This document shows positions 1-64,000 of a stretch of DNA of 64,000 nt, piece by piece; the stretch's first letter is position 1; each line of letters starts with the position of its first letter. The notes beneath the pieces are model-generated. The model searched no databases and had not been told where the DNA came from. It saw only the letters and a list, made by a program, of their open reading frames with translations. The stretch spans positions 1-64,000 of the forward strand of contig PLZV01000060.1 of NCBI GenBank assembly GCA_003152315.1, written 5' to 3'. This DNA comes from Verrucomicrobiota bacterium. GTDB taxonomy: Bacteria; Verrucomicrobiota; Verrucomicrobiia; Palsa-1439. Position numbers and translations under genes: made by a program.

Positions 1-17
1 CAAGCGCGCTTTCAGAG

Positions 18-71
18 ATGACGGACTGGGGGCGACGCAAAGTCGGTAACGGGGCACCACTCGCCCGTCAT
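18..71. other. possible structured RNA upstream of the gcv operon
   Basis: A perfect 7-bp inverted repeat (ATGACGG at 18-24, CCGTCAT at 65-71) encloses about 40 nt containing GACGCAAAGTC (34-44) and GGTAACGGGGCACC (45-58). Both inner strings recall conserved pieces of the c-di-GMP-I (GEMM) riboswitch, but the usual 5' GCAAACC half and second arm are not recognisable and the window begins only 17 nt upstream. It is about 230 nt from gcvT with repeats between. It does not resemble a glycine riboswitch. Treated as an unassigned hairpin. Confidence 0.2.
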
Positions 72-100
72 AGGTTTTGCATGAAACATGCCATTCTACC

Positions 101-199
101 AAACGAACCCACCGATTTTGGCTTGGAAAACCTCCTTTATCTATCACAGATACAATGGGTTACACAATAAGATTCTGCCGGAAAACGGTGGGTTCGTTT
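101..199. repeat. 99-nt inverted-repeat element (family with AAACGAA ends)
   Basis: The left arm AAACGAACCCACCG (101-114) and right arm CGGTGGGTTCGTTT (186-199) are exact reverse complements, 14 bp, separated by 71 nt. Elements of nearly the same size (97-99 nt) with the same outer AAACGAA but different inner arm sequence occur at 10335-10433 and 10558-10654. No open reading frame of note lies inside. It could be a MITE-like element or a long transcribed hairpin. Confidence 0.75.
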
Positions 200-217
200 T
201 CCAAAACGAACCCACCG
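186..217. repeat. 32-nt near-perfect palindrome
   Basis: Arms of 15 bp (CGGTGGGTTCGTTTT and its reverse complement) flank a central CC. The left half is also the right arm of the 101-199 element. An identical 32-nt copy lies at 63950-63981 near the other end of the window. It looks like two elements of the same family meeting head to head. Confidence 0.8.
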
Positions 218-260
218 GGAGCGGGTTTTGGTGGGGTCATTCCACCCGCACATTCCTAAA

Positions 261-289
261 TTGACTCCTATGCACCCCGCCGTTAACGT
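261..289 (+). promoter_or_regulatory. weak candidate sigma70 promoter for gcvT
   Basis: TTGACT (261-266) is followed after 17 bp by TAACGT (284-289). The -35 is good and the -10 poor. A start about 7 nt downstream would fall next to the gcvT ATG at 298, implying a leaderless or nearly leaderless mRNA. No Shine-Dalgarno sequence is seen before the ATG, which fits. Confidence 0.3.
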
Positions 290-297
290 AACGCGCC

Positions 298-1389
298 ATG
301 CACAGTGCTGAAACCCTCAAACGCACGCCGCTGTACGCTTCGCATCTCGAGTGTGGGGCGAAAATGGTGCCGTTTGGCGGCTGGGAGATGCCGGTGCAGT
401 ACTCGGGCATCCTCGCGGAGCATACGGCGGTGCGCGAGCGGGTCGGTCTGTTCGACATTTCGCACATGGGCGAGTTTCTGGTTTCGGGGCCGAACGCGGA
501 ACGAGCGCTCAACGGATTGCTGACCAACGACGTGACCAAACTCGCCGTCGGACAGGCCCAATACACTTTGATGTGCAATCATCTGGGCGGCGTCGTGGAT
601 GACTTGATTGTGTATCGTCTGGAGCCCAGCGTTTATCTCGTCATCGTGAACGCGGGCAATATCGAGAAAGACTTCCTGTGGATGACTAGTCCTGCGCCGG
701 AGTCAGCGGTAATTAACAACCTGAGCGATCGCTTTGCTGCGCTCGCGCTCCAAGGGCCAGCAGCAAGCAAGTTCTTTGACTTTTCCCCAACGCTCCCCCA
801 CTTCCACATCCAGCGACACCAGGTTTTCGGCAAGGAGTGCTGGGTGGCGCGGACAGGTTATACCGGCGAGGATGGCTTTGAACTTTTCTGCGAAGCGACT
901 GACGCACCGCATTTGTGGCGGATGCTGTTGGCGTGGGGCAAGCAGTTTGGCATTTTGCCATGCGGACTTGGCGCCCGCGACACGCTGCGGGTGGAGATGT
1001 GCTATCCTCTTCACGGAAACGACATCACTGAAAAGACCACGCCGATGGAGGCGGGCCTCGGGAAGTTCGTCTCGTTCGACAAAGGAGCATTTGTTGGCAG
1101 AGATGCGCTTGTCGAGCAGAAGGCGAAAGGAGTTGGTCGCAGGCTTGTCGCCTTTACGATGACCGAGAAATCGCCCCCACCGCGACCGCACTACGCCATC
1201 CTGGCAGGCGGTCACAAGGTCGGTGAAATCACGAGCGGCACGCAATCGCCCACCCTGGGTATTGGGGTCGGTATGGGTTACGTGGAAGTCGCTGCCGCGT
1301 CCGTGAGAACGGCAATTGAGATCGAGATTCGCGGGAAAAGGTTCCCGGCAGTTATCCAGAAGAAACCAATCCTGAAGAAAGGCCCATGA
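298..1389 (+). CDS. gcvT: glycine cleavage system T protein (aminomethyltransferase)
   Basis: The 363-aa product transfers the methylene group from the aminomethyl-lipoyl arm of H protein to tetrahydrofolate and releases ammonia. Length and collinearity are normal for GcvT. The N-terminal RTPLYASH and [10 protein letters not shown] strings, DISHMGEF near residue 56 and [14 protein letters not shown] near residue 183 are family signatures of the folate-binding fold; the C-terminal barrel (GVGMGYVEV) is present. The ATG at 298 gives the usual N-terminus. It is first in gcvT-gcvH-gcvP and overlaps gcvH by 4 bp (ATGA), so translation is probably coupled. No lipoamide dehydrogenase (L protein) gene is nearby, so that component must come from elsewhere, as is common. 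Confidence 0.97.
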
Positions 1390-1766
1390 ACGTCCCGAAA
1401 AATCTGAAGTACGCGAAAACTCACGAGTGGGTGCGAGTCGAGGGCGACATCGCTGTCGTTGGCATTACCGACCATGCGCAAGAGGAGTTGACGGATGTGG
1501 TGTACGTCGAGACGCCGGCGATCGGCTTGCGCGTGGAAGCGGGGAAAGAGTGCGCGGTCGTTGAAAGCGTGAAGGCCGCCAGCGACATCTACGCGCCCGT
1601 GACCGGGGACGTGGTTGCCGTGAATGAGGAACTCAGCGACGCGCCCGAATTGCTCAATCAGGACCCGTACGCCAAGGGCTGGATGTTCAAGGTCAAGATG
1701 AGCGACCCGAGCGAGCTGAGTGAGTTGCTCAGCCCCGACGATTACGCTCACCACATCGGCGCATGA
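1386..1766 (+). CDS. gcvH: glycine cleavage system H protein (lipoyl carrier)
   Basis: The 126-aa product is the mobile lipoylated carrier that shuttles the aminomethyl group between P, T and L proteins in the cytoplasm. The lipoyl-attachment lysine is residue 63 in [23 protein letters not shown] at the start and [10 protein letters not shown] near residue 96 are standard H-protein motifs, and the length is typical. The gene overlaps gcvT upstream and gcvP downstream by 4 bp each, an arrangement expected for tight stoichiometric expression. Confidence 0.97.
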
Positions 1767-4567
1767 CCATGGAACATCCTGAGCGTTTTGCGGATCGGCA
1801 TATCGGCCCGAGCCTTGAGGACATTCAGGAAATGCTGCGCGTTGTCGGATTCCCCACCCTCGACACAATGATTGACGCGGCAGTGCCGCAACAGATTCGG
1901 CTCAAGAAGCCGCTCGCGCTCCCCCAGCCTCGCGGCGAGCAGGAGTTGCTCGCGGAACTGAAGGCCATTGTGTCCAAGAACCAGGTGTGCCGCTCGTACA
2001 TTGGTATGGGTTATTACGATTGCATCACGCCGCCCGTGATCCAGCGCAACATCCTGGAGAATCCCGGCTGGTACACGCAGTACACACCGTACCAAGCGGA
2101 GATTTCGCAGGGCCGGCTCGAAGCACTGCTCAACTTCCAAACGATGGTGGCTGACCTTACCGGTTTGGAAATTGCAAATGCCTCCCTGCTCGATGAGGCC
2201 ACGGCGGCTGCGGAGGCCGTGACGATGTGCTACGGCCTTCAAGGTCGTGAAGGTCGGAACGTTTTCTTTGTCTCTGATAGTTGCCACCCTCAAACCATCG
2301 CGGTGGTGCGGACGCGAGCGCTGCCGATTGGAATTGAAATTATCGTTGGAGATCACGCCAAGTTCGCACTCAACGAGAAAGTCTTTGGGGTGCTGCTCCA
2401 GTATCCCGCGACCGATGGCGGGATACTTGATTACGGGCCGTTCATTCGCGCCGTTCATGAGCGCAAGGCGCTGGCGGTCGTCGCGACTGACTTGCTGGCG
2501 CTCACGCTCTTGAAGCCGCCGGGAGAATTCGGAGCGGACATTGCCGTTGGCAGCGCGCAACGTTTTGGGGTGCCGATGGGCTACGGCGGGCCGCACGCCG
2601 CGTTTTTCGCCACGCGTGACACCTACAAGCGCCACATGTCCGGCCGACTGGTCGGTGTCTCGAAAGATATACATGGAAATCCTGCCCTGCGTCTTGCGCT
2701 CCAGACACGTGAGCAGCACATCCGTCGTGAGAAGGCCACCAGCAACATCTGCACGGCGCAAGTGCTCCTCGCCATCATGGCGTCGATGTACGCGGTGTAC
2801 CATGGGCCGGAGGGACTGAAGAAGATTGCTAGGCGGGTTCATGCGCTGGCCACAGCTCTCGCCGCCGCGCATGGCGAACCCCAGAAGGAACCGTTCTTCG
2901 ATACGCTGCGTTTTCGACGAGCACCAAAGCCGCAGGACCTGAATACGCGCGAGTATCCCGATGGGTCGTGGGGCGTGTCGTTCGATGAAACGGCAACTGC
3001 GGAGGATTTGCGCCGTCTCGCAGGAAGTAACGTTGAAATCCTTTCTGGTTCCGACTTCGGCACATTCGCTCGCACAACACCGTTTCTCACGCATCCCGTC
3101 TTCAACCGATATCACACCGAGCATGAGATGCTGCGGTACATCAAGCGACTCGAAGCGAAAGATTTGTCGCTCACGACGTCGATGATCCCGCTCGGGTCGT
3201 GCACGATGAAGTTGAATGCGACGGCGGAAATGCTTCCGTTGACATGGCCGGAGATTGGCAGACTGCATCCGTTTGCGCCTCGCGAGCAGACCGGGGGGTA
3301 TCAGACGTTATTCCAGCAACTAGAAACATGGCTGGTGGAGATTACCGGTTTCGCGGCTGTCTCGCTGCAACCGAACGCCGGTTCGCAAGGCGAATACACC
3401 GGGCTGCTGGTCATACGCGAATACCAGAAGCAACGCGGCCAGGATCACCGTAATGTTTGCCTGATTCCTCTCTCGGCGCACGGCACGAACCCGGCGAGCG
3501 CCGTGATGGCGGGTTTCAGGGTCGTCGCAGTCGGGTGTGATACGCAAGGCAACATTGACGTGACTGATCTTCGCGCGAAGGCACAGGCGCATCGTGATGA
3601 TCTGGGCGCGCTCATGGTGACATATCCGTCAACGCACGGCGTATTTGAAGAGACTATCCGGGAGGTTTGCCAAATCGTCCACGACAACGGCGGGCAGGTC
3701 TACATGGACGGCGCGAACATGAATGCGCAGGTCGGGTTATGCCGTCCGGGGGATATGGGCGCCGATGTCTGTCATCTCAATTTGCACAAGACGTTTTGCA
3801 TCCCCCATGGGGGTGGTGGTCCGGGCATGGGACCGATTGCGGTCGCGGGGCACCTGGCTCCCTATTTGCCGAAGCATCCACTTGCTGAAGTCGGCGGCCC
3901 GCAAGGTATCGGCCCGGTCTCCGCGGCACCATGGGGCAGCGCCAGCATTCTCACCATCCCGTGGATGTATATCGCGCTGATGGGTGGCGAAGGCCTGACG
4001 GCGGCGACGAAGATCGCGATCCTGAACGCGAACTACATTGCGAAACGGCTCGAACCGCATTTCCCGACGCTTTATAAGGGCCACGGCGATCTCGTCGCGC
4101 ACGAATGCATCATTGATTGTCGTCAATTCAAGGCAACCGTGAACGTGGAAGTCGAAGACATCGCGAAGCGGTTGATCGATTACGGATTTCATGCGCCGAC
4201 GATGTCATGGCCTGTGCCTGGTACGCTCATGATCGAGCCGACCGAAAGCGAGTCCAAAGCCGAACTCGACCGCTTTTGCGATGCGATGATCGCGATCCAC
4301 GCCGAGATCAAGGCCATTGAATCGGGTTCGATGGATCGCACTGATAATCCGCTGAAAAACGCGCCACATATCGCGCAAGCGGTTGTTGTCGACAAATGGG
4401 AACACCCGTACAGCCGTGAGCAGGCGGCTTTCCCCACCCCGTGGACACGCGAGCACAAATTCTGGCCCTCCGTCGGACGCGTGGACAACGTCTACGGCGA
4501 CCGCCATGTTGTTTGCACGTGCCTGCCTGTTGAGGCTTATACGGCCGCAGACGCGCAACCCAGTTAA
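1763..4567 (+). CDS. gcvP: glycine dehydrogenase (decarboxylating), single-chain P protein
   Basis: The 934-aa PLP enzyme decarboxylates glycine and loads the aminomethyl group on lipoyl-H protein. It is the one-chain form carrying both GcvPA-like and GcvPB-like halves. RHIGPS near the N-terminus, [13 protein letters not shown] in the middle and [19 protein letters not shown] with the PLP-binding lysine near residue 676 are diagnostic. Length is slightly short of the E. coli enzyme (about 957). The start overlaps the gcvH stop by 4 bp. Two ATG codons lie close together (M1 and M3) and either could be used. Last gene of the operon. Confidence 0.97.
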
Positions 4568-4644
4568 ATAAAAGTCTTCGCGGTAACTACACCTAAGCGC
4601 TTGTGGCGCAGATGATTTCGTTTGCACTTCTCTCAAGAGAGAGT

Positions 4645-5094
4645 ATGGTAATTCAATCATCTGGAGTAGCTGTGGCAAAGGCGAGGAAAGAGGTGGAACT
4701 GTCGGTGCGAGTGGGTAACAGACCTGCCGCACTTGGCGGAGTCCTGTCCTCCATCGCCAGGCACGGAGTCAATGTTCTCGCGTACTGCACCTACTCTGAC
4801 GGAGACGATCTCACCGTTCTCCTGATTACCGACAATGCGCTGGCTGCCAAGGAAGCTCTCCAAACGGCCGGGTTTTCCTGCAAGGCGAATTCGATTGTCC
4901 TCGTAGGTGCTTCGGATGAAGTTGGCGCTGCCGCCAGGATCGGCATGCATCTCGGGATGGCAGGCGTCGAGATTCTTTACTCGTATGCCTCCTCATCAGG
5001 CGGCGACCAGTTTGTCGCAGTCTTTAAAACCACCAACGACGAACGCGCCATTCAGGCGTTAGAGGTTTGCCCACAGGCGCGGGCTGCGGCGTAA
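4645..5094 (+). CDS. tandem ACT-domain protein
   Basis: The product (149 aa from ATG 4645) has a first ACT domain (ELSVRVGNRPAALGGVLSSI, about residues 14-80) and a weaker second one. ACT domains bind small ligands such as amino acids. The ATG at 4645 was chosen because AAGAGAGAG lies just upstream; a GTG at 4603 would add 14 residues. It follows gcvP by 78 nt on the same strand, so it may be read with the gcv operon and might sense glycine or serine; that is inference. Similar tandem-ACT proteins occur at 26622-27011 and 28810-29214, both closer to each other than to this one. Confidence 0.8.
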   Translation: MVIQSSGVAVAKARKEVELSVRVGNRPAALGGVLSSIARHGVNVLAYCTYSDGDDLTVLLITDNALAAKEALQTAGFSCKANSIVLVGASDEVGAAARIGMHLGMAGVEILYSYASSSGGDQFVAVFKTTNDERAIQALEVCPQARAAA

Positions 5095-5115
5095 GAACCT
5101 GCAGAGCCGACTTCC

Positions 5116-6099
5116 TCAACCACCTGTCGAGGTATTGTCTGGGGGACGGTTTGTCGCCGTTGCAGAATCCACACTGGCATTCGTGGCGGTTTTATTTGGG
5201 CCGAACGGCCACCACCATTTTTTCTTCGGCGGTTTTTCCGGGGGCGGCGGCGGCGGCGGTTTGAGTTCCTGATCCGTCATCACCCGCTCCATGTGAGGAT
5301 ACGTTTGCTCGCCACCGTGCACGGCCACCGCGCCATCGGCGCCGGCAACGAGTTGCGGCACCGAAAGCATATCGGAGTATACGGCGCGCTTCACCACCTT
5401 CGCATTGGCATCAATCTCGGCATAGCCGTGCGAGCGCGGGCCACTACGGAACAACACGTGAAGATGGCCGGCATTGTCGATCATCGCGAACGGGCCGCCC
5501 ATCGAGATGGTTTCGCCGAGCGGGATCATACCGTAGACCAGTTCATGCGGATCGTCCTGAACGCTCACGTACAACACTTCACTATGCTCGGCGCGGCGCG
5601 AGACGAGCGCGTACGTGCGGTAATCCTCGTTGGTCATGCCAGCGGCAATCGGCAGGCCGACCGTTTGCTTCCAGATCTCGCGACCTTTGATGATCGTGAA
5701 TCTGATCGGCGGCGACAGCGCATGCGTGCCGCCACCATCAACCACCGCTCGCACTGTAAAGGTGCCGCGTTGGCGAAGGTCGTAGTGCGGTAACAGATCT
5801 ACCGTGACGCTTACGGTCTGCCCGGGGGCTATCTTCACCGGGTCGAAAGCCAGGTGTTTGCCGACCGGGGAAATTGTTGCGCTGGCCTCGTCGCTGATCA
5901 GGAAACTGAGCCAGGATGTCTGCTTGTCGTCCGTCAGCTCGATTGTGCGGCCTGAGAAGTTATGGACGTTAGCCACCACGGGAATCGCCTCGAAGAGCAT
6001 CCGCGCATCACGTTCCATTGTGAGTTGCACCGTTATCTGGGCATGCGCACTCCAGGGCACAACCAGCGCAACCAACAACGCGAAAATGGATCGACGCAT
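5116..6099 (-). CDS. secreted protein of unknown function, Pro-rich C-terminus
   Basis: The 327-aa product starts with a clear signal peptide (MRRSIFALLVALVVPWSAHA), which fixes the start at 6099 instead of an in-frame codon further upstream. The mature part looks beta-rich; residues near the C-terminus form PPPPPPEKPPKKKWWWPF followed by a Thr/Asn/Ser-rich tail, which resembles a periplasmic linker. No enzymatic motif was recognised. It is the last gene of the minus-strand run lpxA-glpX-rho-M14 peptidase, and its stop lies 21 bp from the end of the convergent ACT gene. Confidence 0.75.
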   Translation of the reverse strand: MRRSIFALLVALVVPWSAHAQITVQLTMERDARMLFEAIPVVANVHNFSGRTIELTDDKQTSWLSFLISDEASATISPVGKHLAFDPVKIAPGQTVSVTVDLLPHYDLRQRGTFTVRAVVDGGGTHALSPPIRFTIIKGREIWKQTVGLPIAAGMTNEDYRTYALVSRRAEHSEVLYVSVQDDPHELVYGMIPLGETISMGGPFAMIDNAGHLHVLFRSGPRSHGYAEIDANAKVVKRAVYSDMLSVPQLVAGADGAVAVHGGEQTYPHMERVMTDQELKPPPPPPPEKPPKKKWWWPFGPNKTATNASVDSATATNRPPDNTSTGG

Positions 6100-6152
6100 G
6101 CTGGGAACGTTAGCACCCTGACAGAGACTCGAACAAGGAAAATGCCGCCCCC

Positions 6153-6947
6153 TCATCGACGCCTCCCCGCGATCGCTTGCAGCGCGGTTCGGAGCGCCGC
6201 GCGATGGGCGGTAGCGCGCTGTTCCAGGGGGAAATGTATGGGGGTTTCACTACCAAGGATGTGGCCGGTGCAATTGAAAAATAGATGATATGCCATCGGC
6301 CAGCGACGCCGACGCTTCAGCGTCTCGACGCTAGAGGCACGACGAATTAGCCCGAGGCCGGTTGTCTGGCTGCCGTCGATCACCTTCTCGTGATTAATCG
6401 GAATCACCCGGCTGACGGCCTTTACAATGCGCTCACCGACAAAAGGCGGCTCTTGGCGCAGTTCATAAAGGTAGTATCCCGTGGCGTCCACGTCTTCGTG
6501 CAAATCGAGTGTAAACAAGAAGCGCCGGTCTTTCACCAGCCGCTTGACCAGCTCCGCTTCAGGGCAGTCGCTGACGTTGCGAAATTGCCGGTTGATGTCG
6601 CGGCGTTGCGCGTTGCGGCGCTGGTTGCGTTCCCAACCATAGGGATTGATGCACGGTAACACGAACCAGTTCACTTCCCACTTCGCCCATTCGCCGCTCT
6701 CCAGCCAGCGCAAGGCGCCTTCGACGCTGCCGGGTTCTTCACCATGAATTCCGGCGGTGAGGAGAATCGTTGGCGCGTGTCCATCCATTCTCCGGCGCAA
6801 ATAGAAGAAGGGATATCCCCATATTTTCCCGGCCTGCTGGAGATGCCATTCACGACGCGGCAGTGCGCGCAGTCGTTGCACGATCTCGCTGTAATCTCGG
6901 ACGCGACCCACGACCTTACCTATGGCACAGACTGTCGGCCGTGACAA
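6153..6947 (-). CDS. M14-family zinc carboxypeptidase-like protein
   Basis: The 264-aa protein has the M14/succinylglutamate-desuccinylase signature: the zinc ligands His and Glu in TAGIHGEEPGS near residue 68, the substrate-binding stretch NPYGWERNQRRNAQRRDINR near residue 103, and a third ligand in FTLDLHEDVDATGYYLYE. No signal peptide is seen, so it is probably cytoplasmic. Related proteins remove C-terminal residues from peptides or hydrolyse amide bonds in cell-wall peptides; the substrate here cannot be told. It lies 12 bp downstream of rho on the same strand and 53 bp before the secreted unknown. Confidence 0.8.
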   Translation of the reverse strand: MSRPTVCAIGKVVGRVRDYSEIVQRLRALPRREWHLQQAGKIWGYPFFYLRRRMDGHAPTILLTAGIHGEEPGSVEGALRWLESGEWAKWEVNWFVLPCINPYGWERNQRRNAQRRDINRQFRNVSDCPEAELVKRLVKDRRFLFTLDLHEDVDATGYYLYELRQEPPFVGERIVKAVSRVIPINHEKVIDGSQTTGLGLIRRASSVETLKRRRRWPMAYHLFFNCTGHILGSETPIHFPLEQRATAHRAALRTALQAIAGRRR

Positions 6948-6959
6948 CCGGTCACCGAA

Positions 6960-8120
6960 TTACTGCGCCATTGCTTTGAGGAATTCTTTGTTCGTCTTGA
7001 ATTTGGCAAGACCCGTCAGGAGTTTCTGCAGGGCTTCGACGGGCGGCGCGCCGCTCAGGGCGCGGCGCAGACGCGTGATCGCCTCGAGATCCTTCGGCGC
7101 CAGAAGCAATTCCTCGCGACGCGTGCCGGAAGCGTTGATATCCACTGCGGGCCAGTAACGTTGCTCGGCGATTTTGCGGTCGAGCACCAACTCCGAATTG
7201 CCCGTGCCCTTGAACTCCTGGAAAATCAATTCATCCATCCGCGAGCCGGTTTCGATCAACGCGGTGGCGATGATCGTGAGCGAACCGCCCTCCTCCGCTT
7301 TGCGGGCCGAGGCGAAGATGCGGCGCGGCTGTTCCATCGCGCGCGCGTCGAGACCGCCGGTCATCGTGCGGCCGGTGGAGCCGATGTAATTGTTAAAGGC
7401 GCGGGCCAGACGCGTGATCGAGTCGAGCACAATGAAGACGTCCCGGCCAAATTCGACCAGCCGTTTGGCGCGTTCAATCGCCATCTTGGCGGTGCGGACG
7501 TGCTCTTCAATGGTCTGGTCATTGGTCGAGGCAATGACTTCGCCGCCTTTGACAGAACGGCGGAAGTCGGTCGTTTCCTCTGGACGCTCGTCAACCAACA
7601 GCACCATCGTGTGAACCTCAGGATGGTTGGTGATCACCGCGTCGGCAATATGGTGCAGCAGCGTCGTTTTGCCCGTGCGCGGCGCGGCAACGATCAGGCC
7701 GCGCGTACCCTTGCCGAGGGGGGCGATGAGATCGAAGATGCGCGTGGTATAACGATCCGGGACGGTTTCCAGGTTGAAGCGCTCGTTCGGATTGACGCTG
7801 GTGAGCTCGTCGAATTTCTTGAGGCTGGCCCACTTCTCGGGCGGCTGGCTATTGATCTTGTAAATCTCGGCCAGTTGCGGGCTGCCCTTCTTGGGCGGCA
7901 CGGCGCGGCCGTCGATCTCGAGACCCGGTCGCAATTTGTATTTGCGAATCACGTCCGGTGACACGTAGATGTCGTTCGGGCTGACCTGGAAGTTGCGGGC
8001 CGGGTTGCGGAGGAATCCGAACCCTTTCTCGCCGACTTCGAGGACGCCCCGGACCTGGTTCTCGGGTGGTTGTTGCGGTGGAGGCTGTGGCTGCGTTTGC
8101 GGCTGTTCTGTTTCGTTCAC
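6960..8120 (-). CDS. rho: transcription termination factor Rho
   Basis: The 386-aa hexameric RNA helicase terminates transcription at Rho-dependent sites. A Q/P-rich N-terminus (residues 3-20) precedes the cold-shock-like RNA-binding domain (GVLEVGEKGFGFLRNP), then the ATPase domain with P-loop VAAPRTGKTT near residues 144-153, LLVDERPEETTDFRR and LDSITRLARAFN. It lacks the long N-terminal insertion found in many actinobacterial and Bacteroidetes Rho proteins. It overlaps glpX by 4 bp (ATGA), an unusual partner for rho. The ATG at 8120 is well supported by that coupling. Confidence 0.97.
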   Translation of the reverse strand: MNETEQPQTQPQPPPQQPPENQVRGVLEVGEKGFGFLRNPARNFQVSPNDIYVSPDVIRKYKLRPGLEIDGRAVPPKKGSPQLAEIYKINSQPPEKWASLKKFDELTSVNPNERFNLETVPDRYTTRIFDLIAPLGKGTRGLIVAAPRTGKTTLLHHIADAVITNHPEVHTMVLLVDERPEETTDFRRSVKGGEVIASTNDQTIEEHVRTAKMAIERAKRLVEFGRDVFIVLDSITRLARAFNNYIGSTGRTMTGGLDARAMEQPRRIFASARKAEEGGSLTIIATALIETGSRMDELIFQEFKGTGNSELVLDRKIAEQRYWPAVDINASGTRREELLLAPKDLEAITRLRRALSGAPPVEALQKLLTGLAKFKTNKEFLKAMAQ

Positions 8121-9184
8121 AGTGGTTGCTCTGCCCGCGTGGACCGCAGGCGTATGGTTTTCTTTGTCAGATCGTGTACCGCTTTGATATGGCGCACCGT
8201 GCGCGTACTGGCTCGCATCAGGATCGAATGAGTGACGGCCGTGTGGCCGATGAATCGCACGCCCGGCAGCAACGGGCTGTCACTGATGCCCGTGGCGCAA
8301 AACATGATGCCATCCCCTCGCGCCAGGTCTTCCGCGTAGTACACTTTGTTCAGTTCCTCTTCGAATCCTTCTTCGATCAACTGCTTCCGCTCGGCTTCGT
8401 CCCGCGGCCACATTCTCACCTGCATGTCGCCACCGAGACACCGTAGCGCCGTGGCCGCCAACACCGCTTCGGGCGAACCGCCGACGCCCACGTACAAATC
8501 CGTGCCGCTATCAGGCAAACTCGGGGCGATGGCACTCGCCACGTCCCCATCGCCAATCATCCGCAATCGCGCCCCAACTTTGCGGATGCGCTGCACCAAC
8601 TCCTCGTGCCGTGGTCGGTCGAGCATCGTGATGGTCAACTCATGCACCGCCGTATTCAGGATCTTCGCAACCAGGAGCACGTTCTCCTCGATCGGCGCTT
8701 CCAGCTTCACCTGCTCCACTCCCGTCTTGAGCATGTAATCCCGCACCCGCGGTCCGTACGCCAGCTTCTCGCAATAGAGGCTCGGCAAATTCCGCAGCGA
8801 CTTGCCCAACCCGTCATACGCGCTGCCAGCCGCCAACACCGAAATCACGTTCGGCAACCCCTTCGAAATGTTCGTGGTGCCGTCCACGGGATCCACCGCT
8901 ATGTCCAACGGCACGACTCCCGGTTGCCACGTCCCAAGGTGTTCGCCGAGAAAAATCCCCGGCGCATCATCCTTGATGCCCTCGCCGATGACCACTTCAC
9001 CGCAACACGGAATCAAATCAAACATCCCGCGTATCGCATCGCATGCCGCCTGGTCCGCCGCGTTCTTGTCGCCTTTCCCCATCCACTGCGAGGCATTCAA
9101 CGCAGCAGCCTCCGTCGCGCGCACCAGGTCAAACTCAATAATGCGCTCCAGATCGTGAATCGGCTTACGACTCAACTTCGCCAT
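8117..9184 (-). CDS. glpX: class II fructose-1,6-bisphosphatase
   Basis: The 355-aa enzyme hydrolyses fructose-1,6-bisphosphate in gluconeogenesis or the Calvin-type sugar-phosphate cycle. GEGIKDDAP (68-76) and AVDPVDGTTN (96-105) are the metal- and phosphate-binding motifs of the GlpX family; IGDGDVASAI and GVGGSPEAVLAA further on complete the signature. A phosphoglucomutase-like gene (39664-41067) is the nearest other sugar-phosphate enzyme in the window, but it is not linked. It lies 21 bp after lpxA and overlaps rho. Confidence 0.96.
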   Translation of the reverse strand: MAKLSRKPIHDLERIIEFDLVRATEAAALNASQWMGKGDKNAADQAACDAIRGMFDLIPCCGEVVIGEGIKDDAPGIFLGEHLGTWQPGVVPLDIAVDPVDGTTNISKGLPNVISVLAAGSAYDGLGKSLRNLPSLYCEKLAYGPRVRDYMLKTGVEQVKLEAPIEENVLLVAKILNTAVHELTITMLDRPRHEELVQRIRKVGARLRMIGDGDVASAIAPSLPDSGTDLYVGVGGSPEAVLAATALRCLGGDMQVRMWPRDEAERKQLIEEGFEEELNKVYYAEDLARGDGIMFCATGISDSPLLPGVRFIGHTAVTHSILMRASTRTVRHIKAVHDLTKKTIRLRSTRAEQPL

Positions 9185-9205
9185 GAATGGGTGTTGCTTC
9201 AGTGT

Positions 9206-9982
9206 CTATCGGGCTATTCCGCGTTCAGACTTGCGACAGAAGTCGATGAAATGTTCCAGCTCATGGCTGGGCGGAAGTTCCGACTGTACCTTATCCAAAG
9301 CATTGCTCACTGTCAACCCCGCTCGACATAATATCTTAAAGGCCTCCCGCAACGACCGCTGGGCCTCTTCGGGTACCCCGTTGCGTTCCATGCCGACCTT
9401 ATTGACCCCCCGCGTCTCCGCCGGGTTACCATCCGCCATCATGTAAGGAGGCACATCCTGTACCACTTTTGCGCAACCGCCAATAATCGACATCGTCCCA
9501 ATCCGACAAAATTGATGGATCGCGGCCAGTCCGCCAACTATCGCAAAGTCTTCCACCACAACATGTCCCGCCAGAGTGCCGTTGTTGCTAAAGATCACAT
9601 GGTTCCCGACAATGCAGTCATGCGCCACATGCGAATACGAGAGAAAATTGTTGTGCGACCCGATCCGCGTAGAGAGGCCATCGCCCGTCGCCGTATGCAC
9701 CGTCACATGCTCCCGAAACACGTTATCCGACCCGATTTCCAGGTAACATTTGCCCCCGGAATATTTCAAGTCCTGCGTCTTCAATCCGATGCTCGCAAAC
9801 GGAAAAAACTCACATCGCGCCCCAATCGTCGTCAACCCATCCATCACCACATGCGAATGCAGCCGGCACCCCTCCCCCAGTTTCACATTCGCGCCAAGAA
9901 CACAATAAGGCCCAATCTCACAGCCGCCCCCAATCTCGGCATGAGAATCAACAATCGCAGTAGGATGAATCTTCACCGTCAT
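9206..9982 (-). CDS. lpxA: acyl-ACP:UDP-N-acetylglucosamine O-acyltransferase
   Basis: The 258-aa enzyme performs the first step of lipid A synthesis on UDP-GlcNAc. The left-handed beta-helix hexapeptide repeats (IHPTAIVDSHAEIG onward) are clear, and the catalytic histidine is H121 in SYSHVAHDCIVGNH; the C-terminal helical part is present and the length matches the family. In organisms with an lpxC-fabZ fusion, lpxA normally follows that gene directly. Here they have the same orientation but are separated by 6 kb of repeats and accessory genes (9983-16041), so lpxA probably now needs its own promoter. I saw only a weak TATCAT-like -10 just upstream. Confidence 0.97.
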   Translation of the reverse strand: MTVKIHPTAIVDSHAEIGGGCEIGPYCVLGANVKLGEGCRLHSHVVMDGLTTIGARCEFFPFASIGLKTQDLKYSGGKCYLEIGSDNVFREHVTVHTATGDGLSTRIGSHNNFLSYSHVAHDCIVGNHVIFSNNGTLAGHVVVEDFAIVGGLAAIHQFCRIGTMSIIGGCAKVVQDVPPYMMADGNPAETRGVNKVGMERNGVPEEAQRSLREAFKILCRAGLTVSNALDKVQSELPPSHELEHFIDFCRKSERGIAR

Positions 9983-10043
9983 ATTGAGTGAATGATAGCA
10001 GCTGAGTCTGCGAAGCCGAGTCCGACGAGACGCCGCCGTCGTC

Positions 10044-10092
10044 GCGGCAATGCCGCCCTCGTCTGCGGCAAAACCTCATCGCCTGCGGCAAT
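10044..10092. repeat. degenerate GCGGCAA tandem repeats
   Basis: Three GCGGCAA heptamers recur at roughly 20-nt spacing with similar CTCGTCT or CTCATCG lead-ins, just upstream of lpxA. A short imperfect tandem repeat; no function proposed. Confidence 0.5.
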
Positions 10093-10208
10093 GCCCCTCT
10101 CCCCGCCGCATTTGTACAAGAAGAAATTCATCAGGTCAATGCCAGCCTTGAAGGCCCCCGCCCTGTAGCGGCGGTCTGCGACCGCCGAACGGGCCATCTC
10201 AATGCGAA

Positions 10209-10236
10209 GGGCCACGCTCCGTCGTGGCCGTCCGGA
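10209..10236. repeat. 28-nt hairpin repeat, copy 1
   Basis: A 28-nt sequence with an internal stem GCCAC...GTGGC (spacer GCTCCGTC) is repeated at 10757-10784. It is the type of short dispersed intergenic hairpin common in verrucomicrobial and planctomycete genomes (from memory, not searched). Confidence 0.65.
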
Positions 10237-10334
10237 ATCGTTGACGTGTTGTGCGCTGGTCTCCCGACCACGCACATGGATCGACCGCAGGTCTCCCGGT
10301 CCTCCCACCTCCAAAAAATGCATTCAGCCGTTCC

Positions 10335-10433
10335 AAACGAACCGGATTGAATTCCCTCATCTCTCATCGCGCAACCCTTTGCCACCCTGAAAGATAAATG
10401 CACTTTTTCATCAAAAACCAATCCGGTTCGTTT
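10335..10433. repeat. 99-nt inverted-repeat element, array unit 1
   Basis: Arms AAACGAACCGGATTG (10335-10349) and CAATCCGGTTCGTTT (10419-10433) are exact 15-bp inverted repeats with a 69-nt spacer. The spacer shares short blocks (GCAACCC, ATAAAT, a T-rich run then CATCAA) with the spacer of the next element, but the inner arm bases differ completely between the two. Confidence 0.8.
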
Positions 10434-10557
10434 CGCAGAATCGCATGTTTTTGCGACCCCTCCCCACCCCTGTAGCCGCGGCGTGCCGCCAGGCGGCATC
10501 CACGGTTTCGAGACCGGGACTCTGTCGACGCGCTCCGCGCCTTTCTTCTCGACCGGA

Positions 10558-10654
10558 AAAACGAAGCCATTTGTCATTTTTCTGTAATCCACGCAACCCA
10601 TTCTCCTCGTGCCACATAAATACGATTTCTTCAACATTACAAATGGCTTCGTTT
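10558..10654. repeat. 97-nt inverted-repeat element, array unit 2
   Basis: Arms AAACGAAGCCATTTGT (10558-10573) and ACAAATGGCTTCGTTT (10639-10654) are exact 16-bp inverted repeats with a 65-nt spacer. The outer AAACGAA is shared with the other elements, while the following bases are specific to this copy and still perfectly matched between arms. Confidence 0.8.
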
Positions 10655-10756
10655 GGTAGAAACGCGGTTTTTGGAGCCCTTCTCTTCCCGAAGGTTTTGG
10701 TAGGGCGCGGTGGCCCACCGCGCCGCAGACTTGGCAATCCCCGCCTTAATGTGGAG

Positions 10757-10784
10757 GGCCACGCTCCGTCGTGGCCGTCCGGAT
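10757..10784. repeat. 28-nt hairpin repeat, copy 2
   Basis: Second copy of the sequence at 10209-10236, again with the GCCAC/GTGGC stem, in the same orientation, inside the composite repeat array. Confidence 0.65.
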
Positions 10785-10870
10785 TGACGATGGCATCCTC
10801 CCCGCCAATCATCTTGCCAAATTCCAACCCTCGCCTTTCTAACACATTCATATAAAGCCACTTAACTGGG

Positions 10871-10905
10871 GGATTCGTTTCGCAAAAACGTGTTTTTGCG
10901 AACCC
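10871..10905. repeat. partial array unit 3 with a strong hairpin
   Basis: GGATTCGTTT (10871-10880) corresponds to the right arm of the two preceding elements and lies 226 nt after the second one. A matching left arm was not found, so the unit is broken. It is followed by a palindrome with 9-bp arms CGCAAAAAC and GTTTTTGCG around a GT centre (10881-10900). The tail resembles the sequences following the right arms of units 1 and 2. Confidence 0.6.
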
Positions 10906-11255
10906 TTTTCCTCCCCCGTAGAAGCGGTATGCTACCGCGATTCGCCCCAGCGGATTGCCTGGTAGTCCCTGCCCTGATTGTAGGGCACGATGCCTGTAGT
11001 TTAGGTATCGCGCCGTAGCTGTAGCGTCGGTACCCCCTCCCCTTGATCCTTCTGCTCTTTCCGTATTCTTTGAAAGTTGAGCGTTGGAAAGCTTGCCCGC
11101 CAAAGCATCCTCGCGACGGAGGGTTGACCGTTGCATGTTCATTTGTCTCACCCCCCATTATACCCACCCGCAAACACCGTGTCCAGTAGAATTATCGCTT
11201 TAGGATATTCAGACGGTTGTTATCTTGGTCTGTAGAACCAGCAAATCACTCGCTG

Positions 11256-11486
11256 CTATTTCTTCAAATGGGCTAGGCGCTTCTTTGTATCCTCGCGCTT
11301 CACCTTCTGCTTACTGACGAACTGCTTGAGAGCTTCAAGGTCTTGGGATAATTCGTTTGCTGGTGCCAGAGAGGAATTCAGTGCAGCAGCGTGATCGTGC
11401 GCTGTGATCATGGCTGATGTGCGAGTCATGCCTTGGAATATCGCCTCGACCGCCTCGTCGTCGACCTGAACACCGTCCAAGCTCAT
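11256..11486 (-). CDS. small helical protein, unknown
   Basis: From the ATG at 11486 the product is 76 aa, ending in a charged helical stretch (DLEALKQFVSKQKVKREDTK) that could form a coiled coil. An upstream in-frame codon exists, but that extension is antisense-like Arg/Gly-rich sequence derived from a fabZ fragment, so the shorter start is preferred. I do not recognise the family. It is the outermost gene of the accessory island, directly next to fabZ 3'-end copy A. Confidence 0.5.
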   Translation of the reverse strand: MSLDGVQVDDEAVEAIFQGMTRTSAMITAHDHAAALNSSLAPANELSQDLEALKQFVSKQKVKREDTKKRLAHLKK

Positions 11487-11497
11487 CGTTTTTACTT

Positions 11498-11581
11498 CTA
11501 CCCCTCCACCACCCAAAACATCCCTTCCGCCTCGCTGACCACTTCGCCCGCCACCTTGCCGACGCCTTTGGCCTTGGCGAT
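11498..11581 (-). pseudogene. duplicated 3' end of lpxC-fabZ, copy A
   Basis: These 84 nt match the last 27 codons plus the stop of lpxC-fabZ (16042-16125) with 7 differences, in the same orientation and without indels. Similarity begins exactly at the stop codon and ends at 11581. Read as protein it gives IAKAKGVGKVAGEVVSEAEG followed by MFWVVEG and a stop. It has no start and is not a gene. Confidence 0.9.
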
Positions 11582-11602
11582 TTCTCCTCATGCGCTGCCA
11601 TC

Positions 11603-11650
11603 CTGCCAATCTCAAACCGCAAGTTTCGCAACCCGTCCAAAGCGCGGAGC
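11603..11650. repeat. 48-nt repeat shared with 15087-15133
   Basis: About 83% identical to 15087-15133. Key shared blocks are AACCGCAA, TTCGCAA and CCGTCCAAA. It flanks fabZ fragment copy A here and the AviRa-like gene there, so both ends of the accessory island carry it. Confidence 0.6.
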
Positions 11651-11802
11651 CAATTATCCACCGAAAGTGTTGCCAGTTCGGAGCGTCAAGGTTCCATCAA
11701 TGTTGTTTACATACCTGACCGGATCAGTCACTGTCCCACCATCTGCGGAGGAACCAATCATTCCGACGGTCAAATAGCCCGCAGACGAAAGGCAGATCGA
11801 TT

Positions 11803-11925
11803 ATGGGCGATAAATCTCCGAAAGCCGTCCACAAGCAGTCGTCGCAGAAGCAGGCCAAAGTCGACAAATCAAAACAGCAGAAGCAGCAGGCTGTGTTCGC
11901 GAAACAATCCGGCAATAAAAAGTAG
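11803..11925 (+). CDS. 40-aa basic MGDKSPK-type small protein
   Basis: The product begins MGDKSPKAVHKQSSQKQAK and continues as a Lys/Gln-rich chain to 40 aa. I recognise the MGDKSPK...KQ pattern as a widespread family of tiny basic proteins of unknown function found in many bacterial phyla (from memory). The ATG at 11803 is preceded by GACGAAAGGCAG, a plausible ribosome-binding site. It is likely cytoplasmic and disordered. It sits alone between repeat fragments of the accessory island on the plus strand. Confidence 0.75.
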   Translation: MGDKSPKAVHKQSSQKQAKVDKSKQQKQQAVFAKQSGNKK

Positions 11926-12072
11926 TAACGATTGTGGCTCGCGGCAAAAACGCAGGGAAACTGCCGAAGTTATGCGTTTTAATTCCAGAGCCGTGAACGG
12001 GGCCAGCACCTTCCTATTCACAGCTCCGCCACCCAGCCCCTCAATCCGCGTCCTCTTCGTGCTCTTCGCGTG

Positions 12073-12098
12073 TCCGCCATAGCTTTAGCGACGGCGGA
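12073..12098. repeat. TCCGCC/GGCGGA hairpin repeat, copy 1
   Basis: TCCGCC and GGCGGA enclose a 14-nt loop. Nearly identical copies are at 13371-13397 and 13456-13481; all three are preceded by TTCGCGTG and surrounded by short TTCGTG repeats. Confidence 0.7.
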
Positions 12099-12169
12099 TG
12101 CCTTCGCTTCCTTCGTAGTCTGACCGGCCGTCTTCGTGGTATTCGTGTCTACTTAGTGCAATTCGTGGT

Positions 12170-12238
12170 CATCACTTCCGCCTCGCTGACCACTTCGCCC
12201 GCCACCTTGCCGACGCCTTTGGCCTTGGCGATCTTGCC
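12170..12238 (-). pseudogene. duplicated 3' end of lpxC-fabZ, copy B
   Basis: These 69 nt match 16063-16131 of lpxC-fabZ with 4 differences. It lacks the last seven codons and stop, but extends two codons further into the gene than copy A. It shares with copies A and D four bases that differ from the resident gene. Confidence 0.9.
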
Positions 12239-12368
12239 TCGATTACCAAATCCGTGCGCTCATGTTGTGCTTCGGCCCGCTGGCGCTTGTGAAAGTTTTC
12301 ACTTGCATTCTCGACGAACACCGTTGTATAAACACCCTGTGAGCGAGTTTTTTCCTGTGATTGCGAGC

Positions 12369-13313
12369 ATGGGGCAGCACATGAACCGATTGGCAAAAGC
12401 ACTCTATCCCGGTCTCGTTGCGCTCGCGTGCTTCTTGTTTGGCTATGACCGTGCGCTCGGCGATACCCTCTACGTGTCGTGTCAAGGCGATGGCTTTACT
12501 GCAAATAGCGGTAAGATCTTTCAAATCGATACTGCATCCGGACACGGGTCCTACTTTGCTTCCGGTTTGGTTGATCCTTGGGGGCTCGCGCTTGACGGCA
12601 GTGGAAATCTTTACGCAGCCATGAATTATAGCGGGGGCGGAATTGACAAATTCGATGCGAGCGGGAACGCGTCGGTGTTTAACTCCTTGGCCTCAAACAG
12701 TCAGCCCTGGTACGTGGCATTTGACCGTAGCGGCAATCTCTTTACGTCCGGGTACTTCACAGATATTACAGGCGTAAAAAAATTCGATACGGGCGGACAC
12801 GTGTCGAACTTCGCCAACATGAGCAACCCCCGGAACATCGCGTTTGATCGTGCTGGTAACCTCTATCTGTTAAACGGTAGCAGCAGCTCGATATACAGAT
12901 TCGATACGAATGGCAATCAGTCCGTGTTCGCCTCGGTGGGCGGCGCGACGGGGCTCGCCTTTGACACCAGCGGCAACCTGTACACCGCTGATAGCTTCAA
13001 TGGTGCGATCGAAAAGATAAGTACGAATGGACAGGTTTCGCTATTTCTCAATTCTGGCCTCAGCTCGCCCTCCGCTCTCGCGTTTGATAGCGCCGGCAAT
13101 CTCTATGTAGCCAATTACAGCGTTACCGACCACCCAAACACCGGCACGATTGAGGAATTTGATACACACGGGAACGGGAGAATCATCGCATCGGGCTTGG
13201 ATTTTCCAGTGGCGTTTGCCGTTCAGGTTCCCGAGCCTGCAACGTGGGCCTTGGTGGCGCTGGGTAGCATCGCCCTTCTCCGCAACCATCGAATGCGTCG
13301 CCGCTCGTCGTAA
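12369..13313 (+). CDS. NHL-repeat beta-propeller protein with PEP-CTERM anchor
   Basis: The product (314 aa from ATG 12369; ATG 12381 also possible) has a signal peptide (MNRLAKALYPGLVALACFLF), then at least six propeller-like repeats around AFDSAGNLYVAN and AFDRAGNLYLLN, and a C-terminal PEP-CTERM signal (VPEPATWALVALGSIALL then RNHRMRRRSS). PEP-CTERM proteins are exported and processed by an exosortase; no exosortase gene is in the window. The propeller suggests binding or scaffolding at the cell surface or in exopolysaccharide, not a definite enzyme. It is flanked on both sides by repeats and fabZ fragments, and looks like a cassette of the accessory island. Confidence 0.85.
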   Translation: MGQHMNRLAKALYPGLVALACFLFGYDRALGDTLYVSCQGDGFTANSGKIFQIDTASGHGSYFASGLVDPWGLALDGSGNLYAAMNYSGGGIDKFDASGNASVFNSLASNSQPWYVAFDRSGNLFTSGYFTDITGVKKFDTGGHVSNFANMSNPRNIAFDRAGNLYLLNGSSSSIYRFDTNGNQSVFASVGGATGLAFDTSGNLYTADSFNGAIEKISTNGQVSLFLNSGLSSPSALAFDSAGNLYVANYSVTDHPNTGTIEEFDTHGNGRIIASGLDFPVAFAVQVPEPATWALVALGSIALLRNHRMRRRSS

Positions 13314-13370
13314 TCTTCCTCGGAACTTCAATCCCCGCCGTCTTCGTGCCCTTCGTGTCTATTTCGCGTG

Positions 13371-13397
13371 TCCGCCACGGCTTTTAGCGACGGCGGA
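13371..13397. repeat. TCCGCC/GGCGGA hairpin repeat, copy 2
   Basis: Same hairpin as 12073-12098 with one extra loop base, followed by ATGACTTCGTGG as in copy 3. Confidence 0.7.
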
Positions 13398-13455
13398 TGA
13401 CTTCGTGGTGCAGTCCGACTGGTCGTCTTCGTGCAATTCGTGTCTACTTCGCGTG

Positions 13456-13481
13456 TCCGCCATAGCTTTAGCGACGGCGGA
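13456..13481. repeat. TCCGCC/GGCGGA hairpin repeat, copy 3
   Basis: Identical in the stem and loop to copy 1 and sharing the downstream ATGACTTCGTGG with copy 2. It ends 16 nt before fabZ fragment copy C. Confidence 0.7.
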
Positions 13482-13497
13482 TGACTTCGTGGCAAGA

Positions 13498-13560
13498 CAT
13501 CACCTCCGCCTCGCCAACCCCTTCCCCCACCACCTTGCCGACGCCTTTGGCCTTGGCGAT
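13498..13560 (-). pseudogene. duplicated 3' end of lpxC-fabZ, copy C
   Basis: These 63 nt align with copy B (12170-12232) with 6 differences and are more diverged from the resident gene than copies A or B. The best preserved part is the final 28 nt up to GGCGAT. It appears to be the oldest fragment. Confidence 0.8.
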
Positions 13561-13601
13561 CCGGAGACCCCGACGCCCCTTGGCTAGCAGCTCTTGGTCC
13601 T

Positions 13602-14117
13602 TTACCATCTAAAAACAAGCTGTGAATTGTTCCAAACTGGTTTCGGATCGTTTTGATGGTCTTGAGCATCGATAACAAATCTAACTTTATGCGTTGTACG
13701 AAGAGCCCTGGTCCGAATGGTCGATGGATCCCAATTCCCCAAATCATCTTTGTGTTCAAAGAGAACTGTCAACGTTTCCGGGACAGCCCCCGTGTTGTGC
13801 GGATGCCGCCATACTAAAGCATTGGCTTTGGGTTCTCCAACTTGCTTCTCCAATACCCCGGCAATATTGCTGGTAACAGTGATGCGTTGGCTCCATCCCG
13901 TGCTCATACGCCACTCGATTATGTATTGAGTATTCACGGGAACTACAACAGTTGCCGTCCCAGCCCCTGGGTCTACTGAAACTGTGCTGATCGCCATTGG
14001 CGTAATAGGAGAGGCTGCGTCAACGAGAGCGACATCTTCCTCAGGAGTTGAGGTGGTCTGGCATCCGCTGAGGCTCATTGCAATTACGGGCAACAGAACT
14101 ACAAGTAGCGTCTTCAT
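13602..14117 (-). CDS. lipoprotein of unknown function
   Basis: The 171-aa product begins with a lipoprotein signal (MKTLLVVLLPVIAMSLSGC), the Cys of LSGC being the lipidation site, which fixes the start at ATG 14117. The mature part is a small beta-rich domain (ATVVVPVNTQYIIEWRMSTG) with no motif I recognise. It lies alone in the accessory island, bounded by fabZ fragment copies C and D. Probably anchored in the outer membrane. Confidence 0.7.
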   Translation of the reverse strand: MKTLLVVLLPVIAMSLSGCQTTSTPEEDVALVDAASPITPMAISTVSVDPGAGTATVVVPVNTQYIIEWRMSTGWSQRITVTSNIAGVLEKQVGEPKANALVWRHPHNTGAVPETLTVLFEHKDDLGNWDPSTIRTRALRTTHKVRFVIDAQDHQNDPKPVWNNSQLVFRW

Positions 14118-14244
14118 ATGAAAAAATGTCTGACGATCCTCCGTGCTAATCGGCAAGTGCATTATCTCCATGGTTTTTCCTACGCGCAGAACTGCCGAGC
14201 CAGAGCGAGCATACACAATTTCGCCATTGCTAGCCACACAGAAA

Positions 14245-14282
14245 AAGGGGCTGGCGCTTCACTATTCACAGATTCGCCACCC
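14245..14282. repeat. 38-nt repeat shared with 11997-12034
   Basis: About 76% identical to 11997-12034, with CTATTCACAG and CGCCACCC conserved. Both copies lie next to a fabZ fragment or its flanking repeats, so it may be part of the same larger repeat unit. Confidence 0.5.
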
Positions 14283-14286
14283 GTCT

Positions 14287-14332
14287 CTACCTCCTCCCTC
14301 ACCCGAAACATCACTTCCGCCTCGCTGACCAC
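14287..14332 (-). pseudogene. duplicated 3' end of lpxC-fabZ, copy D
   Basis: The 24 nt 14309-14332 are identical to copies A and B over the same stretch except one position of A, and the flanking 14287-14308 resembles the stop-codon end with a 1-nt insertion. The fragment stops abruptly at GACCAC, 7 nt before the CheB stop codon. It marks the boundary between the lipoprotein and CheB cassettes. Confidence 0.75.
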
Positions 14333-14339
14333 GTAAACA

Positions 14340-14942
14340 CTATCCATTCACAGCGCCAACCAGTTCTATCAACTTGGGGGCTATTTGGTCCAGGGGCAGG
14401 ATAAAATCTACATCGCCAGTCTTGATGGAAGTCTCCGGCATGCTGAAATCTTGCGACGTGGGCCGGTCTTGAGCGATGACCTTGCCGCCCTTCTCCTTGA
14501 TGATCTGCACTCCGAATGAACCGTCACCATCTCCCCCCGTAAGGACTGCGGCAATGGCATTCGTTTTGTAGACCTCGGCCACCGAAGCAAATAACGGCTC
14601 GGCGGAGGGACGCGCATAATGAATTTTGTTCGCAGAGGAAGAAGAAAGCCGAAGGCGACCGCCCTTTGCCACAAACAGATGGTGATTGGGCGGCGCGACA
14701 AAAACACGCGAATGGCATAGGACGTCGCCAGTCTCTGCCTGTTTGACCTCCAAAGGAGAGCGGCGGTTTAAAAGCTCGGCCAGGATACTCTCATGATCGG
14801 GCGCAAGGTGCATCACGATGGCAATGGCCGCCGGGAAGTCTGCCGGCAAGTCGCCAAGAATAACGGATAATGCCTTCAGGCCGCCGGCCGAGGCCGCCAT
14901 GGCGATGACGCAACGGGCCGGATCACATTCAGTAGCATGCAT
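14340..14942 (-). CDS. stand-alone CheB-type protein methylesterase domain
   Basis: The product (200 aa from ATG 14942) is the catalytic domain of the CheB chemotaxis glutamate methylesterase/deamidase without the usual N-terminal receiver domain. The catalytic serine lies in AMAASAGGLKAL, the histidine in VMHLAPDHES, and the aspartate in AVLTGGDGDGSFG, where most homologues have TGMGxDG. No cheR, receptor or other chemotaxis gene is near. Solitary CheB domains also occur fused to or beside CheR and kinases in non-motility systems. It sits in the accessory island, divergent from the AviRa-like gene. The alternative upstream start would add 32 residues of non-family sequence. Confidence 0.8.
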   Translation of the reverse strand: MHATECDPARCVIAMAASAGGLKALSVILGDLPADFPAAIAIVMHLAPDHESILAELLNRRSPLEVKQAETGDVLCHSRVFVAPPNHHLFVAKGGRLRLSSSSANKIHYARPSAEPLFASVAEVYKTNAIAAVLTGGDGDGSFGVQIIKEKGGKVIAQDRPTSQDFSMPETSIKTGDVDFILPLDQIAPKLIELVGAVNG

Positions 14943-15217
14943 GAGTAATGAGCATGATGACAGTATACTGGAAAATCCTGCATCCGCTATGGGGTGTTCG
15001 CCCCATCCGAGATTTTCGACACAGGCATGGTGCAACATAGAAACTGCCGGCTTTGAGCGAGTCCGTAACCATTATCAACGGCTACCCTGGCAACCTCGAA
15101 CCGCAACGTTCGCAAACCGTCCAAACGGGGAGCACCTTTCCGTGCCTCATTTTTCAAAGCGCTGTTTTTGATACCCCAACAGGATTCAGAACCGATTTTC
15201 TCTGTTATAATACGGCA
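14943..15217. other. intergenic region between cheB-like and aviRa-like genes
   Basis: The region carries the divergent promoters of the two cassettes and a 47-nt repeat (15087-15133) also found at 11603-11650. No coding potential was recognised. Confidence 0.5.
15185..15211 (+). promoter_or_regulatory. candidate promoter of the aviRa-like gene
   Basis: A perfect -10 hexamer TATAAT lies at 15206-15211 with a weak TTCAGA (15185-15190) 15 bp upstream. The predicted start, 6-7 nt downstream, coincides with the ATG of the 16-codon ORF at 15218, which would make the transcript leaderless. Confidence 0.5.
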
Positions 15218-15268
15218 ATGACACAAAACGAAAGCATGCAAACACTGCTCCTTGCGCTCAATGGATAA
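15218..15268 (+). CDS. possible 16-aa leader peptide of the aviRa-like gene
   Basis: The ORF reads MTQNESMQTLLLALNG and stops with TAA at 15266-15268, overlapping the methyltransferase start (ATG 15261) by 8 nt in another frame. Its ATG is about 7 nt after a consensus TATAAT, so it could be translated from a leaderless mRNA and feed ribosomes to the downstream gene. rRNA methyltransferases such as the Erm group are often controlled by leader peptides. Alternatively it is chance; it has no known family. Confidence 0.35.
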   Translation: MTQNESMQTLLLALNG

Positions 15269-16061
15269 AGAAAGGAAAATATCCAAGAATAAATATCGTT
15301 TTGTCGAGCCAGGGGACAACTACGAAGACTATTCAAGCGGACGCGTTTTATACGGAGCGCCCGGTGCGACAAATTTCTCTGTTCGTTTGATAAGCGAGAT
15401 ATTTCAGCGCTGTGCAGAGTACCTGAACTCAAAAGGAAACTCTGGGCCGTTTGTCATCTATGACCCGCTGTGCGGTGCAGGCTATTCCCTCGCAGTCTTG
15501 GGTCTTCTCCACGGCTCTTCAATAAAATCAATTTTTGCTTCGGATGTAGACTCAATCCTATTGGAGTTTGCGAACAAAAACTTGTCTCTGGTGAATGCAA
15601 GCGGATTGGACAAGAGGATAGAGGAATTGAAGGTCTTCGTAGAAAAATATACGAAACAGTCTCACAAAGATGCCTTGGAAAGCGCGTATCGACTAAGAGC
15701 CAAGATCGCATCTCATTCCTCAATTGACGAGCGCGCTTTTCATGCCGACATCCTTGACGAAACATTACTCCCGTCATTTCTTTTAGGAGTGGATATTGTC
15801 ATCACGGATCTGCCGTATGGGAAATTAACAAGTTGGGGCGGAATGGGAGACGATGCCACGGCGACCAGGACGCTCCTGGATAAGCTGCATGATCGTCTTC
15901 ACGGGCCAGCCATAGCGGCAATCAGTTCTCACAAACAACAACGCTTGGAATACGATGCCGACACGTATCATGAGATAATGGCCTTTACCTTGGAGAAGAG
16001 AAACATCGTTCTATTGGAACCTACTGGTCCGCCTCCGACCCCTACCCCTCCACCACACTAA
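15261..16061 (+). CDS. AviRa-like 23S rRNA (guanine-N2) methyltransferase
   Basis: The 266-aa product resembles AviRa, the SAM-dependent 23S rRNA methyltransferase giving avilamycin resistance in Streptomyces. Shared features are YGAPGATNFSVRLISEIFQR near residue 34, the SAM-binding YDPLCGAGYSLAVLGLLHG near 70, ASDVDSILLEFANKNL, and the catalytic-type DLPYGKLTSWGG. The ATG at 15261 is preferred to a TTG at 15252; no Shine-Dalgarno is seen, so coupling to the overlapping 16-codon ORF is plausible. It is visibly more AT-rich than the surrounding core genes. Its last seven codons (PTPTPPPH region) overlap the 3' end of lpxC-fabZ, so its C-terminus is partly made of fabZ-antisense sequence. Avilamycin resistance is not established for homologues outside actinomycetes. 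Confidence 0.8.
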   Translation: MDKERKISKNKYRFVEPGDNYEDYSSGRVLYGAPGATNFSVRLISEIFQRCAEYLNSKGNSGPFVIYDPLCGAGYSLAVLGLLHGSSIKSIFASDVDSILLEFANKNLSLVNASGLDKRIEELKVFVEKYTKQSHKDALESAYRLRAKIASHSSIDERAFHADILDETLLPSFLLGVDIVITDLPYGKLTSWGGMGDDATATRTLLDKLHDRLHGPAIAAISSHKQQRLEYDADTYHEIMAFTLEKRNIVLLEPTGPPPTPTPPPH

Positions 16062-17367
16062 ACATCACTTCCGCTTCGCTGACGACTTCGCCCGCCACTT
16101 TGCAGACGCCTTTGGCCTTGGCGATCTTGCCGCGGGCGCGGGCCATTTCGATTTCGATAATGAGTTGGTCGCCGGGGCGAACCGGCTTGCGCCACTTCAC
16201 ATTGTTGGCGCTCATGAAGTACGCGACCTTGCCGGCGTTCTCACCGGAGCGCAGCATCAACACACCCGCCACCTGCGCCATCGCCTCCAATTGCAGGACA
16301 CCGGGCATGATCGGATGACCGGGGAAATGTCCCTGGAAAAACGGCTCGTTGATCGTCACGTTCTTGAGTCCGACGATTTTCTCTTCGCCTTCGATCTTGA
16401 TGATGCGGTCAACCAGCAAGAACGGATACCGATGCGGCAGGACGTTCAACAGTTGCATGGTGTCCATCGCCTGCTCCACCGGCGTGTCCGCTGACATGGG
16501 CGGCGCGAAAGAAACGGGCGCAGGCTGCTCTTTCTCCATCACCTTCGCCAGCGCCTTCGTCAGGGCCGCATTGCAGGAATGTCCGGGCCGAATGGTGATG
16601 ATATGCGCTGCCAGTGGTCGCCCGAGCAACACGATATCGCCAAGCACGTCGAGGATCTTGTGCCGCACGAACTCATCCCGGAACCGCAACGGTTCGGTTG
16701 CCAGAATGGTCTCATTGCGGATCAACACCGCATTTTCGAGGCTGCCGCCCTTGATCAATCCGTGGTCGACTAGGTGCTGAATCTCTTCGTAGAGCGCAAA
16801 TGTCCGCGCCGGTGAAATCTGCGTCTCAAACGTCTCGGGCTCGATGGCCAGGCTCAGAAACTGCGCGTCGAGTCCGGGCTTGCCGTAATGAATCGTGCAA
16901 CTGATGCGCAACGTGTCGCTCGGCACCACCACCGCCAACGAGTCGCCCACCTCCACGTGCACCATCTCTTGTGGCCGAAAAATCTCGCGCTTGCCCTCTT
17001 GCGGTTGGATGCCCGCCTGCTTGATCAACTTGACGTACGGCAGCGCGCTGCCGTCGCCAACGGGCGGCTCATTCCCATCCAGTTCGATAATCAAATTATC
17101 GATCCCGTACCCATTCAGCGTCGCCAGCACGTGCTCTACCGTGTGAACGACCGTCCCATTCGTCCCGATGGTCGTCCACCGCGTCGTATCGCCGATATTG
17201 CGGATATTCGGCTCGATTTCAGGTTTCCCCTCGAGATCGATCCGGACAAACTTGATGCCATAATCCACCGGCGCGGGTTTCCAGGTCATGTTGATCTGCG
17301 AACCCGTGTGGATGCCAATGCCCGAGAAGGACACGGGATGTTTGATCGTCTGCTGCTGTTTCAGCAT
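16042..17367 (-). CDS. lpxC-fabZ: bifunctional UDP-3-O-acyl-GlcNAc deacetylase / 3-hydroxyacyl-ACP dehydratase
   Basis: A natural fusion: the N-terminal ~300 residues are LpxC, the committed zinc deacetylase of lipid A synthesis (GIGIHTG, zinc ligands in HTVEHVLATLNG near 75-86, and EFVRHKILDVLGD); the C-terminal ~145 are FabZ (LPHRYPFLLVDR, QGHFPGHPIMPGVLQLEAMA). The fusion is known from Bacteroidetes, Chlorobi and Verrucomicrobia. ATG 17367 gives MLKQQQTIKHPVSFSGIGIH, the normal LpxC N-terminus (441 aa); an upstream codon at 17406 is less likely. Its 3' end converges with and overlaps the AviRa-like gene by 20 nt, and fragments of this 3' end recur at 11498, 12170, 13498 and 14287. Confidence 0.96.
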   Translation of the reverse strand: MLKQQQTIKHPVSFSGIGIHTGSQINMTWKPAPVDYGIKFVRIDLEGKPEIEPNIRNIGDTTRWTTIGTNGTVVHTVEHVLATLNGYGIDNLIIELDGNEPPVGDGSALPYVKLIKQAGIQPQEGKREIFRPQEMVHVEVGDSLAVVVPSDTLRISCTIHYGKPGLDAQFLSLAIEPETFETQISPARTFALYEEIQHLVDHGLIKGGSLENAVLIRNETILATEPLRFRDEFVRHKILDVLGDIVLLGRPLAAHIITIRPGHSCNAALTKALAKVMEKEQPAPVSFAPPMSADTPVEQAMDTMQLLNVLPHRYPFLLVDRIIKIEGEEKIVGLKNVTINEPFFQGHFPGHPIMPGVLQLEAMAQVAGVLMLRSGENAGKVAYFMSANNVKWRKPVRPGDQLIIEIEMARARGKIAKAKGVCKVAGEVVSEAEVMFSVVEG

Positions 17368-17399
17368 GTGCGACGCTCTTCTAACACTCCCCATACCAA

Positions 17400-17427
17400 T
17401 TGGCAAGCCAGCGGTTTTCTGTATACT
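17400..17427 (+). promoter_or_regulatory. sigma70-type promoter for the sialidase-like gene
   Basis: TTGGCA (17400-17405), 16-bp spacer, TATACT (17422-17427). The predicted start near 17434 leaves a leader of about 27 nt before ATG 17461. It faces away from lpxC-fabZ. Confidence 0.6.
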
Positions 17428-17460
17428 GAGAAGGTTGTGACCATTGCACGCCGATGTCCG

Positions 17461-19110
17461 ATGAGATTGCGTCCATTAATTCTCCTGCTGCCCTTCGCTG
17501 TCACCTCGACGTTGGCAGATCCAATTCTGATCCAGGGTCCGGAGCAAAGCCACATCGACTTGAGCCTGCCCGATGGCGCCCTGCCACCGGCCATCGGCGC
17601 CAAAAACATTCAAATCTTCCGTGCCTCACGCGACAAACCCGAACTGACCGACGGCAAACGGTGGACGTACAATCATCACGTCGATATGGCTTGCTGGAAA
17701 GGCCGCTTATACGTCGCCTGGAGTTCGGGCGAAAAAGACGAGGACACCTGGCCTTGGCGCGAAGTGTACAGCACGTCCACGGATGGTCTTACGTGGTCAG
17801 CTCCCGCCGAACTTTTCCCGCAAGGTGTCTCGAATCCACTGCGGATGCACTTCTTTCACGCACCAAACGGTCGGATGCTGGCCATCGCCGGACTCCGCCG
17901 TGGCGAAGTCAAGCTGACCGACAAAAACCGGGATACGTTGGTCGTCCGTGAGATACTGGCCGATCACACGCTCGGCCCCTACTTCACCCTTCTGACACCA
18001 ACGCCGTCAGTCGGAAGCGAGTTCTTCACGAATTCCGCCGACAAAGGTTTCGTCGAGGCCTGTAACCAATTGCTCGTCAATCACCCCTTTCTCGAACAGC
18101 AAGATTACGGCGCATTGCTGGCTGACCGCCGCATGAAGTGGCACGAATCCGACGACAAGAACATGACGTTGAAGGCGTTCTCATTTTTCCATCGTAAAGG
18201 TGGCGCGCTCGTCGGTATTTGCAAGAAAGGTTGGGTCACAGTCTCAACGAACGACGGCGACGCGTGGTCCAAACCGGTCATCCCACAATCACTGGTCACC
18301 GGCACTGGTAAGGTCTGGGGACAGCGCACCAGTGATGGCCGCTACGCCCTGCTCTACAATCCCGACCACAAAAACCGGTTCCCGCTGGTCATGGTCACGA
18401 GCGACGATGGCGTCACCTTCCGCGACATGCGCGTGGTTCACGGCGAACTGCCGATTCAACGCTACGTCGGCCTGAACAAGAACGTCGGCCCGCAATACGT
18501 CCGCGGCATTTCCGAATGGTCGGACGATGGTTCATGGAAGGACGATGCCGTATGGGTCGCCTACAGCGTCAACAAAGAGGACATCTGGCTAAGTCGCATC
18601 CCGCTTACCAAGAGCGCGGACTCCTGGAACATCTACAGCCCGAAATGGGCGCCGGTCAGTTTGACCAAAACTGAGGGAGTAACTCTGGAAGACCGCGACC
18701 CGTACGACTACGCCCGGCTATTTCAAGTCTTCCCGGCAAAGACGAAAGTCACAGTGTCGTTTGACGTTTTCGCCTCTCAGGTTGGTGACGCTCCGCTCGA
18801 AATCGAATTGTTTGGCGGATCGACCAGCCGCTGTCCCGTTCGCTGGGAATTGACGAAGAAGGATTTCATCGTTGACCGCCTTCCTTGCCGTATCGAAACC
18901 GATGTTCAGACCGGCAAATTCACCCTCTTCAAATCCGACACGCCGGTCATGAAGGACGCGCCATTGGCAGAGCCAACGGCCGCTTTTACCGGCATCTCTT
19001 TCCGCACCGGCCCGCCGCGACCGATTATCGACCGCGCGAAGACGTCCGTTACCGGCGATTCTCCAACCACGCTGACCCGTTACACCATTCAACGGCTGGT
19101 GATTCAGTAG
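17461..19110 (+). CDS. secreted sialidase/BNR-repeat superfamily protein
   Basis: The 549-aa product starts with a signal peptide (MRLRPLILLLPFAVTSTLA). Asp-box (BNR) type motifs STSTDGLTWSAP, STNDGDAWSKP and TSDDGVTFRD mark a six-bladed sialidase-like propeller across residues ~60-400, followed by a beta-sandwich-like tail (KVTVSFDVFASQVGDAPLE). Related proteins are exo-sialidases or other glycan-active enzymes in the periplasm or outside the cell; the catalytic residues cannot be assigned by eye, so substrate is open. ATG 17461 was chosen for the signal peptide; a GTG at 17437 would add eight residues. A good promoter lies at 17400-17427. Confidence 0.8.
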   Translation: MRLRPLILLLPFAVTSTLADPILIQGPEQSHIDLSLPDGALPPAIGAKNIQIFRASRDKPELTDGKRWTYNHHVDMACWKGRLYVAWSSGEKDEDTWPWREVYSTSTDGLTWSAPAELFPQGVSNPLRMHFFHAPNGRMLAIAGLRRGEVKLTDKNRDTLVVREILADHTLGPYFTLLTPTPSVGSEFFTNSADKGFVEACNQLLVNHPFLEQQDYGALLADRRMKWHESDDKNMTLKAFSFFHRKGGALVGICKKGWVTVSTNDGDAWSKPVIPQSLVTGTGKVWGQRTSDGRYALLYNPDHKNRFPLVMVTSDDGVTFRDMRVVHGELPIQRYVGLNKNVGPQYVRGISEWSDDGSWKDDAVWVAYSVNKEDIWLSRIPLTKSADSWNIYSPKWAPVSLTKTEGVTLEDRDPYDYARLFQVFPAKTKVTVSFDVFASQVGDAPLEIELFGGSTSRCPVRWELTKKDFIVDRLPCRIETDVQTGKFTLFKSDTPVMKDAPLAEPTAAFTGISFRTGPPRPIIDRAKTSVTGDSPTTLTRYTIQRLVIQ

Positions 19111-19147
19111 ACACGAACGTGAGAACCGCCGTACAATTCTTGGTTCT

Positions 19148-19801
19148 ATGATCGTAGGCATGTACATGAAACGGGACGTCGAGGTCATCTCTCCCACGGC
19201 GTCTCTTGTGGAAGGCATCAAGAAGATGTCGACGCGTCGGATCCGTCGGCTCGTCGTCATGCAAGGATCATCCATCCGCGGCATCGTCACCCAACGGGAT
19301 ATCGTGGAAGCGTTTCCGCCGCACATCAACCCCTTCTCGGTGCTCGGGGTTGAGCAAACGACCGTCAGCGCAACCATCGAGTCCATCATGAAACCTGCCG
19401 TCGTTACCATCAAGGAGCACGAGCCGATCGAGTACGCCGCCGAGTTGATGACTCGCCATCGCATCGGTTGCCTGGTGGTCACGCAGGATGGCTTGCTGGT
19501 CGGCATCATCACCGAATCAGACATTTTTCGGGCCTTCACTGGATTGCTGGCCGAACGCGATGGCGCGGTCAGGATTACCTTTGACCTGACCGAGCGAGAG
19601 AAAGTCCTGACATTCCTTGAGGACGCCGTGCAAGCGCTCGATCTCGAGTTGCTGAGTTTCCTGACATTTCACGAAAGCAATCGACGGTTGGCTGTCGCCC
19701 GCGTGCAAGGCGAAAAAGTCGATAAGCTCATCGACAAACTTTGGGAATCAGGTCATTCCGTCGTGAATGTTCTCCGGCCGGAAGCACATAGCGAGTCGTA
19801 G
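19148..19801 (+). CDS. CBS-domain pair with C-terminal ACT-like domain
   Basis: The 217-aa protein has two CBS motifs (ISPTASLVEGIKKMSTRRIR... and KEHEPIEYAAELMTRHRIG...), ending in GIVTQRDIVEAF and GIITESDIFRAF, over residues 1-133, then an ACT-like domain (FDLTEREKVLTFLEDAVQAL). The architecture resembles AcuB-type sensors. CBS pairs usually bind adenine nucleotides and ACT domains bind amino acids. It stands 63 bp before the livK-type gene on the same strand, so a regulatory role in amino-acid uptake is a fair inference but not shown. Confidence 0.85.
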   Translation: MIVGMYMKRDVEVISPTASLVEGIKKMSTRRIRRLVVMQGSSIRGIVTQRDIVEAFPPHINPFSVLGVEQTTVSATIESIMKPAVVTIKEHEPIEYAAELMTRHRIGCLVVTQDGLLVGIITESDIFRAFTGLLAERDGAVRITFDLTEREKVLTFLEDAVQALDLELLSFLTFHESNRRLAVARVQGEKVDKLIDKLWESGHSVVNVLRPEAHSES

Positions 19802-19864
19802 GCCGGCGCCACACAGGCGGCATTTGGCATTGCAGGCCTGCCCCGTTTGTGCCAAAACCCCTGC

Positions 19865-21061
19865 ATGAAACGATTGTTCTTTCCGCTTTGTCTCGGCGTC
19901 CTGGCAATGACCTGTTCCGCAGCTCTCGCCGCCGATTCGCAGGTCATCAAGATCGTCTCCAGCCTGCCCCGCACGGGCAGCGCCAACGCGCAGAGCACCA
20001 CCTTGGTCAACGGCATCAAGATTGCCATCGACGAGGTCGGCGGCAAGATCGGCGATTACACCCTCGCTTACGAAGACTGGGATGACGCATCTCCCGAGCG
20101 CGGCCAGTGGGATCCCGCCGTAGAGGCGGCGAACGCGCAGAAGGCCGTCAAAGATCCCGACATCATGGCCTACATCGGCACCTACAACTCCGGTGCCGCG
20201 AAAATCTCAATGCCAATTCTCAACCAGGCTTCCCTCTTAATGGTCAGCCCTGCCAACACCTACCCCGGCCTCACGAAACCGGGCATGGGCGAAGCGAATG
20301 AGCCGCAGGTGTACCGTCCCTCCGGCAAAATCAATTTCTTCCGTGTCGTGCCCGCCGACGATATCCAGGGCGAAGTCGCGGCGCAGTGGGCCAAGGAACT
20401 CGGTGTGAAAAAAGTCTTCATCCTCCACGACCGCGAACTCTACGGCAAAGGCGTGGCGGACGTGTTCAAGCGCGCCTGCATCAAACTCGGCATCACCGTC
20501 GTCGGCTACGAAGGTATCGACCCGAAAGCCGCGAACTACCGCTCACTCATGACCAAGGTCAAAAGCACCGATGCCGACATGGTGTATTTCGGCGGTACGA
20601 CGCAGACGAACGCTGGTCAGTTGGCCAAGGACCTCGTCTCCGTCGGCGCGCGCGCGAAGTTCATGGTCCCCGACGGCTGCCGCGAACAAGCGCTCATCGA
20701 GTCGGCCGGCAAAGACAACCTCGACGACCGCACCTACGTCACCTTCGGCGGTCTGCCGCCAAGCCAGTTGAAAGGCCGCGGCCGCGAGTTCTATGACAAC
20801 TACAAGAAGAAGTACAACGCCGAGCCCGAAGCCTACGCCGTGTACGGCTACGAAGCCGCTCGCGTTGTCCTCGAAGGTATCAAACGCGCCGGCAAAAAAG
20901 ACCGCGCCGCCGTCACCGAAGCCATCACCAACCTCCGCGACTTCGACGGCGTCCTCGGCAAATGGTCCTTCGACCAAAACGGCGACACCAGTCTGAAAGT
21001 CATGGCCGTGGAAGAGATCAAAGACGGCAAATTCACCCCCGTAAAAATCGTGGGGATGTAG
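19865..21061 (+). CDS. livK: branched-chain amino-acid ABC transporter substrate-binding protein
   Basis: The 398-aa periplasmic protein begins with a signal peptide (MKRLFFPLCLGVLAMTCSAALAA) and continues as a type I periplasmic binding protein (VIKIVSSLPRTGSANAQS..., AYIGTYNSGAAKISMPILNQ, FILHDRELYGKGVADVFK). It captures the ligand for the LivHMGF permease encoded at 22478-26227. The ligand need not be a branched-chain amino acid; related proteins bind urea, amides or other amino acids. Three genes unrelated to transport lie between it and livH. Confidence 0.9.
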   Translation: MKRLFFPLCLGVLAMTCSAALAADSQVIKIVSSLPRTGSANAQSTTLVNGIKIAIDEVGGKIGDYTLAYEDWDDASPERGQWDPAVEAANAQKAVKDPDIMAYIGTYNSGAAKISMPILNQASLLMVSPANTYPGLTKPGMGEANEPQVYRPSGKINFFRVVPADDIQGEVAAQWAKELGVKKVFILHDRELYGKGVADVFKRACIKLGITVVGYEGIDPKAANYRSLMTKVKSTDADMVYFGGTTQTNAGQLAKDLVSVGARAKFMVPDGCREQALIESAGKDNLDDRTYVTFGGLPPSQLKGRGREFYDNYKKKYNAEPEAYAVYGYEAARVVLEGIKRAGKKDRAAVTEAITNLRDFDGVLGKWSFDQNGDTSLKVMAVEEIKDGKFTPVKIVGM

Positions 21062-21074
21062 GAAGCTAATAGCA

Positions 21075-21356
21075 GTGACGGCAAAGTTCAAAGCAGCAAG
21101 CACATTCACTATTACTGGCAGAGGTTTAGTGCTCGCTGGTGAGATCTTGGAAGGCTTTGTTAAGATCGGAATGAAAGTTCGTGTCCCGTCGTATTCGCAA
21201 GATCTGACTATCAACGGAATATCACCCATTCACAATGTGCAAAACCCTAGCTTGGTCGGACTCTTGTTTAGCAGTCATGACGAGAATGAGTCTATTCGCT
21301 GGCAGGGACTTGATCTACAAGATCGGGTTCTGGAAGTTTTTGACGAAAGTAGTTAA
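21075..21356 (+). CDS. small protein resembling EF-Tu domain II
   Basis: The 93-aa product contains FTITGRGLVLAGEILEGFVK and IGMKVRVP, closely recalling the translation-factor domain II barrel (FxIxGRGxVxxGRIExGxxKxGD). No GTPase domain is present. Stand-alone EF-Tu-like barrels are known as small hypothetical proteins; no function is assigned. The start codon is GTG and no clear ribosome-binding site is seen, so the N-terminus is uncertain. Its base composition is lower in GC than livK just upstream. Confidence 0.55.
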   Translation: MTAKFKAASTFTITGRGLVLAGEILEGFVKIGMKVRVPSYSQDLTINGISPIHNVQNPSLVGLLFSSHDENESIRWQGLDLQDRVLEVFDESS

Positions 21357-21403
21357 CTTATCGATATGTCAGTACAGAGTTCTTGCTCGCTAGAGGAATT
21401 GAA

Positions 21404-21829
21404 ATGACAAAGGAAGAAATGATAGAACTGGAAGAAGGAAACCGGCTCAAGCTGGATTTCGGCAAGCTGGCCAAGGTGGTCGCGCGTTGCCCCAACGTCA
21501 TCCCCGTCGCCGTGCAAAACGCCGACACCAAAGAAGTCATCCTCCTCGCGTACACGAATGAAGAAGCCTTCAAGAAGAGCATCGAGACCCGCATTGCCAC
21601 CTTCTGGAGCACTTCCCGAAACGAACTATGGATTAAGGGCAAGACTTCCGGCCATTATTTTGAACTCGTTGAAATCCGTGTGAATTGCGAACAAAACTCC
21701 CTCGTCTATTTCGTCCGCCCCAAAGGCGAAGCGATCTGCCACACGAACAATCGCCAGGGTAAACCCAGGAATTGCTATTATCGCAAACTGGACTTGGACA
21801 GCGGTTCCCTCACAAATACGAATCCGTAA
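21404..21829 (+). CDS. hisI: phosphoribosyl-AMP cyclohydrolase-like protein (HisI)
   Basis: The 141-aa product matches HisI, which opens the purine ring of PR-AMP in histidine synthesis: PVAVQNADTKEVILLAYTNE, FWSTSRNELWIKGKTSG, ICHTNNR. Zinc-type cysteines are C95, C112 and C124. The usual D-C-D-x-D metal motif reads N-C-E-x-N here (94-98), and the loop between the last two Cys is five residues longer than usual. GAGGA 7 nt before ATG 21404 fixes the start. It is not in a his operon but between livK and livH, so either an isolated pathway gene or a diverged paralogue. Activity is uncertain. Confidence 0.8.
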   Translation: MTKEEMIELEEGNRLKLDFGKLAKVVARCPNVIPVAVQNADTKEVILLAYTNEEAFKKSIETRIATFWSTSRNELWIKGKTSGHYFELVEIRVNCEQNSLVYFVRPKGEAICHTNNRQGKPRNCYYRKLDLDSGSLTNTNP

Positions 21830-21850
21830 ACTACGTGGAGGAACGATATC

Positions 21851-22369
21851 ATGAAGAGAGCGCTACTATCAGGGTTGTCAGCTGGGTTGCTCGCGTTGTG
21901 CGGCTGTGCCGCCGGGATTTCGCGTCAAGGCTACACCCTTCGGGACATCAACAAGCCCGGCCATCCAACCGACTGCCATCTCACCGTCAAGTGCAATGCA
22001 ACTTACGCGTTGGCGGATGCCGACGTGGTGGGGCATATCGAAGCCTTTGATACATCCGTATCAATCAACTGCGATGAGGCGTATGTCTTGGATATTTTCT
22101 GCAAGGAAGCCTGTGCGCTGGGGGCCGATGTGGTCAACGTCACCGACGAGCATTATCCGAACTTCTGGAGCACTTGTTATCGAGCCAAGGCCGAATTCTT
22201 GCGCTACAAGGACCGCGATCAGGTCAAACTGCTTGTATCCGATGCCAAGTACGATCCTCAATTGATCATCCAAAGATCCAAAGAGAGCAAAAAACGAACC
22301 GAGGCCGTGATCATCGCCACCGTCATGGGCGGCGTGTTGGGCGGGCTAATCGTGTCCGCCGCGCACTGA
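21851..22369 (+). CDS. lipoprotein with C-terminal glycine-rich membrane helix
   Basis: The 172-aa product has a lipoprotein signal (MKRALLSGLSAGLLALCGC) and a C-terminal hydrophobic helix (AVIIATVMGGVLGGLIVSAA). The middle is cysteine-rich (DCHLTVKCNATYA, SINCDEAYVLDIFCKEACA), suggesting disulfides. GGAGG before ATG 21851 supports the start. Not a family I recognise. It lies 21 bp after hisI and 108 bp before livH, with an inverted repeat in the latter gap. Confidence 0.75.
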   Translation: MKRALLSGLSAGLLALCGCAAGISRQGYTLRDINKPGHPTDCHLTVKCNATYALADADVVGHIEAFDTSVSINCDEAYVLDIFCKEACALGADVVNVTDEHYPNFWSTCYRAKAEFLRYKDRDQVKLLVSDAKYDPQLIIQRSKESKKRTEAVIIATVMGGVLGGLIVSAAH

Positions 22370-22394
22370 GAGAAGTAGCGCTTCTCCCGGCTTC

Positions 22395-22469
22395 CTGTAG
22401 CGGCGGTCTATGACCGCCGCATTCCGTTGGGATGTTTACGATTGCGACGCTCATAGAGCGCCGCTACAG
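22395..22469. repeat. REP-like inverted repeat before livH
   Basis: CTGTAGCGGCG (22395-22405) and CGCCGCTACAG (22459-22469) are exact 11-bp inverted repeats; inside the left part is the hairpin CGGCGGTCTATGACCGCCG (22401-22419). The same hairpin type occurs near 10164. It ends 8 nt before the livH ATG, so it may cover the start in RNA. Confidence 0.7.
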
Positions 22470-22477
22470 TAGCGCGC

Positions 22478-23440
22478 ATGTCGGGCAGTGAGATTTTCCT
22501 GCAACAACTGATCATCGGATTGTCCAACGGGATGATCATCGCCCTCATCGCCCTGGGCTACACGATGGTCTACGGTATCATCGAACTCATCAATTTCGCC
22601 CATGGCGACCTCTTCATGCTCGGCAGTTTCGCGGCGCTGACAGTGGTGGGTCTTCTCGGACTCGACCACCTCGCTGCCGGCGCGCCCGGCATGTGGTCAG
22701 GTCTTTTCCTGATGTTGCTAATCGTACCGCTCTTCTGCGGCAGCCTAAACTGGCTCGCCGATCGATTTGCCTACCGCCATCTTCGCGATTCCACCAAGCT
22801 CGCCCCGCTCGTCTCGGCAATCGGTCTCTCGTTCGTGTTCATGAATATCGGCCTGCTCTGGGGTGGCGTACCGATGAACGTTTTTGGGTTGGGACGCTCC
22901 GCCGCCTCACCCAAGGATTTCCCCGCTCTCGTCTCGAACGTCAACCTGCTCGGCCAAAGCGCCGTGGAATTCACGACCAAAGACCTCATGGTTTTCGTGA
23001 TAACGCTGCCGCTGATGGTTTTGCTAACGTGGTTCGTAAAAGGCACGCGGGCGGGCAAGGCCATGCGCGCGGTGGCGCAGGACCGGGTGGCAGCTCGATT
23101 GATGGGCATTCCCGTTGACCGCGTCATTGGACAAACGTTTCTAATCGGCGGAGCGCTGGCCGGTGTCGCCAGCGTCGTGTCATCCGTCTATAACAACACG
23201 ATCTACTTTCAAATGGGCTATCGCGCGGGCGTGGACGCGTTTACCGCGGCTGTTTTCGGCGGCATCGGCAGCCTACCGGGCGCAGTGCTGGGCGGACTGG
23301 TCATCGGCCTGGCACGGGCCATGTGCGATCAGTATCTGGAAACCCGCTGGACAAACGTGCTGGTTTTCACCGTCCTGATTCTGGTGCTCGTATTTCGTCC
23401 ACAGGGACTGCTCGGCGCCCGCGCCAAGGAGAAAGTCTGA
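22478..23440 (+). CDS. livH: branched-chain amino-acid ABC transporter permease LivH
   Basis: The 320-aa inner-membrane permease has the family N-terminus (FLQQLIIGLSNGMIIALIAL followed by GYTMVYGIIELINFAHGD), about eight hydrophobic segments, and the conserved cytoplasmic loop KAMRAVAQDRVAARLMGI that contacts the ATPases. It pairs with LivM. The stop overlaps the livM ATG by one base. Confidence 0.95.
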   Translation: MSGSEIFLQQLIIGLSNGMIIALIALGYTMVYGIIELINFAHGDLFMLGSFAALTVVGLLGLDHLAAGAPGMWSGLFLMLLIVPLFCGSLNWLADRFAYRHLRDSTKLAPLVSAIGLSFVFMNIGLLWGGVPMNVFGLGRSAASPKDFPALVSNVNLLGQSAVEFTTKDLMVFVITLPLMVLLTWFVKGTRAGKAMRAVAQDRVAARLMGIPVDRVIGQTFLIGGALAGVASVVSSVYNNTIYFQMGYRAGVDAFTAAVFGGIGSLPGAVLGGLVIGLARAMCDQYLETRWTNVLVFTVLILVLVFRPQGLLGARAKEKV

Positions 23441-24495
23441 TGGCTGCGCCACGCCGCATCCTGTTTCACTGGTCGTTTCTCCTCGTGGCGGCGCTGATTC
23501 CGCTTATCGAGTTGGTATTACCGGGGCATCCCCACGTCGGCGATCTTCTCCGTCCGATCTTCATCATGGCCATGCTCGGGCTCGGTTTAAACATTCTCAC
23601 CGGCTTCACGGGTCAACTCAATCTCGGCGTCGCCGCATTCATGGCCGTCGGCGCGTACACCTACGCCATCTTGACGTGCGACATTTATCCCTTCCGCCTC
23701 GGCTTCTGGTCGGCCACGGCCCTGACAGTTCTTGTCGGCTTAACAGTCGGCCTATTCCTCGGCCTGCCAACGATCCGGCTGCGCGGCGACTACCTCGCAA
23801 TCGTGACTCTGGGCTTCGGAGAAATCGTCGAGGACGTCCTGAAGAACCTTGATTCCATCACCAAGGGCACGCAAGGCATCAATCCCCTGCCCTCGCCATC
23901 CTGGTTCGGCTACCACTTCCGCGCTGAAACCTACCAGCCCTGGTACTACCTCTTTCTCGGTTTTCTGGCGGTGCTCGTACTCCTGAACCGCAACCTCCAA
24001 CGCTCGCGCGTCGGTCGCGCCTGGATTTCCATACGTGAAGATGAACTCGCCTCCTCGTGCATGGGCGTCAACCCAATGAAAATGAAACTGCTGGCGTTCG
24101 CCCTCGGCGCGGCGCAATGCAGCCTGGCCGGCGCATTATGGGCGAGCTATCTCGGCTCCAGCGGCGAGCCGGGCAATTACGACTTCCAGGTTTCAATCAT
24201 CGCGTTGTGCATCGTGATCGTGGGCGGCATGGGCAACGTCGGCGGCGTCCTCCTCGGTGCCCTGGTGATCATGGGCTTCAATTCCATCGTGCTGGAAACC
24301 GTGACGAACTTCCTCAAAGCGCACCAGCTTATTAGCAGTTCAAACGTGTTCACCGCGCCGGGTAACTGGAAATACATGCTCTACGGACTGGCCCTCATCC
24401 TGATGATGCGCTTCCGACCCGAAGGCCTCCTGCCGTCCCGGCAGTTCAAAGCAGAAGCTCATCCGGACGAACCGCATTCTCCTCCAACCGCATGA
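23440..24495 (+). CDS. livM: branched-chain amino-acid ABC transporter permease LivM
   Basis: The 351-aa permease has LNILTGFTGQLNLGVAAFMA near residue 50, IRLRGDYLAIVTLGFGEIV, and GRAWISIREDELASSCMGVN, all typical of LivM. ATG 23440 overlaps the livH stop (TGATG). It forms the membrane channel with LivH. It overlaps livG by 4 bp. Confidence 0.95.
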   Translation: MAAPRRILFHWSFLLVAALIPLIELVLPGHPHVGDLLRPIFIMAMLGLGLNILTGFTGQLNLGVAAFMAVGAYTYAILTCDIYPFRLGFWSATALTVLVGLTVGLFLGLPTIRLRGDYLAIVTLGFGEIVEDVLKNLDSITKGTQGINPLPSPSWFGYHFRAETYQPWYYLFLGFLAVLVLLNRNLQRSRVGRAWISIREDELASSCMGVNPMKMKLLAFALGAAQCSLAGALWASYLGSSGEPGNYDFQVSIIALCIVIVGGMGNVGGVLLGALVIMGFNSIVLETVTNFLKAHQLISSSNVFTAPGNWKYMLYGLALILMMRFRPEGLLPSRQFKAEAHPDEPHSPPTA

Positions 24496-25517
24496 ACATT
24501 CTCGAAATATCCGACCTCACCGTGCGCTTCGGCGGCCTTACCGCCGTCAACGCCGTGTCGCTCGATATTCCTGTGAAAGAAATCGTTTCGATCATCGGCC
24601 CCAACGGCGCAGGCAAGACCACGCTTTTCAACGCGATCACGGGCATCTACGATCCCACAAGTGGCCGCATTTGCTTCAATGGGGAGGAAGCGCGCCGCCC
24701 GTTCCGTCGGACAACCGCGCTCGCACTGGCCCTCGTCGGCCTGATTGCGGGTCTCAGTCTGGTATTGATCGTAAACGTTGAACCACTATGGGACACAAGC
24801 ATCACGTCGAATTACGTTTATCAACAGACATTCCTCTGGTCGAATGCCACACACGCGGCCTCCAGTTACTTCCGCGAAGAGACAGGCCGAAGATTTGCGA
24901 TTCCCTTTCTGATCGGCGCTCTGGTCGGGCTGGCGGGCGCCTTTGCGATCTGGCAGCGGACGCGGCGCGCTCCCGAAGTGGCTGCGCGCGCCGGTATTGC
25001 GCGAACGTTCCAGAATATCCGCCTCTTCAATCAAATGACCGCCCTCGACAACGTGTTATTGGGAATGGACAGTCAACTGCGCACCCGCGTTTGGCATGTG
25101 GCGCTACGTCTGCCGTTATACTGGCGTGAGCGAGATAACACAGTGCGGCAAGCGATGGATATCCTGCGCTTTGTTGATCTGGATCGAGAAGCGCAGCAAT
25201 TGGCGGAGAATCTTTCCTACGGCCACCAGCGACGCCTCGAAATCGCCCGCGCGCTGGCCATGCAACCACGCCTCCTGCTGCTCGACGAACCCGCCGCGGG
25301 CATGAACCTGGCCGAGTCCCAGGAGTTGATGAAACTGATTCATGACATTCGTGATCGCGGCATCACGGTGTTGCTGATTGAACACCACATGCAGGTCGTG
25401 ATGGGGATTTCCGACCGCATTGCCGTTCTCGATCACGGCGAAAAAATCGCCGAAGGCAACCCCGAAGCCGTGCGCAGCAATCCCAAGGTCATCGAAGCGT
25501 ATTTGGGAAAGTCATGA
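24492..25517 (+). CDS. livG: LivG-type ABC ATPase with a two-helix membrane insertion
   Basis: The 341-aa ATPase has Walker A GPNGAGKTT (36-44), Q-loop TFQNIRLF (172-179), signature LSYGHQRRLEIARALA, Walker B LLLLDEPAAGMN and the switch HH in LLIEHHMQVV. LivG proteins are normally ~255 aa. The extra ~90 residues lie between FNGEEARRP (~70) and AARAGIARTFQN (~165) and contain two strong hydrophobic segments (TALALALVGLIAGLSLVLIV and FLIGALVGLAGAFAIW). The reading frame is uninterrupted and motif order intact, so this is an insertion and not a frameshift. It replaces the usual short linker, close to where the ATPase meets the permease. Confidence 0.9.
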   Translation: MNILEISDLTVRFGGLTAVNAVSLDIPVKEIVSIIGPNGAGKTTLFNAITGIYDPTSGRICFNGEEARRPFRRTTALALALVGLIAGLSLVLIVNVEPLWDTSITSNYVYQQTFLWSNATHAASSYFREETGRRFAIPFLIGALVGLAGAFAIWQRTRRAPEVAARAGIARTFQNIRLFNQMTALDNVLLGMDSQLRTRVWHVALRLPLYWRERDNTVRQAMDILRFVDLDREAQQLAENLSYGHQRRLEIARALAMQPRLLLLDEPAAGMNLAESQELMKLIHDIRDRGITVLLIEHHMQVVMGISDRIAVLDHGEKIAEGNPEAVRSNPKVIEAYLGKS

Positions 25518-26227
25518 AGACGCTGCTGCAACTTGAGGACGTGCATTCCGGATACGGCCTGATCGAGGTTCTGAAGGGCCTCAATCTCACGGTCGGCGAA
25601 GGTGAGATCGTGGCAGTCCTCGGGGCCAATGGCGCGGGCAAATCGACCATGCTTATGACAATCAGTGGCATCAACCAATGCCGTCAGGGCCGCATCCTTT
25701 TCAATGGCGAGCCGATCCAGAATCAACCTCCGCACGAGATTGTTCACCACGGGATTTCGCAGGCGCCAGAAGGGCGTCGCATCTTTCCGCGGTTGACGGT
25801 GCGGGAAAACCTGGAGATGGGTGCATTCCAGCGTGCCAATGACGAGGCTTTGCGCACGGGTGTGGAGCAAGTGTTCGCGACATTCCCGATATTGAAAGAG
25901 CGGCAGACGCAACTGGGTGGCACTCTCAGCGGCGGCGAGCAGCAGATGCTGGCGATTTCACGCGCGTTGATGGCGCGGCCGAAACTGTTGCTGCTGGATG
26001 AACCGTCGCTCGGCCTCGCGCCAATGATCGTGACCAAAATCTTCGACATTATCCGTGACATCAATCGTCAGGGAACGACGATTCTGCTGGTCGAACAAAA
26101 CGCGAACATGGCGCTTCACGTGGCGCAGCGCGGTTATGTGTTGGAGACTGGAAAGATTGTATTGGAAGACACAGCGGAACATCTGATAAAGAATGAACAA
26201 GTGAAGAAATCGTATTTGGGAGGCTGA
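25514..26227 (+). CDS. livF: LivF-type ABC ATPase
   Basis: The 237-aa ATPase is of normal length: LGANGAGKSTMLMTISG (Walker A), LTVRENLEMGAF, LSGGEQQMLAISRALM (signature), LLLLDEPSLGLAP (Walker B) and LLVEQNANMAL. It forms the heterodimeric motor with LivG, from which it lacks the membrane insertion. It overlaps livG by 4 bp and is followed 7 bp later by a CoA-binding protein gene. Confidence 0.95.
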   Translation: MKTLLQLEDVHSGYGLIEVLKGLNLTVGEGEIVAVLGANGAGKSTMLMTISGINQCRQGRILFNGEPIQNQPPHEIVHHGISQAPEGRRIFPRLTVRENLEMGAFQRANDEALRTGVEQVFATFPILKERQTQLGGTLSGGEQQMLAISRALMARPKLLLLDEPSLGLAPMIVTKIFDIIRDINRQGTTILLVEQNANMALHVAQRGYVLETGKIVLEDTAEHLIKNEQVKKSYLGG

Positions 26228-26234
26228 AGCAAGA

Positions 26235-26603
26235 ATGACCAAACCAACCGTGGCCATCGTCGGCGCGTCGGCCGACCAAAGCAAATTCAGCAATAAGTCC
26301 ATCCATGCGCATCTGCTGGCGGGCTACGATGTTTATCCTGTCAACCCGAAGGAAGAAACAATCGAGGGCTTGAAATGCTACAAGTCCGTTGCCGAAATCC
26401 CCGTGACGCTCGACCGCATCAGCCTTTACCTCCCTCCTGCTGTTGGCCTGAAGGTTCTCGACGACATTGCCAAAAAAGGCTGTCAGGAACTGTGGGTGAA
26501 CCCCGGTGCCGATAGCCCTGAACTCATCCAGAAAGCCCAGACCCTCGGCCTCAACCCCATCGTCGCCTGCTCGTTCACCGACGCGTTGGCGCATCACACC
26601 TAA
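26235..26603 (+). CDS. CoA-binding domain protein (YccU-like)
   Basis: The 122-aa Rossmann-fold protein has VAIVGASADQSKFSNKSIHA and YDVYPVNPKEETIEG, the CoA_binding_2 pattern seen in YccU and in the N-terminal part of acyl-CoA synthetases (ADP-forming). No catalytic domain is present. It follows livF by 7 bp and precedes an ACT protein by 18 bp, so it may be co-transcribed with the transporter. Ligand and role are not known. Confidence 0.8.
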   Translation: MTKPTVAIVGASADQSKFSNKSIHAHLLAGYDVYPVNPKEETIEGLKCYKSVAEIPVTLDRISLYLPPAVGLKVLDDIAKKGCQELWVNPGADSPELIQKAQTLGLNPIVACSFTDALAHHT

Positions 26604-26621
26604 CCAATCGCGGAGACCACC

Positions 26622-27011
26622 ATGACAATACGAACTGAACTTTCCATCATCCTGCCCAATCGTCCCGGCACGCTCGGCGAGGTCACCAACGCCCTCGCCA
26701 AGGCGAAAGTAAACCTGCTCGCCATCGACGCGTCTGGCGGCTTCGAGTACAACATTGTCCGCATCGTACCGGATAAAGCGGCCAAGGCGCGCGCCGTTCT
26801 TCGCCGCAAAGGTCTCGACGTGGGTGAAACGAAGGTGCTCTGCATACCGGCCCAGGATAAACCCGGCGCTTTAGCCCGTGTGGCCGACGCGCTCGGCGGC
26901 GCGAAAGTGAACATCGACTACCTCTACGCCACGTCGGGTTGCCCGCAGTCAGAAACGCTGATCGTCGCGCACGTCTCCGACGCTCGGAAGGCCATCAAAG
27001 CCTTGCGTTAG
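26622..27011 (+). CDS. tandem ACT-domain protein
   Basis: Two ACT domains fill the 129-aa product: ELSIILPNRPGTLGEVTNAL (5-24) and IPAQDKPGALARVADALGGA (74 onward). No catalytic domain. It is close in sequence to the product of 28810-29214 (shared AKVNLLAID and VNIDYLYA strings). Likely an amino-acid sensor; being the last gene after livKHMGF it may respond to the transported amino acid (inference). Its stop overlaps the convergent UDG gene by 4 bp. Confidence 0.85.
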   Translation: MTIRTELSIILPNRPGTLGEVTNALAKAKVNLLAIDASGGFEYNIVRIVPDKAAKARAVLRRKGLDVGETKVLCIPAQDKPGALARVADALGGAKVNIDYLYATSGCPQSETLIVAHVSDARKAIKALR

Positions 27012-27700
27012 CCGGCTGTGTTGAGCAATCGCCGCGCACGGGCAAACACCGCGTCGAACATCGGTTCGGTCAACTTGCCGGTGTTCGTGTTTTGACGGCT
27101 CGGATGATAGGAAGCGATGAGTGCGGGTAGATTGCCGCCGAACTGATAGATCGTGTTGTGCGCGAACCGCGGCAGTGGCTTGGGCAATGCTACGCCCAGT
27201 CGCCGCAGTCCCTTCAGGTAATTGTCGAAGGCGATCTTCCCCAGCACGATCACGACGCGCACATTCTTGAGACGCTTCAACTCTTCATCGAGGTAAACGC
27301 TGCAATTCGCAATCTCCTTGGGCAACGGTTTGTTGTCCGGCGGCGCGCAATGGCAGACCGCCGTGATGTAGGAGCCGATCAGCTTCAGTCCATCGTCGCG
27401 GCGCTGCCAGCTTGGTTGGTTGGCAAATTCAGCCTTGTGGAGCGCGCGGAATAACCACCGCCCGGAAGAGTCGCCCGTAAACATGCGCCCCGTCCGATTC
27501 GCGCCGTGCGCGGCGGGGGCCAGGCCAACAATCAGCAGCCGTGCGTTCGGATCGCCCAGGCTCGGCAAGGGTTTCGCCCAATAATCCCAGTCGCGGAACT
27601 CGTGCTTCTTCTCGCGACCAATTCGATCCCGGTACGGCACGAGTCGCGGACAACGTTGGCAGCGAACGATCCGCTGATTCAACTTGTCGTGCCAGTCCAT
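27008..27700 (-). CDS. type 5 uracil-DNA glycosylase (UDGb)
   Basis: The 230-aa repair enzyme removes uracil and other deaminated bases from DNA. GLAPAAHGANRTGRMFTGD (about 58-76) and the C-terminal IASYHPSRQNTNTGKL are characteristic of UDGb; CQRC at 14-17 with later cysteines (VCHCAPP, NCSVY) fits the iron-sulfur cluster of this group. It is on the minus strand with nagZ, 6 bp downstream of it. Confidence 0.9.
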   Translation of the reverse strand: MDWHDKLNQRIVRCQRCPRLVPYRDRIGREKKHEFRDWDYWAKPLPSLGDPNARLLIVGLAPAAHGANRTGRMFTGDSSGRWLFRALHKAEFANQPSWQRRDDGLKLIGSYITAVCHCAPPDNKPLPKEIANCSVYLDEELKRLKNVRVVIVLGKIAFDNYLKGLRRLGVALPKPLPRFAHNTIYQFGGNLPALIASYHPSRQNTNTGKLTEPMFDAVFARARRLLNTAG

Positions 27701-27706
27701 GCTGCT

Positions 27707-28714
27707 TCAGACCTTGTGCGCGATCCATTCATCGCGAAATTGTTGGATGCGTTGTTGCGATTCAAAAAGCCGTTGAAAGCTGACGCGTCCCGACTCAACT
27801 GCCTTCGTCAACGCCTCGTTCGCCGCGAGCGCTTTTTCAGCGGTGTGGCAGACGAGCATCACGTCCGCGCCAGCTTGAAACGCCTCGACCACCGCGTCCT
27901 CGAACGAACCTATTTCCGAGATCGCGCCCATCTCCATGTCGTCTGTGAGGACGAGTCCGGTGAAACCGAGTTCTTTCCGCAGCAAGTCCGTGATGATTGT
28001 CGGCGAAAGCGAAGCCGGTCGCGGCTTCTCCCCATCGAAGGCAGGATAATGCCCGTGCCCGACCATGATGGCGGTGAGCCGTCGCATGAACCGGGCATAC
28101 GGCACGATGTCCTCGGCCAGCATGAGTTCGCGTGTGCGCTGGATGGTCGGCAACTTTTCATGGGAATCGAGCGTCGCGCCGCCCAGACCCGGGAAATGCT
28201 TGGGACACGCGGCGACGCCTTCGCGCTCCAGTCCTTCCAGGAACGCTCCCGCCCAGCGAATCACCTCATCGGCAGCCCTGCCCCAGCAGCGCTCCCGCAG
28301 TGCGTTGTCCGTGTTCGCGTCGAACAGTTCGAGATCGAAAACAGGCGCGAAATCAATGTCGATGCAAAACTGGTGCAACCAGCGACCGGTGGTTCGTCCA
28401 AAATCCTCGGCCTGCTCGACGTTGCCTTGTTTTTTCACGTCAGCAATCGTTGGTGTTTCCCCAATGATGTTGCGGAGCCGATTGACACGGTTATGTTCCT
28501 GGTCGATGGCCACGAGTGGACGATAGGAAAACTCCGTTCGCAGCGCCTGACCGAGCGCGCGCAGTTCGGCGGCGGTGTCGACATTGCGGCCAAACAGGAT
28601 GACGCCGCCGGGCTGCACCGTGTTTAATAGACGCCGCGTATCGGCGGTCAACTGCGCGCCCGTAAACCCGATGAACAGGTGTTGCCCGACATGTGTGTGC
28701 TGCAGATACGCCAT
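27707..28714 (-). CDS. nagZ: glycoside hydrolase family 3 beta-N-acetylhexosaminidase (NagZ-like)
   Basis: The 335-aa enzyme probably cleaves GlcNAc from anhydro-muropeptides in cell-wall recycling. KHFPGLGGATLDSHEKLP carries the substrate-binding KH motif and the DSH catalytic loop; DDMEMGAI and GADVMLVCHT complete the family pattern. No signal peptide, consistent with cytoplasmic NagZ. It is divergent from the ACT gene at 28810. Confidence 0.9.
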   Translation of the reverse strand: MAYLQHTHVGQHLFIGFTGAQLTADTRRLLNTVQPGGVILFGRNVDTAAELRALGQALRTEFSYRPLVAIDQEHNRVNRLRNIIGETPTIADVKKQGNVEQAEDFGRTTGRWLHQFCIDIDFAPVFDLELFDANTDNALRERCWGRAADEVIRWAGAFLEGLEREGVAACPKHFPGLGGATLDSHEKLPTIQRTRELMLAEDIVPYARFMRRLTAIMVGHGHYPAFDGEKPRPASLSPTIITDLLRKELGFTGLVLTDDMEMGAISEIGSFEDAVVEAFQAGADVMLVCHTAEKALAANEALTKAVESGRVSFQRLFESQQRIQQFRDEWIAHKV

Positions 28715-28741
28715 GCGAATGTTTGATTCAGGTGCGGCGAC

Positions 28742-28770
28742 TTGTTCCGCGCCGCAATCACTTGTATCAT
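28742..28770 (+). promoter_or_regulatory. sigma70-type promoter for the ACT gene at 28810
   Basis: TTGTTC (28742-28747), 17-bp spacer, TATCAT (28765-28770). The predicted start near 28777 gives a leader of about 33 nt containing GAAGG before ATG 28810. Confidence 0.5.
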
Positions 28771-28809
28771 TTGCGCAGGCAGATGGTCAAACGTCCCGCA
28801 GAAGGTGCT

Positions 28810-29214
28810 ATGAAAACATTCAAGGAACTCACCGTTGTCACACCCAACAAGCCCGGTAAGCTGGCGCAGGCGCTGGGGGAAGTGTCGAAGGCAAAGGTCA
28901 ACCTCATCGCCATCGATTCGTCTTCCGGTTACGATCTCAACATGGTGCGCCTGGTGGCCAATGATCCGTCCAAAGCGCGACGGACACTGGAGAAGCTCGG
29001 TTACAACGTCACCGAAACCACCGTGCTCGGCATCAGCATTTCGGACCAACCCGGCCAACTCGCGCGTATCGCGGCGATCTTCTCGAAATCACGCGTCAAC
29101 ATCGACTATATGTACGCGTCAGCCGTGGCCTACGACCAGCCGGCCATGGTAATCGTACACGTGCCCGATGTGGACACAGCGGAGAAAGCCCTGCGGAAGG
29201 CAAAGATCAACTGA
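28810..29214 (+). CDS. tandem ACT-domain protein
   Basis: The 134-aa product has ACT domains starting at TVVTPNKPGKLAQALGEVSK and ISISDQPGQLARIAAIFSK. It is a paralogue of 26622-27011. ATG 28810 has GAAGG just upstream; longer upstream frames have no family similarity. It stands alone between nagZ (divergent) and a convergent glutaredoxin gene, with its own likely promoter. Confidence 0.85.
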   Translation: MKTFKELTVVTPNKPGKLAQALGEVSKAKVNLIAIDSSSGYDLNMVRLVANDPSKARRTLEKLGYNVTETTVLGISISDQPGQLARIAAIFSKSRVNIDYMYASAVAYDQPAMVIVHVPDVDTAEKALRKAKIN

Positions 29215-29254
29215 GTGCGGCCAGCGTTGACCGGCGAACGAATCCATCAACCGG

Positions 29255-29590
29255 CTATCCGCGGCCGAACTTGATTGTTGGCGCGGGATGCTCCTGGCAG
29301 GCGGCGTTGGTCGGAACGTCGGTGGCGGTAGCGCTGAGTTTGACGTAGCCGTTTTCGATGAGCCAGCCTTCCACTTCCTCACCGCTCACATCGGCGAGAA
29401 TCTTCCCGTCAATTTCCAGTGTCGGTTGCAACGGCTGGCCGCTCCGGGCCACCATCTCCTGATAGTACTCGGCGTTGTTAATGACGTCGCGATCGTCAAA
29501 CGGAAGATCGTATTTTCGCAACACGGCCCGCACGCCATTGCTCCATCCGCAGCTCGGTTTCAACCACGCCGTAATTTTCGGTTTGCTCAT
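29255..29590 (-). CDS. glutaredoxin-family protein with CGWS motif
   Basis: The 111-aa protein has a thioredoxin-like fold with the active site KPSCGWSNGVRAVLRKYDLP near residue 14. Only the first cysteine of the CxxC is present (CGWS), a monothiol arrangement. LQPTLEIDGKILADVSGEEV matches the cis-proline and GSH-site region (here PT). The C-terminal 20 residues are an extra tail with a Cys. ATG 29590 removes 52 unlikely upstream residues. Probably a thiol or Fe-S related role; not testable here. Confidence 0.8.
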   Translation of the reverse strand: MSKPKITAWLKPSCGWSNGVRAVLRKYDLPFDDRDVINNAEYYQEMVARSGQPLQPTLEIDGKILADVSGEEVEGWLIENGYVKLSATATDVPTNAACQEHPAPTIKFGRG

Positions 29591-29722
29591 AAAGTTCTCA
29601 CATCGGCACGCTATTCTATGCACGAAGACCGGGTAGAATGCAAGTGACCGCCGTGCGGGACTTGCTTTATCTGCCTTCCACGACGATTGCGAGTGGCACC
29701 TAAGCTGCTTATTACGTGGAGG

Positions 29723-30403
29723 ATGACTTTGCTCGGCGAGATTCAAATTCTACTGGAGCGCACCTACGGCCCCACAGGTGTCAACTTCGAGGATTTCCTG
29801 CTCAGCCAGCGGCGCTGCCGGGCTTTGTCGGAGATGGCGGGTCCCAGCGCCGCGCAGATTTCGGACTTGGGACGCGTTTTCCTGCGAATCGTGGAGGGCA
29901 AGCTGCGCCTGGGTATCCACTACGATTCCAGTGTCGTGGAAGCGCTGGAGAAGAACAACCCAGCCTGCGGGTTGAATGACGAGAACATTCTGCCCTTCAT
30001 GGTATTTTTAGAGGAACTCGACCATGCCGTTCACGCCACGCTGAGATTTCGCGAGGGTGTGCGAAACATCCATAGCGAAAGCTTCGTGCGCGATCTCGAA
30101 CTGCAAGCGAAGATTGATACGTACCTGATTCTCCAAAAGTATTGCGCGTTTTTTAATGAACCGCAGCGGCTGACGGATGCGGACCGGCGCTGGTTGAGGG
30201 CGTGTGTCTTTGACCGGGAACGCCTGGCCTTTGAAGAACCGCTACTGGCCGAACGCTATCGCGAGACGAATCGGCTGGCGCGACGCTACGTGCGCCATCT
30301 CGACCTTCTCTCGCGCGCTCGCCGCACGACGGAAATCCGCCGCTTCCGGAAGTTTTCCTACGGCCAGAAGCGCGATCGTGTCGCGGTTGTCTGTGCCCGT
30401 TAG
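29723..30403 (+). CDS. conserved-looking protein of unknown function
   Basis: A helical, soluble protein (226 aa from ATG 29723) beginning MTLLGEIQILLERTYG, with GVNFEDFLLSQRRCRALSEM and ENILPFMVFLEELDHAVHAT. The ELDHAVHA string with a preceding Glu/Glu pair might be a metal or substrate site; this is only a resemblance. GGAGG directly abuts the ATG (zero spacing), while an in-frame TTG at 29729 has 6-nt spacing and may be the true start. It precedes sdhC by 86 bp on the same strand. Not recognised. Confidence 0.65.
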   Translation: MTLLGEIQILLERTYGPTGVNFEDFLLSQRRCRALSEMAGPSAAQISDLGRVFLRIVEGKLRLGIHYDSSVVEALEKNNPACGLNDENILPFMVFLEELDHAVHATLRFREGVRNIHSESFVRDLELQAKIDTYLILQKYCAFFNEPQRLTDADRRWLRACVFDRERLAFEEPLLAERYRETNRLARRYVRHLDLLSRARRTTEIRRFRKFSYGQKRDRVAVVCAR

Positions 30404-30489
30404 GGCCAGGCTGCGCTACCCTTGGGTCAAGTCTCGGAAGAAACTTCTGGCATTCTGGGCCACATTTCATTAACACCGTAGCTGCATCC

Positions 30490-31167
30490 ATGAACATTTT
30501 GCTGCGGCTCTTTACGTCCTCGCTCGGGAAGAAGTTCCTAATGGCCCTCACGGGCGCGGGACTTTTCCTTTTTGTGATCGGTCATCTGGTTGGAAACTTG
30601 CAGGTCTTCCTCGGCCCGGAATCGATCAACCGCTACGGTCACTTCCTCCAAACAACGCCGGAGATCCTCTGGCCGTCACGGATCGGGTTGCTGGCGTTCG
30701 TGATTATCCATATCTGGACCTCGATCTCGCTGACCCTCGAAAATCGCACGGCGCGCGTCACGGGCTATGAAGTGAAGGAGTTGGTGGCGGCCAGCACCGC
30801 TTCGCGGACCATGATCTGGAGCGGCCTGATTATTTTCGCGTTTGTGTGCTTTCACCTCGCGCATTACACCTTGCTGGTCGTTCACCCGGAGTTCCGCGAC
30901 CTGCAAGACGCTCATGGTCGGCATGATATTTACCAGATGCTGGTTCTCGGCTTCTCGAGTTACTGGGTGTCCGGGTTCTATGTTTTGAGTATCGGCCTGC
31001 TCTGCATCCATCTCAGTCACGGCACCAGCGCGATGTTTCAGTCGCTCGGCCTGAAAAACGCGGAGTACGCCTGCGCAATCGACCGCTTCGCGAAGGTCGT
31101 GGCGGTCCTGATTTTTCTCGGGTACATCTCAATTCCAATTGCAGTGCTGGCCGGAGTGGTAAAATAA
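30490..31167 (+). CDS. sdhC: succinate dehydrogenase cytochrome b558 subunit
   Basis: The 225-aa membrane anchor has five hydrophobic segments and conserved His residues ([46 protein letters not shown]) that ligate heme b. This single large anchor replaces the SdhC/SdhD pair and is typical of the B. subtilis, Bacteroidetes and epsilonproteobacterial type, using menaquinone. It is followed by sdhA after 1 bp. Confidence 0.93.
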
Positions 31168-31168
31168 C

Positions 31169-33084
31169 ATGAAACTCGACGCCAGAATTCCTTCAGGACC
31201 GCTCCCGCAGAAGTGGGACAAGCACAAAGCCAGCATCAAGCTGGTCAATCCCTCCAACAAACGGAAGTATGAGATCATTGTTGTCGGGACCGGGCTGGCC
31301 GGAGCTTCGGCGGCGGCCTCGCTCGCCGAGCTTGGCTACAACGTCAAATCGTTTTGCATCCAGGACAGTCCGCGGCGCGCGCATAGCGTCGCGGCGCAAG
31401 GCGGCATCAACGCCGCGAAGAATTACCAGAACGACGGCGACAGCGTCTTTCGCCTCTTTTACGATACAATCAAGGGCGGCGACTTCCGCTCGCGCGAAGC
31501 CAACGTCCACCGTCTCGCGGAAGTCAGTGTCAATATCATCGACCAGTGCGTCGCGCAAGGTGTGCCGTTTGCCCGTGAGTATGGCGGTTCTTTGGCGAAC
31601 CGCTCCTTTGGCGGCGCGCAGGTCTCGCGGACGTTCTACGCGCGCGGCCAAACGGGCCAACAACTTCTTCTCGGCGCGTATCAGGCACTGATGCGGCAGG
31701 TCGGACTGGGTCAGGTCAGGCTGTTCCCCCGCACCGAGATGCTGGAGTTGGTGGTCGTCAACGGTCACGCCAAGGGCATCGTGGTGCGGGACATGGTCAC
31801 GGGCAAGGTTTCATCGCACTCCGCCGACGCGGTTGTGCTGGCCACCGGCGGCTACTGCAATACCTATTACCTTTCGACCTACGGTCGTGGCTCCAACGCC
31901 ACGGCGATCTGGCGCGCGTACAAGAAAGGTGCGACTTTCGCCAATCCGTGTTTCACGCAAATTCATCCGACCTGTATCCCGGTGACCGGCGATTATCAGT
32001 CGAAGCTCACGCTGATGAGCGAGTCCTTGCGCAACGACGGACGCGTCTGGGTGCCGAAGCAGAAAGGTGACAAACGTCTCCCGGGCGAAATTCCCGAAAG
32101 CGAACGCGACTATTATCTGGAGCGGAAATATCCCAGCTACGGCAACCTCGCGCCCCGTGACATTTCCTCGCGCGCGGCGAAACAGGTCTGCGACGAAGGC
32201 CGCGGGGTCGGCGAGAGTGGGCTCGGCGTCTATCTTGATTTCGCCGACGCGATCCAGCGCCTCGGTATCGACAAGATCCGCGAGCGCTACGCCAATCTGT
32301 TCGACATGTACCACGAGATTACGCATGAGGACGCGTATAAGACGCCGATGCGCATTTTCCCCGCGATGCACTACGCGATGGGTGGGTTGTGGGTGGACTA
32401 TAACTTGATGAGCAATTTGCCGGGACTTTTCGTGATTGGGGAAGCGAACTTCTCCGACCACGGCGCGAACCGACTCGGCGCCAGCGCGCTCATGCAGGGT
32501 TTGGCGGACGGTTATTTCGTGCTTCCCTACACCATCGGTGATTATCTGGCCTCGCAAAAAACCGGCTCGCGTCCAAAGGCGGACGCCGCGGAGTTCAAGC
32601 AGGCCGAGCAAGAGACAAATGAACGGATCCAGAAGCTACTGTCGATTCGCGGGCGGAAGACCGTGACGGACTTTCACAAGGAGCTGGGCAGGATTCTGTG
32701 GGTGCACTGCGGCATGGCGCGCACCGAAAAGAGCTTGAAGGAAGCGCTGACCCTGATTCCCGCGCTACGGGATGAGTTCTGGAAAAACGTGAACGTGCCC
32801 GGCACGGGCGAAGATCTCAACCAGTCCCTGGAACGCGCCGGCCGCGTGGCGGATTACCTTGAGTTGGCGGAGTTGCTCGTCTATGACGCGCTGATGCGCG
32901 ACGAATCCTGCGGCTGCCATTTCCGTGAGGAACACCAGACGGAGGACGGCGAGTGCCAACGCAACGACGAGCAGTATGCCTACGTTGCGGCCTGGGAGTT
33001 CACCGGCGTCGGCAAGACGCCCACGTTGAACAAGGAACCACTCGTTTACGAGGAAGTACACCTCGCGCAGAGGAGTTACAAGTA

Positions 33085-33085
<1 letters not shown>
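31169..33085 (+). CDS. sdhA: succinate dehydrogenase flavoprotein subunit
   Basis: The 638-aa FAD protein oxidises succinate (or reduces fumarate). [20 protein letters not shown] is the dinucleotide-binding fold, [15 protein letters not shown] holds the FAD-linking His region, and [15 protein letters not shown] plus [11 protein letters not shown] are active-site segments. Length is normal for the B-type enzyme. It overlaps sdhB by one base (TAATG). Confidence 0.96.
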
Positions 33086-33858
<773 letters not shown>

Positions 33859-33861
33859 AGC

Positions 33862-35238
33862 CTACGTCGGGTTGTTGAAGTGGCCAAGCGCGCGCTGCTT
33901 TTTCATGACGAGCAACATCGCGACGCCGCCGATGATTCCAAAACCCGCCATCGTCGGGTACCACACACCCCAGCCACATTTGTCGATCAGCCAGCCGGTT
34001 GCCGGCAGGAAAATTGTCATGCCGAAATACTGAAAAGAATCGATTACCCCGGAAGCAAAGCCAGCCATTTTCCGGCCACCAATATCCATGGGAGCGGCGG
34101 CGCCCACCAGCGAGTGCGTTGAGTTGACCATCAGCGAAATCATAATCAGGAAAAGACAGCCGAGAAAGATGCCGCCCGGCGTCGGTCCCACCACCCCGGA
34201 ATAAATCACCACGGCGGCCAGCCCAATGACAACGGCCTGGAGGAAATACAACCCCATGGCGACTGGCGAACGATGCCCCCTGAAGAACCGGTCGGAAATG
34301 ATTCCCGAGACCAATGAGCCGCCGACCGCCACCATGGGCATCAAATAGCTCAAAGTCCAGATCAGCGCGCGCGGTTTGTCTTCCGTGTTCAGTTTCAACA
34401 CATCGTGAAAGTACAGCACCGCCAATTGGTCGGAGCTGCTGCGTACGGCTCCGGTGCACGCATAGGCGACCGCGTAATACCACACCAAGGGATGCGTGAA
34501 GACGATTCTAAAACATTTACCGATGCTGATTCGCGCGCCACCGCTCGAATCAACCTCGTCGTGAATGAGGCCCGGCCACCCGGCTTCATCAGGAGTCTCT
34601 TTCGCGCAGAAGGCCATGATAATCGCGCATACGGCAGTGATCAGTGGTGGGATACGGAATAGCCAGCGCCAGTCACCCTTGGCCACCGTCCACGTGCCGA
34701 TCGTGAAGCCCGCCAAAATGAGTGGTGCAAGAGCGCCGATGGATACCTGGCCCAACTGAATCATGAACCCGAAGATCCCAGCGAACGTTCCCCGCTCGTT
34801 GCGATTGAACCACGCCGCGTTGATCTTGATCATGCCCGGCGCGCCAAACGATTGGAAATATCCGTTCATCAGCCAGATCAGCGCGAAGGTCGTGAATGTT
34901 CCGGCGAACGAAGCGAAACCGTAGACCAGGTTGATGATGATCGTACCGGCCGCGCCAATCAACATTGCGGCGCGTCCACCGATACGATCCGTGATCAGGC
35001 CGTTGACGAGCTGGCCGATTCCGTAGGCCAGCGACCACGCGCTCAGAATCCCCGTGATCTGGAACGTACTGAACCCAAATTCCTGTACCATTCCCGTGGT
35101 CGCGAATCGAAAATTGTAGCGACAGACGTAGTACGAGGCGTACATGAGCCCCAGGCTCACCCAGTTCAAACCACGGCGGGGGCGAAAGCCTGCGGGGTAT
35201 TTGGAGCGACCGGTGGGAGAAGGCGAAGTCTGTTCCAT
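33862..35238 (-). CDS. MFS transporter, organophosphate:phosphate antiporter-like
   Basis: The 458-aa protein has 12 predicted membrane segments and the N-terminal MYASYYVCRYNFRFATTGM and DRIGGRAAMLIGAAG loops of the OPA family (GlpT/UhpT: glycerol-3-phosphate or hexose-phosphate exchange). The conserved Arg after the first helix (CRYNF) fits phosphate binding. The exact substrate is unknown. It is downstream of the M24 peptidase gene by 101 bp on the same strand. Confidence 0.85.
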   Translation of the reverse strand: MEQTSPSPTGRSKYPAGFRPRRGLNWVSLGLMYASYYVCRYNFRFATTGMVQEFGFSTFQITGILSAWSLAYGIGQLVNGLITDRIGGRAAMLIGAAGTIIINLVYGFASFAGTFTTFALIWLMNGYFQSFGAPGMIKINAAWFNRNERGTFAGIFGFMIQLGQVSIGALAPLILAGFTIGTWTVAKGDWRWLFRIPPLITAVCAIIMAFCAKETPDEAGWPGLIHDEVDSSGGARISIGKCFRIVFTHPLVWYYAVAYACTGAVRSSSDQLAVLYFHDVLKLNTEDKPRALIWTLSYLMPMVAVGGSLVSGIISDRFFRGHRSPVAMGLYFLQAVVIGLAAVVIYSGVVGPTPGGIFLGCLFLIMISLMVNSTHSLVGAAAPMDIGGRKMAGFASGVIDSFQYFGMTIFLPATGWLIDKCGWGVWYPTMAGFGIIGGVAMLLVMKKQRALGHFNNPT

Positions 35239-35339
35239 GAATTCTCTTGCGCGAAGCCCTGCCTCAAATCGTGTCGAGACGGTAAACGGACTGGCCCGGT
35301 AAAGTCAAAGAAAATTTCCGCACGCTCGCGCAGAAACGT

Positions 35340-36455
35340 TCAAATTTCAAGTGTCTTTGGAAAACGGGCGAGATTGCGCACGCCATTCCGCTGGACGACG
35401 ACGACATCTTCGAGACGCACACCGCCCACTCCCCAATAATACAGGCCCGGTTCAACGGTTACCACGTGGCCCGCTCGCAACACCTCCGAGATGGCGCCGA
35501 TGCGTACTCGCTCATGCACTTCCAAGCCAAGGCCGTGGCCGGTGCCGTGGAAGAATCCCTGCATTTGGCCGCGCACGCGCCCGGTCCGGTACCCTTCATC
35601 GATAAATAGCTTCTGGATGCCTTCGTGAATATCCCGTCCGTTCGTCCCAGCGCGCAATTTCTTGAAGGCCAGCTGTTGGGCCATGCCAACCACGCCGTAC
35701 ATCTTCTTCACGGCCTCGCTGGCGCGCCCGCGCACGACCGTTCGCGTGATGTCACCGAAGTAGCCCGTTTGCGTGTCGCGGGGAAAGATGTCGAGAATGA
35801 TCGTCTTGTGCGCGCGGAGCGGGCCGTAACCACTTTCGTGCGGGTCGCAGCCCTGATTCCCGCAGGCGACGATGGTGTGTGATGCGATACCGCCCAAGCC
35901 AGCGATGGTTGCGTTGATGACGCCCTGGATATCCTCCGCCGTCAGCTTCTTCCCCCGCCGGTACAGGAATCGGCCCCGACCGATACGGCTCTGCCGTAAC
36001 GTGTTCACAGCGGACTGCATCCCTTCTTCCGCCAGGTGCATCGCATGCGCCAACCCGGCAACTTCCGTCGGCGTCTTGATCTCGCGCTCGGGGAAAAAGG
36101 GGTCGGGTTTCACGCGGACGCGAATGCCGCGCAGTTGTTTCGCGAGGCCAATCGGAAAAGACGTCGGCACCTCCACAGTGCGGATGCGGAAATCATGGAA
36201 GACACGCTTCAGGACATCACTGAAGCGGGGCTGTTTGACGCCCGCCAGTTTCAGTTGTTTCTGATAGGCCGTAAAAGAAAGCACGCGATCCACCTGGGCT
36301 TGTTTGCGGGCGCGGCCAATCTCGAGGTCGCTCATCACCGCGTAGCTCCGTCCCCGCATCTCGAACCAAATGAACGGGTCGGGTGCAAACATACGCGTGG
36401 CATAAAGCATGTTCGCATCTCGTTCGCTATCGGCTACCATCAAACGTGCAGTCAT
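35340..36455 (-). CDS. M24-family metallopeptidase (Xaa-Pro aminopeptidase-like)
   Basis: The 371-aa protein has all five M24 metal ligands: Asp in IILDIFPRD and FGDITRTVV, His in FFHGTGHGLGLEVHE, Glu in TVEPGLYYWG and in RLEDVVVVQ. The N-terminal creatinase-like domain (1-150) is shorter and less typical than in PepP. It probably removes an N-terminal residue before proline. It overlaps tsaD by 4 bp. Confidence 0.85.
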   Translation of the reverse strand: MTARLMVADSERDANMLYATRMFAPDPFIWFEMRGRSYAVMSDLEIGRARKQAQVDRVLSFTAYQKQLKLAGVKQPRFSDVLKRVFHDFRIRTVEVPTSFPIGLAKQLRGIRVRVKPDPFFPEREIKTPTEVAGLAHAMHLAEEGMQSAVNTLRQSRIGRGRFLYRRGKKLTAEDIQGVINATIAGLGGIASHTIVACGNQGCDPHESGYGPLRAHKTIILDIFPRDTQTGYFGDITRTVVRGRASEAVKKMYGVVGMAQQLAFKKLRAGTNGRDIHEGIQKLFIDEGYRTGRVRGQMQGFFHGTGHGLGLEVHERVRIGAISEVLRAGHVVTVEPGLYYWGVGGVRLEDVVVVQRNGVRNLARFPKTLEI

Positions 36456-37462
36456 CCTCTACCTCCGTCTCCCAATCCAATCGACGGGGCAACTTCCAGC
36501 GAAAAGTCGCTCCGTTTACCAGATTGCAGTTTATGATACCCCAGCGCCGCGATCATCGCTGCATTGTCAGTGCACAACCCTGGGAGCGCGAGCAGCAATT
36601 GGAGGCCGTGGTCCTTGCAGCCATCGGCCAACGCTTTGCGGAGGCGACGGTTAACGGAAACGCCTCCCGAGGCACTCACGGTCTTGACGCGCCGTTCAAC
36701 GGCGGCGCGCAGAGTCTTAGCAACCAGCACGTCGACAACCGCCTCCTGAAAGCTCGCGCAGACATCCTCGACACAATGTTGTGGGTTCTTGCGCAAAAAG
36801 TAAAGTACGGCGGTCTTCAGGCCGCTGAAACTAAAGTTGTCGCTTGCGTCGTGCAGCATGCTCCGTGGAAATTCGATGGCCGCGGGGTTTCCCTGCTCGG
36901 CTCGCTTCTCGATTTCCGGGCCGCCGGGGTAACCCAACCCCAAAAGCTTGGCAACCTTGTCGAACGCCTCGCCGGCCGCGTCGTCAACGGTTTGCCCAAG
37001 GATCTGGTGTTCTCCAATGGTCGTTGCGTGCGCGAGAATGGTGTGTCCGCCCGAAACAATGAGTGAAACCATCGGCAGCGCATCGGTAGCGGCATTCGTT
37101 AGCAGCGGCGAGTAGAGATGTGCCTCGATATGGTTGACGCCGACGAACGGTTTTCCCGTGGCGAAGGCGATTCCTTTGGCGGTGTTGAGACCGATCAACA
37201 ACGACGAAGCCAGGCCGGGGCCATACGTTGCCGCAATGGCGTCGATTTGTTCGATGGATGTCCGCGATTCTGCCAAGGCTTCCTCAACCACCGAGTTGAT
37301 CAACCGCAGGTGGTTGCGCGAAGCGAGTTCGGGGACCACGCCGCCGTACGGGCGATGCAGTGCGATTTGGGAACTGACAACGTTGGACAGTATTTCGCCG
37401 CCGTCGCGCACAACCGCGGCAGAGGTTTCGTCGCAGGAGGTCTCGACGCCAAGCACTTTCAC
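36452..37462 (-). CDS. tsaD: tRNA N6-adenosine threonylcarbamoyltransferase TsaD
   Basis: TsaD transfers threonylcarbamoyl to A37 of ANN-decoding tRNAs, with TsaB, TsaC and TsaE. The N-terminus VKVLGVETSCDETSAAVV and the metal-binding VGVNHIEAHLYSP are diagnostic; TYGPGLASSLLIGLNTAKG and LIVSGGHT are also present. GTG 37462 gives the canonical N-terminus (336 aa); a TTG at 37492 would add ten residues. It lies 34 bp after ctpA (4 bp from the TTG) and overlaps the M24 peptidase gene by 4 bp. Confidence 0.95.
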   Translation of the reverse strand: MKVLGVETSCDETSAAVVRDGGEILSNVVSSQIALHRPYGGVVPELASRNHLRLINSVVEEALAESRTSIEQIDAIAATYGPGLASSLLIGLNTAKGIAFATGKPFVGVNHIEAHLYSPLLTNAATDALPMVSLIVSGGHTILAHATTIGEHQILGQTVDDAAGEAFDKVAKLLGLGYPGGPEIEKRAEQGNPAAIEFPRSMLHDASDNFSFSGLKTAVLYFLRKNPQHCVEDVCASFQEAVVDVLVAKTLRAAVERRVKTVSASGGVSVNRRLRKALADGCKDHGLQLLLALPGLCTDNAAMIAALGYHKLQSGKRSDFSLEVAPSIGLGDGGRG

Positions 37463-37496
37463 AGTTTTGCCACCGGCCAACGTTCCGGCCAAACCT

Positions 37497-38828
37497 TTAG
37501 TCCGCCGTCGTGGCAGCGGTTGTCGCGGTCGCCTTCACATTCTGCTTCGCAACCTTCGCCTGTTTGGCGAAGAGTTTGACACCCTTGATCACGTCGATAG
37601 CCCGGTCCAACTGAACGTCCGCGATGGGCACAACTTTCTCCGTGGTCTCTGTCTGCGGCAGACTGGCCGTGGCGCGTTGTTCCAGAAGCTTGCGCTCATC
37701 CTCTTCGGAAATGGGCACCATGATGTCCGGGGTGACGCCGTGTTCGTGAATAACCTTGTGACTCGGGGTGTAGTATTTTGCCGTCGTCAAGCGCACCGCC
37801 GACCCGTCCTTGAGTTGGAGGATGCTCTGCACCGACCCTTTGCCGAAAGTGGTCTCGCCCACCAGCACCGCGCGACGCAGGTCTTGCAGTGCACCCGCAA
37901 CGATTTCACTACCACTCGCGCTGCCAGCATTGACGAGGAGCACGACGGGATAGGTCAGCCGTTTCTTGCCGCGTTCGGAACGGTAAACGACCTTTTGTGT
38001 CGGATCGCGCCCTTCCGTGGACACAATCAGTTCGCCCGCCGGAATGAATTCACTGGCGATCCTCCGCGCGGATTCGAGCAGGCCGCCGGGGTTATTGCGC
38101 AAATCGATGATCAGCGCGTTCATCCCCTGCTCTTCGAGCTTCGTGAGCGCCTTTTCGAATTCGTCCGCGGTCGGCTCGTTAAATTGCGTAATCCGTACGT
38201 AGCCGATGCCATCCCCGAGAATCTTCGCGTCCTTAACACTATCCACCTTAATCTCGGCGCGTTCGATGGTGTAGTCCTTGATTTTCTCGCTGGGATCCTT
38301 GGCCTTGGAGCGGAACATCGTAATCGTGACCTTCGTGCCCGGATCGCCACGCAACTGCCGCACCGCGTCCTGCAGGCCCATCTTCTCCGTTACCTTGCCA
38401 TTGATCTTGATAATGCGGTCGCCGGGCAGCAGGCCGGCCTTGGCGCCGGGAGTGTCCTCCATCGGCGCGACGACGGTCAGAAATCCTTCCTTGGACATGC
38501 TGATGACGATGCCGATGCCGCCAAACTTGCCCTCCGTGTCCTCCTTCATGTCCTCATATGCCTTCGGTTCCATGAACTGGCTGTGCGGGTCGAGCGAGTT
38601 GACCATTCCCTTGAGCGCGCCGTAGGTCAGGTCCCGGTACGACACGGCATTGCCGTCCACGTACTCCTTGCGGACCAATTCCATGACCTGGGTCATGAGT
38701 TCCATCTGCGCGTAGGGGTTGTCCTTATCCTGTTTGGCGGAAGCTTCGGAGTAGATCTTCGCGCAGATGGCCAGATTGACTCCCAGCACCACGACGACCA
38801 GCACGATGGCAATACGTTTCATACTCAT
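37497..38828 (-). CDS. S41 C-terminal processing protease (CtpA/Prc-like)
   Basis: The 443-aa periplasmic protease has an N-terminal signal or anchor (MKRIAIVLVVVVLGVNLAIC), a PDZ domain (GIGIVISMSKEGFLTVVAPM to GDRIIKINGK, ~100-170) and the Ser-Lys dyad in NAGSASGSEIVAGALQD and TTFGKGSVQS. It trims C-termini of exported or cell-wall proteins. The C-terminal 40 residues are Ala/Thr-rich and low complexity. TTGAGC and TAGTGT with 17-bp spacing lie upstream as a possible promoter. Confidence 0.93.
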   Translation of the reverse strand: MSMKRIAIVLVVVVLGVNLAICAKIYSEASAKQDKDNPYAQMELMTQVMELVRKEYVDGNAVSYRDLTYGALKGMVNSLDPHSQFMEPKAYEDMKEDTEGKFGGIGIVISMSKEGFLTVVAPMEDTPGAKAGLLPGDRIIKINGKVTEKMGLQDAVRQLRGDPGTKVTITMFRSKAKDPSEKIKDYTIERAEIKVDSVKDAKILGDGIGYVRITQFNEPTADEFEKALTKLEEQGMNALIIDLRNNPGGLLESARRIASEFIPAGELIVSTEGRDPTQKVVYRSERGKKRLTYPVVLLVNAGSASGSEIVAGALQDLRRAVLVGETTFGKGSVQSILQLKDGSAVRLTTAKYYTPSHKVIHEHGVTPDIMVPISEEDERKLLEQRATASLPQTETTEKVVPIADVQLDRAIDVIKGVKLFAKQAKVAKQNVKATATTAATTAD

Positions 38829-38949
38829 AAAATCTCTCTCAAATGTTTTCGCACACTACCGCAGAAAAGGCATTTGCTCAAATGTCTATGCGGCGAGCCA
38901 GCGACTTGTCTACCATACGGCCCCCGGGATGACGAATCAAGCGCATCCT

Positions 38950-39648
38950 TCAATTGACAGCCCGCGCGGGTGGAACAACCACGGCGGCAGGCGGGCGGGT
39001 ATTCTCCTCTTGCTCTTCGGCGATCTCCACGACTTCATCATTTTGGAACGTGATGACCTTGTGTCCGGCCGATTCGCGCCGATAGCTCACCACTTGCTGT
39101 AATTGCCCGTTGCTGTCATAGGACCGCGTATAGTACGGCAGATACTTGTATACGATGTAAAACCATTGCTCTTGTGTGGCCTCTCGCGTGCGCTGTCGCG
39201 AGATACGCTCCGGCTTCCCGAAGCTGGCCTGCACTTCCGCGCGTGTCATGGTGACAACGACCTCGTGACGCCCGATCAATTCGCGGTGCGCTTGGGCTTT
39301 CTCACGGCGCGCCCGGAGTTTCGCCAGAAGCCCCGCAGGTGGCGCTTCCAAAGCCTGCGCGTCCACCCAGCCTCGCGCGGCGCCCGTCGCAATCCGGGCT
39401 GCCACATAATGCTGTGTCTCGCCCAACCCGACAACCTCCACCACTTCTCCCTGGGCGAGGTAGGCCAGGACGCTACGCGGGTCGCGTGAGGAATTAATGG
39501 GGGTGCGGTACAGCGTCTTCAGGTGAAGGGGGGACTGCTTCCATTCGTCCAGGTAGATAACGTCGTCGAAGCGAACCTCCGCAGCCGGTAGTGCCGCCGC
39601 CCCACACAGCAGATACAACACCGCGAACGTTGATACCCGACATCGCAT
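38950..39648 (-). CDS. exported protein with SH3-like domain, unknown
   Basis: The product (232 aa from ATG 39648; an upstream TTG at 39663 is possible) begins with a signal peptide (MRCRVSTFAVLYLLCGAAAL). The middle (AQGEVVEVVGLGETQHYVAA to GWVDAQALE) looks like a bacterial SH3 domain, followed by a charged helix and a segment (RAEVQASFGKPERIS) like the SmpA/OmlA 'small protein A' fold. A Pro-rich tail ends it. Likely periplasmic. It directly follows the phosphohexomutase gene. Confidence 0.7.
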   Translation of the reverse strand: MRCRVSTFAVLYLLCGAAALPAAEVRFDDVIYLDEWKQSPLHLKTLYRTPINSSRDPRSVLAYLAQGEVVEVVGLGETQHYVAARIATGAARGWVDAQALEAPPAGLLAKLRARREKAQAHRELIGRHEVVVTMTRAEVQASFGKPERISRQRTREATQEQWFYIVYKYLPYYTRSYDSNGQLQQVVSYRRESAGHKVITFQNDEVVEIAEEQEENTRPPAAVVVPPARAVN

Positions 39649-39663
39649 GAATAATGTCTTCAA

Positions 39664-41067
39664 CTACTTGACCAGATCCAGTGCCGCCTTGCGAAAGCCG
39701 GCCATCTGGCGGGCCGTTCGCGCTTCCAGATAGCAGCGGAACACGGGCTCCGTACCCGAGGCACGAAACATCACCCAGCATCCGTCCCCAAGCATGAACT
39801 TATACCCATCCATGGTGACAACGTCCCTGACCCGCTGTCCGCCAAACTCATCCAGCCCGTTCTTAAATCGCTGCAGTAGTTCTTCCTTCCGTTCGGGGGT
39901 CACCCGCAGATTGATTCGGTCGCTGACGATTCCGCCAGCCCACCCTTGAATCTCCTTCAAAATGCTGCCGAGCGCCCTACCTTCGTACGCGACCAGTTCC
40001 GCCATCAACAAGCACGCGAGAATCCCGTCCTTTTCCGGGACATGCCCTTTCACGCTCAAGCCGCCGCTTTCTTCGCCCCCAACGATGATCGGCTCACTCT
40101 CCATCAACGCGCCGATGTATTTGAACCCCACCGGCGTTTCATGCACCTTGACCCCGAACTGGCGCGCCACTGCATCCACCAGATGGCTCGTCGCCACCGT
40201 GCGTACCACTGCGCCGGTCCAGTGGCGGTTCTTCACCAAATGGTAGAGCGCCAGGGCGAGGACCTGATTCGCGTTGATGAATGTACCGTCGCGATCCACG
40301 ATGGCGAAACGGTCGGCGTCAGGATCGAGCCCCAATCCAAGCACCGCTTTCGATTTTGTCAGCCGCGCCAGTAGTTCGCCCAGGTTTTCCTGGATGGGCT
40401 CCGGATGACCGTTGCCGAAGAGTGGATCCACATACCCGTGCAGCGCATCGACTTTCCAGCCGCTACGCGCGAGCAGTTCGTCGAGATAACCGCGGCCCGT
40501 ACCGAACATCAAATCGACCACCGCTTTCTTGGGGTGTTTCTTGAGCGCCGCAAAATCGATGAGTTTCCGAAGTTGGATGAAATACCCGGGCAGTGGATTA
40601 AAGATTTTTACAGCTTTTGGCTGATGACCAACGGGCAACGGCTGATCGGCCAGCGCATTCGCCCTTCCCTCAATTGCTTTGGCCGTTTCGGGTAAGCAGG
40701 GAGCGCCGTTGGATTCATTGAATTTCAACCCATTCCATTCGGCGGGATTATGGCTGGCGGTGATATTGATACCGCCACTCGCCTTGTGGACGCGAATCGA
40801 GTGCGCGATGACCGGCGTCGGCGCATCGCGATCGGTCAGCCAAACCGTGAACCCATAACCGGCCGCAATCTCGGCGCAACGGATCGCGAAGGCGCGGGAC
40901 AAAAAGCGCGTGTCGTGGCCGACAATCAACAGTTTCCTGGCGTTGGCTGGTGGGTTTTCGTCCAAATGTTGCGCAATGGCGTGCGCGGCCAGATCAACGT
41001 TCCCAAAGGTGAAAGTATCGCTGATGATCCCCCGCCAACCCGATGTACCAAACTTGATGACTGACAT
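39664..41067 (-). CDS. phosphoglucomutase/phosphomannomutase family enzyme
   Basis: The 467-aa alpha-D-phosphohexomutase has KFGTSGWRGIISD at the N-terminus, the phosphoserine loop GGINITASHNPAEWNGLKF, the metal loop GLDPDADRFAIVD and sugar-binding GGEESGGLS, with the C-terminal phosphate site FRASGTEPVFR. It interconverts hexose-1- and -6-phosphates; which sugar is not decided by sequence. ATG 41067 removes 62 residues of non-family sequence upstream. Confidence 0.92.
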   Translation of the reverse strand: MSVIKFGTSGWRGIISDTFTFGNVDLAAHAIAQHLDENPPANARKLLIVGHDTRFLSRAFAIRCAEIAAGYGFTVWLTDRDAPTPVIAHSIRVHKASGGINITASHNPAEWNGLKFNESNGAPCLPETAKAIEGRANALADQPLPVGHQPKAVKIFNPLPGYFIQLRKLIDFAALKKHPKKAVVDLMFGTGRGYLDELLARSGWKVDALHGYVDPLFGNGHPEPIQENLGELLARLTKSKAVLGLGLDPDADRFAIVDRDGTFINANQVLALALYHLVKNRHWTGAVVRTVATSHLVDAVARQFGVKVHETPVGFKYIGALMESEPIIVGGEESGGLSVKGHVPEKDGILACLLMAELVAYEGRALGSILKEIQGWAGGIVSDRINLRVTPERKEELLQRFKNGLDEFGGQRVRDVVTMDGYKFMLGDGCWVMFRASGTEPVFRCYLEARTARQMAGFRKAALDLVK

Positions 41068-41200
41068 GATTACGGAGATTATCGTGACTGCGCGCGCGCG
41101 TCCACTTGAATGAGGGCCGGTGGATACTGACCGAACTGGGAACACTCTTACTCTTTCGTCGGAACGCGGTGGGTGATATCCTAATGGGTGGTAACAGGCC

Positions 41201-41953
41201 ATGTCACAGGAAAACGCTAATTCAACTACGGCTCCGATTGATCTTCTGTCCACGAAGGACGGTTACGATCTTTGGGCCGCGATCTACGATGGGGATGGTA
41301 ATCCGCTGATCGCCATCGAAGAACCATGAATCGACCGATTGCTCGGTGACGTTCGCGGGCTGGCCGTGGCGGACATCGGGTGCGGGACGGGACGGCACGC
41401 CATCCGGCTCGCGTCGGCGGGAGCAGCGGTCCAAGCACTGGATTTTTCCGAGGCGATGTTGGAGCGGGCGCGAACGAAGGCTCAGGGGCTGAACATCACC
41501 TTTCGCGCGCATGATTTGGCCGAACCCCTGCCCTTCGCGAACGAATCCTTCGATCGCGTCGTCTGCGGGTTGGTGATCGACCACATTACCGGTCTCGTTG
41601 GGCTATTTCGGGAGATGCACCGCGTCTGCCGTCCCAGCGGATTCGTCGTCGTTTCGGTCATGCATCCGGCGATGATGCTGCGGGGAGTCCAGGCCCGATT
41701 CCACGATCCCGCCAGCGGGCGAGAAGTTCGTCCCGCCAGTTGCCCGCATCAGTTGAGCGACTATGTTATGGCCGCGGTTCGAGCCGGTTTTATCCTCGAC
41801 CATTTGAGCGAACATGCCGTCGACGAGGCGCTCGCGAACCGTCTGGAACGCGCGCGGCGGTATTTGGGCTGGCCGCTCCTGTTCCTGATGCGACTTGTAC
41901 CGGGGAGCAAGCCGACGGCGCTAGAGGGCCTGCAGTTTCCCGTTGGCCAATAG
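41201..41953 (+). pseudogene. class I SAM-dependent methyltransferase interrupted by TGA
   Basis: From ATG 41201 the frame reads DGYDLWAAIYDGDGNPLIAI and then hits TGA at 41327-41329 (codon 43). The same frame continues immediately with IDRLLGDVRGLAVADIGCGTGRH, the SAM-binding motif I, and runs to 41953 with no further stop. The N-terminal piece is exactly what precedes motif I in this methyltransferase family, so a single nonsense change (or assembly error) split one gene. A shortened product from the TTG at 41339 would lack the N-terminal helix. The 3' end overlaps uppP by 33 bp, convergently. Confidence 0.8.
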
Positions 41954-42772
41954 CGCCAGCAACCCCGCGCCCAGAACGAGTCGATAGATGATGAAGACCC
42001 AGGTGGTGTGACGCTTCAAGTAATTCATCAGAAACGCGACCGCCGCGTAGCCGACGAAGATGGCCACAACAGTTGCCACGACGAGATTAAGGCCAGCGCC
42101 CGGCGCGGCGAGGAGTTCGTGACGGTGATGCACAAATTCCAGGACCCCCGCACCCAGAAAGGATGGCAACGATAACAGAAACGAGAACCGCGCGGCCGTC
42201 TCGCGCGTGAAACCGACGAACAGGCCACCGGTGATCGTGGAACCCGAACGGGAAGCCCCGGGAATCAGCGCCAGGCACTGCGCCAGACCCACGATGATCG
42301 TGTCCGTCCAGGTCACGTCTTTCATTTCCCGCAGCCTTGTCCCGGCCGCGACGCGCGAACGTTCCAGGTACTCGGCGACGATCAGCGCCAGGGCGAGCCC
42401 GATCTCGGCAATGGCAATGACGTAGAGCGACCGCAGGCTGGTCTCCACATGCTTTTTAAAGGCCAGCCCCAGCACCATGATGGGCAGCGTTCCCACCACG
42501 ATCATCCAGCCAAGCCGTGCGTCATGCTCGTCAAACAAACGGCCGGTTTGCGCGCCGCGGAGCATCGCCGTCGCGATCTGAACAAGATCATGCCAGAAAT
42601 ACAGGAGTAACGTGACGACGATGGCCAATTGGATCACCGCGGTGAAGGCCGCGCCCGGATCGTTCCAGCCCAGGAAGGCCGAGACGATGCGGAGGTGCGC
42701 GGCGCTGCTGATCGGCAGGAATTCCGTCAACCCCTGGATGAGGCCGAACACGGCTGCCTGAAGCAAAGTCAT
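41921..42772 (-). CDS. uppP: undecaprenyl-diphosphatase
   Basis: The 283-aa integral membrane enzyme regenerates undecaprenyl phosphate for peptidoglycan and O-antigen synthesis. GLTEFLPISSAAHL near residue 15 and PGASRSGSTI near 175 are the two conserved motifs; about eight hydrophobic helices are visible. It lies 93 bp downstream of korB on the same strand. Confidence 0.95.
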   Translation of the reverse strand: MTLLQAAVFGLIQGLTEFLPISSAAHLRIVSAFLGWNDPGAAFTAVIQLAIVVTLLLYFWHDLVQIATAMLRGAQTGRLFDEHDARLGWMIVVGTLPIMVLGLAFKKHVETSLRSLYVIAIAEIGLALALIVAEYLERSRVAAGTRLREMKDVTWTDTIIVGLAQCLALIPGASRSGSTITGGLFVGFTRETAARFSFLLSLPSFLGAGVLEFVHHRHELLAAPGAGLNLVVATVVAIFVGYAAVAFLMNYLKRHTTWVFIIYRLVLGAGLLALLANGKLQAL

Positions 42773-42865
42773 TCGGGATGACCTTTGCTGTCGGCGGTGT
42801 GCATGAACGCGCTTGTCACGGTGACGGTCGTAATGAGGACAATACTGTCCCGCACGCTCATGGGC

Positions 42866-43786
42866 CTAGCTGAGCCGCGCGAACGTCTTCTGCAGGAGTT
42901 CAGTCGGTGACGCGTTTTCAGCCCGCGCCTTCGAGTCGGCGATGAGCTTGGCCTCCAGGGCGTTCTTGGTGGGGCGCTGTTCCTGGTAGAACACGCCGAA
43001 GTAGCCAGGGAACGGCGTCATTGCCAGCTTGTAGGCCGCGATCTCGTCAGTCACGCTGTGGTCTGCCGGCACCAGGTTGAACGCCCCGCCCTTGCGCGGG
43101 TTGGCCGCGTCGAATGCGCCGGGATAAAACTCGGTGCATTCACTCAAGCATTCGATAACCGAGAAGCCGTCGTGTGCCATCGCCTTCTCCATCATTTCCA
43201 TAACGTGATTCGGCAGATGGGAGTGCGTGCGGGCAATGAATGTCGCTCCGCTGGCAATGAGCTGTTTCATCGGATTAATTGGCTGATCAACCGCACCACC
43301 CGGGTCGGTCTTTGATTTGAAACCGAGCGGTGAAGTCGGTGAAGTCTGCTTTTTTGTCAGCCCGTACACGAAGTTGTCCATGATGACGTAGGTCATCTTG
43401 ACGTTCTTGCGCGAGGCGTGGTTGAGATGGTTGCCGCCGATGGAGAAAGCATCGCCATCGCCGCCGAACACGAAGACATGCAAGTCCGGCCGCATCATCG
43501 AGACGCCCGTGGCGAACGGCGCCGCGCGTCCGTGGAGGAAGTGCACGCCATACGCGTTCACGAAGTACGGGAAACGCGACGAGCAGCCGATACCGGCGAT
43601 GCTGGTGATCTTTTCGTGAGGCAACTGCAGTTTTTCCATCATTTTGAAATAGATGGAGAGAACGCTGAAGTCGCCACAGCCCGGACACCACGTGGGATGG
43701 TCGGCGACCAGATCCTTTTTTGTGTATTTCGGGCGGTCGGTAAGTTTGATTTCTTTGGCTTGAAGATCTTTAGCTTCGGCAATCAT
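42866..43786 (-). CDS. korB: 2-oxoacid:ferredoxin oxidoreductase subunit beta
   Basis: The 306-aa TPP-binding subunit has HPTWCPGCGDFSVLS near residue 31, IAGIGCSSRFPYFVN and the TPP/Mg motif FGGDGDAFSIGGNHL. With KorA it decarboxylates a 2-oxoacid (by family probably 2-oxoglutarate) to the acyl-CoA and reduces ferredoxin. Length is typical of the two-subunit enzyme. It follows korA by 17 bp. Confidence 0.93.
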   Translation of the reverse strand: MIAEAKDLQAKEIKLTDRPKYTKKDLVADHPTWCPGCGDFSVLSIYFKMMEKLQLPHEKITSIAGIGCSSRFPYFVNAYGVHFLHGRAAPFATGVSMMRPDLHVFVFGGDGDAFSIGGNHLNHASRKNVKMTYVIMDNFVYGLTKKQTSPTSPLGFKSKTDPGGAVDQPINPMKQLIASGATFIARTHSHLPNHVMEMMEKAMAHDGFSVIECLSECTEFYPGAFDAANPRKGGAFNLVPADHSVTDEIAAYKLAMTPFPGYFGVFYQEQRPTKNALEAKLIADSKARAENASPTELLQKTFARLS

Positions 43787-43803
43787 GGATTTCCTCGGGA
43801 TGA

Positions 43804-45651
43804 TCAGGCGCTCACGAGCGCGGGTTCAGCAGATTGTTTCAATTTTTCGTTCATACCATTCAAGATCTCGCGCACTTTGAAGGGGAGGCCGTCGGTCTTG
43901 TTAATACCGCGAATCTTATCCGTACAGTACCGCGCCCGCAAAAGCGCGGCCAATTGGCCGTAGCCGTAAAGGCCTTCGTCGTTGATCTCCGCCACGAAGA
44001 CATGGTTAAAACCTTCAAAGATCTCGCCGATGCCGGGCTGAAGCGGTTGGATGTAGCGGATGTTCAACGAACTGACGCTTTCACCCGCCGCGCGCGCCTT
44101 GTCCACGGCTTCACGGATTGGGCCGTGCGACGAACCCCAGCCGACGAGCAACACGTTGCCCTCCGCCGGGCCGTAGGTCTCCGCCTTGGGCAGGCGTCCG
44201 GCAAGCACCTGAAGCTTGCGCCGGCGCTTGGCCACCATCATCACGTGATTGGCGGGACGGCTGGCGGGATGCCCGGCCTCGTCGTGCTCCAGACCGGTCA
44301 CCACGGGATATTTCCCATCGACCATCGGCGTGCCGGGGGGCGCGTGGTGCGCGATGCCATCGGCCGCATTCTCGTAAGGCTTGTAGTTTGGCCCGCGCGC
44401 CGAGAAATCCGGGCTGATGTCCTGGGTCAACTTTGCGAGATCCGGCATCTCCCAGGCCTCAAAACGCGTGGCCAATGCCTGATCGGAGAGGATGATTACC
44501 GGAGAGCTGTACTCACGCGCCAATTTCGCCGCCTCCAGCGTGATATAGAAGCAATCCTCAACGGACGAAGGCGCGAGCACGATACGCGGTGAATCACCGT
44601 GACCGCCGAAACAGGCAATATTGAGATCGCTCTGCTCGACGCTGGTGGGCAAACCCGTGCTCGGGCCGCCACGCTGGACATCGATGATCACTATGGGCAT
44701 TTCGGCCATCACCGCCCACCCGAGCGCTTCGGTCTTCAACGAAAGACCGGGACCGGAAGTTCCGGTGAGCGAAAGGTAACCGGAGTACGAGGCGCCGCAG
44801 GCCATGGCGATGGCCGCAAGTTCGTCCTCGGCCTGCATAAAAATGCCGCCGTACTTCGGCAGTTCCGCGCGAAGGATTTCCATGATGCTCGACCACGGCG
44901 TAATCGGATAGCCGGCGCCAAAGCGAATGCCCGCGGCCAGTGCGCCGTAAGCGATGGCCTGGTTGCCATCCATGACGACTTGCTTGCGCGTGACCCGGGT
45001 GCTGGGGACCACGAACTCAAAGGTGTCCGTGACTTTGCCGATGTCATAGCCATAGCCCGCGTTGAAGGCGCCGATGACATTGCGAATGACGTCTTCACCT
45101 TTGCCCTTGTAATAGGCTTGCAACATCGTCTCGAGTTTGGGCACGTCGAGATCAAACATGCGCGCGATCAAACCGAGCACGAACATGTTCTTGCCCTTGT
45201 CTTTCGCCGTCCCGCCGATGGCTTCAACCGTTTGTCCCGTGATGGGCACGCCGATCGCGCGGTAGCGTTTCTGGTTTGGATCGGGCTGCACGTTGTCGCT
45301 GTCGTAGATGAGGATCCCGCCGTCCCGTAGCGTGCTAATGTGATCGTTGTAGGAATGCTGGTAGAAGGTGACGAGGATGTCCACGTCGTCACCGGCGCTC
45401 AACACTTCACCCGTGCCGAGACGCACCTGATAAATACTGGGTCCACCCGAAATCGTGGCGGGAATCGTCATGTAGGTCATGACGTCCTTGTCCGTACGCC
45501 CGGCCAACCGGGCCAGGAAACCGCCGATGGCCTGAATACCGTCCTGTGAATTGCCGGCGAACCGAATTACTGCGTCCTGGATTCTTCGCGCACCTGGCGG
45601 TCGTTGGCCCCCCGGCGCGGTGGAGGAATCTGCCACTTTTTCATCAATCAT
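43804..45651 (-). CDS. korA: 2-oxoacid:ferredoxin oxidoreductase subunit alpha (gamma-alpha fusion)
   Basis: The 615-aa subunit fuses the gamma domain (VIRFAGNSQDGIQAIGGFLA..., ~28-200) to the alpha domain (MDGNQAIAYGALAAGIRFGA, GYPITPWSSIMEIL, LTGTSGPGLSLKTEALG). VQRGGPSTGLPT is the alpha-domain motif. It is the large partner of KorB. A strong promoter lies at 45718-45745, and AAGGA precedes ATG 45651. Confidence 0.93.
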   Translation of the reverse strand: MIDEKVADSSTAPGGQRPPGARRIQDAVIRFAGNSQDGIQAIGGFLARLAGRTDKDVMTYMTIPATISGGPSIYQVRLGTGEVLSAGDDVDILVTFYQHSYNDHISTLRDGGILIYDSDNVQPDPNQKRYRAIGVPITGQTVEAIGGTAKDKGKNMFVLGLIARMFDLDVPKLETMLQAYYKGKGEDVIRNVIGAFNAGYGYDIGKVTDTFEFVVPSTRVTRKQVVMDGNQAIAYGALAAGIRFGAGYPITPWSSIMEILRAELPKYGGIFMQAEDELAAIAMACGASYSGYLSLTGTSGPGLSLKTEALGWAVMAEMPIVIIDVQRGGPSTGLPTSVEQSDLNIACFGGHGDSPRIVLAPSSVEDCFYITLEAAKLAREYSSPVIILSDQALATRFEAWEMPDLAKLTQDISPDFSARGPNYKPYENAADGIAHHAPPGTPMVDGKYPVVTGLEHDEAGHPASRPANHVMMVAKRRRKLQVLAGRLPKAETYGPAEGNVLLVGWGSSHGPIREAVDKARAAGESVSSLNIRYIQPLQPGIGEIFEGFNHVFVAEINDEGLYGYGQLAALLRARYCTDKIRGINKTDGLPFKVREILNGMNEKLKQSAEPALVSA

Positions 45652-45717
45652 CTTTGTATCCTTGAAAGACTGCCCTGCTGCGAACGTTTCACCCGAGACT
45701 GGGCAACTACACAGGCA

Positions 45718-45745
45718 ATATTAACAAAGGACTCCCCGCTGTCAA
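45718..45745 (-). promoter_or_regulatory. sigma70-type promoter for korAB
   Basis: On the minus strand TTGACA (45740-45745), 16-bp spacer, TAATAT (45718-45723). Predicted start near 45711, about 60 nt before korA. Confidence 0.65.
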
Positions 45746-45776
45746 CCACGAGACCGTTTGGATGTGGGAAAAGCAA

Positions 45777-45805
45777 TTGACCGGGCGGGAGGGTTGAGAT
45801 ATTTT
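45777..45805 (+). promoter_or_regulatory. sigma70-type promoter for the TPR gene
   Basis: TTGACC (45777-45782), 17-bp spacer, TATTTT (45800-45805). It is back to back with the korAB promoter, with 31 bp between the two -35 boxes. Confidence 0.6.
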
Positions 45806-45831
45806 GCGGGTGGTAACCCACGAGATTTGCC

Positions 45832-47235
45832 ATGACTGAGAAGAATAGTAGCAATATCAACCGACTCGCCAACGACTTCTACCAGAAGGCGCTAGCGGCA
45901 GCGGAACGCAAGAATCTCGACTATGCCATCGAGATGTTCATCCAGACCCTTAATATCGAGCCAAACTTCACCAAGGCACGCGAGTATTTGCGGGCCATCC
46001 AGATGAAGAAAACGGAGTCGGCGGGCGGACTGAAGCGGATGTTCACTGGCGCCAAGCTCACCCCACTGCTAACCAAGGCCAAGATGGCGGTCCAGAAGAA
46101 TCCCAGTGAGGCCATGACGCTCGCCGAGCAGGCCCTGACAGAAGATCCCAAGAACTCGCAAGCCTTGTGGGTTCTCGCGGAAGCTGCTGAAGTCGCCAAG
46201 CTTTCCGAGACCGTCGTCCAGACGCTGGAGACGTACACGCGACTGAATGCCCGCGACACGAAGGCGCTGCATTGGCTCGCGCGCTCCTACAAGGAGACGG
46301 GCCAGCATGAGCAGGCACGTGAAACCTATGAACGCTTGCTCCAGATCAATCCCAACGATTTTGAGGCGCAGAAAGGCTCCAAGGATTCGACTGCGGACGG
46401 CGCCATGGCCGGTGGCGGATGGGAAGAGAGCAGCACATCCTTCCGTGACAAGCTCAAGGACAAGGACGAGTCCATCGCGCTGGAGCAGCAGTCGCGGATG
46501 GTCCGTGCTGAGGACATGGTGGAAAACCTCATTAAGGAGAAACTCGAGGCGCTCGCCAAGGAACCCGAGAGTTCTGTCATCCAGCGCGAACTGGGCAAAC
46601 TTTACGCGCAGCGGGACAATTACGACGAAGCTCTGCGCTATCTGGAAGCGTTGTACGCAAAAGAGGGCGGTTCTGATCCCTCGCTGGAGCGCGAAATTGG
46701 CGACACCAAGATCAAGCGCCTTGAATTCAAGATCACCGGACGGAAGAAAGAGCTCGAGAAGAAACCCGGCGACCCGACGTTGACCAGCGAGATCGCTGCC
46801 TTGGAGACCGAACTCGACCAACTCAAGCTCAGCGAAGCCGAACGCCTTGTCGAACGCTACCCCAACGACCTTATGTACCGTTACGAACTGGGCTCGTTGT
46901 ATATGAAGACGGGGAATATCGACGGCGCTGTCGAACAATTGCAAAAGTCCCGTGGCCAGCCGCAGCGGCGTGTCGCCTCCCTCAATCAGCTCGGCCAGTG
47001 CTACCAGCAGATGGGCCTTCACGATATGGCCATCGACACATTCAATGAGGCCATTGCGGAACTCCCGGTCATGGACGGCCTGAAGAAGGAGCTGCTCTAC
47101 AATCTCGGCAATGCCTACGAACTCATGGGCGATCAAGAAAAGTCCACCGCCGCGTACAAGGAGATCGCCAAGGTCGATTTCAGTTACCGCGACGTGCGCG
47201 AAAAAATCATGCGCAGGCCTCCGCCGAAGCAGTAG
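45832..47235 (+). CDS. tetratricopeptide-repeat protein
   Basis: The 467-aa protein consists of TPR motifs (FYQKALAAAERKNLDYAIEM, AREYLRAIQ, LGSLYMKTGNIDGAVEQLQK, LGQCYQQMGLHDMAIDTFNE) with a charged coiled-coil stretch in the middle (residues ~200-340). No signal peptide, so probably a cytoplasmic scaffold. Function unknown. It is divergent from korA and has its own promoter. Confidence 0.85.
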   Translation: MTEKNSSNINRLANDFYQKALAAAERKNLDYAIEMFIQTLNIEPNFTKAREYLRAIQMKKTESAGGLKRMFTGAKLTPLLTKAKMAVQKNPSEAMTLAEQALTEDPKNSQALWVLAEAAEVAKLSETVVQTLETYTRLNARDTKALHWLARSYKETGQHEQARETYERLLQINPNDFEAQKGSKDSTADGAMAGGGWEESSTSFRDKLKDKDESIALEQQSRMVRAEDMVENLIKEKLEALAKEPESSVIQRELGKLYAQRDNYDEALRYLEALYAKEGGSDPSLEREIGDTKIKRLEFKITGRKKELEKKPGDPTLTSEIAALETELDQLKLSEAERLVERYPNDLMYRYELGSLYMKTGNIDGAVEQLQKSRGQPQRRVASLNQLGQCYQQMGLHDMAIDTFNEAIAELPVMDGLKKELLYNLGNAYELMGDQEKSTAAYKEIAKVDFSYRDVREKIMRRPPPKQ

Positions 47236-47243
47236 CAACTCGA

Positions 47244-47268
47244 CGGCCTTCCGTCAGACGAAGGGCCG
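47244..47268. terminator. candidate bidirectional terminator hairpin
   Basis: CGGCCTTC (47244-47251) can pair with GAAGGGCCG (47260-47268) with one bulge and an 8-nt loop, between the convergent TPR and HAD genes. No long T-run follows on either side, so it may act only weakly or with Rho. Confidence 0.4.
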
Positions 47269-47272
47269 GCGA

Positions 47273-47935
47273 TCAGGCCGCGTCGAGCCTGGCCCAAAGG
47301 TTCCGCAGATCGTGCAGCCCTACACCCTCACCTTCGGTGCGATTCAGGAGGATGGCGGTCATCCCAACCGCTTCCGCGCCACGCACATCCGCCTCGGCAC
47401 TATCCCCCACATGTACGGCTTGGTTCGCTACAATACCCGCAGCGTGGAGTGCCGCCTGAAAAATCCTGGCATCGGGCTTCTCGGTGCCGACTTCACAGGA
47501 AATGGTCATGGAATCGAAATAACGGGTCAGCCCAATCTCGTTGAGCAACGGACGCAAGCGCTCGTCCCAATTGGAAACAATGCCAACATGCAGGCCGCGC
47601 ACGCGCGCTACGCGTAGCGTATCTTCCACGTCCGGAAAAGCCTGCCACGCCCCAGCGTGGGCAAAGATTTCGTAGAGTTCTTCAAAGCACGCCTGGTTCT
47701 CTTGACCCAATGTGCGGAAAACGACTTCGCGCCACCAGTCCTTGCGAGAAACCGTCAATCCCGGTCGTTTCAGTGCGGCCCATGATTCGCGGAACGCCCG
47801 CTCCAGCCCTTCCGTCGTGGCCGTCATTCCATGGCGATTGGCCACCGAGGCGTAGATGGTCCCAACCGATGGCCACGGGCGTAGCAGCGTGCCGCCCACG
47901 TCGAAGAATAGGGCACGCACGGGCGGACGGCTCAC
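47273..47935 (-). CDS. HAD-superfamily hydrolase
   Basis: The 220-aa protein begins with motif I FFDVGGTLLRPWPS, and has IVSNWDERLRPLL (motif II), and VGDSAEADVRGAEAVGMTAI (motif IV) with KPDARIF (motif III Lys). The Gly where the second Asp of DxDGT usually stands (DVGGT) is common in one HAD subgroup. GTG 47935 overlaps the folC stop by 4 bp (GTGA), which fixes the start. Phosphatase or dehalogenase activity; substrate unknown. Confidence 0.85.
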   Translation of the reverse strand: MSRPPVRALFFDVGGTLLRPWPSVGTIYASVANRHGMTATTEGLERAFRESWAALKRPGLTVSRKDWWREVVFRTLGQENQACFEELYEIFAHAGAWQAFPDVEDTLRVARVRGLHVGIVSNWDERLRPLLNEIGLTRYFDSMTISCEVGTEKPDARIFQAALHAAGIVANQAVHVGDSAEADVRGAEAVGMTAILLNRTEGEGVGLHDLRNLWARLDAA

Positions 47936-49260
47936 TGCAATACCAATTCCTTCGGTGTTCTTGCCCTGGTTGGGTGCGCGAACCCGAGGCGATCCAGCGC
48001 TTCGCCAACGAGGAATAGCGAACCGGTGATGACGATGGCTTCGGCATTCTCGCTTCGGGCCTGCGCATACGCTTCCGCCAGGTTCCTCGCGATGGTGATC
48101 CGCAGCCGGGGATTTGTGGCCATGCACCAACGTGCCAACTGGTCGGGATCGCATGTGCGTTCGCTGTTGACGGGCACGCAAAGGATGCGCTCGGCCAGGG
48201 GTGCGAGGATTTGGCACATCTGGTCGTAGTTCTTGTCCCGCAAGACACCGAGGATCAGCGTCAGTTTCTGACCGGTACAACGCTCCCGCAGCGTGGCGGC
48301 CAACCGTTCGGCCGCGGCGGCGTTATGCGCCCCATCGAGAACAACGGTTGGATGGTGATTCACGATTTGAAACCGTCCGGGCCAGGTCGTCTGCGACAGC
48401 CCTTCGGAGACTTGCAGCGGCGTGACGGGCAACCCGGATGCTTCGAGGGCGGCGATGGCTGTGGCACAGTTGATCGTCTGGTGGGCTCCAAGCAACGGGA
48501 TCGTGACCGGGCCGTAATCCTGGCGCGTGCCCGTCAGTTCGACACGCTGGCCTTGCTCGTCCTCGCTGAGCCGCGTGGCGTGAACCTCCTGGCCGACAAT
48601 GGTGAGCGGGCAGCCCTGGGCAGTTGTCGTCGCCCGGATGACGCGGAGAACTTCTTCGGCCACGGAAGCGGTGACGACCGGAATACCCGGCTTGATGATC
48701 CCGCATTTCTCTATCGCGATCTGCGGGAGCGTCTCGCCGAGATACTGGGTATGGTCGAAGGCGATGTTGGTGATGACGGATGCGAGGGGTGTGACCACGT
48801 TTGTCGCGTCGAGGCGACCGCCCAGGCCCGTTTCCCAGACAACCACGTCAGTTTTCTGTTCGTAGAAGTATCGGAGGGCCACGGCGGTGACCGCTTCGAA
48901 GAACGTGGGCGCGCGAAACTCGGGATGCGCGGCGACCCTTTCGAGAAGCGGCTTGAGCTGCTCCACCAGCCGCATCATATCTGATTCGGCAATGGGTTGG
49001 CCGTTGATCTGAAACCGCTCGCAGAACGACACGAGGTGTGGCGAGGTGTATAGCCCGGTTTTGTAGCCGGCCCGGGACAAGACCGCGTGGAGCATCGCGG
49101 CGACACTCCCCTTCCCGTTCGTCCCGGCAATGTGAATGAAACGTAGCGATTTCTGCGGGTCCCCCATCAACCGCAGTAAATACTGCGTTGTCCCCAAGCC
49201 AAGCTTCTGGCCGAAAAGACGAATGCCGTAGAGATAATCAATGGTTTCCGCGTAGGTCAT
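47932..49260 (-). CDS. folC: bifunctional folylpolyglutamate/dihydrofolate synthase
   Basis: The 442-aa ligase adds glutamate to folates. HIAGTNGKGSVAAMLHAVL near residue 45 is the ATP-binding P-loop, TSPHLVSFCERFQING follows, and VVWETGLGGRLDATNVV is the Omega-loop region. ATG 49260 (AAGAAGT before it) gives the standard N-terminus MTYAETIDYLY. It is coupled to the HAD gene downstream and 55 bp after accD, matching the common accD-folC arrangement. Confidence 0.93.
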   Translation of the reverse strand: MTYAETIDYLYGIRLFGQKLGLGTTQYLLRLMGDPQKSLRFIHIAGTNGKGSVAAMLHAVLSRAGYKTGLYTSPHLVSFCERFQINGQPIAESDMMRLVEQLKPLLERVAAHPEFRAPTFFEAVTAVALRYFYEQKTDVVVWETGLGGRLDATNVVTPLASVITNIAFDHTQYLGETLPQIAIEKCGIIKPGIPVVTASVAEEVLRVIRATTTAQGCPLTIVGQEVHATRLSEDEQGQRVELTGTRQDYGPVTIPLLGAHQTINCATAIAALEASGLPVTPLQVSEGLSQTTWPGRFQIVNHHPTVVLDGAHNAAAAERLAATLRERCTGQKLTLILGVLRDKNYDQMCQILAPLAERILCVPVNSERTCDPDQLARWCMATNPRLRITIARNLAEAYAQARSENAEAIVITGSLFLVGEALDRLGFAHPTRARTPKELVLQ

Positions 49261-49315
49261 TAGTACTTCTTCGGCTCGGCGGGAGACTCGCCCTCCCCGC
49301 GATCCTGATACAACG

Positions 49316-50194
49316 CTAATCTGCCGCTTTGAACTTGCGCCCGCCGCGCCCCGAGAAATAATTGAGCAACTGCGCAATCGTTTGCTTGAGTTGCTTCCGA
49401 TGCACGATGAAATCGACCAGGCCGCGGTCGCGGAGAAACTCGCTGGTCTGGAAGCCTTCGGGCAGCTCTTGTTGCGTGGTTTCCTTGATCACGCGCGGAC
49501 CCGCAAAACCGATGAGCGCCTTCGGCTCGGCTACGATCACGTCACCCAGCGACGCGTAGCTGGCCATCACGCCAGCCGTGGTTGGGTGCGTGAGGATCGA
49601 GATGTAGGGCAGTCCGGCCTTGGCGTGCAACGCGAGCGCGCCGCTTGTCTTGGCGAGTTGCATGAGGCTGAGAATGCCCTCGTACATCCGCGCGCCGCCG
49701 GATGCGGAGACAATGATCGCCGGAATCTTCAGCTCGGTGGCCTTCTCAATCGCCCGCGTAATTTTTTCCCCGACAACCGAGCCCATACTGGCGCCGAGGA
49801 AGCTGAAGTCCATTACTGCCAGCGACGTATCGTGACCGTCGAGCTTGCAGAGGCCGATCATCACGGCGTCGTTCATGCCCGTCTGGCGCTGGTACGTGCG
49901 CAACCGCTCCGTATAGGCGGCCACTCCCGTGAATTTCAGCATATCCACACTTGCCATGTCGGCATCGAACTCGCGGAAGGTGCCCTCATCGGCCAGCATC
50001 GCGATACGTTCCGGGGCGGTCATCGTGAAGTGGTAATCGCACTTACTGCAGACTTTCGCGTTGGCCGCGAGTTCCTTGCTGAAGATGATCTCGCCGCACG
50101 TCTTGCACTTCACCCACAATCCGCTGGGGATCTCATGTTTCTTCGTCTTGGTCTCAGAAATCTTTGGCTTTTCTTTTTCTTCGAATACCGCCAT
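49316..50194 (-). CDS. accD: acetyl-CoA carboxylase carboxyltransferase subunit beta
   Basis: The 292-aa subunit transfers carboxyl from biotin to acetyl-CoA in fatty-acid synthesis with AccA. The N-terminal four-Cys zinc ribbon is VKCKTCGEIIFSKEL then KVCSKCDYHF, and the carboxyltransferase core has SGGARMYEGILSLMQ and GFAGPRVIKET. AGGAGG lies upstream of ATG 50194 inside a stretch next to a decayed comF fragment. Confidence 0.95.
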   Translation of the reverse strand: MAVFEEKEKPKISETKTKKHEIPSGLWVKCKTCGEIIFSKELAANAKVCSKCDYHFTMTAPERIAMLADEGTFREFDADMASVDMLKFTGVAAYTERLRTYQRQTGMNDAVMIGLCKLDGHDTSLAVMDFSFLGASMGSVVGEKITRAIEKATELKIPAIIVSASGGARMYEGILSLMQLAKTSGALALHAKAGLPYISILTHPTTAGVMASYASLGDVIVAEPKALIGFAGPRVIKETTQQELPEGFQTSEFLRDRGLVDFIVHRKQLKQTIAQLLNYFSGRGGRKFKAAD

Positions 50195-50220
50195 GACGAA
50201 CCTCCTCGCAGCAACAGCCA

Positions 50221-50294
50221 GGGCTCACGACATCTTTTGCCCCCGCGAACGTGAAAACTTTAGCACAACTGTCCAGTCTTGCACCAGTCGGAAA
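50221..50294 (-). pseudogene. decayed duplicate of the comF 3' end
   Basis: These 74 nt align with 50405-50477 near the 3' end of comF at about 70% identity with one 1-nt indel, including an identical CAACTGTCCAG block. In one frame it still reads TGARLDSCAK...AGAKDVV against TGATLDSCAKALRSAGAREVV of the intact gene. No start or full frame; nothing else of comF is recognisable in 50295-50381. Confidence 0.65.
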
Positions 50295-50381
50295 ACTGCC
50301 GAGCTGCGGTCAGCTAAATCGACTGATCAGCGGATGATGCTGGCTGCGTATATCATGTAAATGACCATTTTCCTCATCTAA

Positions 50382-51146
50382 CTACACTCCTCGCGCGACG
50401 GCGAGGGCCACGACTTCCCTTGCCCCTGCCGACCGTAACGCCTTGGCGCAACTGTCCAGCGTTGCGCCCGTGGTAAATACGTCATCCAGCAGCACGAGGC
50501 GTTTGCCGGCGAAGGCGGTTTCATCGCGCACGGCGAACGCGCCGCGCATATTCCTCGCTCGTGCCTCAGCGCTGAGCTTCGTTTGTGTCGAGGTGTCCTT
50601 CACCCGGCGCAGACGTCGCTTCACGACCGGGACGCTCAACACGTTGCCCAGCGCATCCGCAAGGTATTCGGCCTGGTTGAATTCGCGCTGACGTTGTTTG
50701 CGCGGGTGCAACGGCACGGGGACGATGGCGTCCACTTCCCGCCAGTCGATCCAGCGGCGGGCCGCGACCTGCAACCAATCCACCAGATGCGGGCCAAAGT
50801 ACATCTCACGTTGATACTTGAACCTTAAGATGCAGTCGCGCACGACACCTTCGGCACGGCACGCGGCGACGGCGCGCGAAAAATAAAAGCGCAAGTCCTG
50901 GCAATAACCACAAACGAAGGTGTCACCCGTGACGGTGCCGGTGAATGGCGAGGCACATTGCCGGCAAAACGGGGGCTCAATGAGTTTCGCAGAAGCCAGG
51001 CAATCGGGACAGACGATGCCCGGCTCGATGTCCGAGAGCGGACAACTGCAGAAGGGACAGTTCCGCGGCCAGACTATATCGCAGGCGCGACGCCACCAGA
51101 GCTGGACAGCTCCGGAGCGCGTAGAGGTTTGAGCTTGTTCCGGCAT
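50382..51146 (-). CDS. comF: ComF-family phosphoribosyltransferase-like protein
   Basis: The 254-aa product has the N-terminal zinc-type Cys pairs (CPFCSCPL, CPDCLAS, CRQCASPF, CGYCQDL), LRFKYQREMYFGPHL, VPVPLHPRKQRQREFNQAEY and the PRPP loop LLDDVFTTGATLDSCAKAL. Homologues are needed for DNA uptake in competent bacteria. ATG 51146 lies inside the 3' end of the CPBP protease gene (73-bp overlap), so translation is probably coupled. Confidence 0.88.
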   Translation of the reverse strand: MPEQAQTSTRSGAVQLWWRRACDIVWPRNCPFCSCPLSDIEPGIVCPDCLASAKLIEPPFCRQCASPFTGTVTGDTFVCGYCQDLRFYFSRAVAACRAEGVVRDCILRFKYQREMYFGPHLVDWLQVAARRWIDWREVDAIVPVPLHPRKQRQREFNQAEYLADALGNVLSVPVVKRRLRRVKDTSTQTKLSAEARARNMRGAFAVRDETAFAGKRLVLLDDVFTTGATLDSCAKALRSAGAREVVALAVARGV

Positions 51147-51988
51147 AGCCACGCAACCAACGCGAGCAGCACTGCGAGCACGGGCCACGCGGCCTTGTCT
51201 TCAATAATCTGGTAGGCGCCCAGCCAGCGGGCGAGCTCATTGGCCAGGACCCACCCCGCGTGCAATCCGATCGAGAGATATAATGCCCTCGTCCGCGCAT
51301 AAGCCAATCCCAAAATGCAGCCGGCCAAAAAAAGCGTCACGAACCCCACGAGGATATCCCGTTCGCCAATCGACCGCGTAACACTGCCGCTGAGACACGC
51401 CAATCCACTGCTCCAGGCGACCTGGTCCGCAGGGATGTTCACCCGAGTCGGCTTCACGAAATGCAACGCGGAATAGATCACGCTCGCCACAATCACGGCA
51501 GCAACGACATTCATCCCCCGTTGTAACGCGCCCTGCAGCGCCCCCCGGAAGAATGTTTCCTCGATCAGCGCGACGACGATCCCCGTGACCAAGAAGCGCA
51601 GGACGGCGCCTGTCATCTGTGCTGTCGACTTGTCGAAATTGACGGAACGACTTCCCATCCCGACCTCGATGATGATCAACAGTGCGAACGACCCCAGGCC
51701 GAGCGCAAAGCCGACGAGAACATGCCGCCACCCGCCATCTGCTTTCACAAAACCCAGATCGCTCCAAGAGCGAAACCCAACGCTGTGCAGGAGCGGCCAC
51801 AACCCGGCAAACGCAACGATCAGGATGGCGCGGTCGAAGATGCGATGGAATGGCTGCCGGGCAAGGGAGCCGACGGCGGGAACGTGCGCAACGAGCGTCT
51901 GCAACGTCCAAAACAGCCACGGCGCCAGCAGCGCGCCCAGCAAGACGACGGCGACGGCATACAGGCCAATGGCCTTGGACGTTCTCAA
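51074..51988 (-). CDS. CPBP-family intramembrane metalloprotease
   Basis: The 304-aa membrane protein has about eight hydrophobic segments and the glutamate motif LIEETFFRGALQGAL with the downstream His in VIYSALHFVKP, the catalytic elements of the CAAX/CPBP (Abi) protease family. Such proteins process membrane-bound peptides or act in bacteriocin immunity; nothing nearby identifies the substrate. Directly follows the small unknown gene (ATG adjoining its stop). Confidence 0.85.
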   Translation of the reverse strand: MRTSKAIGLYAVAVVLLGALLAPWLFWTLQTLVAHVPAVGSLARQPFHRIFDRAILIVAFAGLWPLLHSVGFRSWSDLGFVKADGGWRHVLVGFALGLGSFALLIIIEVGMGSRSVNFDKSTAQMTGAVLRFLVTGIVVALIEETFFRGALQGALQRGMNVVAAVIVASVIYSALHFVKPTRVNIPADQVAWSSGLACLSGSVTRSIGERDILVGFVTLFLAGCILGLAYARTRALYLSIGLHAGWVLANELARWLGAYQIIEDKAAWPVLAVLLALVAWLCRNKLKPLRAPELSSSGGVAPAI

Positions 51989-52327
51989 TTACGATTCGGT
52001 CGGGCGGTGGAGTTCCTGTGGCGTGAACGGCTTGCGCCGCTGGATTTCGTTGTCCTGTTTCTCCGAGGGAGAGCCGGGACCGATGATTTCGCTATAGCGA
52101 ATCGACGTGTGCGGAATCCAGTAGACCTTCGTGTCCGGCTCGACAGGCCGTTCCTGTGGCAAACGAGACTCCAAGTCGGGTTGCTCTTGAAAACGGCGAC
52201 CGCTGACGCGTAACCCGGTTTCGTCCACATCGGTGACAATCCCGCGGATGACTTCGCGCGGCGTCTGGATGTGAAACCGGCGCAACACGATCTTGATCCG
52301 CTGGTTAAGTAGTCCGGTAGTGTCCAT
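51989..52327 (-). CDS. small soluble protein of unknown function
   Basis: The 112-aa product (ATG 52327) begins MDTTGLLNQRIKIVLRRFHI and contains a short beta-rich segment (VIRGIVTDVDETGLRVSGRR; KVYWIPHTSIRYSEIIG) that resembles an Sm/LSm-like or PRC-type small barrel. No signal. It is 42 bp downstream of gspD on the same strand and abuts the CPBP gene. Not a family I recognise. Confidence 0.6.
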   Translation of the reverse strand: MDTTGLLNQRIKIVLRRFHIQTPREVIRGIVTDVDETGLRVSGRRFQEQPDLESRLPQERPVEPDTKVYWIPHTSIRYSEIIGPGSPSEKQDNEIQRRKPFTPQELHRPTES

Positions 52328-52369
52328 GGGCTCCTCCGCCGTTAGCGCGCAACTCAATCCCTCTCGTGA

Positions 52370-54940
52370 CTACTGCGTGATGATATCGCCGTCCTCCAGC
52401 TTCAAAGCCTTGACCTTCGTCGACTGGCGATCCGTCGCGTTCTCAACCGCCGGCGGTGGCTCCGTGACGCTCGTGCGATAAGCCGGGCCCGGCGCGTTAC
52501 CACTCTTGTCGCTCGGGGCGATAGCATTTGTCGGTGAAATGGCGCCGGGGAAATAACGCTGTTCCAATTCTTCGCTCACACCCAACAGCTTCAAGCGCCG
52601 GCGGGCCTCCGCCACCGCCGCCATATCGGTGCGGAGCACCGTGGGCCGGATGAAGATGATCAACTCGGTGCGCTGCTTGTTGTTTTCCTGGCTCTTAAAA
52701 ATCTGACCGAAGAAAGGAATGTCTCCGAGAAACGGCGTTTTCGTCGTCGTCACCTTTTTCGATTGCTGGATCAGGCCGCCGAGGACAATCGTGCTCTTGT
52801 CTTGAACGGCCAGTGATGATTTGGCTTCCCTTTTCAGGATTGTCGGCACGATCGTACCCCCAATGTTCACGTTGGCGCCGAGATCGTTCACTTTCTGTTC
52901 GACGTCCATCCGCACGTACCCGTCTGGATTGATCCGCGGAGTCACCTTGAGCTCGATGGCGACATCTTGATACTGGATGCTGGAGGTCACGCCGTTAAGG
53001 GCCTCCCCCGCCGTGCCGGTCCCGGCGATGAGCGAAGACGTCTGCGAGGTCGGCACGGGCACCGATTCGCCAACCGTGATGTCCGCTTCCACGTTGTCCA
53101 TCGTCTGGATGACCGGTGTCGAGAGCACCTTGCTGTTCGAAGTGCTGGCGAGGGCATGGAGGACCGTGTCGAGATTAAGATTTCGAAACGTGGTAAAGTA
53201 CGTAAGACCGCCTGCGCCCGACGCCAGCGACGCCGCGCTCGGCAGATTACTGGCGATCGCGCTGAGCGGCGACAACTGAACGGGCGTATTGGCATCCGTG
53301 CTGTTACCACCCGTCCCGGACACCTGGCCGGCCCGTGAGAGCCGGTTGAATAGATCCACGCCCACATCCAATTCATTGTTGAGTGTCACCTCGGCGATCA
53401 CCACTTCGATCTGCACCTGGGCGACCGAAGTGTCCATGCTCCTGATCAATTGCTCAATGCGCAACATATCTTCCTTGGTCGCCATCACCAAAAGTGAATT
53501 TGTCCGTGGATCGGGCAGAATGCGCACGCCCTCGGCGTATTGCAGAAAACCAGTGTCCACCCCGGCGCCGGCGGAGCCTCCGGACACGGGTGGCGGCGGG
53601 ATGGAAGGTGGTCGGGCTCCCGTGGTCGTGGAGCCGGTACTGCCCGTGGTGCGTCGGGCCGGCGTGGCCGGCGATGATCCTGTAATGAGCGAGTTCAAGA
53701 GCGAGGCAATGTCCTCGGCCGTGGCATAGTTGAGCTCGATCACCTTCATAACCACGTCCGGCTCAACCTTCGCGTCCAGTTCGGCTATCAGATTATCGAA
53801 AAATCCAAAATTGCTCGGTCGCGTCAGAATGAAAATCTTGTTGGTGCGTTCGTCGGCGGCCATGATCACTTTGCCTTCAACGACGGATTCTTCACCAGGC
53901 GCAGCACCCGGTTGCCCTGGCTGCCCCGGCTGCACAGGACGGCGAATCTGACCCGGCAACTGGGGAGGTTGACCGGGTTGACCGGGTTGACCGGAGACGG
54001 CGGCGTGCCCACCGGCCGCCTCGGCCCCCTGAATGATCGCCGTCAACCGGGCCATGACATCGGCGGCCTTGGCGTGGGCCAGGACGTAGGAATGCATTTC
54101 CATGCGCAGCATCGACGGCTGGTCTACGTACGCCACGATCTCCATCATTTGCTTAAGATTGGCGGCCGTTTCTGAGATCAGGATGCTATTGGACTTTTGC
54201 AGCGGCACCAATTGTCCATAGGGGTGCAGGTACGGCTGCAAGACGGTGATGACCTCCGCTGCTTCAGCGAATTTCAACGGGATGATCTGTGTCCCCAGCG
54301 TATCAGCCGGTGCTGTCACCTTGCCAACAGGAAGGCCCTCCTGTTTGGCCGTGGCGATCTGGACGACCTTGAGGAATTTTTCACCGAGAGGGATGGCCGC
54401 GATGCCGTTGATTGCGAGCACACTATCGAGCGCCTGGAGCGCGTCGCTCCTGGTCAGCTTCGACTGGCTCCGGAAATTGATGACCCCCGCAAGCGTCGGC
54501 GCCGCAATAATCGACTTGCCCGTCAGGCGCGCGTACCATTCGAGGACGGCGCTAACCGGGGCGCCCTGAAACACAAGATTGTCGATCGTCTCTTCGGGCG
54601 GCGGCGGTGCCGGCACCGGCGTTGACGGCAGCGGCGGGGGAGTTTTGACGGCAACCGGCGAGTTCGTCTGCGATTGCGGCACCTGTGAAGAAGACGCCGT
54701 CGCGTTCGTTTGCGGCTGTGGAATTTCCGTGATCTCTTGCGTGGAACTATTGCTGACCGAGTCGCTGTCGTTCGTTGGGATCTGCGGCGGGATCTTGGGT
54801 ATGACCAGCCTCGGTGGCGTTGTTGTTGGAGCATTGGTCGCCGCTTGAGCGCGGGCAACCTCGTTCGCGCCGGCGACCGCCAGGTAAAGCAGCGACGCCG
54901 ACAGTCTAATCATCAAAACGCGTATTCTCAATTGTCTCAC
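52370..54940 (-). CDS. gspD: type II secretion system secretin GspD
   Basis: The 856-aa outer-membrane channel has a signal peptide, a Pro/Thr/Gln-rich linker (~35-120), N0-N3 domains (TIDNLVFQGAPVSAVLEWYA; VITVLQPYLHPYGQLVPL; VVMKVIELNYATAEDIASLL), and the secretin core (VQIEVVIAEVTLNNELDVGV; TTKTPFLGDIPFFGQIF). A GQP-rich low-complexity insert lies around 320-350. The GTG start at 54940 has GGAGG four nt upstream and directly follows the stop of the preceding gene. Last gene of the gsp operon. Confidence 0.93.
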   Translation of the reverse strand: MRQLRIRVLMIRLSASLLYLAVAGANEVARAQAATNAPTTTPPRLVIPKIPPQIPTNDSDSVSNSSTQEITEIPQPQTNATASSSQVPQSQTNSPVAVKTPPPLPSTPVPAPPPPEETIDNLVFQGAPVSAVLEWYARLTGKSIIAAPTLAGVINFRSQSKLTRSDALQALDSVLAINGIAAIPLGEKFLKVVQIATAKQEGLPVGKVTAPADTLGTQIIPLKFAEAAEVITVLQPYLHPYGQLVPLQKSNSILISETAANLKQMMEIVAYVDQPSMLRMEMHSYVLAHAKAADVMARLTAIIQGAEAAGGHAAVSGQPGQPGQPPQLPGQIRRPVQPGQPGQPGAAPGEESVVEGKVIMAADERTNKIFILTRPSNFGFFDNLIAELDAKVEPDVVMKVIELNYATAEDIASLLNSLITGSSPATPARRTTGSTGSTTTGARPPSIPPPPVSGGSAGAGVDTGFLQYAEGVRILPDPRTNSLLVMATKEDMLRIEQLIRSMDTSVAQVQIEVVIAEVTLNNELDVGVDLFNRLSRAGQVSGTGGNSTDANTPVQLSPLSAIASNLPSAASLASGAGGLTYFTTFRNLNLDTVLHALASTSNSKVLSTPVIQTMDNVEADITVGESVPVPTSQTSSLIAGTGTAGEALNGVTSSIQYQDVAIELKVTPRINPDGYVRMDVEQKVNDLGANVNIGGTIVPTILKREAKSSLAVQDKSTIVLGGLIQQSKKVTTTKTPFLGDIPFFGQIFKSQENNKQRTELIIFIRPTVLRTDMAAVAEARRRLKLLGVSEELEQRYFPGAISPTNAIAPSDKSGNAPGPAYRTSVTEPPPAVENATDRQSTKVKALKLEDGDIITQ
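53968..53996. repeat. 9-nt tandem repeat inside gspD
   Basis: TTGACCGGG is repeated about three times in tandem, encoding part of the Gly-Gln-Pro run of GspD. A likely site of length variation between strains. Confidence 0.6.
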
Positions 54941-55462
54941 TTATCCTCCCCGCCGAAACGGAATGCGGCGAACTCCTGGTTGCACAGGCGCCAGCGTGGG
55001 CGATGCCCCGGGAATGCCTGGTTGAGGCTGTCCGCCCGGAGTTGGCGGCCCAGCGCCAACCGACATCTTGGTCTCCAACAACAGCGTGGCGACCTCCAAT
55101 CCTTGTTTCAGCACCAGCTTCACCTGGGCCTTATCCGCCTTCTCGATCTTCACCACAGTCGTGTCTCCGATCGTTTCGCCTTCCGCTTTGAAATAGGTCT
55201 GGCTGCCGTCCTTGTCGAAGATAATCGCCAGGAGGGGTTTCGTGTCATTCTCCTTGACGATCCCGACAAAGGTGTAGTGCGCGGAAAAAGAGGGCTGTGG
55301 AATATCGGCCGTGCCACTCATCGCTCCAAAGGGTAAGCGGTCGACGATAATCTGGTAACGCGAGAAATCGTGCAGTGTGTCCGTGGCGTGGACGGCCGAC
55401 CCAACCAGGCTCCCAGCCAGCGCGCACACAATCACCTTATTCCTCGCCGCGTGTTGGTTCAC
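54941..55462 (-). CDS. T2SS-associated periplasmic protein, GspC/PilP-like position
   Basis: The 173-aa product has a signal (VIVCALAGSLVGSAVHA), then DFSRYQIIVDRLPFG and an HR-like beta domain (YTFVGIVKENDTKPLLAIIF, FKAEGETIGDTTVVKIEK), and a Pro/Gly-rich tail. The RYQxIVDRxxFG pattern and the gene's place just before gspD suggest the role of GspC/PilP, linking inner-membrane parts to the secretin. Homology to GspC is not certain. The GTG start at 55462 overlaps the gspM stop (GTGA). Confidence 0.65.
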   Translation of the reverse strand: MNQHAARNKVIVCALAGSLVGSAVHATDTLHDFSRYQIIVDRLPFGAMSGTADIPQPSFSAHYTFVGIVKENDTKPLLAIIFDKDGSQTYFKAEGETIGDTTVVKIEKADKAQVKLVLKQGLEVATLLLETKMSVGAGPPTPGGQPQPGIPGASPTLAPVQPGVRRIPFRRGG

Positions 55463-55998
55463 GAACTGGTACTCCCCACTTTAGCCGACAGGGCCCGCAC
55501 CTGGATTTCGCAACGCAGAATGCCCGGATTCTCGGGACGCGGCGAGAGCGTCAGTTGCTCGACACTCATGAAGCCAGCGCCCGTTTGTAGCGCAAAAAGA
55601 AACTTTACGAGCGACTCCGTTGTCGCCTCGACGGTACACTGCACCGGCAGCACGCGATACACCCCTTTGTCTTCCTCCGTCATCTGGCGCGTCGCGTTGA
55701 TTTGAACGCCCGAACTGGTTGCGATCTGTTGGATCTTCTTCGCAACGTCGGAGGTATATTGGAAACCTTCGGTCTGTTGTCCGAGTCCTTTCTTGAGTTC
55801 GTCATACTCCTTGCGCCACTCTTCCCGGTGCTGAATCGTCGTCTGCATGCCGTCGAGTACGCGTTGCTTGCTCTTAAGTTGGATGCCCGTCTCTCCCCAA
55901 TTCCGCAGGAGAGGAACGACGAGAAAATAGTTTATAACCAACACGACCGCCGTGATGGTAATAACCACTATCCCACGCTCTCGCTTGGTGATTTTCAT
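55459..55998 (-). CDS. gspM: type II secretion protein GspM (PilO-like)
   Basis: The 179-aa product has one N-terminal membrane helix (GIVVITITAVVLVINYFLVV), a coiled-coil region (LKSKQRVLDGMQTTIQHREE) and a ferredoxin-like periplasmic domain (YRVLPVQCTVEATTESLVKF), the layout of GspM and PilO. ATG 55998 overlaps the gspL stop (ATGA). Confidence 0.8.
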   Translation of the reverse strand: MKITKRERGIVVITITAVVLVINYFLVVPLLRNWGETGIQLKSKQRVLDGMQTTIQHREEWRKEYDELKKGLGQQTEGFQYTSDVAKKIQQIATSSGVQINATRQMTEEDKGVYRVLPVQCTVEATTESLVKFLFALQTGAGFMSVEQLTLSPRPENPGILRCEIQVRALSAKVGSTSS

Positions 55999-57422
55999 CG
56001 GCCCACCGTCAGTCCCGGCCCCGCAGCGGTTTTGAGAGTACAAGTCAGGTCAAACTTCGTCAAGCCGCCCACGGTGTCGCTACGGCCCGAGACTTTCGAG
56101 AACAGATCGCACTGCTGAAGCCGGCTTTGGAAATCGAGCGCGATGGCACCCGACGGTGCCTGCCCCTTGAGGGACAATGTTAAATCCTTCTTGAACACAA
56201 AGGAACTCAACTGCATGTCCTTCGGCATGCGCACCGTGATCTCGCGCAAGACCTCGAGCGCCGAGAATTTCGTATCGAGTTGGTTGCGCATCGCCATCAA
56301 CTGGCCCTGCGTCTGCCGCGCGTCGACGAAAGCTCCCTGCTGGTTCTTGATTTCCCTGGTGACCCGATTGAGCTGTGCTTTCTTTACTGCCAACAGGGTC
56401 AGGAACACCGCCAGTGCCAGGACGTAAACGATCCCCACCGCAATCACACCGCGAATGAGCCGCCGCCGCAAGGCCTTGATTTGCCGCTTCTGCCGCCACT
56501 CCTCCGGCAGGAGGTTCAATTGCGCCGTCTCACCTGTCGCGTATTGCAGGCAGAGGCTCAGCGCCGCCGAGGGAACGGCACCATTGGTGAGGAACGAGGA
56601 TTGCGCGGTCAGGCCGTTCGCGACTTTCTCCGCAAACGCTTTCAGTTCTTCGCCCGGCGCGAGGAAAATGACGTCGCCCATCATCCGTTCCGGTTGTCCA
56701 GCCTCGGTCGCCACAAACGTGCGCTGCAGTTCTTCGCGCAACACGGATTCACCTTCCGCTCCCAGCACAAGGGAACGCACCGCCAGGGGCACGACTTGTG
56801 AGTACACAATCACATCCGCGGAAACCAAGCCGAGGATTACGAGCACATTCAGCCGATCGTCCTGCGCCAACAGATTGCGCCGGGCCAGTGCGCGGAACAT
56901 GGCCAACGCGTCAACGGAGACGATTTCCGGTTGAAATCCCGCTGACTCCAGCGCCTCCACGCGCTCATTGACCTTGGCCTTGCGCGCGATGGCGACCAGC
57001 ACGCGAGTTTGGCCATCGGCCGCCGACAAGGGCTCGAAGCTGTAAACCACTTCCTCCAGCGGCAGGGGCGTGATGTTGTCGATCTGCAGATCTAGCATCT
57101 GCTTCAATTCGGTGGGCTCCGTCGCGGGCAGACGCAGGATCTGGCAGAGCACGTCTTCGCAACTCACGGAGGTGACGACGCGATGCTCGCGGGAATCGAA
57201 TTGCTGGCGAAGCGACTGCGCCGCAATCTGCCATTGCGGCGGTGAGTCCGGCATCCCGGCGGGCGGTACGGCGCTGGCGGAGGATTGCTGTAGCACGCTG
57301 ATCTCGGCGCCTTCCGCGCGCGCGGTCGTGAGTTCAAGCCGGGAGGGCCCAAACGCAACCGCCGCCCAATCACGAGCATGACCAAGACCGCTTAGTTTGC
57401 GCGGATTGCGGTTGGCCCTCAC
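55995..57422 (-). CDS. gspL: GspL-like protein built as a PilM-PilN fusion
   Basis: The 475-aa protein has an actin-like PilM-type cytoplasmic domain (LQIDNITPLPLEEVVYSFEP, AIARKAKVNERVEALESAG) over residues 1-300, a single membrane helix (VIAVGIVYVLALAVFLTLLA near 340) and a PilN-type periplasmic domain with coiled coil. It anchors GspE to the membrane platform. GTG 57422 overlaps the gspK stop. Confidence 0.85.
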   Translation of the reverse strand: MRANRNPRKLSGLGHARDWAAVAFGPSRLELTTARAEGAEISVLQQSSASAVPPAGMPDSPPQWQIAAQSLRQQFDSREHRVVTSVSCEDVLCQILRLPATEPTELKQMLDLQIDNITPLPLEEVVYSFEPLSAADGQTRVLVAIARKAKVNERVEALESAGFQPEIVSVDALAMFRALARRNLLAQDDRLNVLVILGLVSADVIVYSQVVPLAVRSLVLGAEGESVLREELQRTFVATEAGQPERMMGDVIFLAPGEELKAFAEKVANGLTAQSSFLTNGAVPSAALSLCLQYATGETAQLNLLPEEWRQKRQIKALRRRLIRGVIAVGIVYVLALAVFLTLLAVKKAQLNRVTREIKNQQGAFVDARQTQGQLMAMRNQLDTKFSALEVLREITVRMPKDMQLSSFVFKKDLTLSLKGQAPSGAIALDFQSRLQQCDLFSKVSGRSDTVGGLTKFDLTCTLKTAAGPGLTVGR

Positions 57423-58438
57423 GTTCCCTCCCGCACTTCACGCCACATGACAGTTTGGACGTTGGCCCCATTGCGATAAAGCGTTGCCAGGATGGTTCGC
57501 TTTACGCCGCCGACCTCGCCGGTGGACTTCACCGTGAAAAATGAGGAGGTAACCGTGACCATGGCCTGCGCCGCCTGTTTGGTTGCCGGATCGAGATTGC
57601 CGATCGCCGCAAAAAACTCGTCCGCACTGTGGAATGGCAGGTCATCGTCCGTGCCCGGGATGCCGTCGGCGCCATCGCGGCGGCTCAGGACAGCTTGTAC
57701 TTGCGCCTCGTCGAGACCGAGCGCTTGCAAAACAATCGCCGACGCGGTGTTCACATTGATATTGCCCGTGGTCGTCGTCGTGAAAACTTCGGCCAGTCCT
57801 GGTCGAGCAGGATCTGTATCCGTCGCTGGTGTCCCCTGGTACAACTCGGGCGTCACGCCACGAATCAGCAGCAGTTCTTCGACGCGATCCAGCGGCCCAT
57901 TCTTCGCGCGGTAAGGCGGCGAAAGGCTCTGGTAATAGTCGCTCTCGGCGCCGTTCAGCCTGGTCAAATCGTCAGTGTCGATCCAATCCAGGATCGAATC
58001 GGTGATGACATCGCCATCCGCTGGGTCGGCCCCCAGCAAACCGAACAGACGCTTGAGCTGCAAGTCGGTCGCGCGGTTAATCGGGATCTTTGATTCTTCG
58101 TCAGTGACTTTCACGTTAAAAATTCCGTCGCCCAATTCGTGGTCCACGTACAGCAACTCATTGGTGGACCAATCCTGGTTGAGCGCGTCAAACCCTGAAT
58201 TGGTTGGAGACAGCGCGCCGAGAATCAATTGCATCCGCGCCACCTCGATGCCCGAGCGTGCCAACATTTCGGCTTTCAACTCCTTGCGTGCGTACGACGC
58301 CACCTGCGTCTCGACGTGCATTGTGAAAGCAAATCCACTGATCAGCAAGGACAAAACCATTACAACCCATAACACAATGACGATGGCGATACCGCGGTTG
58401 TCAGGAAAGCGCTCGGTAGAGAAGACGCCGCTTCTCAT
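57419..58438 (-). CDS. gspK: type II secretion minor pseudopilin GspK
   Basis: The 339-aa product has a prepilin-like N-terminus (RGIAIVIVLWVVMVLSLLIS) lacking the usual Glu5, as is normal for GspK, and the large alpha domain (INRATDLQLKRLFGLLGAD, DSILDWIDTDDLTRLNGAE). It caps the pseudopilus. Overlaps gspJ by 4 bp. Confidence 0.88.
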   Translation of the reverse strand: MRSGVFSTERFPDNRGIAIVIVLWVVMVLSLLISGFAFTMHVETQVASYARKELKAEMLARSGIEVARMQLILGALSPTNSGFDALNQDWSTNELLYVDHELGDGIFNVKVTDEESKIPINRATDLQLKRLFGLLGADPADGDVITDSILDWIDTDDLTRLNGAESDYYQSLSPPYRAKNGPLDRVEELLLIRGVTPELYQGTPATDTDPARPGLAEVFTTTTTGNINVNTASAIVLQALGLDEAQVQAVLSRRDGADGIPGTDDDLPFHSADEFFAAIGNLDPATKQAAQAMVTVTSSFFTVKSTGEVGGVKRTILATLYRNGANVQTVMWREVREGT

Positions 58439-59205
58439 TGCATTCCTCCCGCAGGCGCGGCTCCCTGCTGTCCTTGCGCTTGTCTCCCGCCGCGCGGAAC
58501 TTCGTTGGTGCTCGAAAGCGGGGGCAGCATTGGGTTGGTGCCATGGGCGATAAAATCAGCAACCGGAAGATCAATGGCGCGCGTGACGGTCACGGGCGGG
58601 ATATGGTCGCCGGGCTGGCCGAAGACAACAGTAAACTCTATCGCGGACGGAATGACATTGACATCCTCCCACTTGTCATACCAGGCGCCATCGCGTGGGT
58701 CGAGGTAGCGAACGAAGAAGCCGCTCACGTCCATCGATATCACGTGCGCCTGAAGTTCCTGCTTGGAATCGTCGCTCACACTCAGGGCGGGCTGATTTAC
58801 GATTGCGAGGTAGGTGCGCCGGTACTCGTCCTGCTCCAGGGAAATGATCACCCGCCGCATGCCGAGATCATTGGCTTCGCTGGACGGCAGGAACCCATCC
58901 GAAGCCGTGACAAAGCTCACGCTGCTGCCCAAGCCGGGATTCTTGACGCCGATGACCGCGTACAAATTGGGTGACGTGGCGAAGTAGACGGCTGACTGCG
59001 CCAACTGCGTCAGCGCTTCCATGACGACGCGCTGGCGCTGAAACACCTCGGTGGCCTCGCTGCCGCGCCTCCACCCTCTCAAAGAGCCACTCCAGAGGGC
59101 GTACACGCCAGTTATGACGAGGCTGAGAATCGCCAGTGCCGCCAGAATTTCGACCAGCGTGAAAGCCGCGCGCTTACTGTTTGGACAATCGGACCGCATG
59201 CTCAC
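58435..59205 (-). CDS. gspJ: type II secretion minor pseudopilin GspJ
   Basis: The 256-aa product carries the type IV prepilin cleavage site AAFTLVEILAALAILSLV; the residue before the Phe is Ala instead of the usual Gly, which may affect processing. The periplasmic part fits GspJ in length and composition. GTG 59205 overlaps the gspI stop. Confidence 0.8.
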   Translation of the reverse strand: MSMRSDCPNSKRAAFTLVEILAALAILSLVITGVYALWSGSLRGWRRGSEATEVFQRQRVVMEALTQLAQSAVYFATSPNLYAVIGVKNPGLGSSVSFVTASDGFLPSSEANDLGMRRVIISLEQDEYRRTYLAIVNQPALSVSDDSKQELQAHVISMDVSGFFVRYLDPRDGAWYDKWEDVNVIPSAIEFTVVFGQPGDHIPPVTVTRAIDLPVADFIAHGTNPMLPPLSSTNEVPRGGRQAQGQQGAAPAGGMQ

Positions 59206-59609
59206 CGTTCTTTTAGCGGCAGATACCTGTATTCGACCACGGAGTCACTGGCGAGCTTGCTGCGCTCATACCAGTAAACGGTGATCGTTTGTTTCCAGAG
59301 CCCTTCCGAATCCGTCGACTCAAGCTTGCGCGACCACGAGAAGCCGGGGTAATCGTCAAACTCACCTTCCTGGTCAAGCAGATCCGTGGGACGCTCGGTG
59401 CGGAACTCGAAGCTCTTGTTCGCGAGGAGAATTTCGGATGTGGAATAATTCTGCACCGCGCGCGCTGCTGCCAGGCAACGGCCCAGGGACTCGACGATCG
59501 CGACCGTGCTGATCGCCAGCAGCGCCATGGCCAGGATTACTTCCAGCATCAGGAATCCGCCCTCGCGGCGCTGCGGCGCGTCAAGACTTCGCTGGCGGCG
59601 AACGTTCAT
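59202..59609 (-). CDS. gspI: type II secretion minor pseudopilin GspI
   Basis: The 135-aa product has the prepilin motif EGGFLMLEVILAMALLAIS and a short periplasmic domain. ATG 59609 overlaps the gspH stop by 4 bp and removes an unrelated upstream extension. Confidence 0.8.
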   Translation of the reverse strand: MNVRRQRSLDAPQRREGGFLMLEVILAMALLAISTVAIVESLGRCLAAARAVQNYSTSEILLANKSFEFRTERPTDLLDQEGEFDDYPGFSWSRKLESTDSEGLWKQTITVYWYERSKLASDSVVEYRYLPLKER

Positions 59610-60136
59610 AGCTTCACAACCCACGGCATTCCGCGGCACGTCACTGGATCGACCATGATTGCCAGGCCGCTCCCCTTCTCCGCACCGCGAAACGTAACCG
59701 TGAACGCATCGCAAGTCCCATTCGGATAAAATGTGGCTTCCACCTGCCCCCTCTGCTCCGCTGGCTGATCGCCAATCTGGACGGATGACACCCCGATCCG
59801 CGGCGAGATTTCAATGGTCTTTAGAACGACGGTCGACGAGTCGGAGCCGTCCGGGGCATTGGTTCCGGCGAATTGCGTCAGCGAGATCGTGCGCTTGTCG
59901 AGGTCGATGTAGAACGCGACCTTCTGCTGGCGCAGCACGGCGTTGAGCTTCGCAAACTGGCAACTGGTGATAACCGTTCGCCCGGTCTCATTGAGCGTGG
60001 CGGCATTGTACGAGCGGATAAAACTGGGCATCGACACCGCCAGGACGATGGCGAGGATGAACACCACGATGCTCAGCTCGATCAGCGAGAAACCGGCGCG
60101 CGCGTGTTTATTGCCAGTTGCCGATATCGTCATCAT
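59606..60136 (-). CDS. gspH: type II secretion minor pseudopilin GspH
   Basis: The 176-aa product has the prepilin motif RAGFSLIELSIVVFILAIVL and a GspH-like beta domain (VAFYIDLDKRTISLTQF). Two consecutive ATG codons (60136, 60133) lie inside the 3' end of gspG, giving an overlap of about 28 bp. Confidence 0.8.
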   Translation of the reverse strand: MMTISATGNKHARAGFSLIELSIVVFILAIVLAVSMPSFIRSYNAATLNETGRTVITSCQFAKLNAVLRQQKVAFYIDLDKRTISLTQFAGTNAPDGSDSSTVVLKTIEISPRIGVSSVQIGDQPAEQRGQVEATFYPNGTCDAFTVTFRGAEKGSGLAIMVDPVTCRGMPWVVKL

Positions 60137-60539
60137 CACCTTCAATGCCGTTGGGGCCAACGGAGAACAAGTCGTAGCCGTTGGGGATCTTCTGACCCGG
60201 GTACCGGTAGATGTAGTCACGGCCCCACTGGTCCTTGCGGATCACGGGCGGGTCGAGGTACGGGCCTTTCCAGTTCGGGAGAGTGACTCCGCTTGGCTGC
60301 GTGATCAACGCCTGCAGTCCTTGTTCCGTTGTCGGAAACACGCCGTTGTCGAGTTCGTAGATACCGAGGGCGTTCTTGTAGGAATCGATCTGGTTTCGCG
60401 TGGCCACCAGTCTCGCTTTCTCCGATTGGCCGGACAGCTTGACCACCGCCACGGTGATCAACATGCCAATGATGACCACTACCAGCATGATTTCCAACAG
60501 CGTAAAGCCGCTTCGTGAACTAAATTTGTTTGGTTTCAT
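60108..60539 (-). CDS. gspG: type II secretion major pseudopilin GspG
   Basis: The 143-aa product has the prepilin motif SGFTLLEIMLVVVIIGMLIT, the conserved YELDNGVFPTTEQGLQAL and the C-terminal GIEGDDDDIGNW calcium-binding loop. It polymerises into the pseudopilus. Confidence 0.95.
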   Translation of the reverse strand: MKPNKFSSRSGFTLLEIMLVVVIIGMLITVAVVKLSGQSEKARLVATRNQIDSYKNALGIYELDNGVFPTTEQGLQALITQPSGVTLPNWKGPYLDPPVIRKDQWGRDYIYRYPGQKIPNGYDLFSVGPNGIEGDDDDIGNWQ

Positions 60540-60554
60540 AAACCTGTTCTCCGC

Positions 60555-61772
60555 TCATTTTCCAATGCCCGACGTGATATCGAAAACGGCCATGAGCACG
60601 CTCAAAACAATCGCGCCCACGACCATTGCCATAAAGATAATTATGGCCGGTTCCAGCAGCGTCGTAAACACCTTCAGCGTTCGCGACAACTCCGACTCGT
60701 AGGTGTCAGCAATGTTGGTCAGCGACGGCACCACTTCGCCGCTCTCCTCGCCGACCGCCAGCATATCGATCAGCAAGGGCGGGAAAATCTTTCCCTTCGC
60801 CAGCGGCTGGGAAAGGCTCGTGCCGTCGGTCACGCGCGTGCGCGCCTCGCGAAGTTCGTTGGCGATCACCCGGTTTCCCATCGTGTCTTCGACGATCTGC
60901 AGCGCGCTAAGCACCGGTACGCCGTTTTCGAGGAGCGTGGCCAGCGTGCGGGCGAACTGTGCGAAGGCGTTGGCCATGATGATGCCGCCAAACACGGGCA
61001 ACCGCAGCTTCCACCCATCGAGCGCGAGCCGTCCCTCGGGCGTGCGGACGCGGATGCGATAGGCCATCACCACCCCGCCGATCAAGAGCACGCCAACCCA
61101 CCAGTATCCTACGAACGCATCGCTGATGCCGATCAAAATGCGCGTCGGCAACGGCATCGTCCGGCCCATCTCTTTGAACATCATGGCGAACCGCGGTACC
61201 ATCACCAGCATAAAGAAAACGATGACCAAGATGCCGACGCACACGATGACCAGAGGATACAACAACGCGCCGACCACTTTCTCGCGCACCTCCGCCATCT
61301 GTTGTTGATGCTTTCCGAGGCGCAGGAGCACGTCGTCCAAAGCGCCGCTGGCTTCGCCCGCCTTGATCAGGTTGACGAAGAAGCGGGAAAAAATTTTAGG
61401 ATGTTTCGCCAGCGAGTCGGACAAGCTTTCGCCCTGCACGATGCCGTTCCGCAAGTCGCCGAAGACCGCCGAGAGCGCCTTCTTCTGCGTCCGCCGTTCA
61501 AGGGTGTCGAGCGCCTTGCTCAGCGACATCCCCGAACGCAGCAGGCTGGAAAGCTGTTGGGTGAACATCAACACGTCGCGCGGCTTGACGCGGCCCTTAA
61601 AGCCCGGGGCCCCTGGCTTGCCGTCCCGCTCCGTTTCCGCGGAGTCCACGGCCAACGGGAAGAATCCCAGTTTACCCAGTTCGGCCAGCGCGGCGCGGCG
61701 GTCGCCTGCCGCCAGCGAGCCGCTGACCATTTCCCCCGCGCGTGTCTTGGCCTTGTATTGAAACGTCGGCAT
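60555..61772 (-). CDS. gspF: type II secretion inner-membrane platform protein GspF
   Basis: The 405-aa protein has MPTFQYKAKTRAGEMVSGSL at the start, the duplicated cytoplasmic domain (FTQQLSSLLRSGMSLSKALD; FARTLATLLENGVPVLSALQ) and three membrane segments. It is 15 bp upstream of gspG. Confidence 0.94.
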   Translation of the reverse strand: MPTFQYKAKTRAGEMVSGSLAAGDRRAALAELGKLGFFPLAVDSAETERDGKPGAPGFKGRVKPRDVLMFTQQLSSLLRSGMSLSKALDTLERRTQKKALSAVFGDLRNGIVQGESLSDSLAKHPKIFSRFFVNLIKAGEASGALDDVLLRLGKHQQQMAEVREKVVGALLYPLVIVCVGILVIVFFMLVMVPRFAMMFKEMGRTMPLPTRILIGISDAFVGYWWVGVLLIGGVVMAYRIRVRTPEGRLALDGWKLRLPVFGGIIMANAFAQFARTLATLLENGVPVLSALQIVEDTMGNRVIANELREARTRVTDGTSLSQPLAKGKIFPPLLIDMLAVGEESGEVVPSLTNIADTYESELSRTLKVFTTLLEPAIIIFMAMVVGAIVLSVLMAVFDITSGIGK

Positions 61773-61862
61773 ACGATTTCGTCGTTATTTTGGACACCGG
61801 GCAGAACACTTTGTTCCCTGCGGCGCTCAAATCAAAAAGCGCGGCAGCCCCGGCGCTTTCCG

Positions 61863-63593
61863 TCATGTACCGGTGAGTTCTTCGTCTTCCTGGGTGACGC
61901 GTGCCACTTCCTCGACAGTCGTGATGCCCTGCTTGACCTTCTCCCAACCGTCATCGCGAAGGGTCCGCATGCCGTGCGTGCAAGCCAGATGCTTGATGGC
62001 TGCGGATGAGGCCCGTTCAATGATCAACGGACGCAGGGCTTCGCTCATGACAAGGATTTCATAGATGGCCGAACGGCCCTTGAACCCGGTGAAGCGGCAA
62101 TCCTCGCAACCCCGGCCACGGTAGAATTTGACCCTGCCAATGTCCTCCATGGGGAAACCCACCTCACGGAGGAATTCCGGATCGGGTTTGTACTCTTCCT
62201 TGCACGACTTGCAGAGCGTGCGGATGAGGCGTTGGGCCATCAGCGCCTCGACGGAGGAACTCACGAGGAAAGGCTCGATACCCATGTCGATCAACCGCGT
62301 GATCGCGCCCGGGGCGTCGTTGGTATGCAGCGTGGAAAACACCAGGTGGCCCGTGAGCGCCGCGCGAATGGCGATTTCCGCCGTTTCCAGGTCGCGTACT
62401 TCACCGACCATGATGATGTCCGGGTCCTGCCGCAAAATGTGTCGGAGACCACTCGCAAACGTCAGGCCGATTTCCGATTTCACGGAAATTTGGTTCACAC
62501 CGGGAAGTTCGTATTCCACCGGTTCCTCGATCGTGATAATGCGCTGGTCAATCGAGTTGATCGTGCTGAGGAACGCATACAGCGAGGTGGACTTGCCCGA
62601 ACCCGTGGGTCCCGTGACCAGGATAATGCCGTGCGGCAGATCGATCAGCTTGCGGACGGTCTTCTCGTTCTCCTTGTTCAGTCCGAGACTCTCGAGACCC
62701 AGGAAAATGTTGCTGCGGGTAAGCAACCGCAAACTGACGCTTTCGCCGTACGCCGTCGGGATGGTCGAGACGCGCACGTCGATTTCCGCCCCGCCACTGC
62801 GGACGTTGATGCGCCCATCCTGCGGGAGGCGACGTTCGGCGATATCCATGTTCGCCATGACCTTGATGCGCGAAATGATCGCCGCCTGGAACCGCTTCAA
62901 GTACGCCGGCACCGGCGTCTGGTGCAGCGCGCCGTCCACGCGATAACGGATGCGCAGGTCGTTCTCCATCGGTTCCATGTGGATGTCCGTCGCGCGCTCT
63001 TTGTACGCCTCCCCGATAATCTGGTTCACGAACTTGACCACGCTCGCCTCCTGGTCTCCGCTTTCGAGGTCGTCCTTCGTGACCATCTCGATCTCGTCGA
63101 TATCGAGCACGTTCTTCTGCAACAACTCGTCGAGCGTCTCCGCGCCGACGCCATAGTAACGCTTCAGGGCCTTCGCAATGTCCGCCTCGGTGCAAAGGGC
63201 GAGTTGCACACGGCTCTTCGTGACCAACCGCACTGCTTCGAGCATCGTGAGGTTGAATGGATCATTGGCCGCGACGATCAGCGTGCCGTTCTCCTGGCGC
63301 ATCGGCATGACGTTGTGCTGAAAGACGACCTTTGTGGGAACTTTCGCGCGCGCGGTCGCATCAATCTCTTTGTCGGTGATGCGCGTGAACGGTAGATGCA
63401 ACGCCGTGGCCAGTGCCTGAAGCAGTTTCTCCTCGGTGGCAACCCGCGATTTCACCAGTGAGATGATCAGTGGTTGTGCGGCCGTCAGTTGATTCGTCAG
63501 GACCTCGGAAATCTGTAGATCAGTGAAGAGTCCCGTCTGCTGCAACAACTGGCGCAAATCAGCGGGTATCGTGTCGGCAATGGCCATCGTCAT
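61863..63593 (-). CDS. gspE: type II secretion ATPase GspE
   Basis: The 576-aa ATPase has an MshEN-type N-terminal domain, Walker A VTGPTGSGKSTSLYA, the Asp and His boxes (ITIEEPVEYELPGVN; GLRHILRQDPDIIMVGEVRD; VFSTLHTNDAPGAI), and the four-Cys zinc site (LCKSCKEEY ... GCEDCRF). M1 (63593) and M3 (63587) are both possible starts. A strong promoter ends only about 10 nt upstream. First gene of the operon. Confidence 0.95.
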   Translation of the reverse strand: MTMAIADTIPADLRQLLQQTGLFTDLQISEVLTNQLTAAQPLIISLVKSRVATEEKLLQALATALHLPFTRITDKEIDATARAKVPTKVVFQHNVMPMRQENGTLIVAANDPFNLTMLEAVRLVTKSRVQLALCTEADIAKALKRYYGVGAETLDELLQKNVLDIDEIEMVTKDDLESGDQEASVVKFVNQIIGEAYKERATDIHMEPMENDLRIRYRVDGALHQTPVPAYLKRFQAAIISRIKVMANMDIAERRLPQDGRINVRSGGAEIDVRVSTIPTAYGESVSLRLLTRSNIFLGLESLGLNKENEKTVRKLIDLPHGIILVTGPTGSGKSTSLYAFLSTINSIDQRIITIEEPVEYELPGVNQISVKSEIGLTFASGLRHILRQDPDIIMVGEVRDLETAEIAIRAALTGHLVFSTLHTNDAPGAITRLIDMGIEPFLVSSSVEALMAQRLIRTLCKSCKEEYKPDPEFLREVGFPMEDIGRVKFYRGRGCEDCRFTGFKGRSAIYEILVMSEALRPLIIERASSAAIKHLACTHGMRTLRDDGWEKVKQGITTVEEVARVTQEDEELTGT

Positions 63594-63602
63594 GTCAGTG
63601 CT

Positions 63603-63631
63603 ACGATATGAGACACCACAATCCTTGTCAA
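63603..63631 (-). promoter_or_regulatory. sigma70-type promoter of the gsp operon
   Basis: On the minus strand TTGACA (63626-63631), 17-bp spacer, TATCGT (63603-63608). The predicted start near 63596 lies 3 nt before ATG 63593, so the mRNA may be leaderless or use the second ATG at 63587. Confidence 0.65.
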
Positions 63632-63872
63632 TGGCACAGGAAATCTACGATTTGTCAAAAATCGCTCCCTGCCAGCAACTTGCCGCGAGGCGATCGCTGC
63701 GTAGCGTCCCATCGTCCGTCCGTTGTCGCCGCGGTTGTTAACCGCGGTCCCCGGCCAGGTAGCGCCGACTTGCGCTCACCGCGACGAGTCGTTGTAGGCC
63801 GCTTGCCCTCACGCGGCGGTCGTAAGCGGGAACCCCCAGTTGTGCGCCGGTCTCCCGACCGCGCACTGCCAG

Positions 63873-63963
63873 AAACGAACCCCCTTTCTACCTCAAACGA
63901 ACCCAAAATCTCCCCTATCGCCGCCCAAACCACCCCGTCTTGTGGCCTCCGGTGGGTTCGTTT
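63873..63963. repeat. AAACGAACCC repeats facing the terminal palindrome
   Basis: AAACGAACCC occurs at 63873-63882 and 63895-63904; either can pair with GGGTTCGTTT at 63954-63963, giving an element of 91 or 69 nt of the same family as 101-199. Confidence 0.55.
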
Positions 63964-63981
63964 TCCAAAACGAACCCACCG
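63950..63981. repeat. 32-nt palindrome, second copy
   Basis: Identical to 186-217, in the same orientation (palindromic). The following bases differ from the first copy, so the conserved unit ends at the palindrome. Confidence 0.8.
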
Positions 63982-64000
63982 ATTCTTTCCGTAACATTCC

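Follow-up and report, generated by a model that had tools for sequence, protein, structure and literature searches.

In the 64 kb stretch of DNA analysed in this study (the window), lpxA and the lpxC-fabZ fusion gene are separated by an island of accessory genes, among which pieces of the lpxC-fabZ 3′ end recur. The question raised by this locus is how the end of a gene comes to stand repeatedly behind its own gene, with other genes placed in between. The original prediction, made from the DNA letters alone, regarded these pieces as marks of inserts stacked at a gene 3′ end and compared them to att sites. Here, the pieces were compared within the genome under study (G000), with its closest sister species (G002) and a third species (G001), and with other relatives.

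Fragments of lpxC-fabZ in the island

Self-comparison and a whole-genome search both recovered the four predicted partial copies of the lpxC-fabZ 3′ end, all in the orientation of the gene (fragments A to D, Table 1), with E-values in the genome search of 2e-28, 2e-24, 4e-14, and 8e-7, respectively. The genome has a single full-length lpxC-fabZ, and throughout the whole 4.9 Mb no further fabZ-end copy was found outside the island. A dispersed repeat family with genome-wide scatter was rejected because the fragment is confined to one locus, and an assembly artefact was rejected because an independent sister genome, with three more copies, and other genes show the same pattern.

Table 1. Features of the lpxA/lpxC-fabZ island in the genome under study (positions in the window).
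Feature	Position	Strand	Basis
lpxA, distal island border	9206..9982	-	Pfam
ORF of ~76 aa, distal to fragment A	11256..11486	-	ORF list
Fragment A of fabZ 3′ end	11498..11595	-	Self-comparison, genome search
Repeat D10, 1 nt from fragment A	11597..11655	-	Self-comparison
ORF of 40 aa between A and B (cargo)	11803..11925	+	Read from sequence
Tail T past fragment B, common to D	11996..12034	-	Self-comparison, repeat family D13
Fragment B	12170..12241	-	72 nt, 93% identity
PEP-CTERM NHL-repeat protein gene between B and C (cargo)	12381..13313	+	ORF list, Pfam
Fragment C	13497..13561	-	65 nt, 85% identity
ORF of 211 aa between C and D (cargo), no family	13602..14237	-	ORF list, Pfam
Tail T immediately past fragment D	14244..14282	-	Self-comparison, repeat family D13
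Fragment D	14287..14332	-	Final 45 nt of fabZ, 85% identity
Stand-alone CheB methylesterase-domain gene (cargo)	14340..15038	-	Pfam CheB_methylest 2e-53
Second D10 copy, between AviRa-like and CheB-like genes	15081..15139	-	Self-comparison
AviRa-like rRNA methyltransferase gene	15252..16061	+	Pfam AviRa 7e-64; alignment to PDB 1o9g/1o9h
lpxC-fabZ fusion gene, parent of copied 3′ end	16042..17406	-	Pfam LpxC + FabA

The best-conserved part of fragment A covers 84 nt (11498-11581) at 92% identity and, as predicted, ends exactly at the fabZ stop codon; its similarity to the fabZ locus extends to 11595 at 87%. Fragment B agrees with the fragment consensus without a difference over 63 nt. Fragment D begins approximately 8 nt past the stop codon of the CheB-like gene and shows faint similarity for approximately 19 nt beyond the fabZ stop. 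The suggestion that the fragments differ collectively from the resident gene was borne out by a TGC to GGC change common to A, B, and C and to two fragments (F2 and F3) of the sister species. The GGC state occurs in 0 of 69 fabZ sequences, where the residue is Cys (62), Ile (6), or Val (1). Since the shared change is absent from the fabZ genes checked, the fragments of both species share ancestry apart from the working genes, and, judged by their sequences, they constitute a family of their own.

Each of the intervals A-B, B-C, and C-D contains one gene or ORF, as the original prediction held for successive fragments, whereas that between D and fabZ contains two, the CheB-like and AviRa-like genes. 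The PEP-CTERM NHL-repeat ORF, if read from position 12156, is an extension through fragment B. The AviRa-like gene is convergent to fabZ, and because its final codons and stop codon lie within the antisense of the fabZ end, the island is joined directly at the fabZ stop. The predicted stacking of inserts at a gene 3′ end is supported, as is the predicted lack of a recombinase: Pfam searches of the island proteins identified neither a recombinase or transposase nor an integron integrase.

Fragments B and C each abut a dispersed intergenic repeat present in approximately 30 places of the genome, and the tail common to B and D was not detected elsewhere in the genus at E <= 0.01. Because B and C run into the dispersed repeat and B and D have a common tail, the units of the island are composite. 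Repeat D10 is rare (seven matches in 1.8 Mb) and lies within 130 nt of four displaced gene ends as well as inside the fabZ island. Its position near several copies hints at a sequence-guided step, which we treat as a lead only since the D10 model was built partly from those copies.

The locus in related genomes

In most relatives of the class, lpxA is located 0-107 bp behind lpxC-fabZ; this holds for Verrucomicrobiaceae-type relatives, which represent the empty site that the original prediction proposed to look for. The gap is 923-970 bp in two sister-genus genomes and harbors one gene, gluQRS-like by eye from its translation. In G002 it reaches 12.5 kb with ten genes unlike the cargo of G000, including those for GNAT, metallo-hydrolase, aldo-keto reductase, DUF347, and secreted proteins, and no recombinase was found among the proteins of this island. 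The rest of the 64 kb window is collinear with G002 at approximately 86% identity, the fabZ island being the largest difference, and the two genomes differ at 0.25-0.31 of fourfold sites.

The G002 island contains three fabZ-end fragments (F1-F3), of which F2 differs from A and B at 4 of 50 positions and from its own G002 fabZ at 9 of 50. The fragments at this locus are thus common to two species, and the cargo between them is wholly different. In G001, lpxA and lpxC-fabZ are on separate contigs, with core-type genes behind fabZ, which suggests not an empty site but another break at the fabZ end.

Gene-end copies at other genes

A restriction of this scar to fabZ was rejected, as copies of gene ends were identified at many unrelated genes (gene names beyond Pfam assignments were read from translations). 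In G002, the 3′ end of the metallo-hydrolase gene beside F3 recurs across one inserted gene as a copy of 42 nt (41/42); the copy continues to its own stop codon, and the working gene carries a tail resembling a fabZ fragment. In G001, two copies of the comF 3′ end follow the gene: the first, of 444 nt and including the stop codon (92% identity), lies past a cupin gene, and the second, of 108 nt (~84%), comes after response-regulator-like ORFs. The gap between comF and accD is approximately 190 bp without insert in G000 and contains one gene in G002.

Copies of 3′ ends in G000 were found for comM (80 nt, ending at the stop codon), trmJ (76 nt), rlmD (76 and 56 nt), larB (70 nt, together with a 47-nt copy of the larC 5′ end), a moeB-like ThiF/rhodanese gene, a DEAD helicase gene, and a gene of 251 aa with three copies that each end at its stop codon. 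Uninterrupted counterparts exist: the larB-larC gap in G002 is approximately 110 bp without insert, and trmJ and its neighbour almost adjoin in G007. For trmJ and rlmD, it is the copy that retains the C-terminus found in the sister genes, and the working gene terminates in a new tail with a new stop codon. The displaced trmJ end is common to two species, with wholly different cargo in between.

Between a gene end and its copy, the cargo amounts to one or two genes. Copy lengths range from 42 to 444 nt and cluster at approximately 60-105 nt, a clustering that is not expected from random joints. Parent genes and sequences are unrelated, and no common core was found across the scar sites. Copies of gene 5′ ends also occur, upstream of the parent.

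A systematic survey covered 1.59 Mb of G000 with 1146 genes (called by our own simple codon model) and noncoding copies within 7 kb. Copies of 3′ ends were found downstream of the parent in 16 cases and upstream in three, and copies of 5′ ends upstream in seven and downstream in two; two further copies were mid-gene and two inverted. Outward placement hence prevails over inward placement (23 vs 5, p = 0.0009). Ten of 20 3′-copies stop exactly at the stop codon, and four of seven 5′-copies start at codon 1. The controls, 563 kb of more distant Verrucomicrobiota with 372 genes, yielded four outward cases, mostly of lower identity. At >=83% identity, 15 of 1146 parents in G000 compare with one of 372 control parents (p = 0.07), so that the rate is not proven to be special to the genus.

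Divergence between gene ends and copies

Between genes and their 3′ copies, synonymous differences amount to 115 of 210 (0.55), compared to a neutral expectation of 0.23; the 210 differences are not fully independent, as several copies belong to the same parent (fabZ and the 251-aa gene). If duplication had occurred in place, leaving the gene under constraint and the copy free to change, we estimate that approximately 0.38 of the differences would be synonymous, or 0.46 if transitions are generously favoured; both values are exceeded (p = 5e-7 and p = 0.007, respectively). The eight better-preserved independent loci have 53 of 75 synonymous differences (p = 8e-9 against 0.38 and 1e-5 against 0.46). 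With G002 and G001 as references for polarisation, five loci gave 12 changes on the working ends, each of them synonymous, and 13 on the copies, of which eight are synonymous and five are not. This ratio of 12:13, from small counts (25 sites), differs from the approximately 1:4 predicted for duplication in place (p = 0.001-0.04).

The mainly synonymous differences indicate that both ends had belonged to working genes of separate lineages before being brought together. As far as their sequences tell, gene end and copy are divergent alleles, not a fresh duplication. Their separate histories favour recombination with DNA of relatives over site-specific integration, and the leftover copy is most likely the displaced end of the resident gene.

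Probable origin of the gene-end copies

We consider it probable that the fragments are gene ends displaced by incoming DNA of relatives through homologous and illegitimate joints. A piece of DNA from related bacteria, consisting of the end of a gene and an accessory gene behind it, would enter the cell and pair by homology with the resident gene near its 3′ end. Joining would let the incoming end complete the working gene, and the far side of the piece would be rejoined inside the old end, leaving the accessory gene between the working gene and the leftover of the earlier end. Repetition of these steps at lpxC-fabZ could produce the stacked series A-B-C-D.

The incoming ends would come from related species, and one joint would be homologous and the other illegitimate, as in homology-facilitated illegitimate recombination. 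Uptake may proceed by natural transformation; comEC is present in all three genomes, and comF and comM are also present. Ku was not found in the genus, which makes end-joining unlikely, and capture by non-homologous end-joining was rejected on this ground. We infer the direction of replacement, since no donor sequence was found in which the cargo immediately follows the incoming end; total divergence over 63-77 nt is too weak a guide to it. The new tails of trmJ and rlmD fit restoration of the target by an incoming end. The working fabZ end, in contrast, looks native, and the odd bases are in the copies, so that displacement at this locus needs either an earlier donor lineage with Gly or copying among fragments.

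A possible alternative, to which we give limited credence, is Campbell-type insertion, in which circles of one accessory gene and a gene-end repeat would pair in and out by RecA and the repeats would act as cassette borders free of a recombinase. It predicts the same anatomy of gene, cargo, and shorter direct copy and accommodates the fabZ and trmJ displaced ends that two species have in common despite their different cargo. However, neither a circular form nor an excised state was seen, many copies are probably at or below the length efficient for RecA, and the first copy must come by another route. More doubtful is a broader proposal that gene ends and displaced copies at dozens of housekeeping genes serve as RecA blocks, perhaps guided by D10, of a recombinase-free, integron-like cassette store in which single accessory genes would be acquired, lost, and swapped between species; the differing cargo between the shared fabZ and trmJ ends is compatible with an exchange of cargo by way of the repeats.

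Duplication in place is unlikely, whether the resident end was copied by template switching or as part of a long target-site duplication, the copy then decaying. Although it yields direct copies only beside the parent, in gene orientation and also of 5′ ends such as that of larC, it is disfavoured by the synonymous excess and by the nearly equal numbers of changes in the two lineages. Both trmJ and rlmD have the new tail on the working gene and the native one on the copy, copies end at the stop codon instead of at random distances past it, and the missing Ku also counts against it.

Serial site-specific integration, with the fabZ 3′ end as attachment site and a recombinase since lost, is very unlikely, even though it would suit direct repeats located at the 3′ end of a gene, the stacking of inserts, and contents that vary between species. 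The att-site analogy of the original prediction could not be upheld: unrelated genes have the same scar, with copies of 42-444 nt, no common core, and copies of 5′ ends, and neither fabZ island has a recombinase. The native end stays in fabZ and the variant in the fragments, and viral contigs, considered as a source of the fragments, lack a match to the exact 23-nt fragment core (one exact pattern only). A literature search on lpxC-fabZ as a known integration site gave nothing relevant. The least credible reading takes the fragments as selected short RNAs, terminators, or attC-like hairpins, which agrees with D, C, and F3 lying at 3′ ends of same-strand genes but not with the lack of significant folding (z -0.6 to -1.6) or of Rfam families above the gathering threshold, the single locus per genome, and the other contexts of A, B, F1, and F2.

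Relation to known systems and significance

The proposed displacement of gene ends has a precedent in the type VI secretion system (T6SS) effector-immunity arrays of V. cholerae. These arrays grow as each incoming module is inserted at a conserved part of a gene and shifts the previous 3′ end downstream, for which homology-facilitated illegitimate recombination was proposed, with the incoming DNA held by homology at one side and joined illegitimately at the other (Kirchberger et al., 2017, PMC5361080). Both systems have a displaced parent 3′ end beyond an acquired gene in direct orientation. Different from the T6SS arrays, which involve toxin genes with immunity cargo, the parents here are housekeeping genes with unrelated cargo at many loci. 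The C-terminal displacement of Rhs/CdiA with orphan tips, as far as it is outlined in that study (Jackson et al., 2009; Poole et al., 2011; cited in PMC5361080), likewise leaves displaced 3′ ends in series downstream of a conserved gene; according to the same outline its pieces carry variable toxin domains, whereas here a near-identical housekeeping end recurs and only the cargo varies. The fabZ locus works like a polymorphic-toxin array but, with housekeeping parents and unrelated cargo, is none. The displacement scar is known from toxin genes; here it occurs at ordinary housekeeping genes across the chromosome.

The island also resembles integron cassette arrays in its stacked single genes parted by related short repeats, but it has no integrase and no foldable attC, and its repeats are locus-specific and derived from the neighbouring gene. 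Another parallel is with horizontal gene transfer hotspots that lack mobile elements and exchange genes when the core genes beside them recombine (Oliveira et al., 2017, PMC5635113); there too, gene turnover is high between core genes that stay in place, often without an integrase. On our reading, their model of island exchange by core-gene crossovers does not predict gene-end copies (PMC5635113).

Many hotspots are without integrases, and how these arose has yet to be explained (Oliveira et al., 2017, PMC5635113); displacement offers a concrete route. Displaced ends can be counted as scars that additive gene uptake leaves where core genes end, and the scar marks the entry point of each accessory gene and whether the gene end of a relative came along. 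If widespread, it would make homology-anchored illegitimate capture, so far argued mainly at toxin loci, measurable per genome in uncultured bacteria.

Repeats and gene-end copies

A dispersed intergenic repeat, found in about 30 places across the genome, directly adjoins fragments B and C, two of the partial fabZ 3'-end copies in the island between lpxA and lpxC-fabZ. At several loci the rare repeat D10 (45-58 bp) lies beside displaced gene ends. Hairpin-type repeats, each about 100 bp long and several in series, share the frame AAACGAA...TTCGTTT; their inner stem differs in sequence between copies while its pairing is preserved. A small membrane-protein ORF lies in the larB-larC gap, flanked by copies of the larB 3' end and the larC 5' end; another genus (G007) has a copy of the larC 5' end too.

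Coordinates of the repeats, island genes and larB-larC gap
Feature	Window	Elsewhere
Hairpin-type repeat series	10427-10897	L047 about 17000-17120 (further site)
Hairpin-type repeat, one arm pair	10559-10589/10624-10654	
D10, CCCCGCTTTGGACGGTTTG...	11597-11655, 15081-15139	G000:C48:192188-192242; L047 14813-14877
Dispersed intergenic repeat, CTTCGCGTGTCCGCCATAGCTTTAGCGACGGCGGATG...	12049-12154, 13335-13492	
Stand-alone CheB methylesterase domain	14340-15038	
AviRa-like rRNA methyltransferase gene (avilamycin-resistance family)	15252-16061	
larB-larC gap		L154 15643-17880 (G000:C38:35643-37880); L168 2098-2804

Island genes and the fabZ 3' end

No receiver domain accompanies the stand-alone CheB domain by Pfam scan, and no chemotaxis genes surround it in the island. 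The AviRa-like gene, here in an island of uncultured Verrucomicrobiota, takes its stop codon from fabZ antisense. Downstream of lpxC-fabZ in the third species (L048, G001:C32), synteny breaks at the fabZ 3' end itself; core-type genes follow (rex, thrB and apgM, identified by eye), and lpxA is located on a different contig.

Follow-up and report, generated by a model that had tools for sequence, protein, structure and literature searches.

Phosphoribosyl-AMP cyclohydrolase (PRA-CH, HisI), the enzyme of the third step of histidine synthesis, is found as a monofunctional protein and as part of the bifunctional HisIE and plant HISN2 proteins. As described in the excerpts of PMC8102479, MtHISN2 binds Zn2+ through Cys126, Cys142 and Cys149 with His143 as the base, and a second site made up of Asp125, Asp127 and Asp129 is likely to be occupied by Mg2+ in vivo and is a possible binding site for the N1-phosphoribosyl group. 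The same excerpts report the Asp site of PRA-CH as universally conserved. HisI paralogues have also been described in Zur regulons (excerpts of PMC2770081); these are second copies in Proteobacteria in which the zinc residues are conserved.

The gene considered here lies at 21404–21829 on the forward strand of the window, by which we mean the whole stretch of 64,000 nucleotides that was analysed. It is highly probable that this gene encodes the working PRA-CH of its genome in a form with the motif N-C-E-x-N. This form and canonical HisI (PF01502; NF000768; 1zps) have in common the fold, three zinc cysteines, a histidine after the second of these, the W-x-K-G and S-x-S segments and the pathway context. 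The NCExN form differs from the canonical enzyme in having N-x-E-x-N for D-x-D-x-D, a longer Cys loop with an invariant Arg, mostly Arg instead of an acid at residue 105, a branch of its own and a score below the equivalog cut-off. Compared with HISN2 as described in the excerpts of PMC8102479, the window HisI has the same zinc ligands but lacks a HisE domain, and the equivalents of Asp125, Asp127 and Asp129 are Asn, Glu and Asn. The Zur-regulated paralogues are likewise variant HisI proteins viewed in terms of metal use; to judge from the excerpts of PMC2770081 they differ from the window HisI, which is a sole copy and in which it is the other metal site that has changed. The function is very probably an ordinary one, that of a known enzyme, and what is new is an active-site variant that departs from a catalytic motif regarded as 'universal'. 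No paper on the NCExN variant was among the literature matches listed, a set that covers few subscription papers.

Sequence and predicted fold of the hisI product

The open reading frame at 21404–21829 (+) translates to 141 residues plus a stop and was assigned as a monofunctional PRA-CH homologue from the Pfam match, the predicted fold and its being the only such match in the genome. The product belongs to PF01502 (PRA-CH; E 9.9e-26, 89.8 bits against a cut-off of 27). An AlphaFold2 model built from a 57-row alignment had a pLDDT of 91.8, and its best solved match by Z was the HisI of M. thermautotrophicus, 1zps (Z 14.8, rmsd 2.0, 109 residues, 36% identity). The five entries of highest Z were all HisI, HisIE or HISN2, the bifunctional HisIE and plant HISN2 structures (6j2l, 6j22, 7bgm and 7bgn) resembling the model over the PRA-CH fold with Z of 13.8–14.5, while the next, unrelated entry had a Z of 4.5, so the predicted fold is that of PRA-CH.

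The codons at 21683–21697 (+) read N94-C95-E96-Q97-N98 in the residue columns where the D-C-D-x-D metal motif is expected, as the first-pass annotation of this DNA had noticed. The canonical equivalents of the motif residues are Asp125, Cys126, Asp127 and Asp129 of MtHISN2, as numbered in the excerpts of PMC8102479. The codons at 21737–21775 (+) specify the zinc-Cys loop, from C112-H113 to C124, which in the alignment contains an insert holding G119 and R122. The observation, made from the sequence at the outset, that this loop is five residues longer than usual was borne out. Cys112 and Cys124 are separated by 11 residues, and in a 271-row set, reached by several routes and containing some genomes twice, the spacing of the last two Cys is 6 in 58 of 60 DCDxD rows (the pattern was unmatched in the other two) and in all eight rows of a further, DDDxD form described below. 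The loop is 5 or 6 residues longer in 200 of the 202 NCExN-form rows.

The NCExN motif is not a chance change since it recurs in 107 proteins of the sampled phylum. The motif columns could be read in 106 of these in the first alignment, with N, C, Q and N each present in 106/106 and E in 105, the exception being a single D. The one unread row, L180 from genome G139, was read as NCExN in the later alignment and in the tree.

Active-site residues and the second metal site

Residues were compared between 71 non-redundant NCExN rows and 46 canonical rows, the latter (44 in the first alignment, 46 later) being top-scoring matches, second copies and picks rather than a random sample. The zinc ligands C95, C112 and C124 and the catalytic H113 are kept in 71/71 NCExN and 46/46 canonical rows. 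Together with S69, S71, R72, W76, K78, G79, S82 and G83 they make up the set of residues that the NCExN form shares with 44 or more of the 46 canonical rows. The Asp triad of the Mg2+ site is missing from the window protein, which has N94, E96 and N98. Residues 94 and 98 are N in all 71 NCExN rows and residue 96 is E in 69 and D in two, whereas every canonical row has D at all three positions. The zinc site of the NCExN form is intact, and its second, Asp, site is not. An early suggestion of changed metal use thus stands, at the level of sequence, for the aspartates; it does not stand for zinc, as the three Cys and the His are retained.

Besides N94, E96 and N98, the residues switched in the NCExN form are T70, S99, R105 and P106, together with the insert. 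T70 is R in all 46 canonical rows, yet Thr is found at this position in the canonical HisI of M. thermautotrophicus. R105 is present in 63 of the 71 NCExN rows, whereas an acid, E or D, stands there in 36 of the 46 canonical rows. Within the insert, G119 occurs in 68 and R122 in all 71 NCExN rows. Lys or Arg at residue 115 was also considered as an extra phosphate-binding gain and was dropped because Asn stands there in the window protein and Arg or Lys is common in the aligned column of the canonical rows.

By analogy with the canonical enzyme, Zn2+ on Cys95, Cys112 and Cys124 would activate a water molecule with His113 as general base, and the activated water would open the adenine ring of PR-AMP between N1 and C6. 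The canonical second metal site is formed between two subunits. Less surely, this site, which in canonical enzymes has three Asp with Mg2+ and perhaps holds the N1-phosphoribosyl, would have been remodelled to Asn/Glu/Asn, and its job may have passed wholly or partly to the gained positive charges of the inserted Arg122 and of Arg105. The coupling of a loss of negative charge with the gain of Arg122 and, mostly, Arg105 suggests the proposal that arginine may have taken over from Mg2+ in holding the substrate phosphate. In full, this would give a zinc-only clade of HisI in which Mg2+ is dispensed with and Arg122, helped by Arg105, neutralises the phosphate of the N1-phosphoribosyl, serving histidine synthesis in some two fifths of the phylum genomes sampled. 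We put this forward tentatively and lean against it in that complete form.

It is at least as likely that a divalent ion continues to be bound at N/E/N. The function would then be that of HisI just the same, with Mg2+ or another divalent ion bound via weaker or different ligands and with metal use little changed, and we find this nearly as easy to accept as to doubt. Asn is able to ligate Mg2+ in other enzymes. Residue 96 is acidic in every one of the 71 rows, and the ligands could be this acidic residue and an oxygen from each of the two Asn. However, the outer two Asp are gone from all 71 rows, in step with the appearance of an invariant Arg in the loop and a change that is mostly from acid to Arg at 105. 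The retention of a metal competes with the arginine-for-magnesium step only and not with the HisI role. If arginine does replace Mg2+, as the proposal predicts, a clade working without Mg2+ at the Asp site would amount to a natural experiment on the purpose of the second metal. The universality of the Asp triad fails in any case because the NCExN form is widespread and has all three residues swapped out. The excerpts of PMC8102479 treat the Asp site as universally conserved and Mg2+ as required for activity, and the NCExN clade would be an exception to this.

Distribution and phylogeny

The phylum sample consisted of 276 genomes drawn evenly from a larger group. With P0001 as query, matches were found in 260 of the 276. 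The best 80 of 231 matches include Kiritimatiellae, Lentisphaerae and Opitutales, and the sampled phylum would seem to be Verrucomicrobiota in the wide sense. The NCExN form is present in 107 of the 276 genomes, the window's own included, and is sharply separate from the remainder, its members having E 6.5e-35 or better with this query and the next match 6.6e-26. Outside the phylum, and again among the best 80 of 231 matches, it was seen in metagenome-assembled genomes (MAGs) whose NCBI labels, which may be wrong, are Spirochaetes, Desulfobacterales, Bacillota, Chitinivibrionales, Fibrobacter and Binatia. Of 11 such genomes, nine have one PF01502 match and two have two.

A tree was made from 125 non-redundant rows using 90 columns, the motif and Cys-loop columns having been removed; a degenerate row (L164) and a duplicate of the window's copy (L001) were left out. 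All 71 NCExN rows fall on one side of a single branch with support of 100/98, a split present in 100% of 200 bootstrap trees. This was the outcome of a phylogeny that the first-pass annotation had recommended. The tree is unrooted, and these rows form a clade provided that the root falls outside them. Many inner forks are left open by the small number of columns. The window's copy does not group with the NCExN copies of its own class; its partners, at 99/98, are L065, from a MAG labelled Spirochaetes, and L064, from one labelled Desulfobacterales. This grouping may reflect a horizontal origin of the window's hisI, with the reservation that the labels of MAGs can be mistaken and that the tree used no more than 90 columns.

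A second form of HisI, DDDxD, was found at eight loci (L153, L154, L155, L156, L158, L159, L160 and L273) and resembles the NCExN form in departing from the 'universal' DCDxD. It differs in keeping the Asp triad, in having Asp in place of a zinc Cys, which leaves two Cys for holding zinc, in its normal loop length and in its position, all eight rows lying on one side of a separate branch (98/92). The DDDxD protein is the sole PF01502 match in G210 and G042, and the genus-mate of G210, G131, has the NCExN form. It is a second copy beside DCDxD in G199, G237 and G243 and beside NCExN in G023, G189 and G267. The row L164 (G141, contig C54, minus strand) is a degenerate HisI-like domain with NCTLD for DCDxD and a PF01502 match below the cut-off (E 3.3e-5). 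The domain stands at the head of a long open frame, the later part of which looks MurB-like and D-Ala-D-Ala-ligase-like by eye.

Copy number and histidine pathway genes

A six-frame search of the whole assembly (a draft of 4.89 Mb in 62 contigs, 95.8% complete with 3.3% contamination) found a single PF01502 match, the hisI of the window. The first-pass annotation had advised looking for a second, canonical hisI in the genome, and this search of the assembly gave none. The genome has hisG (C10), hisF (C25), hisH-hisA (C36) and hisB with hisD (both C18), and the window protein is the sole PRA-CH beside these histidine-pathway genes. Among the 107 in-phylum NCExN genomes, 104 have no other PF01502 match, and in three genomes listed as one contig (G078, G081 and G186) the NCExN protein is the only HisI. 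The other three NCExN genomes, G023, G189 and G267, have a second PF01502 protein, each of the DDDxD form.

The presence of hisG was surveyed in 264 genomes. It was found in 102 of the 103 NCExN genomes examined (absent from G124), in 142 of 145 genomes with another form of HisI (absent from G092, G160 and G197) and in 10 of 16 genomes without a PF01502 match (absent from G005, G013, G040, G069, G105 and G166). At 27 of the 107 NCExN loci hisF lies directly upstream of hisI, within about 400 bp, a gap reckoned from the ends of BLAST matches and an approximate start of hisI. In total at least 33 of the 107 loci have hisF in the flank, in every case on the strand of hisI. This is a lower bound because the flanks were short, extending 1.5 kb at the first 30 loci and no more than about 3.5 kb at most of the others, with some ended by the contig. 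No his gene was present in such flanks (1.5 to about 4 kb) at 74 of the 107 loci, including that of the window.

The window's genome yielded no HisE scoring above the TIGR03188 cut-off, PF01503 and TIGR03188 giving one match each, and the step before HisI is therefore unfilled. The TIGR03188 match, below the cut-off, is in a 309-residue open frame that is MazG-like by eye (own genome, G000, C13:18158–18319, L143). G079, G083 and G263 each have, some 5 kb from hisI, an open frame of 269–319 residues that matches PF01503, and because of this a MazG-like protein may perform the HisE step. In G079 and G263 hisG adjoins hisI. That the NCExN form might itself carry out the HisE step is not claimed because canonical-HisI genomes of the same class, for example G010, G018, G021 and G045, also have no PF01503 match.

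The score of the window HisI against the NCBIfam equivalog NF000768 (PRK00051) was 100.5 bits, below the cut-off of 126. Six of six further NCExN members also fell below it (88.7 to 108.1 bits), whereas two of two canonical members (162.2 and 167.6) and two of two DDDxD members (141.8 and 161.4) passed. Since all seven NCExN members tried are below the cut-off, automatic pathway calls relying on it may wrongly score NCExN bacteria as lacking HisI.

The HisI role, which the gene very probably has, rests on homology, the predicted fold, the sole copy, co-occurrence with the pathway, adjacency to hisF in relatives and the single branch of the tree. Counting against it are the location of the window gene in a liv cluster and not a his cluster, the 74 of 107 loci at which the flanks covered contain no his gene, the scores of the window protein and of six further members under the NCBIfam cut-off, the lack of a HisE above cut-off, the three genomes with a second HisI and the statement in the excerpts of PMC8102479 that Mg2+ at the Asp site is essential in other PRA-CH enzymes. 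Given the sole copy, the hisG co-occurrence, the hisF adjacency and the one branch, the NCExN form has very probably replaced the canonical enzyme in some two fifths of the phylum genomes sampled.

The first-pass annotation had raised the idea that the gene is a paralogue acting on another nucleotide, and a purine-like substrate may be considered alongside. The liv location, the sub-threshold equivalog score and the NCExN copies that accompany a DDDxD copy could all be read in this way, but a specialised paralogue would sit poorly with the sole-copy pattern, the near-constant presence of hisG and the hisF genes directly upstream. Furthermore Trp76, Lys78, Gly79 and the SxS and WxKG..S regions, which bind substrate in the canonical enzyme (excerpts of PMC8102479), are kept, and we regard another substrate as very improbable. 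What that annotation had said would speak against its idea, namely this being the only hisI, with the same substitutions in functional enzymes of histidine-prototrophic relatives, is largely matched by the sole copy and by the recurrence of the substitutions in relatives that have hisG.

The draft state of the assembly would allow the protein to be a non-functional or moonlighting relic, with the real PRA-CH an unrelated enzyme or encoded in the missing 4%. This is very improbable as the reading frame is intact, the active-site residues are near-invariant over 71 non-redundant relatives and the sole-copy pattern includes the single-contig genomes. Least probable of all is a backup HisI for zinc limitation of the kind found in Zur regulons (excerpts of PMC2770081), since the genome has one PF01502 match rather than a second copy and all the zinc ligands are kept.

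Neighbourhood of hisI in the window

The gene had been placed between livK and livH, and this is right, but two further open frames share the gap. The livK-like gene, for a periplasmic binding protein of the branched-chain amino-acid type, is at 19847–21061 (+; PF13458, E 2.8e-45). It is followed at 21075–21356 (+) by a 93-residue frame with weak likeness to SelB and tRNA-binding Pbp11, far under both cut-offs. After hisI a 172-residue frame at 21851–22369 (+), with a lipoprotein-like N-terminus by eye, has no family match. The livH-like permease gene at 22478–23440 (+; PF02653, E 8.8e-43) heads a run of four transport frames to 26227, of which livM, livG and livF were named by eye. The absence of other his genes from the vicinity, also noted at first reading, was confirmed: the genome's hisG, hisA/F, hisB and hisD matches all lie outside the window. 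The hisH-hisA pair shares the contig of hisI and is located near 72 kb, some 50 kb away from it. In the loci compared, liv genes beside hisI were found only as the window's own copies, the other matches being distant ABC-ATPases.

At 19148–19801 and 26235–27011 the liv genes are flanked by genes for a CBS + ACT protein, a CoA-binding protein and an ACT pair, and because of these flanking genes the whole suggests an amino-acid-sensing transport cluster. Further upstream, at 15252–16061, is a gene for an AviRa-type rRNA methyltransferase (PF11599, E 7.2e-64), a family that includes an avilamycin-resistance protein.
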